The translations under genes were made by a program, and so were the position numbers. Shown here piece after piece: positions 1 through 25,322 of a DNA stretch of 25,322 nt. Origin of the DNA: a virus; the IMG/VR virus record IMGVR_UViG_3300027793_000267, positions 1 to 25,322 of that record; one strand, 5' to 3'. The notes under the pieces are model-generated. The model ran no database searches. It was not told the origin of the DNA and saw only the letters and a list, made by a program, of their open reading frames with translations. Position 1 is the stretch's first letter. Every line of letters starts with the position of its first letter.

Positions 1-2
1 CT

Positions 3-434
3 AACGCAGTCCTTGAAGCGGTGTGCAATGCGTGTAAAATCAGTTCAGAGGAACTTTTCTGCCGTTTAAGATTACGCGAGTTCAACGATGCCCGTATTAT
101 TTACACGATGTTTTTGAGGAAAGGAACGAACTGGAGTTATGCGAAGATGGCAAGCCACCTCAACCGCCATCACGCGACAATGCTTCATAATATGAAAACA
201 TTTGAATGCCTTGTTGAAACTAACCCCCCATTCAAAAAGAAGGTGCTGCAAATTATTCACGAACTGAATAATAAAAAAATATTTATATTTGACGACTTAC
301 TAACTACAAACAAATGGAAATATGAACGAACTAACGGAAATCTTGAGCGAAGTGCGAAAATTGCACGAAAAACTCGACAAGCTATTATCAACAAAAGAAG
401 AGAAGAAATCGCGCTTCACACCGCCCACGCTTGA
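3..434 (+). CDS. DnaA C-terminal-domain-like DNA-binding protein, 5' end cut by window edge
   Basis: The reading frame is open to the left edge, so the true start is outside the window; a GTG at 21 is the first candidate start inside it. The visible part carries a pattern typical of the DnaA domain IV fold (Trp-repressor-like helix-turn-helix): an aromatic/Arg-rich helix with 'DARIIYTMFLRKG', then 'SYAKMASHLNRHHATMLH', which matches the shape of the DnaA signature (SY..IG..f.RdHsTVlh). No AAA+ ATPase motifs are visible, so it is not a full DnaA. It probably binds DNA, perhaps at the phage origin or as a regulator; that role is inference. Its last 113 bases overlap the next gene in another frame and encode a basic, low-complexity tail. 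Confidence 0.6.
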   Translation, partial: NAVLEAVCNACKISSEELFCRLRLREFNDARIIYTMFLRKGTNWSYAKMASHLNRHHATMLHNMKTFECLVETNPPFKKKVLQIIHELNNKKIFIFDDLLTTNKWKYERTNGNLERSAKIARKTRQAIINKRREEIALHTAHA

Positions 435-684
435 GGATGTCGCTGATTACTTCATTGAAAGGATGCCAAATGCCGATACCGAAGATGCGATTAACTTTGC
501 AGATATCTTTATCAGCCATTACACGAACACTAATTGGTATTATGGCAAAAAGAAGATGAAAGATTGGAAAGCAGCGATGCGATCCGCTTGGAAATTACAC
601 GAATTCATAACAAATAAAAACAAACAAAATGACACAGTTGGTAGAATACAAAGGACTGAATTACAAGAGTGGGTTAACTCCTAA
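322..684 (+). CDS. Phage protein with a small replication-associated-type domain
   Basis: 120 residues. Residues 1-30 form a charged, probably coiled helix (NELTEILSEVRKLHEKLDKLL). Residues 32-95 hold a conserved-looking module, 'RFTPPTLEDVADYF' followed by 'FADIFISHYTNTNWYYGKKKMKDWKAAMRSA'. From memory this module occurs as a stand-alone protein or as the C-terminus of replication and helicase-loader-like proteins of phages and prophages. No catalytic motif is visible. The start at 322 follows an A-rich leader and lies before the module; the next internal Met would cut into it. The gene overlaps the preceding frame by 113 bases and the next gene by 56. Those neighbours suggest a replication-initiation operon. 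The exact function is unknown. Confidence 0.65.
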   Translation: MNELTEILSEVRKLHEKLDKLLSTKEEKKSRFTPPTLEDVADYFIERMPNADTEDAINFADIFISHYTNTNWYYGKKKMKDWKAAMRSAWKLHEFITNKNKQNDTVGRIQRTELQEWVNS

Positions 685-1396
685 TGAGCGTGCTTATCTC
701 GAAGCCAAAGAGCAGGCGCGAATTTGCGATATAACTATGCAAATGTTTAAGTCATTGATAGCACGAACCATTGTTATCAGTGGAATCAAACAACTGCCAT
801 CGGTTGAGGAAGTACAAATGCTGTTTACTAACGCGATACATTACCATCCTTATATGACTATTGGAGAATACGCACTGGCCTTTGAGATGAATGCGGCAGG
901 GGTGGAATTTACACGCGTTGAGAATTTCGGAATGATTACCATTGCGTTTCAAAGTGATGTGCTAAAAAACTACACGAATGTCAGGAACAAAATGAACATC
1001 GATCTCGAAAAGAAAAAAACGAAGATGGAAACACCTGTGCAACAATATCACGAGCCAATCGATTGGAAGGAAATGTTTCAAACTGATATTGCACGTTGGA
1101 AGAATAATGAGCGCAATGCAGTGATGATTCTCGCTCCAAATTTCATTGCGAAGTTTTACGAACTTGAATTGATTAACGATGACTGTTGGACTGACGATCA
1201 ATGGAAACAATGGAAGTTCGCTGCACGCTTCCAAGTAATCGAAGAAAAGAAGCTAACTAAAACACGCATTGAGCGAATGAATAAAGAGGAAAAACATTCG
1301 TTTAATCTATCCGTGCAAAATGAACTAATGCGCAGGTTATATGCGGATATTATGGACAGTACAATAATGCAGGAACGAATATTAAAAAAATTGTAA
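629..1396 (+). CDS. Hypothetical phage protein, possible replication protein
   Basis: 255 residues. The ATG at 629 sits directly behind the A-rich leader AAATAAAAACAAACAAA, typical of Bacteroidota phage starts, which supports this start despite the 56-base overlap with the upstream gene. The N-terminal half (about residues 45-125) has the pattern 'TIGEYALAFEMNAAG...FGMITIAFQSDVLKNY', which resembles helical proteins near replication genes in Bacteroidota phages. The C-terminal half is rich in Trp, Lys and Glu. No ATPase, nuclease or membrane motif can be seen. Its position after the DnaA-like and NWYYGK-type proteins makes a replication or helicase-loading role plausible, but this is inference from context only. 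Confidence 0.6.
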   Translation: MTQLVEYKGLNYKSGLTPNERAYLEAKEQARICDITMQMFKSLIARTIVISGIKQLPSVEEVQMLFTNAIHYHPYMTIGEYALAFEMNAAGVEFTRVENFGMITIAFQSDVLKNYTNVRNKMNIDLEKKKTKMETPVQQYHEPIDWKEMFQTDIARWKNNERNAVMILAPNFIAKFYELELINDDCWTDDQWKQWKFAARFQVIEEKKLTKTRIERMNKEEKHSFNLSVQNELMRRLYADIMDSTIMQERILKKL

Positions 1397-1420
1397 AATA
1401 AAAAAAATTTAATATATTCG
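1391..1420 (+). promoter_or_regulatory. Candidate Bacteroidota-type promoter for the helicase-methyltransferase pair
   Basis: TTG at 1391-1393, a 19-base A/T-rich spacer, then TATATTCG at 1413-1420, close to the Bacteroidota consensus (TTTG near -33, TAnnTTTG near -7). It lies in the short gap before the helicase start at 1437, followed by the leader CAAAAACAAAACGATT. The TTG overlaps the stop region of the upstream gene. The element matches a change in base composition, so the AT-rich pair may have brought its own promoter. Confidence 0.5.
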
Positions 1421-1436
1421 CAAAAACAAAACGATT

Positions 1437-2801
1437 ATGAACTACGAACAATTTTTAGAAAGTAAAAAACATTTACTCGGTAATTTTGGATTTAATCCAA
1501 ATTATTATCCTGATATTGCTTTTGATTTTCAAAAGTCAATTATTGAAAAAGCAGTAAAAAAAGGAAGGATGGCAATCTTTGCTGATACTGGATTGGGTAA
1601 AACATTAATTCAATTATCAATAGCTCAAAACATTATTAAAGAAACGAATAAGAGGGTATTGATTTTAACTCCTTTAGCTGTTGGATTTCAATTTATTCAA
1701 GAAGCTGAAAAATTAAATATACCAGATGTTTATCAAACTTTAAAAGGAGAATTGAATGGTAAAATTATTATTTGTAATTATGAGCGTTTACATTATTTAG
1801 ATTCAAATGATTTTATAGGTTGTATTTTAGATGAAAGTTCAATACTTAAAAATTTTGATGGAAAAATAAAAAATCAAATTACAGCATTCATTAAGAAAAT
1901 GCCATATAGATTTTTATCAACTGCCACTCCTTCACCAAATGATTTTATCGAATTAGGTACATCTTCTGAAGCATTAGGTTATATGGGTTATATGGATATG
2001 CTGACAAAATTTTTTAAAAATAATCAAAATTCTGTTGATTCTAATAATAGAAATATCGGAGAAAAATTTTATTTGAAACCGCACGCTGAAAAAGATTTTT
2101 TTGCTTGGGTAAATCAATGGTCTATAATGGTTAAAATGCCATCAGATTTAGGATTTTCTAATGATCGATATGTTTTACCCGAATTAATCGTTAATAATCA
2201 CATTATTAAAAATCAAAGTTTAATAGATATTAATGGTCAGATTCAAATGTTTACACCTATTGCAAAATCAATGACTGAAGTTAGACATGAACAAAAACAA
2301 ACTGAATTAAAAAGATGTGAAAAAGCTATTGAATTAGCTAATGGTAAAACTTCTGTTTATTGGTGTAATACTAATCAAGAAAGTCAATATCTAAAAGAAA
2401 TGGATAGTAGCGCTCATGAAATTATAGGATCACAATCTTTAGAAAAAAAAGAAGAAATACTTTTAGCTTTTGCAAATGGAGAAATAAAAAGATTAATTAC
2501 TAAAGCTAAAATGACTGGAATGGGTTTGAATTGGCAGCATTGTAATCATTCTGTATTTTTCCCTACATGGTCATATGAACAATATTATCAAGCTATACGT
2601 AGATTTTGGCGATTTGGTCAAAAGACTGAGGTAACCATTGATATGGTAATTTCAGATGGTCAAACAAGAGTAGTAGAAGCATTACAACAAAAAACTCAAA
2701 AAGCAATTGAATTATATGAAAATTTGACAAAGGCAGTTAACTCATCCTTTGTAAATAATGTAAAAGAGTTCAACAAAGAAATAATTAAACCTAAATTTTA
2801 A
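1437..2801 (+). CDS. SNF2/DEAD-like superfamily 2 helicase of phage type
   Basis: 454 residues. Superfamily 2 motifs appear in order: Walker A 'ADTGLGKT' at 49-56; motif Ia region 'VLILTPL' near 74-80; Walker B variant 'LDESS' at 131-135 (DESS rather than DEAH); motif III 'STATPSPND' at 161-169; motif V 'GMGLNW' at 361-366; motif VI 'QAIRRFWRFGQ' at 385-395 with its two Arg. The last features are typical of the SNF2-like branch, so it should be an ATP-driven duplex-DNA translocase or helicase. It stands 13 bases before a DNA methyltransferase with the same AT-rich composition, and the two likely work together or at least travel together. Example composition: 14 of 60 bases are G/C in 1681-1740, against 23 of 60 in 4201-4260 of the terminase gene. 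The precise role (replication, modification, counter-defence) is not shown by the sequence. Confidence 0.88.
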   Translation: MNYEQFLESKKHLLGNFGFNPNYYPDIAFDFQKSIIEKAVKKGRMAIFADTGLGKTLIQLSIAQNIIKETNKRVLILTPLAVGFQFIQEAEKLNIPDVYQTLKGELNGKIIICNYERLHYLDSNDFIGCILDESSILKNFDGKIKNQITAFIKKMPYRFLSTATPSPNDFIELGTSSEALGYMGYMDMLTKFFKNNQNSVDSNNRNIGEKFYLKPHAEKDFFAWVNQWSIMVKMPSDLGFSNDRYVLPELIVNNHIIKNQSLIDINGQIQMFTPIAKSMTEVRHEQKQTELKRCEKAIELANGKTSVYWCNTNQESQYLKEMDSSAHEIIGSQSLEKKEEILLAFANGEIKRLITKAKMTGMGLNWQHCNHSVFFPTWSYEQYYQAIRRFWRFGQKTEVTIDMVISDGQTRVVEALQQKTQKAIELYENLTKAVNSSFVNNVKEFNKEIIKPKF

Positions 2802-2814
2802 AAACAAAAACAAA

Positions 2815-3843
2815 ATGGAAAACAAAGTAAAAGATCAGTTAGTAACTGAAAATTATGCAATCTATAATTCTGATTGTATGTTAGTATTACCAACACTGGA
2901 AAATGAAAGTATTGATTTATCAGTATATTCACCCCCATTTGCAGGACTTTATAATTATTCAAGTAGTCCGAATGATTTTAGCAACTGTGAAAGCAAAGAA
3001 CAATTTTTGGAACAATATGAATTTTTAGTATCTGAGATTGCAAGAGTAACAAAGGCAGGTAGAATTACCGCAGTTCATTGTACTGATGTATTTGATAATA
3101 CGTGTAGATTGTGGGATTTTCCAAATGAAATAATTCGAATACATGATAAATACGGATTTGAATATAGAAATAGAATTACAATTTGGAAAGAACCATTAAA
3201 GGTTAGAATGCGTACAATGGTGCAATCATTAATGCATAAATTTATAGTTGAGGATTCAACAAAATGTTTTACAGCTATGCCTGATTACGTTTTAATTTTT
3301 ACTAAAAAAGGAGAAAATAAAATTCCAGTAACTCATCCAAATGGATTAAAAAAGTATTTCGGAGCTACTCCAATTTTGCCTAATATTTTAACAGCTTGGA
3401 ATAATGCAAATAATTCAGATTTCAACGAAGCTCAACTTTGGGATTATCTAAATAAAAAATATATCAATCATGAAGATCCAAAATCTAATAAGTTAAGTCA
3501 TTACATATGGCAGCGTTACGCATCCAGTGTATGGGATGATATTAGAATTGATAATGTTTTGCCTTTTAGAGATTCAAAAGAAGAAGATGATGAAAAACAC
3601 GTACATCCATTGCAATTGGATGTTATAGATAGAATAGTTGAGTTATATTCTAATCCTAATGAAGTTGTTTTAACGCCATTTATGGGAGTAGGTAGTGAAG
3701 TTTATTCACCTGTTAGTTTAGGTCGTAAAGCTATTGGAATTGAATTAAAAGATTCATATTTTAAACAAGCTAAAATAAATTTAAGTTTAGCAGAAAAAAG
3801 ATTTATAAATGATTCAAAAAAACAACAAGTATCATTATTCTAA
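2815..3843 (+). CDS. Beta-class DNA methyltransferase (N4-cytosine or N6-adenine)
   Basis: 342 residues. Catalytic motif IV is 'SPPF' at 39-42, preceded by the 'YNSDCMLVLPTL' segment usual in this family. The AdoMet-binding motif I comes late, 'FMGVGS' at 289-294, followed by 'GRKAIGIELKDSYFKQA' (motif II-like, acidic Glu). The order IV then I is the beta class. SPPF is most common in m4C enzymes but also occurs in m6A enzymes, so the methylated base is open. Motif I reads TPF where DPF is usual, a possible weakening of AdoMet binding. The start follows AAAACAAAAACAAA. No restriction endonuclease lies next to it; the partner is the upstream helicase of equal AT-richness. It may protect phage DNA from host restriction; this is inference. 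Confidence 0.88.
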   Translation: MENKVKDQLVTENYAIYNSDCMLVLPTLENESIDLSVYSPPFAGLYNYSSSPNDFSNCESKEQFLEQYEFLVSEIARVTKAGRITAVHCTDVFDNTCRLWDFPNEIIRIHDKYGFEYRNRITIWKEPLKVRMRTMVQSLMHKFIVEDSTKCFTAMPDYVLIFTKKGENKIPVTHPNGLKKYFGATPILPNILTAWNNANNSDFNEAQLWDYLNKKYINHEDPKSNKLSHYIWQRYASSVWDDIRIDNVLPFRDSKEEDDEKHVHPLQLDVIDRIVELYSNPNEVVLTPFMGVGSEVYSPVSLGRKAIGIELKDSYFKQAKINLSLAEKRFINDSKKQQVSLF

Positions 3844-3990
3844 ATGAAAACTTACAATGTCCGTTTTGAATTGTACGGAAAAAAGTATCACATTAAAAAA
3901 CAATGTGATAATCCAAACCTACTGAAGCAATTGATACGAATGGATATAATCTTTAATCAGATCAATGAAATACCATCAGAAACAAATTGA
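3844..3990 (+). CDS. Small hypothetical protein preceding the terminase
   Basis: A 48-codon ORF beginning with ATG immediately after the methyltransferase stop (TAA then ATG, no spacer) and ending 26 bases inside the terminase gene. The product begins MKTYNVRFELYGKKYHIKKQ and continues with a short helix, 'NPNLLKQLIRMDIIFNQINEI'. It looks like a tiny beta-hairpin plus helix protein of about 5.8 kDa. Its base composition is closer to the terminase than to the AT-rich cassette, so the cassette border probably falls at 3843/3844. No function can be assigned; it is much too short to be a typical small terminase subunit. Confidence 0.55.
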   Translation: MKTYNVRFELYGKKYHIKKQCDNPNLLKQLIRMDIIFNQINEIPSETN

Positions 3991-5254
3991 CGCTCTCAAC
4001 CTACTCGCCATCGATAACGATTGTAGGCAATTGTTGTATGGTGGCGGTGTAGGTGGTGGGAAATCTTTTTTAGGTTGCGATTGGCAAATAAAAAGAAGAT
4101 TGAAATACGCAGGTACACGCGGTTTAATTGGAAGGTCTGAACTCAAAAAACTGCGATTATCAACGATGGCTACCTTCTTTGAGTTATGCGCAGCGCACGG
4201 ATTACAACCCGATAAACATTGGACATACAACGGACAAGACCACGTGATTAAGTTCTTCAATGGAAGTCAAATTATCTTGATGGATTTAGCCGACCTTCCT
4301 TCCGATCCCGAGTTCCAAAGATTTGGTTCAATTGAGTTAACAGATGCATTTGTCGATGAAGCTGGAGAAGTATCTCAAAAATGCATCGACATCCTTTCCT
4401 CGCGCTTGCGTTATAAGTTAATCAATGACAAGCCAAAGTTATTGATGACGTGCAATCCGCACAAAGGTTGGTTGTATACCGAGTTCTTTGATGCGAAAAG
4501 AAACGGAACGATTCGTAGCGACCGCGATTTTATACAGGCATTACCAACGGATAACCCACACGTTTCACCGGTATATCTTGAATCATTACAAATGCTTCCC
4601 GAAGTTGACCGCAAACGATTGTTGGAAGGAGATTGGGATTACGATGAAACAAAAGATAGGTTGTATAATTACGATGACTTACTGCGATGCTTCCGCGCTC
4701 CACAAATCAACGCTAACAATGATGCGTTCATTACTGCCGACATTGCGCGAATGGGAGACGATAGGACGGTTATCGTGTTGTGGAATGGATTACACGCGTC
4801 AAAGTTTATCGTGTTAAAACAAAAGCCAATTAATGAAGTGGTGGACACAATCAACCAACTCGCACAATCGAATAACGTGAGATTGTCTAACGTATTATGC
4901 GATGAAGATGGGATTGGTGGCGGTGCTGTTGACTTCCTCAAATGCAAGGGATTTTTGAATGGATCAAAAGCGGTGCGAGATAATTATATGAATCTCAAAG
5001 CGGATTGTTATTTTAAACTTGGTGAACTCATTACCACCAATGCAATCACATTTGAAACCACGCACAAAGATACCATTGTTAAGGAACTGGAGATGATTAG
5101 ACGTGAGAAAATAGATAGTGATGGAAAGCTGCGCGTAACTAACAAAGAAACGCTTCAAAAGAAGTACGGCATTAGTCCCGATTTCGCTGATGCGATAATG
5201 ATGCGGTGCTTCTATGAACTCAAAAAGAATTATGGCAAATATGCATTTGGTTAA
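3965..5254 (+). CDS. terL: Terminase large subunit
   Basis: 429 residues, the usual length. It packages phage DNA into the prohead through the portal. The ATPase domain has Walker A 'GGGVGGGKS' at 26-34, Walker B 'AFVDEA' with D131 and E132, and coupling motif 'TCNP' at 162-165. The RNase-H-like nuclease domain has acidic residues at D259 (ITADIARMGDD), D313 (CDEDGIGGG) and D406/D409 (SPDFADAIMMR). The start at 3965 overlaps the preceding small ORF by 26 bases and stands a few residues before a conserved-looking 'HQKQIDAL' segment. It is on the plus strand, whereas portal, protease and capsid genes are on the minus strand further right, an unusual split. No small terminase gene is recognisable next to it. 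Confidence 0.97.
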   Translation: MKYHQKQIDALNLLAIDNDCRQLLYGGGVGGGKSFLGCDWQIKRRLKYAGTRGLIGRSELKKLRLSTMATFFELCAAHGLQPDKHWTYNGQDHVIKFFNGSQIILMDLADLPSDPEFQRFGSIELTDAFVDEAGEVSQKCIDILSSRLRYKLINDKPKLLMTCNPHKGWLYTEFFDAKRNGTIRSDRDFIQALPTDNPHVSPVYLESLQMLPEVDRKRLLEGDWDYDETKDRLYNYDDLLRCFRAPQINANNDAFITADIARMGDDRTVIVLWNGLHASKFIVLKQKPINEVVDTINQLAQSNNVRLSNVLCDEDGIGGGAVDFLKCKGFLNGSKAVRDNYMNLKADCYFKLGELITTNAITFETTHKDTIVKELEMIRREKIDSDGKLRVTNKETLQKKYGISPDFADAIMMRCFYELKKNYGKYAFG

Positions 5255-5264
5255 ATTATTTTAA

Positions 5265-5272
5265 TATATTTG
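5265..5272 (+). promoter_or_regulatory. Exact TAnnTTTG -7-like element before a small AT-rich gene
   Basis: TATATTTG is an exact match to the Bacteroidota -7 consensus, two bases before the ATG at 5275. It is embedded in TTTAATATATTTG, nearly identical to the TTTAATATATTCG in front of the helicase (1408-1420). A TTTG lies at 5246-5249, but the 15-base spacing is shorter than usual. If used, the transcript would begin at or next to the ATG and be leaderless. The match may be chance in AT-rich DNA. Confidence 0.3.
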
Positions 5273-5274
5273 AA

Positions 5275-5496
5275 ATGGAAAACAAAAAACAAAGTTCAAT
5301 TGAGTGGTTATTTTTAGAATTATCATACACACCAAAAGACAAATTTCAATGGCATACAATCTTGAGAAAAGCAAAAGCAATGCATAAGGAGGAGATAATA
5401 GATTCGTATTGTCAAGGATGTTTAGATATGACTAATGATGATACTATATTTCCACGAGAAACAAGTGAACAATACTACAATGAAACATTTAGATAA
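5275..5496 (+). CDS. Small conserved phage protein of unknown function
   Basis: 73 residues. The layout 'SSIEWLFLEL', then 'ILRKAKAMHKEEIIDSYCQG', ending 'SEQYYNETF', resembles a small protein very common in Bacteroidota phages and prophages, whose function I do not know. The ATG at 5275 is supported because the 'IEWL' segment usually begins just a few residues after the start. AT-rich compared with the terminase and with the next gene. Its stop overlaps the next start by one base (TAATG), so translation is probably coupled. Confidence 0.7.
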   Translation: MENKKQSSIEWLFLELSYTPKDKFQWHTILRKAKAMHKEEIIDSYCQGCLDMTNDDTIFPRETSEQYYNETFR

Positions 5497-5843
5497 TGAA
5501 AACTGAAATTACAAAAGACGAATTAGAAAAAGTAAAGGTGTTAAACCTATTGATGTGGTTACAAGCGTCCATCTACGCAGGTGATGAATGCGAACCAATC
5601 AAATGGTTCTATAATCATCAAACAAAGATGCTACTCAAACGACTTAACGACTCAATCCAACGTGAACACGGCAAGACAATCACCGCGTTATGGAATACCG
5701 ATGGTGCAATACTCCCCGATATAACTCGCCAAATTGATGACTTCACGTTTGAAATGGCAAGTTATGGCTACTGGATGTTACCGGAACTAACCGAGTACAT
5801 CCGTAAACAAAAAGAAGTACAACCTAAATTAGAAATAAAATGA
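5496..5843 (+). CDS. Hypothetical phage protein
   Basis: 115 residues, apparently all-helical, Trp- and Tyr-containing (LMWLQASIYAG, WFYNHQTKMLLKRL, MASYGYWMLPELTEYIRKQ). No signal peptide, membrane segment or catalytic motif is visible. It is joined to its neighbours by a TAATG overlap upstream and a 4-base ATGA overlap downstream, which makes it part of a tightly packed plus-strand operon. Its G/C content looks higher than that of both flanking genes, a mosaic pattern. Not recognised. Confidence 0.65.
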   Translation: MKTEITKDELEKVKVLNLLMWLQASIYAGDECEPIKWFYNHQTKMLLKRLNDSIQREHGKTITALWNTDGAILPDITRQIDDFTFEMASYGYWMLPELTEYIRKQKEVQPKLEIK

Positions 5844-6133
5844 AAATTGAAGAATTAATTAAAAAGTACAACGTAAATTTTTATTACGAAACATTTGTAA
5901 ATGGTAATGAAAAAGATAAAACACTTATTGAAATCCCTTGCAAAATTTTAGGTTACTATATTGAAGATTGGTATCATGAAGAAAAAGGTGAACAAATGTA
6001 TTTATATTTTGAATTACAACCTTTAAATACAGAATGGCAACATGGTTTAGATGAAGATGATATTCATGATATTTGGCATTCATTAAAAACTTTAGATTGG
6101 GATGACATTGCAAATAATTTAATTTCAAAATAA
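5840..6133 (+). CDS. Hypothetical acidic phage protein
   Basis: 97 residues, AT-rich, acidic in the second half (GLDEDDIHDIWHSLKTLDWDDIANN). A central stretch rich in Tyr and other hydrophobics (ILGYYIEDWYHEEKGEQMYLYFEL) looks like a small beta-sheet. No known motif. It overlaps the gene before by ATGA and the gene after by TAATG. It is more AT-rich than both neighbours and could have been inserted as a single-gene cassette. Function unknown. Confidence 0.6.
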   Translation: MKIEELIKKYNVNFYYETFVNGNEKDKTLIEIPCKILGYYIEDWYHEEKGEQMYLYFELQPLNTEWQHGLDEDDIHDIWHSLKTLDWDDIANNLISK

Positions 6134-6345
6134 TGAATATCACACACGATTTTGATAACTGCCAAAGCGAGACATACAAAGAAGTAATTACTGATCTAAT
6201 CTCACGCGAGAAAATGGGACGAATGAAGTACGGAGTAACGGTGGACAAAGCTAATTTGAGTGAACAGGAATGGTTACACCACGCTTACGAGGAAGCACTC
6301 GACTTCGCTATCTACTTAAAACGTATAATGAAGCTAAAAAGATAG
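6133..6345 (+). CDS. Small phage protein resembling a MazG/dATP-dGTP-diphosphohydrolase-type fragment
   Basis: 70 residues. The segment 'RMKYGVTVDKANLSEQEWLHHAYEEALDFAIYLKR' resembles the helix with an EExxD-like pattern found in phage MazG-like proteins and in short phage proteins related to dATP/dGTP diphosphohydrolases, where 'KYG...' and 'E(E)xLDxAxYLKR' recur. At 70 residues it has at most half of a MazG core and would have to act as an oligomer if active. It is the last gene of the plus-strand operon. Its final 38 bases overlap the convergent minus-strand gene ending at 6308, and a terminator follows 23 bases later. Confidence 0.55.
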   Translation: MNITHDFDNCQSETYKEVITDLISREKMGRMKYGVTVDKANLSEQEWLHHAYEEALDFAIYLKRIMKLKR

Positions 6346-6706
6346 CATTCAAACCAATTGAATAAAGAGTGGCTTTGCGCCACTTTTTTTTTCGTTTTAA
6401 TTCCTCACTTAATCCCTTAGTTAATCCCTCATTTAATCCCTCTATATGGCTCAAATCACGCTCAATTTGTGCGATATATGACACATTAAGCTCATTTATC
6501 TTAGTTAACGTTTGATTTTCTTGACATAACTTTTGATTATCTGCGCTCAAAAAATACATCTTGTTAACCGCTAACAATACCAACCGCCTTTCTTTACTTA
6601 AAGAATCCAGCACGTTCACTCTGGAGTAATCGTTGAATTGCTTTTGTGTATGCGCTATCGATGGCAATAGAATCATAAAGGTAAATAGTATCAATTTGCT
6701 TTTCAT
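6308..6706 (-). CDS. Spanin-like protein: signal peptide, coiled coil, C-terminal membrane segment
   Basis: 132 residues. Residues 1-20 (MKSKLILFTFMILLPSIAHT) look like a cleavable signal peptide without a lipobox Cys. The middle (about 25-100) is a probable coiled coil. Residues 88-103 hold a four-residue repeat (EGLN, EGLT, KGLS, EELK) encoded by a 12-bp DNA repeat. A basic patch (KRKKKWRK) and a hydrophobic C-terminal segment (LYSIGLNAIFLASLYVL) follow. The gene starts inside the upstream spanin-like gene in another frame (113-base overlap), the arrangement of Rz/Rz1-type pairs, and it ends the lysis cassette. A C-terminal membrane anchor with an N-terminal export signal recalls unimolecular spanins, but the lipoprotein Cys is missing. 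Role in outer-membrane disruption is inference. Confidence 0.55.
   Translation of the reverse strand: MKSKLILFTFMILLPSIAHTQKQFNDYSRVNVLDSLSKERRLVLLAVNKMYFLSADNQKLCQENQTLTKINELNVSYIAQIERDLSHIEGLNEGLTKGLSEELKRKKKWRKATLYSIGLNAIFLASLYVLSR
6368..6392 (+). terminator. Rho-independent terminator of the plus-strand operon
   Basis: Perfect 6-bp stem AGTGGC/GCCACT with loop TTTGC, followed by nine T (6384-6392). It stands 22 bases after the stop at 6345. It lies inside the coding sequence of the convergent minus-strand gene (6308-6706), where it encodes Lys-Lys-Lys-Trp-Arg-Lys-Ala-Thr. Confidence 0.8.
6397..6444. repeat. 12-bp tandem repeat array 1 (four units)
   Basis: Plus-strand units are TTAATTCCTCAC, TTAATCCCTTAG, TTAATCCCTCAT and TTAATCCCTCTA. 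On the minus strand they encode the four-residue repeat (E/K)(G/E)L(N/T/S) of the spanin-like protein. The same unit recurs at 14225-14284. Confidence 0.85.
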
Positions 6707-6890
6707 AAATGTCTTTGATTTTAATTCGTTCTTTTTCTATCGTGTCAATTCGTGCCTTCAATACGACAACCGTATCTGATGAGGTGGTTACAATTTGTAA
6801 CCGATTGGAACTGCATGAATTTTTCCCAATAATCCATGCAACAATCAACCCAATTGCAAATGCAATCCATTTAATAAATTGCTCCTTCAT
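6594..6890 (-). CDS. Inner-membrane spanin-like (Rz-type) protein
   Basis: 98 residues. Residues 6-22 form one N-terminal membrane helix (IKWIAFAIGLIVAWIIG), followed by a mostly helical extramembrane part containing 'ARIDTIEKERIKIKDIYEKQIDTIYLYDS'. This matches the general plan of an i-spanin: N-in anchor plus periplasmic coiled coil. It overlaps the metallophosphoesterase gene upstream by 20 bases and the next spanin-like gene by 113 bases out of frame. Its place after holin and endolysin supports a lysis role. There is no sequence motif that proves the function. Confidence 0.6.
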   Translation of the reverse strand: MKEQFIKWIAFAIGLIVAWIIGKNSCSSNRLQIVTTSSDTVVVLKARIDTIEKERIKIKDIYEKQIDTIYLYDSIAIDSAYTKAIQRLLQSERAGFFK

Positions 6891-7863
6891 GTATTCGATA
6901 ATTTTTAACGTGAAATGCTTTATTCAATCCGCGCGTAATTATCGCGAATCCGTGATTGTATTTGGAGTAAGGATTGTAATCAGGTGAAAGTTCAGATAAA
7001 CACCCCACCCCCCAACACGTTATTACCTTTCCATTGACATCGCGCTCGGTGTGTTCAGCAGTTTGATGATGATGGCCGCACATTGCATTCGCTTTCGTCT
7101 TGAGAAACAACCCACGCGCCACGTTAACGCTCGGTAAAAATTGTTTTCCAAATTCGTGGCCGTGAAATATCGATAGGCCGCCAATGTTTAATTTGCTTTT
7201 GCCATCGAGCCATTTGATGTTATGCTTATCGCAGTGCGTTAGTGTTGGAAAATCAAAGGCATCAATGTCGAATAGCTCTGGAGCTTTCACTCTCATATAT
7301 CGCCAGTATCGTTCCTCGTGGTTGCCTTCTTTGTAAACGATTTCAGCGTTTGGAAATTGCCCTCTCAACTCGTGTAAAAATGTACGCATTGCATACAATT
7401 CATCTTTGAACTTTCTCTTCTTTGGATCTTTGACAAAGTCGCTTATCATATGACAATCGAGAGCATCACCATTCAACACAACCGTATCAACTCCTTCATC
7501 GATTCCTGTTTGGATTGCTACGGATAGCGCGTCAATATCGTGGTATGGTATGTGAATGTCAGATAAGATTAAAACTTTTTGCCCTTTAATATCAAAGTGT
7601 TTACGACCTTTCGCATATGACTTCGGAAGGTTGAATGGGTTGCGTGGGCGATGTTCAGTAATGACCAGTGTTTTGTCTTTTGGAGTTCTACCATCTTTGC
7701 CCTCGATTCTACGCAGTGTATCACGAGCATCTTCAACCCCTAAAAAAGTTTCGAAATGTTCTTTGCTTAATTTCTTCGCCAGTGTTAGCGTTGGTGTGTT
7801 TGGGAATCTCGTTCTTAACTCTCTTGCGAGTTTTGTTTTGTCTGATTCTTTGCGTCCTTTCAT
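6871..7863 (-). CDS. Calcineurin-like metallophosphoesterase
   Basis: 330 residues. All the metal-site motifs are present: 'SDIHIP' at 101-106, 'NGDALD' at 131-136, 'GNHEER' at 180-185, 'HGHEF' at 234-238 and 'GHHH' at 263-266. Residues 1-90 form a separate basic N-terminal region (KTKLARELRTRFPNTPTLTLAKKL) that looks like a small helical, possibly DNA-binding domain. The enzyme should hydrolyse phosphomono- or diester bonds with two metal ions; the substrate (nucleic acid end, cyclic nucleotide, protein) cannot be read from the sequence. It lies between endolysin and spanin-like genes, 4 bases after the endolysin stop, an odd place for a nucleic-acid enzyme. Confidence 0.9.
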   Translation of the reverse strand: MKGRKESDKTKLARELRTRFPNTPTLTLAKKLSKEHFETFLGVEDARDTLRRIEGKDGRTPKDKTLVITEHRPRNPFNLPKSYAKGRKHFDIKGQKVLILSDIHIPYHDIDALSVAIQTGIDEGVDTVVLNGDALDCHMISDFVKDPKKRKFKDELYAMRTFLHELRGQFPNAEIVYKEGNHEERYWRYMRVKAPELFDIDAFDFPTLTHCDKHNIKWLDGKSKLNIGGLSIFHGHEFGKQFLPSVNVARGLFLKTKANAMCGHHHQTAEHTERDVNGKVITCWGVGCLSELSPDYNPYSKYNHGFAIITRGLNKAFHVKNYRIHEGAIY

Positions 7864-7867
7864 ATAG

Positions 7868-8329
7868 TTAGTAAGGTTTGTAAATAGTTTTTCCTTCGCT
7901 CTTAATCGCTCGTAAAATTTGTTTTCTATTTACTCCCTTGTTGTAACTAACGTGAACCCAATCAGGCGCATTCTCTGTTCCAAACTCCCAAATGAGTTGG
8001 TCAAATATACAATTATTTTTTATGAATTCGAATATGTCTTTATTGCATACACCACCCAATAAATCGCCATCGATATCGATTGCCTTTCCTTCTAAATGTT
8101 GCGATGATTTACTACCGCCAATTCGCTTGTTCAATTCAGGACTTCTGAAACCGCTTGTAATTCCGATTGGCTTTCCAAAGTGTTCGCGAACTTTATCGAA
8201 AACTTCCGTACAAACTAATTTTAGATTCGCAACTTGTTCAGCGTTTGGGATGTTTTGAATTTGCAACACGCTCGCCATATTGCTTTTAATCACTTCTTGC
8301 AGTGTGGTGTATTTACTTAGTTTGCTCAT
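7868..8329 (-). CDS. Endolysin, peptidase M15 family (D,D-carboxypeptidase/L,D-endopeptidase type)
   Basis: 153 residues. It cuts peptidoglycan cross-bridges at the end of infection. The M15 zinc site is clear: 'ITSGFRSPELNKRIGGSKSSQH' with H78 at its end, then 'GKAIDID' with D85, and 'WVHVSY' with H126. The length and motif spacing fit the small Peptidase_M15_3 phage enzymes. There is no signal peptide, so release depends on the holin encoded just upstream, whose 3' end overlaps this gene by 17 bases. Confidence 0.93.
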   Translation of the reverse strand: MSKLSKYTTLQEVIKSNMASVLQIQNIPNAEQVANLKLVCTEVFDKVREHFGKPIGITSGFRSPELNKRIGGSKSSQHLEGKAIDIDGDLLGGVCNKDIFEFIKNNCIFDQLIWEFGTENAPDWVHVSYNKGVNRKQILRAIKSEGKTIYKPY

Positions 8330-8741
8330 CCTTCATTATCTCGTTTATGTCCTCGTTTTTCCTTCCGACTAATGCCTTAATCTTACCCCACAAATCTTTT
8401 CCTGTAACCGATTCAATAGATTCAACAATCGATTTAAATTCGATTACTGCGATAACCGTTGCAATCAATTTCGTGATCGGTATTAACTGCTCGATTATAT
8501 ACGTTTCAATTAAAAATCCACTCACAATCGCAAGTTGATACAACAGCATTTTTGTAACGCTGTCGCTCATTCTTCTTGAACGGATTTTAATACCCAGCTT
8601 TACCGCTTTCCAAATGCCAACAACCATATCTGCTCCAACTAAAAAACCAATGGTAATCATTAGTTCTTTGATTGGCAGAAAAATCGTTACCAACGCGAGT
8701 AACCAATATTTTGTTTTCAAAAACAATAACTCCTTCATCAT
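8313..8741 (-). CDS. Phage holin (toxin-secretion/lysis holin-like)
   Basis: 142 residues with about three hydrophobic segments (13-38, 66-84 and 87-103). The pattern 'GADMVVGIWKAVKLGIKIRSRRMSDSVTKMLLYQ' followed by 'IATVIAVIEFKSIVESIESVTG' resembles the phage holin family that includes TIGR01593-type holins (GxxDxxxGxxxAxK, SxxxxxGxxxK, ExxSIxEN). It would form holes in the inner membrane to release the M15 endolysin. The start is taken at the first of two adjacent ATGs (ATGATG), which overlaps the stop of the tiny upstream ORF. The charged C-terminus is typical. Confidence 0.85.
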   Translation of the reverse strand: MMKELLFLKTKYWLLALVTIFLPIKELMITIGFLVGADMVVGIWKAVKLGIKIRSRRMSDSVTKMLLYQLAIVSGFLIETYIIEQLIPITKLIATVIAVIEFKSIVESIESVTGKDLWGKIKALVGRKNEDINEIMKDEQTK

Positions 8742-8842
8742 TTCTTTGTCTCGTATTGTTTCTTCAAATATTGTTTAAGCAATTTCTCGTATTGCTTTTT
8801 GCGGTTTAATACGATGGTGGCAGGAAATCTTTTATTGTCCAT
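8738..8842 (-). CDS. Very small basic protein ORF between connector and holin
   Basis: A 34-codon ORF starting with ATG at 8842, overlapping the last 37 bases of the connector gene in another frame and ending at 8738 with a TGA inside the ATGATG of the holin start. The product begins MDNKRFPATIVLNRKKQYEK and continues as a Lys/Tyr/Gln-rich helix ending 'YETKK'. It fills the only gap in this part of the operon and is translationally coupled on both sides, the main support. No homologue is recognised; the overlap could also be chance. Confidence 0.45.
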   Translation of the reverse strand: MDNKRFPATIVLNRKKQYEKLLKQYLKKQYETKK

Positions 8843-9381
8843 TTTAATCGGTTATGTTTGTAACTATCACTAATTAAAAAACTACTCTTTCCGTACGGAT
8901 TACGATCAGGAGAAATGTCGTTGTTGGTGTTGGATGTGTATTCGGGAAACAACGTGCTATTGTAACAAAGATATTGCACCAAACGATTGGTATAATAACG
9001 TGCGTTATCACGCGCAGATTCCTTCAATGATTCCATTTCGCCTTTCGTTACTGGAGTTGTGTCCTCACTTTGTCGGCTTACAAGATTTCCATTGTCGTGC
9101 TTATATAAAAGCGATGGATATAACTCAACCATTGTCCACCACAATAACGCTTTCAGCACGTAATCATTCAATAATGTTTCGTAATCACCTGCCAAAGTTC
9201 CACCGCTAACATCGGATTTAATTTTGTTCATTAAATCAGTACCCAAATAATTCGTTATTTGCTTATCCTGCGCTAAATAAATAGCAGGTCTGATAATGTT
9301 TGGATCAACCGCGTCAGTGATTGCGGTGTACTTCTTTAAATAATCTTCAGTGATTAGTAATATTTCGGGTTGTATTGCCAT
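8806..9381 (-). CDS. Head-tail connector-like protein (DUF6712-like)
   Basis: 191 residues. It resembles a Bacteroidota phage family I know as DUF6712: 'LLITEDYLKKYTAI', 'IYLAQDKQITNYLGTDLMNKI', then 'LKALLWWTMVELYPSLLYK' and a C-terminus with 'PYGKSSF'. The helical N-terminal part and placement directly after the portal resemble head-completion/adaptor proteins that bind beneath the portal. That role is inferred from fold type and position. It starts 12 bases after the portal stop. Confidence 0.65.
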   Translation of the reverse strand: MAIQPEILLITEDYLKKYTAITDAVDPNIIRPAIYLAQDKQITNYLGTDLMNKIKSDVSGGTLAGDYETLLNDYVLKALLWWTMVELYPSLLYKHDNGNLVSRQSEDTTPVTKGEMESLKESARDNARYYTNRLVQYLCYNSTLFPEYTSNTNNDISPDRNPYGKSSFLISDSYKHNRLKWTIKDFLPPSY

Positions 9382-9392
9382 TTTATTCTATT

Positions 9393-11522
9393 TTATTTAA
9401 TTCCAAATCGAGGATTATCAGGTAAAAATCCATTGTAAGGCATATCAATTGGACGCGTTTCAACCAAGTAATTGTTGCGTACTTTGTAACCTGCTTTTTC
9501 AGCTAAACTCCACGCTTTTTTACGCACATTTGGGTTGTTTAAATCTAATCCAAAACCCTTCGCGCTAATGTATAATTCCTTTTTGAAGATATGGCCACAA
9601 TTACCCCCCCCTTTGAATAACCAAACCGAATAAGTATCAGCCCCATACGGTCCCCAACCTGGATTAACTGCCTTGTTGTTTAGTGCCATTATATCTTCTT
9701 TTCGGTATAACTTATCCGCGCTTATCATCTTGCGGCAAAATGGTCTTGAAGATGCAGTAATGCGACCACTATAACGATAACGCACATAATACGTTTTACC
9801 ATCAATGACTTTATCTTGTTCGCTCGTTGCGTTTGGTCGTGATGTGCCTGTGCTTACGGCTTGTTCAATTGGTGTAATATCAAAAATATGTGCGAGTGCT
9901 TCATTTTCGATATCATCATTTTCGTAATCCACATCGTAACTATCAATTAAAATCCAATCTTCATTTGGTTCTTCACCAAGTGCAATCAAATCTTCTGCGA
10001 TGTCATCTAAATTTACTTCCTCGCGTTCAATGATTCTCTTTGCCCAATCGCGACCTGCATCACCGCCCCATAACTGCCACGCGATACGACCTGCTGTTGG
10101 AAATCCTTCTTCGCCATCGTTCCATCCAGTTGCTTCTTTATCTACTTCGTGCCGTGCGAAATAAGAGTTCATTCGCTTCACGGTATCAAATGACAAATTA
10201 CGCTTATTGCTAATATCACGCGCTCTCGCTACACCTACTTCCGTGCCACCTCTACCAAATTCCTCTCGCCACTTTAAACCTAATTCAGCTTCTATTGCCA
10301 TTTCGTTTGTTGGCTCATAGCTTTCATCGACTTGAGAAATGCTTTCGTGTTCGCACTTAACTTTTTTTTTTTGCTCTATTTGAGTGGTGGGAGTAGTATT
10401 GGCAGGGGGTGAATAAATCAAATCGTTTTGCGTGATTTCAACCGTTGCATTTATTGCAACAACTGAAAACAAATATTCGATGCTGTCAGTAATCATTCGT
10501 TGAAATGGTTCAATTACTTGTTTGGTGAAAATCCACATCGCTTGTTTCATTTCATCAGTATTACTGCCTAATCCACCACCATCGCGAATACCAAATAATA
10601 AAGGACTTGTAACGCGGTGAGAAATCAATATTTGTTTGGTGCTTTCTTCACTTAAAAATTCATATTGCTTATCTGCATCCGAAATAGGAAATGAAGTGAA
10701 CTCTACACCCCTATCACGATCCTCATTGAAAAATGTAAGTACCTTTCCTGCATTCTCCGCTCCTTGTATGGCTTGTTGCAATTGGTTCTTAATCATTCGT
10801 TGTTCTTCTAACGATGGAATGCCATTGTTAAACGAAGTAATCAATGAAGGAAAAAAGCCGTTTAATATATTATTAACGTGATATTCGCTAATCTGACGTG
10901 TTAACTCGATGTAATTTACACCACCTATATAATCGGGTTTGGGATAATACTCACTTCCAGGTACAATCGAATGAACGAACATCACTTGCTTTGGATATTC
11001 ATCTTTGTAATCGGGGTTGAACATCGGAATATATGCAGGTGTGTTCTTCTTTTTTCTCGTGTCGTTCCAATCACGCGAGTAATAAATACCACTCACATCA
11101 TCATTATCATCGCTCACGCATAAGCGACAATTCTCGAATGGAAGATGATTGATTTGAGCAATGGTGCTTCTATCCATCGACCAAATAATTTCCCAATAAA
11201 AACCACCGTGCAGCTTCAAATCGAGCGCGGTTGTATGTCTTATCTTATCTAATTGTAATCGTGTGATTTCATTCGATGCTTCTGCGCTACTTGATACGAA
11301 TGATTGTCCTGCAATCATAAACGCAATCGAGTTTACAATGCTTCCGTGTACTGGCGATTCGTTGTATAGTTCGATGAGATATTGTGGAAAGGTATTGCCA
11401 TCACCAAACGACACAAATCCCTTCCTATCTTCAACCTCTATTGGTTGAATCTTCACGTACTTTGATAGTTCAACTTGCGTTGCTCCTATGCGTTGTTTTA
11501 TTTCGTCAACTATATTAGGCAT
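9393..11522 (-). CDS. Portal protein fused to two C-terminal accessory domains
   Basis: 709 residues. Residues 1-385 form a phage portal domain, with 'SPVHGSIVNSIAFMIAG', the long clip/stem region, 'ISHRVTSPLLFGIRDGGGLGS' and 'EMKQAMWIFTKQVIEPFQ'. It is the dodecameric DNA channel to which the terminase docks. A linker with QKKK (384-387) is encoded across an A11 run. Residues 412-500 carry a module 'GRGGTEVGVARARD...MNSYFARHEVDK...GGDAGRDWA' known from phage head-associated proteins. Residues 575-709 form a third module, 'YYVRYRYSG', 'SRPFCRKM', 'DTYSVWLFKGGGNCGH', also common in Bacteroidota phage virion proteins. Ordinary portals stop near 390-500 residues, so this is a fusion or a slippage-joined pair (see findings). 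The start overlaps the preceding stop by 8 bases (ATGCCTAA). Confidence 0.85.
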   Translation of the reverse strand: MPNIVDEIKQRIGATQVELSKYVKIQPIEVEDRKGFVSFGDGNTFPQYLIELYNESPVHGSIVNSIAFMIAGQSFVSSSAEASNEITRLQLDKIRHTTALDLKLHGGFYWEIIWSMDRSTIAQINHLPFENCRLCVSDDNDDVSGIYYSRDWNDTRKKKNTPAYIPMFNPDYKDEYPKQVMFVHSIVPGSEYYPKPDYIGGVNYIELTRQISEYHVNNILNGFFPSLITSFNNGIPSLEEQRMIKNQLQQAIQGAENAGKVLTFFNEDRDRGVEFTSFPISDADKQYEFLSEESTKQILISHRVTSPLLFGIRDGGGLGSNTDEMKQAMWIFTKQVIEPFQRMITDSIEYLFSVVAINATVEITQNDLIYSPPANTTPTTQIEQKKKVKCEHESISQVDESYEPTNEMAIEAELGLKWREEFGRGGTEVGVARARDISNKRNLSFDTVKRMNSYFARHEVDKEATGWNDGEEGFPTAGRIAWQLWGGDAGRDWAKRIIEREEVNLDDIAEDLIALGEEPNEDWILIDSYDVDYENDDIENEALAHIFDITPIEQAVSTGTSRPNATSEQDKVIDGKTYYVRYRYSGRITASSRPFCRKMISADKLYRKEDIMALNNKAVNPGWGPYGADTYSVWLFKGGGNCGHIFKKELYISAKGFGLDLNNPNVRKKAWSLAEKAGYKVRNNYLVETRPIDMPYNGFLPDNPRFGIK

Positions 11523-11922
11523 TGTATTCGATATCAGATGGAATGGTTAGCGTTGGTTGGTCGTAGTAGTTAATGAGCGAAGAAAATTCAATAAATCCCC
11601 TTTCAATTTCACCGACCACCACAGCATCAGCAGGATCCAAGTTAGTATTTGAATTTTGACCGTAAACAATATAATTCCAACGGCCACCGTGATTGATGAG
11701 AATCGATGCATTAGTTGGATCATTGAAATTCGTACTAATGCCCAAAGTCGTAATCCTATCATTTTCGGTAATAATCGTTGGAATCACATATAACAATTCC
11801 GAAGTTAATTCATTTTGTAACACCAACAAATAATCAGTGTAGGTTGTTGAAAAAAGTAAACTCCCCTGCTTAAGTGATAGCAGGAGAGTTTGAGATGCGG
11901 TATTTGATTGCAGGTAATTCAC
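11515..11922 (-). CDS. Small virion structural protein
   Basis: 135 residues, rich in beta-strand-type sequence. The pattern 'NYLQSNTASQTLLLSL', 'YLLVLQNE', 'GRWNYIVYGQNSNTNLDPADAVVVGEIERGF' recurs, in my experience, in Bacteroidota phage structural regions near tail genes. The fold looks immunoglobulin- or beta-sandwich-like. It stands between the tail-tube-like protein and the portal and is coupled to the portal by an 8-base overlap. A tail or head-tail joining role is likely; the exact role is unknown. Confidence 0.6.
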   Translation of the reverse strand: MNYLQSNTASQTLLLSLKQGSLLFSTTYTDYLLVLQNELTSELLYVIPTIITENDRITTLGISTNFNDPTNASILINHGGRWNYIVYGQNSNTNLDPADAVVVGEIERGFIEFSSLINYYDQPTLTIPSDIEYNA

Positions 11923-11934
11923 GCTGCAAATTTA

Positions 11935-12471
11935 TTAAACAAGTGGTGCGGTATCAATTGAGAAATCAGATGCAAATACACCATCCTCAATTCGATATGC
12001 TTTGTTCTTGGAGTCCGAAGTGAATGTAATGGTGTAACCATTCATATCACCTTTGGCTGTTCCAGTCATTGTAGACGCTGCGGTTACTTCTGCTCCATCC
12101 TCATAACCAACCACCCAATAATTGTCGTTGTTATCTAACACAATCACAAATAAACGATTTTTAGCAATTAACTCTAATTGCTTTCTGCGTTGATAACTTA
12201 ATTTGTGGAATGATGCGGTAACGGTTTGTGTGTAGAAAATCGTGCCATTCTCAACGCTGGATGCTACTTCTTCAGTGAAGCTACCCGTTGATTTTGGTAA
12301 GATGAACTCAAATACTTTTGAAGTAGATGCAGATGCACTTACTTCTTGAGTAGTGCCATCAATAGTCAATTGACCTGCGAATAGATCGTGAGCATTCAAA
12401 TAAATCTTTTTAATGCCACCAATCCCATCTTTACACTGTAAACCGAATCCAGTCCCTATTGTACAACTCAT
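11935..12471 (-). CDS. Tail-tube-like virion protein
   Basis: 178 residues, almost entirely beta-rich. 'CKDGIGGIKKIYL' lies near the N-terminus, a central 'ASFHKLSYQRRKQLELIAKNRLFVIVLDNNDNYWVVG' in the middle and 'GTAKGDMNGYTITFTS' near the C-terminus. This resembles a Bacteroidota phage protein that usually follows the major capsid gene and that I take to be the major tail (tube) protein. It lies directly downstream of the major capsid gene, separated by a 69-base gap with a stem-loop. Alternative: a capsid decoration or head-tail joining protein. Confidence 0.55.
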   Translation of the reverse strand: MSCTIGTGFGLQCKDGIGGIKKIYLNAHDLFAGQLTIDGTTQEVSASASTSKVFEFILPKSTGSFTEEVASSVENGTIFYTQTVTASFHKLSYQRRKQLELIAKNRLFVIVLDNNDNYWVVGYEDGAEVTAASTMTGTAKGDMNGYTITFTSDSKNKAYRIEDGVFASDFSIDTAPLV

Positions 12472-12500
12472 TGTTTTATATGGTTTTTTTAATAAATAGG

Positions 12501-12520
12501 GGAGCAGTCGTAACCACTCC
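12501..12520 (-). promoter_or_regulatory. Stem-loop after the major capsid gene (possible attenuator)
   Basis: On the minus strand GGAGTGGT-TACG-ACTGCTCC folds into an 8-bp stem with two G-U wobbles and a UACG tetraloop of the very stable UNCG class. Read on the plus strand the same bases give two mismatches, so the structure fits the minus transcript. No clean T-run follows (CCTATTTATT), so full termination is doubtful; it may set the capsid-to-tail-protein ratio or protect the mRNA 3' end. Confidence 0.45.
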
Positions 12521-12540
12521 TTTTTTATATGTGGTTAATA

Positions 12541-13458
12541 TTAGTTATGTCCGATTACGCAGTCAGTCAATATACCAACTTGCACACCTGTACGGAATCT
12601 CATTGCCATACGAACGTTATCAGAAGCATCAGTCAAAGACATATCAACTACTTTCACTTCAGCGAAATCAGAGTTAGCATCAACACCAACAAACAAGTTA
12701 GATGGTTGAGCGGCTATGATTGTTCCTGTGCTTATACCGGGACAAACATAAATGTCATATCCATTGAATTGCAAGTTAAACTCATCCGCAGCTTGATACA
12801 TTTGCATATAACCCAAAGCTGTAATCGCTTGACGATAGTATTGAGCAGTTGCACGATTCACATACAATTTAGTATCAGGACTTCCAATCAAAGCGGCAGG
12901 AAGTGCATTGATAACTGCATTCATATTTGCGATAACAGTTGATGCATCCAAAGTAGCTGCCCAAGTTTGATCAGCAGAACCACTTAAACCAGCTTTCAAT
13001 TTCTTTTCGAATCCATCAAATGAAGTGTAAGTTCCTGCGGTATCACCTTGCCAAATTGTGTATTCAATAGTTTCACCAACTTTAGCGGCAGCGTAACCAA
13101 TCAAAAAGTCAACAAAATTTGAAGGAACTACATCGTTAATAAATCCACGTCCAGTTTGAGCAGCTTCCCAATCTTGAGCAAATTCTTTTTTACACAATTC
13201 AAGGTTAGTCATTAAATCAGTAACAGTTAACACGCTTTCGGTTAATGTCAATGAACCTTGTTGAGTAAAATCACAAGCGGCAGCTTGTACCAATGAAGCT
13301 GAATTAGCCAACTTCTTTAATACTGCTTTATATTTTACACCCTCTTTAAGAGTAACATATCCTTTCGCTAATGTATCTCCTGATAAAATAGCAGCGTTGA
13401 TATATGGTAACGCTAACTCACCTGCGTAGGTGCTTGTAATGGTTAATGAATCAGCCAT
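12541..13458 (-). CDS. Major capsid protein
   Basis: 305 residues, a normal size for an HK97-fold capsid protein after removal of a separate scaffold. The sequence is Ala/Thr-rich, with a helix 'NLELCKKEFAQDWEAAQTGRGF', then 'VDFLIGYAAAKVGETIEYTIWQGD', 'VIANMNAVINALPAALIGSPDTKLYVN' (A-domain type), 'GYDIYVCPGI' and 'NLFVGVDANSDFAEVKVVDMS', a pattern usual in HK97-type shells. It lies immediately downstream of a scaffold-like gene, and the protease gene lies before that. The start has the A-rich leader AATAAAAAAAAGAA, suggesting high expression. Confidence 0.85.
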   Translation of the reverse strand: MADSLTITSTYAGELALPYINAAILSGDTLAKGYVTLKEGVKYKAVLKKLANSASLVQAAACDFTQQGSLTLTESVLTVTDLMTNLELCKKEFAQDWEAAQTGRGFINDVVPSNFVDFLIGYAAAKVGETIEYTIWQGDTAGTYTSFDGFEKKLKAGLSGSADQTWAATLDASTVIANMNAVINALPAALIGSPDTKLYVNRATAQYYRQAITALGYMQMYQAADEFNLQFNGYDIYVCPGISTGTIIAAQPSNLFVGVDANSDFAEVKVVDMSLTDASDNVRMAMRFRTGVQVGILTDCVIGHN

Positions 13459-13475
13459 TTCTTTTTTTTATTTAA

Positions 13476-14057
13476 TTATTTATATTTATTTATTATCGAA
13501 AAAATTCTATTTTTAGAATCCATCTTTGACAAGTTGATTGGAGCAGATGCAGCAGGAGCATTCACTTTCTTCACGCTCTCCGTTGCAGGTTGTTTGCTCA
13601 TCTTTTCTACTTGTGCAGATAGTTGCGCTTTCTCGCTATTCAACGCATTTATGCGGCTTTCGAATTGCTCAATTAACGCGTTAATAGTGGACTCAAATTC
13701 CTCTTTTGAAACACCATCAAAAGCGGCTTGTTCTTCTTTGGCCACTTCTTCGGATTCCATTTCGGGTTCTAAAATTTCAGTTACAACACCACCAACGGTT
13801 ACGATGTACTTGCCTTCGGCAGTTTCGTGTTTACCATCGGGTGCAGGAACTTCATTACCTTCGGCGTCCTTAACGAACAACGGACTACCAACGGCAATCA
13901 TTTCATCGGGTGAAGTTACTTCAACACCATCTTTAAGAATTGCAACTGCAAAACGTACTGGAGTAGCCGCTTCGATTTCGCCTTCAGCACTTAATTTAAT
14001 GCCAAATGACTTCAAACGATCTGCGTACTTACTCACGATTTCATTTACTTTATTCAT
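13476..14057 (-). CDS. Capsid scaffolding-like protein
   Basis: 193 residues from the ATG at 14057 (MNKVNEIVSKYADRL). An earlier in-frame ATG at 14090 would add 11 residues but has no A-rich leader, and the second start follows TAATTTTAACA. An acidic N-terminal domain ('LSAEGEIEAATPVRFAVAILKDGVEV') is followed by a Glu-rich linker, a coiled coil at about 115-150 ('EFESTINALIEQFESRINALNSEKAQLSAQVEKM') and a basic C-terminus 'NRIFSIINKYK', the layout of scaffolding proteins that bind capsid through a C-terminal helix. It directly precedes the major capsid gene and is first in its transcription unit, after the terminator at 14156-14184. Confidence 0.75.
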   Translation of the reverse strand: MNKVNEIVSKYADRLKSFGIKLSAEGEIEAATPVRFAVAILKDGVEVTSPDEMIAVGSPLFVKDAEGNEVPAPDGKHETAEGKYIVTVGGVVTEILEPEMESEEVAKEEQAAFDGVSKEEFESTINALIEQFESRINALNSEKAQLSAQVEKMSKQPATESVKKVNAPAASAPINLSKMDSKNRIFSIINKYK

Positions 14058-14155
14058 TGTTAAAATTATTTTCTCGTATATATGTAGCATTCAACCTATT
14101 TTTGTTTTGTAGTTTGATCGTTTAGTTTTTGTTTTAGTTTAATTTCCTTTGTACG

Positions 14156-14184
14156 AAAAACCCCCTAAACGTAGGGGGCTTTTT
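14156..14184. terminator. Bidirectional rho-independent terminator between protease and scaffold genes
   Basis: A 7-bp perfect stem CCCCCTA/TAGGGGG with loop AACG (14168-14171). On the minus strand it is followed by five T (A-run 14156-14160), ending the tail-protease transcript; on the plus strand by CTTTTT. It lies in the longest gene-free stretch of the window (14058-14252). The stretch holds nothing else I can identify apart from the 3' part of the 12-bp repeat array and AT-rich leader DNA for the scaffold gene. Confidence 0.85.
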
Positions 14185-14224
14185 GTTTTATAATACTTGG
14201 TGGATAGTTAATGGGTACTTGGTT

Positions 14225-14284
14225 TTAATTCCTCATTTAATCCCTCGTTTAATTACCCATTTAATTCCGCAGTTAATTCTCGCA
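14225..14284. repeat. 12-bp tandem repeat array 2 (five units), spanning a stop codon
   Basis: Plus-strand units are TTAATTCCTCAT, TTAATCCCTCGT, TTAATTACCCAT, TTAATTCCGCAG and TTAATTCTCGCA, the same unit as at 6397-6444. Two and a half units form the C-terminal codons of the protease (REL-TAEL-NG). The third unit carries the stop TAA where its neighbours have GAA or GGA. The frame stays open beyond it for 14 codons (LNEGLNEELKPSTH). Confidence 0.8.
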
Positions 14285-14840
14285 TTATCTTTTCAATCTC
14301 TTGTTCTGCCAAATATTCATCGCTTAACTCCGTGAAGAATCCCTCAAGTGAAAATCCTTTCACATCACCTTGCTTTATCGACTGCCACACTTCATCGTTA
14401 TCGACTTTCATTCCAATGCACCACGTACCATCGGGAAAATTAAAACCAAAGTTTTGGCTCTTATCGTGTTCACCTTCTTTAATCCACGACTCGACAACCG
14501 TACACCCCGTGATTGGAATCTCGTGTTGAAGATTAGAATTGTGATGCATATTTCTTTTGAGATACTCCTGCGCTATCTTGTTAATAGTTTCTGCGCTGTA
14601 TTTAGCGTAATACTCACCACCTGCGGCATCAACGCGGTAGATCAATTGTTCGGGAAGCATAACCGCTCCGTAAAGCATCCTACGTTCACCTTCATCAACG
14701 GCTGCGTGGTTCATTTTCTTTGCTGATTTTAGCGCAACAAAATCTACTTCAATTGCTGGTTTGTCAACAAGTGAAATACAATTCACACCAAGATAACCGC
14801 TATCGTCTATGGTGTATTCAATTACTTTTACTTCGTTCAT
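14253..14840 (-). CDS. Prohead serine protease, XkdF-like
   Basis: 195 residues. It matures the prohead by cleaving scaffold and/or capsid. The pattern is that of the phage XkdF-like serine protease family: 'NCISLVDKPAI' at 20-30, 'YGAVMLPEQLIYR' at 57-69, 'YYAKYSAETI' at 77-86, 'NSNLQHE' with candidate catalytic H106, 'VVESWI' at 115-120, 'PDGTWCIGMKV' and 'GDVKGFSLEG' with candidate nucleophile S164. The C-terminus ends in a short repeat-coded tail (see array 2). It stands between the tape measure gene, 1 base away, and a terminator, with scaffold and capsid after the terminator. This supports a head-maturation role even though tail genes precede it. Confidence 0.85.
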   Translation of the reverse strand: MNEVKVIEYTIDDSGYLGVNCISLVDKPAIEVDFVALKSAKKMNHAAVDEGERRMLYGAVMLPEQLIYRVDAAGGEYYAKYSAETINKIAQEYLKRNMHHNSNLQHEIPITGCTVVESWIKEGEHDKSQNFGFNFPDGTWCIGMKVDNDEVWQSIKQGDVKGFSLEGFFTELSDEYLAEQEIEKIMRELTAELNG

Positions 14841-14841
14841 A

Positions 14842-16563
14842 TTATTTAATTATTCGGGATTGGTCTTTGATTTTTTCGTTTGCTTCTTGTGCTGAACTCA
14901 CGTTGGTGGCGAGTACATATGCTTGTAGCGGTTGCGGTTGATTTGTTTGCCCATTGATAAAAGAAAGGTCTAACGCAGGTGCGTTGGTACTACCTCCACC
15001 CATTCCACCGCCACCGCCTCCGCTTGGTGGAGTTACTCCAGGTGGCGGCCCTCCATCTTTATTGAATTTCATTGAAGCAATTTTAGCGATATTCGCTGCT
15101 CCTGCTGCTGCTGCTACACCTGCCATCACGAATGGATAACCTGGAAAGACGGTGGTAATTGGTGAAGCGGAAGCTGTTGTAAATGCGTTTTGAGTTCCTG
15201 TAATTGCGCTAATCGTTGCCTGTGCCAATTGTAATGATTTGCCAACTTTAAATGATTGTTCCGCGTTCAGTATTCCTGCGGATGTGAGCAATTCATTAAG
15301 CGACATCATGCCATCAATAGCCGCTTTTGCTAATTCATATTTTTGCTCATTTAACGCTTTTTCACCTTCGTATATCTTTCGTCTTTTTTCATCTTCCATC
15401 GCAATTTCCAACGCAATGGATTGCATCTTCAATTGATGTTGTGCGTCAATAATTAATTTAGTATTATCGATGGACGATGCTAATTGTTTCGCATCTTTTG
15501 ACTTAATGAATGTAATTTCTTCATCCGCACGTTTAACGGTTTCTTCAGTTTTTTTCTCGGCCGTTGCTTTATCCATCTCACGCAATTGCAACTGAAATCC
15601 AGCGTAATCGCTTTCCATCTGTCTAATTGCATCTTGTTGTTTGCTAATGTTTTCATCTAAATTCTTTTCAACTTCCGCAGGATCAACAATAAAACTCGCA
15701 GTTAAATCAACCAATCCCTCTGCTAAATTCGTATTAATTCCGGGAATTGCATTTGCGATAGTATCAATTGACTTCAATAATAAATAAAGTGGGGCTTGTA
15801 AAAATTTCAACATCCCCTCTAAAATTTCACGATTGCGTTTAGCCGCTGCGAGTTGTGAATCTCTTTGTTGAATAGCTGTTTCTAATTGAACTTTTGCATC
15901 TGCAATTGATGTTTGTAAACGCGTCAATCGGTATTGAACAATCTCTTTTTCAGTTTGGCCTTGCAATTTCATTGCGTTGACCTCTAACGCGCTTTGGTCA
16001 TACGCTTTTTTTGATGCTGCTGCTCTTGCCTCAACTGCGGCTGCTATATCTCGCTCGACTTGACTAATTCCTTTCAACGCATTTTCAAAAGCTGGAATGG
16101 CTTTAAATACCTTATCCATATTTGTTGCAATCAATGCAATGCTTCCTGCAATTAAAAAGATGGGATTAGTTAGTAACGCTTTACCAATTGCACCTAATGC
16201 GCTGCCAAAACCTTTGATGGCATTGGTTAAATCACTCACTTTAAAATCCTGCAATGCACCTGCAACACCTTTCAATCCTGTAATGGCATTATCAAAATCC
16301 AATGACATGACGGACGAACCAATCATGCTGAATGAATTATTCAACCTTTCCAATGGCGCACCGCTGACTGTATTAACCGACCTACCCAAATCATCCATCC
16401 TATCCTTGAGTTCACCGAGTTGTCTTTGTACTCGGTTAAATTCGGCAGTACCTTCGGGAAGTGTGGCTAATTCCTCACGCAGCTTACGCATCTGCGTACG
16501 CATGGATTCAACCTTCGCTGTGCCTTGTATATCTACTTCAATTACTACTTCTTGCTTTGCCAT
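14842..16563 (-). CDS. Tape-measure-like tail protein (short)
   Basis: 573 residues. The N-terminus is the usual tape-measure start, 'IEVDIQGTAKVESMRTQMRKLREEL', then 'QRQLGELKDRMDDLG'. A hydrophobic stretch at 123-147 ('LTNPIFLIAGSIALIATNM') follows, then long Ala/Gln/Glu-rich coiled coil to about residue 460. A small-residue hydrophobic part ('VMAGVAAAAGAANIAKIASM') and a Gly/Pro-rich region ('GGPPPGVTPPSGGGGGGMGGG') come next. It probably sets tail length and may form a channel in the host inner membrane. At the general rule of about 0.15 nm per residue the tail would be under 90 nm. It starts 1 base inside the stop of the small upstream gene (TAATG). Confidence 0.75.
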   Translation of the reverse strand: MAKQEVVIEVDIQGTAKVESMRTQMRKLREELATLPEGTAEFNRVQRQLGELKDRMDDLGRSVNTVSGAPLERLNNSFSMIGSSVMSLDFDNAITGLKGVAGALQDFKVSDLTNAIKGFGSALGAIGKALLTNPIFLIAGSIALIATNMDKVFKAIPAFENALKGISQVERDIAAAVEARAAASKKAYDQSALEVNAMKLQGQTEKEIVQYRLTRLQTSIADAKVQLETAIQQRDSQLAAAKRNREILEGMLKFLQAPLYLLLKSIDTIANAIPGINTNLAEGLVDLTASFIVDPAEVEKNLDENISKQQDAIRQMESDYAGFQLQLREMDKATAEKKTEETVKRADEEITFIKSKDAKQLASSIDNTKLIIDAQHQLKMQSIALEIAMEDEKRRKIYEGEKALNEQKYELAKAAIDGMMSLNELLTSAGILNAEQSFKVGKSLQLAQATISAITGTQNAFTTASASPITTVFPGYPFVMAGVAAAAGAANIAKIASMKFNKDGGPPPGVTPPSGGGGGGMGGGSTNAPALDLSFINGQTNQPQPLQAYVLATNVSSAQEANEKIKDQSRIIK

Positions 16564-16736
16564 TAGATTAAATTAAAAATGTACATAGTTCCCAATATCA
16601 TTGTAGCAAGAACGCTCAAATTAATAAGCGTTGTGAGCCAATTGGGTAAATTGTTTTTGTTGTTTGGAAGATTACTGCCATGTCCTAATTCAACTAACTG
16701 CTGAATGTTTTTAAATGTCATTTGTGGGTTATGCAT
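16563..16736 (-). CDS. Small membrane protein between tail-tip and tape-measure genes
   Basis: 57 residues from the ATG at 16736. One C-terminal membrane helix ('WLTTLINLSVLATMILGTMYIFNLI') follows a polar N-terminus with an Asn-rich turn (LPNNKNNLPN). Start choice: ATG at 16736 gives an 8-base overlap with the upstream stop (ATGCATAA), the same junction type seen at 11515-11522 and 22157-22164. ATGs at 16751 and 16721 are also possible. It couples to the tape-measure gene by TAATG. The function is unknown; the membrane helix might serve DNA entry or lysis, but this is only inferred from position. Confidence 0.6.
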   Translation of the reverse strand: MHNPQMTFKNIQQLVELGHGSNLPNNKNNLPNWLTTLINLSVLATMILGTMYIFNLI

Positions 16737-19700
16737 AGTTATATTGTACATAAGTGGTTAATGCTGTAAATTTCATATCATCTTCGGGATAGGTAGTTGA
16801 ACCAACCAATTTGATTCGTGGATAAAATGTCGTGCCACTAATAACAACATCCCACTCCAATCGGCCATTCATATTATTGAATGTTTCATCGATTGTTGTT
16901 ACATTAACGAATGTGATTGTTCCTGCATTATTGATCATATGCAAATTATATTCACCGCTTATTGTTCCATCCATTGCAGTTCCATCGTGTTGCATTCCGC
17001 TCAATAGAATCTTCACAATCCACATAGTATCATCAGGCATAAGGTAACTATCGACACCTCCGATTTGTAGGTTGATGTAAGTGGTGTTGTTAGTGAAATC
17101 ACCTTTACCGATTAAATGTATTATTCCACTTTGAACTTCACCGCGATAACCACCATTACCACCGATTGTGATATCTTTATTCAACACATTGGCATCACTA
17201 CCGACAACGGTTACTGAACCTAAATCAGAAGCAACGTAATTGTTATCTCCAACAATCAAACTATTTTCATTACCATTATTCAACACGTTGTTACTACCTC
17301 CAACAATGGAATGAGTATTGGTGGGATAAACATTATTGTTAGGTGTTTGTAATAATTTGGTTTGGTCATTATCAATATCTTTAACCAGTGGTTTAGTGTC
17401 GCTTGTTGTTGGCTTACGACCTCCACCATCTTGGCGCACTGCATAACAACGACCTTGTGCTGCATTCCAATTGTAACCATAATAATCACAGCACGTTTCA
17501 GTTCCATTTGATGTATTACCATCGGGGTCTAAAAAGATAATGTTTAATGTACTTGTGATGCTATCGATTGTCAAATTACAAGGTGGAGCAACATTGATTA
17601 TTTTCATCAATTTAACCTGTACACTCTCTTGCATTCCAACAACGTAATCTTTAATCTCTAAAATGCGCCAATAGGAATCGCGAATAAAGATTTTATCATT
17701 GTATCTAAAGTTGTAAATGTCTGCAAATTCAAGCGAAAAAAATGCTTCCATTATACGAGCATCTGGAGCATAGATATTTGCAACGTAGTTATTCCAAAAC
17801 CTTTGATACAACGTTTGGTAAGGAATCGCATTGACTTTATGCAATGGTGTTTCTTGACCAAAATTGTAATCGACAGAAGTGATATCGGGAGTGATATTTT
17901 GATAATGACTAAACATAGGTAAAACAAATGCATCATCAATTAAATTAGTATCATCATTCAAAATGTGCATTGTCATTGTGTCTCCAGTGCGGTATAAAAT
18001 ACGCGGTGTTGGGTTCACATATTCATTTTTATCATTGATGAATTTAGCAATTGGATAGACAGTATTCGGAATTAACGCGAGTGGTGTGCTACCAAATTCA
18101 ACTTCAATTTTTTGTTCTTCAGTGGCAAAATCATTTTCGGGATCGAGCAATTCTAATCGACCATAAACGCGATTACCTTGCGTGTTGTAAAGGTTGTTTA
18201 AATAGTCATCTGACTTTTTGTAAGTCCAAGTATTTATTTGCGCTTGATAATCGGTGGTTGGTGTTAAGATGATGTCTTTGCTGATATCAATGATATTGCT
18301 CCAATCTTTATAATCACCACTTTGCAGATATTCATCGAGTGGAATGAATGACAATAATTTGGGATTGAACTTATCAGGAATAACAACCAAATTAAACATC
18401 TTGAATAATGCACTCATGAATTCAGTACATTTCATCACTGGCGCATTAGCAACCCAATCGACCTCATTACCGATGATTGGCTTACTGACATAATCGCAGA
18501 AGAAAGTAGAAGGTAAATCATTTGGATAAGTCGTTTGTGAACTCGCATCGCGTAGCGTGAGCGTGATGTTAATTGGATTAGGATTAGTATCAAATAGAAT
18601 CGGTTGAACTGTCTCCCCTACGTTTAAATAAACATCAGTATCCCAATCCGCACCAATCCCACAATTTATGGATTGATATTGCGGAAAGGTTGTGCCGCTT
18701 GTCCAATTGATGAATAACGTTCCGCTCGTTTGAATTTGTGATAAGCGATAATCACCATTCGTATCTTGAATTAAAAAAGCTAACTGACAACCACCAATGC
18801 CATCTGCATTCTGCTCAATGTTGATGTTACATTTGATTTTATACCTTCCGCTAAATGGAACGGTAAACACATTGTTTACAACGTAATTTAATGGATCAGT
18901 GGTCTCCGTTAAATTTGGAATTGCATAATAATAAATAGTGTTTCCGCTTGGGAATGTCAGTGGGTTGAAATCAGTTCCATCAAATGTGATTCCATCGATA
19001 CCATTCTCCAACAAAAATTGCGCTGCTTGTGTATCTCCTATCTGTTGCAATTGATTGACTTCGCTTGTGAATGGGACGTATAATTTACCCAATTCAGTAA
19101 GTAAAGTAGAACTATCACCAGTATTCAATTCGAATCCACTCAATGACATTATCTTATTAAAGATGTATTCAGATTTGATCATTGGAGTGAGATTACCTGC
19201 CTTTATTACCTTCTCGATATTGTTGGTATAGATTGAACGAGTTTCGGGTGTGTTAATCATTCCAACCCAACTATCACCTCTATCGGTTAAAGTCAATTCA
19301 ATATTGCCATCGCCTATCGTACCACTCAACACATCGATAATATTCAAGTAATCGACTATAAAAGTGTAGTCATTATTTAACTCTACACCAATGTAGTTTT
19401 TGAAATCAGCGTCTCCGATGTTCTTGAAAAAATCAATTACATTACCAAAGAACACTATCTCATATTCACTCACCACTCCATTGCTCGTATATGCAGCTTT
19501 AAATTGTATGCTGCCTTCCATTACCGGCAAAGTGTCAACTGTGATAATCGCTTGGAATTTGCGCTTTGGATTGAACTGCGAAAACTGAAAAGTGTTGTTC
19601 TCAATGAATCCAAATATCTGCGCGTTATTCGTACTTGCAGGAATCCTAAACGTACGTGAATAAGTTGCCTTTGCTTTGAGGTCTTTGATATCGCTGAACG

Positions 19701-19791
19701 AATACTGCAATGAGATTGTCTCATTCTCGTATAAGTCCATAACATAAGGAGTGTTAGTTCCTTGCGTGTATATAATTAAAGCTGTTTCCAT
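16729..19791 (-). CDS. Large tail-tip/baseplate protein with C-terminal beta-roll-like repeats
   Basis: 1020 residues. The N-terminal part ('LYENETISLQYSFSDIKDLKAKATYSRTFRIPAS', then 'GFIENNTFQFSQFNPKRKFQAIITVD') matches a large tail protein family recurrent in Bacteroidota siphophages. The middle is beta-rich and may form a hub-like structure. Near 770-790 there is a Cys pattern, 'ETCCDYYGYNWNAAQGRCYAV'. Residues 826-882 hold left-handed beta-roll-like repeats ('SIVGGSNNVLNNGNEN', 'SLIVGDNNYVASD', 'SVTVVGSDANVLNKD') similar to heads of trimeric autotransporter adhesins. A final beta domain covers 890-1020. The N-terminus probably anchors to the tail tip and the C-terminus could touch the host surface. 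Confidence 0.75.
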   Translation of the reverse strand: METALIIYTQGTNTPYVMDLYENETISLQYSFSDIKDLKAKATYSRTFRIPASTNNAQIFGFIENNTFQFSQFNPKRKFQAIITVDTLPVMEGSIQFKAAYTSNGVVSEYEIVFFGNVIDFFKNIGDADFKNYIGVELNNDYTFIVDYLNIIDVLSGTIGDGNIELTLTDRGDSWVGMINTPETRSIYTNNIEKVIKAGNLTPMIKSEYIFNKIMSLSGFELNTGDSSTLLTELGKLYVPFTSEVNQLQQIGDTQAAQFLLENGIDGITFDGTDFNPLTFPSGNTIYYYAIPNLTETTDPLNYVVNNVFTVPFSGRYKIKCNINIEQNADGIGGCQLAFLIQDTNGDYRLSQIQTSGTLFINWTSGTTFPQYQSINCGIGADWDTDVYLNVGETVQPILFDTNPNPINITLTLRDASSQTTYPNDLPSTFFCDYVSKPIIGNEVDWVANAPVMKCTEFMSALFKMFNLVVIPDKFNPKLLSFIPLDEYLQSGDYKDWSNIIDISKDIILTPTTDYQAQINTWTYKKSDDYLNNLYNTQGNRVYGRLELLDPENDFATEEQKIEVEFGSTPLALIPNTVYPIAKFINDKNEYVNPTPRILYRTGDTMTMHILNDDTNLIDDAFVLPMFSHYQNITPDITSVDYNFGQETPLHKVNAIPYQTLYQRFWNNYVANIYAPDARIMEAFFSLEFADIYNFRYNDKIFIRDSYWRILEIKDYVVGMQESVQVKLMKIINVAPPCNLTIDSITSTLNIIFLDPDGNTSNGTETCCDYYGYNWNAAQGRCYAVRQDGGGRKPTTSDTKPLVKDIDNDQTKLLQTPNNNVYPTNTHSIVGGSNNVLNNGNENSLIVGDNNYVASDLGSVTVVGSDANVLNKDITIGGNGGYRGEVQSGIIHLIGKGDFTNNTTYINLQIGGVDSYLMPDDTMWIVKILLSGMQHDGTAMDGTISGEYNLHMINNAGTITFVNVTTIDETFNNMNGRLEWDVVISGTTFYPRIKLVGSTTYPEDDMKFTALTTYVQYNYA

Positions 19792-19801
19792 TTTTTACTT
19801 T

Positions 19802-21634
19802 TTATGGGCAATTACCGAATCCAACAGTTACGTAAATATTACCAGTCCAAGTTCCCGAACTCCACGCAGGTAGTTTGATATAAAAATAATTTGGATTAGT
19901 ACCCGTACCCCAAACACCACTTGCAATAATAGGTGTTCCAGAACTTTGCATATCAAACGAAGTACGTGTTCCACCACCTGTTAACACATTACCCAAATCA
20001 ATGTAGCCATTCTTAATCGGTGTTGGTACGTTTGATGTATAAGACAAACTTACATAATACGCTTGACCTGCGATTGGTGTTACTCCTAAATTATTTGCAA
20101 CGCTAACCGTTATATATCGAGCAGAAACGGAAGCCGTACTTACAATATTACACGCGTTACCCACGTTCACACCTACGGTCAAAGTAGTTGAACCGCCAAC
20201 CTTCGCAAACGTATTAAAATAAGAACAAGCCACAGGCGCAGGTATTGGATACTCCGAAGCAGTGATGTTTATTGTCTCATTATTCGAAGCAACTTGTAAG
20301 CGTAATGTCTGATTATATTTCTTTGAATTGCGTTCACGCTTCATCAAATAATTACTATCACTAACGACAACCGGAACAATAGAATATCCATCTACATTAT
20401 CATCTACCATCCAAACACTTTTTGAGATGAATAAATCTTTGAGATATTTAAACTCTGATTCGCACAACCAATCACTCGTTAAATTGATGAAGGTGTTTAC
20501 TATCGGTTCACGCTCGGTTAATTCACGCGTGTAGTTTTTTGTTGCGTATGGTTCAGTTACGGTTGCTGTGTTGAAATCACCTTGATACGTCTTGTAACGC
20601 TTACGCTCCACATCTATGCTTCGCTCATTGCGTTTAATGAATGAGTAACTATCCCATCCACCCATTTGATTAAGCCAATAAACGTGAACTGGATTATACT
20701 TGCAATCGTCCGATAAATAGTAGCCGTATTTAGTTGTTACTTGTTCATCGCTTGCGTCATAACCTGCATAAACATAGAATGCAGTTGTATCAGCAGTGGC
20801 ATCATCAACATAACCACCATTAACAAGATTCTTTAATCCAGTTGGTAAGAAAAGTAAACTACCTGCTCCGAATGTCATTGGGATGTCAAAAGAATCGAGC
20901 AGTGTTTGATTGTCATCATATAAATCGAAAGTAAAATGATCAATGTTATTGTATGGATAATTCGTATTTACAAATGTGTTATCATCGGCTATCCATCCGT
21001 GAATATCATACGCGCTATCGGTTTGACCATTGACATTGGTTCGAGAAATATACCTCCAATTGATTGTATCTGATTGTAATAATGTTGGCAGATGCAATCG
21101 ATTAGCTAATGTCTCTTTATCGAATCCAATTTCATCATCGTAGTTTTGACATAGTGCTAATGGTCGCGTGTCATTCGTACCCATCACAATGAAGTTTTGT
21201 TTACCACTTCCGTAAACGCACATTAGATTATAAGTTACCGCAACACTATTATCTTCAGTGAACGCACCGCTCACATCATAACCTTCGTACAATTCAATGG
21301 TGAATGTGTTTACATTATTATCGGTTGTGAGATTTGGAGCAGATGATTGTAATACTACGTTATCAGTACCATCGTAAACAATCGAATTTTTTACAAGTTG
21401 GTTGAAGATTGTTTTAGCATTGAACACTCCACTATTCACAGCGTTTTGTGAGATATAAAACTTGTATTGGTTCGATGTATTGTTGTCAGTGATGTTGACA
21501 ATGTATTTAAAGTTCGGTTGTGCGTACTCGCTCGATGTCATTGTAAATGAGACATCATTATTTGAATAACACAAACCTGTAAATGCATCAATGCCTTGTG
21601 CCGTTAGTCCAGTGATTGCGGTTGTATATGCCAT
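19802..21634 (-). CDS. Large tail protein (distal-tail-like)
   Basis: 610 residues, beta-rich. The recognisable core is 'VHVYWLNQMGGWDSYSFIKRNERSIDVERKRYK' (about 316-348), followed by 'REPIVNTFINLTSDWLCESEFKYLKDLFISKSVWM', a pattern I associate with a tail structural protein of Bacteroidota siphophages. The last 150 residues ('GGSTTLTVGVNVGNAC' to the end) are Ser/Thr/Gly-rich and could be an added Ig-like or carbohydrate-binding domain. It lies 10 bases before the large tail-tip gene, and together they probably build the tail end. No enzymatic motif is seen. Confidence 0.7.
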   Translation of the reverse strand: MAYTTAITGLTAQGIDAFTGLCYSNNDVSFTMTSSEYAQPNFKYIVNITDNNTSNQYKFYISQNAVNSGVFNAKTIFNQLVKNSIVYDGTDNVVLQSSAPNLTTDNNVNTFTIELYEGYDVSGAFTEDNSVAVTYNLMCVYGSGKQNFIVMGTNDTRPLALCQNYDDEIGFDKETLANRLHLPTLLQSDTINWRYISRTNVNGQTDSAYDIHGWIADDNTFVNTNYPYNNIDHFTFDLYDDNQTLLDSFDIPMTFGAGSLLFLPTGLKNLVNGGYVDDATADTTAFYVYAGYDASDEQVTTKYGYYLSDDCKYNPVHVYWLNQMGGWDSYSFIKRNERSIDVERKRYKTYQGDFNTATVTEPYATKNYTRELTEREPIVNTFINLTSDWLCESEFKYLKDLFISKSVWMVDDNVDGYSIVPVVVSDSNYLMKRERNSKKYNQTLRLQVASNNETINITASEYPIPAPVACSYFNTFAKVGGSTTLTVGVNVGNACNIVSTASVSARYITVSVANNLGVTPIAGQAYYVSLSYTSNVPTPIKNGYIDLGNVLTGGGTRTSFDMQSSGTPIIASGVWGTGTNPNYFYIKLPAWSSGTWTGNIYVTVGFGNCP

Positions 21635-21636
21635 AA

Positions 21637-22164
21637 TTAAATCTTTATTTTCTTTTGCAAATTATCTTCTATTACTAAATTTATTTCACGATTCAATGCC
21701 GCTTCAAATTCGGGTTGAAATTCCAGCATAGTGTCATTGACTGCATCGCGCCAATAAAAGAGCGGTGGAATACCTCTGAATGAAATTCCTTTGGCGATAT
21801 TGTACGCTGCGCTCCTAACAACAGAAGGAGTTTGTTTCACTATCTTACCTTTGTCATCACGAACACGAATGGGTTTAATTCGCATCCATTCGACTATCGC
21901 GTCTATTGGTGGCATCTTCGCACCTTTGCGCCTTCCGTATTCAACAACGGGAGCATAAACTGACGCTTTACCTTTGGCAAAGAATTGTATCTTACTACTT
22001 CTGCCATCGTAATAAAATGAAAGCGAATTGCGAAGTGTATCACTTGCCACCGCTCTGCGTTTTTTTCCTTTAACCGTACGATAGACACCGAGATTGAGCA
22101 TTGCCTTCTCGACAACCTCTTGTCCAAATTTCTTCATCAAAGATGTCAGTGGAGATTCAGCCAT
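21637..22164 (-). CDS. HK97-gp10-like tail/neck completion protein
   Basis: 175 residues from the ATG at 22164 (MAESPLTSLMKKFGQ). A longer frame reaches an ATG at 22236 but would overlap the upstream gene by 80 bases and adds unrelated sequence. The chosen start overlaps the upstream stop by 8 bases (ATGGCTGA). The pattern 'VYAPVVEYGRRKGAKMPPIDAIVEWM' near the middle, basic surface and 'GIPPLFYWRDAVND' near the C-terminus are typical of HK97-gp10/tail-completion-type proteins, which join tail to head or cap the tube. It is followed after 2 bases by the distal-tail gene. Confidence 0.72.
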   Translation of the reverse strand: MAESPLTSLMKKFGQEVVEKAMLNLGVYRTVKGKKRRAVASDTLRNSLSFYYDGRSSKIQFFAKGKASVYAPVVEYGRRKGAKMPPIDAIVEWMRIKPIRVRDDKGKIVKQTPSVVRSAAYNIAKGISFRGIPPLFYWRDAVNDTMLEFQPEFEAALNREINLVIEDNLQKKIKI

Positions 22165-22357
22165 TGACAAATAAATTAAATGCGGTGTTCGGATTATCTG
22201 CGAGTAATTGAGCAAATGCTTCAATGCCTTTCTCAATTAACTTTGATTCGAACAATCCGTAATTATCAACATCACTTGGATCCCACGCAAAGAGAATCGA
22301 ATCATTCACGATTAGTAATGGTAATCCTTCATTGTTCTTTGTCAATTGATACGTCAT
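22157..22357 (-). CDS. Small acidic hypothetical protein in the tail operon
   Basis: 66 residues. A beta-hairpin-like start ('LPLLIVNDSILFAWDP') is followed by a helix ('ESKLIEKGIEAFAQLLAD'). It is coupled on both sides: a 4-base ATGA overlap with the fibre-like gene upstream and an 8-base overlap with the gp10-like gene downstream. No family is recognised. It may be a small chaperone or structural piece of the tail; there is no direct evidence. Confidence 0.6.
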   Translation of the reverse strand: MTYQLTKNNEGLPLLIVNDSILFAWDPSDVDNYGLFESKLIEKGIEAFAQLLADNPNTAFNLFVNG

Positions 22358-23703
22358 ATAGTTATCTTAAATGATTGTCCTGATGTTGGAGCAGCTACCG
22401 CAGTACCAGTATTTTTGAATTCAATTTGGTATCTATCACCTGCACTAAATGTTGCATTATTGGTTGTGTCTGAATAAATACCTGCGGCACTACCTGCGGC
22501 AATGGTTACGCTTACACTTGTTGCCACCGCATTCTTGACAATCGTAACTTGAAGCGATGAATTAACAGGCATTGTTGCCGTAGTTCTAACGTACAAATTA
22601 TTTATTGTTATTGCCGATGCGAGTGGTATGCTAACTTGAGATTCCGATGTTGATCCATTGACAGTATTATAACGCGTTGTATTTGCACCTAATCCAGTTG
22701 CAACACCAGTAATTGTTTGTATCGATGTTCCACTACCTGCACCTGCATACACAGGAATATTCAACGTGCTACCAACCAACGTAGAACTTCCACTTGTTCC
22801 TGTTGTGGTTAACGTAATCGTGTCTTGTTTGGTGCTTAATGCGTTGCTATTTTCCCAAAGCGAATTGGATGAATTGTATTTGAGAATGTCATTGTTCGCA
22901 ACCGATGTAATTTTTACATCATGAATTTCATCAAGTTCATAACCATTTTGAACACGAACATACATACGACCTGCACTTCCATTATTGGCAGTTGTAACGA
23001 ATCCCAAATACACCAAATGATTTGGCGCGGATGGTTTGACATTAGTAATTGTTCCTGCTGTTGCACCTAAATAAATAGCATCGCCATCAGCATAAGTGGA
23101 TGTTGGTAAAATGCTTAAGCCATCGAGTTGACCATTGACAATTATTAAACCTTTTTGATTTGCCGCAATGGATGAACTCAACACCAATCCAACAGTCTGC
23201 GCACTTGTGGCATCGGTTGTATTGTATGCAAGTTTGACCGTCAACCTATCGCCAGTTCCACCAAATGCGTAAACAGGTTGACCTTTTGTAATCGTAACTG
23301 AATCCGCGTTAGTTACATATGCGAGCAATGTGTTTGGTGCTGTTCCAATTACTTGAAATCCATTCAGCGTAGTGTTGTAAATGCAAAACATTTCAGCACC
23401 ATCAATGATATCTCCACCAATTAAAAGTCCATTATTATTTCGATACAAATCTTTTGCGCCTAACGAATTGATGTTTAGAGTGCATTGAGTTGTATTGCCA
23501 TTGGCAAACCTAATCAAATATGCATCGCCATCATTATACGCGCTTACTCCACTGATCGTGGTTGTGTAGGTATCAGTTCCGCTTGTTGTTCCTTTTGGAA
23601 TGCCACTACCACCACCTGGTATTGTTTTCCAAGTGTTATCGGCAGCGAGATAATCCGTTGTCGCACTTGGTTGATTGGTTGTGAATTGTACCTTCTTTGC
23701 CAT
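22354..23703 (-). CDS. Tail fibre-like/receptor-binding candidate protein
   Basis: 449 residues, very rich in Thr, Ser, Gly, Asn and Ala. The N-terminus 'QPSATTDYLAADNTWKTIPGGG' and the internal 'DSVTITKGQPVYAFGGTGDRLTVKLAYN', 'TVGLVLSSSIAANQKGLIIVNGQLDGL', 'YADGDAIYLGATAGTI' and 'NNDILKYNSSNSLWEN' segments resemble repeat-built fibre and virion-surface proteins of phages. The C-terminal third looks like a beta-sandwich tip ('NSTFSAGDRYQIEF'-like strands). No lyase or sialidase motif is seen. It starts 1 base inside the stop of the tail-terminator-like gene (TAATG). Likely host adsorption or a tail appendage; the exact role is inferred. Confidence 0.65.
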   Translation of the reverse strand: MAKKVQFTTNQPSATTDYLAADNTWKTIPGGGSGIPKGTTSGTDTYTTTISGVSAYNDGDAYLIRFANGNTTQCTLNINSLGAKDLYRNNNGLLIGGDIIDGAEMFCIYNTTLNGFQVIGTAPNTLLAYVTNADSVTITKGQPVYAFGGTGDRLTVKLAYNTTDATSAQTVGLVLSSSIAANQKGLIIVNGQLDGLSILPTSTYADGDAIYLGATAGTITNVKPSAPNHLVYLGFVTTANNGSAGRMYVRVQNGYELDEIHDVKITSVANNDILKYNSSNSLWENSNALSTKQDTITLTTTGTSGSSTLVGSTLNIPVYAGAGSGTSIQTITGVATGLGANTTRYNTVNGSTSESQVSIPLASAITINNLYVRTTATMPVNSSLQVTIVKNAVATSVSVTIAAGSAAGIYSDTTNNATFSAGDRYQIEFKNTGTAVAAPTSGQSFKITI

Positions 23704-24173
23704 TAGTTACCGATATAAGGAATATCACAAGCATTCCACTCGTAATCTACTGTGATGTCAATAGTGCCTTGCACACCGCTCAATACATTGCTGAATTCTT
23801 CGATAAACGGAGTGAACTGAATTGGCTTGGTAATAATAACCGATTCGTCAAATATCTGACCATTCTCAATCTCGTTAACGAGGTCAGCAAATAACAACAC
23901 GCAATCGCTAATCGCGTAGCGTTGGTATTCAGTTTTCAGTTCTTTGTCGCGTGGCAAATCAGCAAAGAATACATCGAGTGAATAGGTCAATTGTCCTGCG
24001 TCAATACTGAACTGATTTGGTACAACGTGCATAAAGGGAAATTCATCTTCCTTCTCCAAATCGGCCTGTGCGATTTGTCCGTGCGTGAACTTTTTTATTA
24101 GTGCGTGGTTAGTGGCAAACTCTTTTAACTTGCCAATGATTACGTTATAAGTATAAAGTGAAGATGCGCTCAT
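23703..24173 (-). CDS. Tail terminator-like protein
   Basis: 156 residues of alpha/beta type: an N-terminal helix ('YNVIIGKLKEFATNHALIKKFTHG'), a strand pair ('FPFMHVVPNQFSIDAGQLTYSLDVFFADLP'), a helix ('AISDCVLLFADLVNEIENGQIFDES') and a C-terminal strand pair ('GTIDITVDYEWNACDIP'). This secondary-structure order and length are those of tail terminator proteins (lambda gpU-like), which cap the tail tube, and similar proteins are common in Bacteroidota phages. It begins 20 bases after the end of the chaperone frameshift extension. Confidence 0.55.
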   Translation of the reverse strand: MSASSLYTYNVIIGKLKEFATNHALIKKFTHGQIAQADLEKEDEFPFMHVVPNQFSIDAGQLTYSLDVFFADLPRDKELKTEYQRYAISDCVLLFADLVNEIENGQIFDESVIITKPIQFTPFIEEFSNVLSGVQGTIDITVDYEWNACDIPYIGN

Positions 24174-24193
24174 ATCTATATGTAGCTATTTAA

Positions 24194-24475
24194 TCATTTT
24201 TTAGTAAGCAATTGTTTCTGAAATTGTGCGTAATCTATTTTGTAACTCAAATGCGCGAAGATGGTTGACGCTTGGGTATCTATTATCTTATCAAATTTAG
24301 TTACATCGCGGTCGGCAAGTTCCTCGATGACGTGAAACCATCCGTAATTCGAACTCAATTCGCTTGTTGCTGTAACGCTTCCTGCATCATCTGAATCGCC
24401 TTCTTCAACTCCGTCATCATCTGATTGTCTGAATACTCTTGGAAACGAGTCAACAATTCTTTTTCGATATTCGAA
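24194..24475 (-). CDS. -1 frame extension (T part) of the tail assembly chaperone
   Basis: The -1 frame is open from the T9 run (24474-24482) to a TGA at 24194-24196. That is 93 codons with no ATG start, so it can only be read by ribosomes shifted from the upstream gene. The first 40 codons are an acidic linker ('SDDDGVEEGDSDDAGSV'). The rest looks like a real globular piece, 'NYGWFHVIEELADRDVTKFD', then 'KIIDTQASTIFAHLSYKIDY', similar to the C-terminal part of tail assembly chaperones. It fills the otherwise unexplained 180 bases before the next gene and ends 20 bases from it. The joined product would be 247 residues (154 in frame 0 plus 93). Confidence 0.7.
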   Translation of the reverse strand, partial: FEYRKRIVDSFPRVFRQSDDDGVEEGDSDDAGSVTATSELSSNYGWFHVIEELADRDVTKFDKIIDTQASTIFAHLSYKIDYAQFQKQLLTKK

Positions 24476-24936
24476 AAAAAAACCATCGCCCCATTCGCTA
24501 TCATCAATGGCATATCGTTAAAATCGTCTGCGTTTTTTAGATGGATATTTGAATCGTAATCTTCCACCTCATAGCGGTTAACCAGTTCATTCTTGCGAGG
24601 TCTAAATAGGATGGCGAGTAGTTTGTTGAGTTGCTTTGGGAACTGATTACAATGAGCATCGAGGTCTAACCATTCGCCAAACGTTACCGCGTTAATATCA
24701 GGAACGAATCCATAACGATTCCACTTTGGAACGTGCTTCGATGGAATGCCATTCAATGCTTCCTCGAATGCTGTCTTAATCTCATTCATCTGCGTTGGTG
24801 TGAGCATCAACACTTGTGCGCGTGGTAGTTTAGTGATGGCTTGTACTTGGTTCACCAAATCGCCTTCGTTCGTTGCGAATCCAACGTACTGTCCAACGGT
24901 TATCAGTTCGGGGGATAGGTCTAATTTAATCTTCAT
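24355..24936 (-). CDS. Tail assembly chaperone, G-like (frame 0 product)
   Basis: 193 residues, soluble and mostly helical. The pattern 'LTPTQMNEIKTAFEEAL', 'GFVPDINAVTFGEWLDLDAH', 'LNKLLAILFRPRK', 'YEVEDYDS' and 'MPLMIANGAMVFFSNIEKEL' matches a family that is common in Bacteroidota siphophages and stands where the lambda G/GT-type chaperones stand. Codons 152-155 lie on the T9 run GTT-TTT-TTT-TCG, which contains the slippery heptamer T-TTT-TTT in the correct frame. Frame 0 continues for 39 more residues and stops at 24355. The start at 24936 follows TTTTAAAAT. The chaperones would bind the tape measure and recruit tube subunits during tail assembly. Confidence 0.75.
   Translation of the reverse strand: MKIKLDLSPELITVGQYVGFATNEGDLVNQVQAITKLPRAQVLMLTPTQMNEIKTAFEEALNGIPSKHVPKWNRYGFVPDINAVTFGEWLDLDAHCNQFPKQLNKLLAILFRPRKNELVNRYEVEDYDSNIHLKNADDFNDMPLMIANGAMVFFSNIEKELLTRFQEYSDNQMMTELKKAIQMMQEALQQQAN
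24460..24482 (-). promoter_or_regulatory. Programmed -1 frameshift site (T9 run with overlapping hairpin)
   Basis: T9 on the minus strand (24474-24482) contains T-TTT-TTT in the frame 0 phase. It overlaps a perfect 8-bp inverted repeat TTTTTCGA-ATA-TCGAAAAA (24460-24478). The downstream -1 frame is open for 93 codons and protein-like. The site type matches -1 frameshifting in tail chaperone genes. Confidence 0.65.
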
Positions 24937-24946
24937 ATTTTAAAAT

Positions 24947-24997
24947 AAAAAAAACACACCCCCTATGCGCCCTGTTCTTATGGGAAGGGGGGGGTGT
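24947..24997 (-). terminator. Rho-independent terminator before the tail chaperone gene
   Basis: On the minus strand ACACCCCC (24990-24997) pairs perfectly with GGGGGTGT (24956-24963), followed by G and a T8 run (24947-24954). The 26-base loop can form a small inner stem (CCCT/AGGG). It closes the transcript of the two small genes to the right. No good promoter is visible between it and the chaperone start at 24936, so partial readthrough is likely. Confidence 0.75.
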
Positions 24998-25000
24998 ATG

Positions 25001-25168
25001 TTAATCTTCATATTTATTCGAAAGTTCGGTGATCCATTCGGAGTAAAGTTCGGTAATCTTTGCTTTTGCTAATCGCTTACGCTGTTCCTTTTGTTGTAAC
25101 CACATTCCGAATAATACCGCGATGGTGAACGCTGAATGCGCTTGTTGGTTTACTTCTTTATTGTCCAT
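25001..25168 (-). CDS. Small helical hypothetical protein
   Basis: A 55-codon ORF from ATG at 25168, which overlaps the stop of the preceding gene by one base (TAATG), to TAA at 25001. The product begins MDNKEVNQQAHSAFTIAVLF, with a short hydrophobic stretch 'AFTIAVLFGMWL', then a basic helix ('QQKEQRKRLAKAKITEL') and an amphipathic end. It could be a weak membrane-associated peptide or a short helical virion or chaperone component. Coupling to the upstream gene and a strong terminator just after it support a real gene. Not recognised. Confidence 0.5.
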   Translation of the reverse strand: MDNKEVNQQAHSAFTIAVLFGMWLQQKEQRKRLAKAKITELYSEWITELSNKYED

Positions 25169-25305
25169 TAGTTAAATAATTCAAATGATAATGAATGGTC
25201 GTTTAGATAGTCGCGTAACTGCTCGCGCATATCTATGAACGCTTGTTTGTAATCCTCGCTTTTTGTTTCATCGTACTTAATTACTCGCCTCATATCTTCA
25301 TCCAT
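25168..25305 (-). CDS. Small hypothetical protein near the right window edge (start uncertain)
   Basis: 45 codons from the ATG at 25305 (MDEDMRRVIKYDETKSEDYK) to the TAA at 25168. It continues as an acidic helix ('QAFIDMREQLRDYLNDHSLSFELFN'). The frame stays open up to the window edge, so the true start may lie outside. The stop overlaps the next ATG by one base. No motif is recognised; it is probably a small accessory gene of the tail operon. Confidence 0.45.
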   Translation of the reverse strand: MDEDMRRVIKYDETKSEDYKQAFIDMREQLRDYLNDHSLSFELFN

Positions 25306-25322
25306 CTTCCAAATGAGAAAAG

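Follow-up and report, generated by a model that had tools for sequence, protein, structure and literature searches.

The window, a viral DNA stretch of 25,322 nucleotides, carries on its minus strand an open reading frame at 24936-24355 with a product of 193 amino acids. Within it lies a run of nine T's (T9) at plus coordinates 24474-24482, read GTT TTT TTT TCG in frame 0. From 24475 the -1 frame runs on through 93 open codons to a stop at 24194-24196, and the part before the run spliced to this extension (24194-24475, minus strand) forms a product of 247 amino acids. The preliminary description had proposed a hidden -1 product of this gene; its account of the T9, of the open -1 frame, of the 193- and 247-residue forms and of the lack of any ATG in the -1 stretch is borne out by the sequence. 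A TTG at 24358, absent from most relatives, overlaps the frame-0 stop. The extension had also been said to fill exactly the gap to the next gene, which is nearly so, but that gene begins at 24173, 20 nt beyond the -1 stop. When frame 0 was synonymously shuffled, the -1 frame remained open across the overlap in 0.9% of trials, and the further 54 codons were open in 4.6% of Markov sequences, giving by these shuffles a joint chance of ~0.0004 (about 0.04%) that both segments are open.

The frame-0 product consists of an N-terminal domain that reaches to the T9, followed by a helical tail of ~39 residues, and matches phrog_32199, a family of unknown function (E 1.4e-6). The extension is laid out as an F-E-Y-R-K-R segment, an acidic linker and a YGW[FY]...D[VI]TKF domain, the last of which is conserved in a 43-member alignment. 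The two parts were folded apart and not as one fused protein: the AF2 model of the frame-0 product has a mean pLDDT of 89.5, and that of the extension has three main helices and a mean pLDDT of 67. Foldseek matches included no close PDB fold for either model, which does not imply a novel fold.

The only cultured relatives found by tblastn are the Nonlabens phages P12024L/S, at 26% identity, in which the run appears as C-T9-A in the same phase as in the window. The host group is apparently Bacteroidota, since these cultured relatives infect Flavobacteriia; the assignment comes from them and not from the window itself. IMG/VR scans yielded 19 close relatives and then many more with alignments, and because the FF[FL] motif of the slip site was part of one of these queries, further scans were added with either the downstream domain alone or the upstream domain alone as query, two in all. 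Both domains were mapped by HMM in three frames across the loci, and the second was found in the -1 frame adjoining the first in 295/299 loci carrying both. Slip regions were counted over 213 distinct 300-nt regions, the cultured Nonlabens phages included. Exactly nine T's are present in 211 of them: 204 have the run as NTT TTT TTT TNN, and seven, all from a single clade, have it moved one base relative to the frame (AGT TTT TTT TTG). One of the remaining regions has T10 (L162), and in the other (L255) the site was not placed automatically. At 70, 50 and 40% identity the N-terminal part resolves into 29, 13 and 8 lineages, all of which contain T9, and relatives with as little as ~25% identity still have both the run and the -1 domain, arranged in the same order. 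No prophage copy of the gene was found in two bacterial-genome scans.

A T10 collapsed to T9 at assembly, or a decaying gene, would account for the single contig (L162, 478-1242) in which T10 places both domains in one fused ORF, a locus that is either a natural shift-free variant or itself an assembly error. Such an artefact is scarcely credible for the family, however, given the agreement on T9 among 211/213 distinct regions and the cultured phages and given that frame 0 is itself constrained and stays open past the slip. With more than 200 distinct relatives, a chance open frame or a pseudogene also appears unlikely. Two plasmid records with T8/T7 were read as error-prone sequences and excluded from the counts (CP045836.1 and NZ_CP040811.1, 66-67 kb, labelled as Lysinibacillus and Escherichia plasmids); each has the phage gene twice, and both have the look of a dimerised phage genome, ~33 kb per unit, containing homopolymer errors.

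Two potential structures lie near the start and the slip site of the gene. A GC-rich hairpin (ACACCCCC...GGGGGTGT, then T8) at 24943-24998 on the minus strand stands just ahead of the ATG; of the close relatives, some (L004, L006, L011) carry it and others do not. Its core recurs elsewhere in L074, L080 and L101, and the hairpin may represent a mobile element that resembles a terminator. The inverted repeat TTTTTCGA-ATA-TCGAAAAA (24460-24478, minus strand), to which the preliminary description drew attention, is perfect and does overlap the slip site, but its core occurs in 52/77 relatives of the near, window-like clade and in 0/127 of the far clade. We therefore reject it as a general signal and regard it as clade-specific and of doubtful role.

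The extension could be read as a separate small gene, translated alone from a start near the frame-0 stop, where the window has its overlapping TTG and the Nonlabens phages have an ATG. In P12024L/S the two domains are indeed recorded as two separate hypothetical genes (40-41 and 38-39; phrog_32199 and phrog_38404), the second being a 55-aa gene that is annotated on its own because an ATG lies next to the frame-0 stop, and phrog_38404 is that short form. Yet these phages, the nearest to an own-start case, also have the T9 in the window's phase and the same domains in frame 0 and an open -1 frame. Elsewhere, no ATG, GTG or TTG lies between the slip and the conserved GW motif in 187/202 relatives (64/77 near, 123/125 far), so that the extension must be reached from upstream, and an independent start codon is rejected for nearly all relatives. 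The -1 frame is moreover conserved upstream of the frame-0 stop, with synonymous change suppressed there, and the distant homologues are fused; translation as a separate gene is accordingly very improbable. Relatives lacking both the slippery run and the -1 frame, or encoding the extension only as a gene with its own start, were looked for and none was encountered.

The fused homologues came to light through Foldseek, where the frame-0 model pointed to Flavobacterium phage 6H. Relatives of 6H encode a single ORF of ~260-300 aa, among them Duneviridae (FPSV-F7, laban6-1, Ingeline), Polaribacter phage Leef, a Microcystis phage and Bacteroides phage BT-TP2. These phrog_25418 and similar proteins match the two-domain layout of the spliced product, order included, over their full length; unlike the window gene they are encoded in one frame without T9, and they are annotated as hypothetical. 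HHalign of the fused profile against the spliced product extends over 234 columns through the slip point (probability 99.0%, E 4.1e-18), and the extension alone matches the fused family with a probability of 79%, compared with 0.1-2% for an unrelated profile. The fused homologues are thus a separate line of evidence for the two domains being parts of a single polypeptide. Downstream of the homologue, FPSV-F7 and Ingeline have a gene with a tape-measure annotation. Phage 6H itself (L310, 10044-10927; KC959568.1) has the second domain out of frame with the first, which may reflect either an error in sequencing or another kind of recoding.

Selection was gauged from dN/dS and synonymous divergence, all figures being averages over non-independent pairs and not p-value tests. 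For the near clade, dN/dS comes to 0.087 in the pre-slip part and, in the -1 frame past the frame-0 stop, to 0.043, which places the extension under strong purifying selection. Both frames show a fall in synonymous divergence, from 0.54-0.56 to 0.16-0.17, across the 39-codon overlap from the T9 to the frame-0 stop (24358-24475, minus strand), where dN/dS is ~0.55-0.60 in each, a mark of dual coding. Because synonymous change is suppressed in both frames of the overlap, both products appear to be used. The openness of frame 0 is a weak test in this clade (39 codons against 21.5 expected, mean P 0.22), so that the case for near-clade frame 0 rests on the synonymous suppression. Far-clade relatives keep frame 0 open past the slip over a median of 87 codons, where synonymous shuffling of the -1 codons predicts 11, and the short form there would have a long alternative tail, although this tail has a dN/dS near 0.94. 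Frame 0 ends near the -1 stop at far-clade loci such as L126, L129 and L130, so that the two proteins would be almost equally long and have alternative C-terminal ends. Judged from sequence comparison, the gene very probably does express two products, and the hidden -1 product proposed in the preliminary description is strongly supported by the conserved order of T9 and -1 domain, the purifying selection and the distant single-ORF family.

Slippage at the T9 may occur during translation, during transcription or in both, and RNA-polymerase slippage appears as plausible as ribosomal -1 shifting. A ribosomal shift is possible because T9 contains U UUU UUU in phase. The preliminary description had named ribosomal frameshifting, and the heptamer is correctly phased in every T9 member, but polymerase slippage fits at least as well. 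If ribosomes shift at U UUU UUU alone, in the manner of lambda, then the length of the run would be set by amino-acid constraints, and the gene would follow an established route in lambda-type tail genes (PMC5009743). No conserved stimulator for such a shift was found: downstream structure shows no conservation (mean z -0.24 and +0.22 for pseudoknot-free folds over 75 nt in 26 sampled relatives), and an SD-like motif upstream occurs in just 4/204 relatives. A purely ribosomal shift also leaves the avoidance of T10 and the depletion of nine-base runs elsewhere unexplained, and we give this reading slightly less than an even chance.

Slippage by RNA polymerase would instead yield mRNAs with 8, 9, 10 or more U from the T9, with the mRNA carrying one extra U encoding the long form. 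This reading is consistent with a run of exactly nine in 211/213 regions, nine being a length at which slippage and counter-selection are found in many bacteria (Baranov 2005, PMC1088944), and with the want of conserved downstream structure or an upstream SD-like motif. It is further consistent with the retention of T9 in the clade where the run is shifted by one base, and with the Phe codon after the run in the -1 frame, which is TTC in 77/77, thereby avoiding T10, though TTT makes up 62% of Phe codons in those loci. Other nine-base runs are depleted in the coding sequence of these phages (T9, 2 observed against 20 expected; A9, 1 against 45), although this depletion could also stem from ribosomal or replication slippage. 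Against the polymerase, an in-phase U UUU UUU always lies within the T9, so a ribosomal shift is equally possible; the amino-acid and heptamer constraints together could hold most of the T positions; and the lineages compared are related. The features of the site may favour polymerase slippage, but none is decisive, and it too is a tentative reading whose chances we place just short of even. Some IS transposases and T. thermophilus dnaX, which use transcriptional slippage at 9A/9T, likewise have a nine-A/T coding run, two products and avoidance of such runs elsewhere; they are different genes, and the window gene is a candidate for such slippage.

In relatives the terminase lies just upstream of the gene. 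In the window the gene adjoins small ORFs and a 156-aa gene, a tape-measure-like gene lies several genes away at 16563-14842 in the same direction of transcription, and a Neck1-like gene is found further along. The tape-measure-like gene (minus strand, phrog_24676) encodes only 573 aa and is followed by protease and capsid genes, so that tail genes precede head genes in the window map. Lambda-type G/GT genes usually, though not by strict definition, stand directly ahead of the tape-measure gene and after the major tail gene; the window gene does not occupy such a place.

Known tail chaperones in Pfam, PHROGs and PDB gave no significant match; Pfam Phage_TAC_7 was hit by one member at E 0.033, and chaperone-annotated matches in BFVD had E values of 0.6 or worse. 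Profile comparison with gp26/gp51, the tail chaperones of T4-like phages, gave an HHalign probability of about 2%; the resemblance is weak and N-terminal only, and the T4 proteins come from separate genes with no frameshift. Tests of homology with lambda G and with T4 gp26/gp51 yielded nothing usable; for lambda, and at first for T4, single sequences were compared, which makes those tests weak. The 'tail protein' family phrog_166, weakly matched by 19/46 members, was set aside, as it could not be linked to any known chaperone. With lambda gpG/gpGT the window gene shares the arrangement of one gene with two products, a late -1 shift that adds a domain and a phage structural-gene context, but has no detectable sequence or profile similarity. 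The lambda slip site is GGGAAAG, whereas here it is T9, with an overlap of 39-90 codons. Because two products of fixed architecture come from one tail-module gene, a G/GT-like chaperone is suggested, as the preliminary description had it. The architecture and setting fit that claim, but with no profile or structural match to a chaperone, a position beside the terminase and a tape measure that is not adjacent, we do not file the gene as a proven chaperone, and by analogy consider this function somewhat favoured.

Taken as a whole, the best explanation is likely a two-product gene that operates by slippage at T9 and has a probable role in tail assembly. Ordinary reading would give the 193-aa short form, while slippage, by a ribosome at U UUU UUU, by RNA polymerase adding one U or by both, would carry a fraction of synthesis into the -1 frame and give the 247-aa form with its second conserved helical domain; the two would share an N-terminal domain of 154 residues. 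By analogy with lambda gpG/gpGT, the short form, present in abundance, may coat the tape measure, with the tail-tube subunit recruited by the extra domain of a rare long form. Comparison among relatives shows the T9, the -1 domain, the selection on both frames and the fused homologue; from these we infer that slippage takes place, by what machinery and how often, and that the product acts as a tail chaperone. That polymerase slippage at nine T's sets the ratio of two products in a tail-assembly family, whose far-clade members make proteins of near-equal length with overlapping C-terminal alternatives of ~90 codons, is a possible but rather doubtful extension of this model.

Frameshifting tail genes are already known (PMC5009743, PMC10885494), and PMC10885494 cites a paper on T4-like tail chaperones. 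No publication on this gene family or its T9 site was found in a search that reached few subscription papers; the gene family, the invariant T9 and the far-clade overlap are new. Annotation would miss or split a two-domain protein in a large family of aquatic phages, whose hosts are apparently Bacteroidota, as the second domain is reachable only by slipping at T9. The family offers a clean system for telling polymerase from ribosome slippage: there is a cultured host-phage pair (Nonlabens P12024L/S), to which the natural variants (shifted phase, T10) and the one-frame homologue as a control add further assets, and the far clade offers ~90 codons that would be read in two frames.
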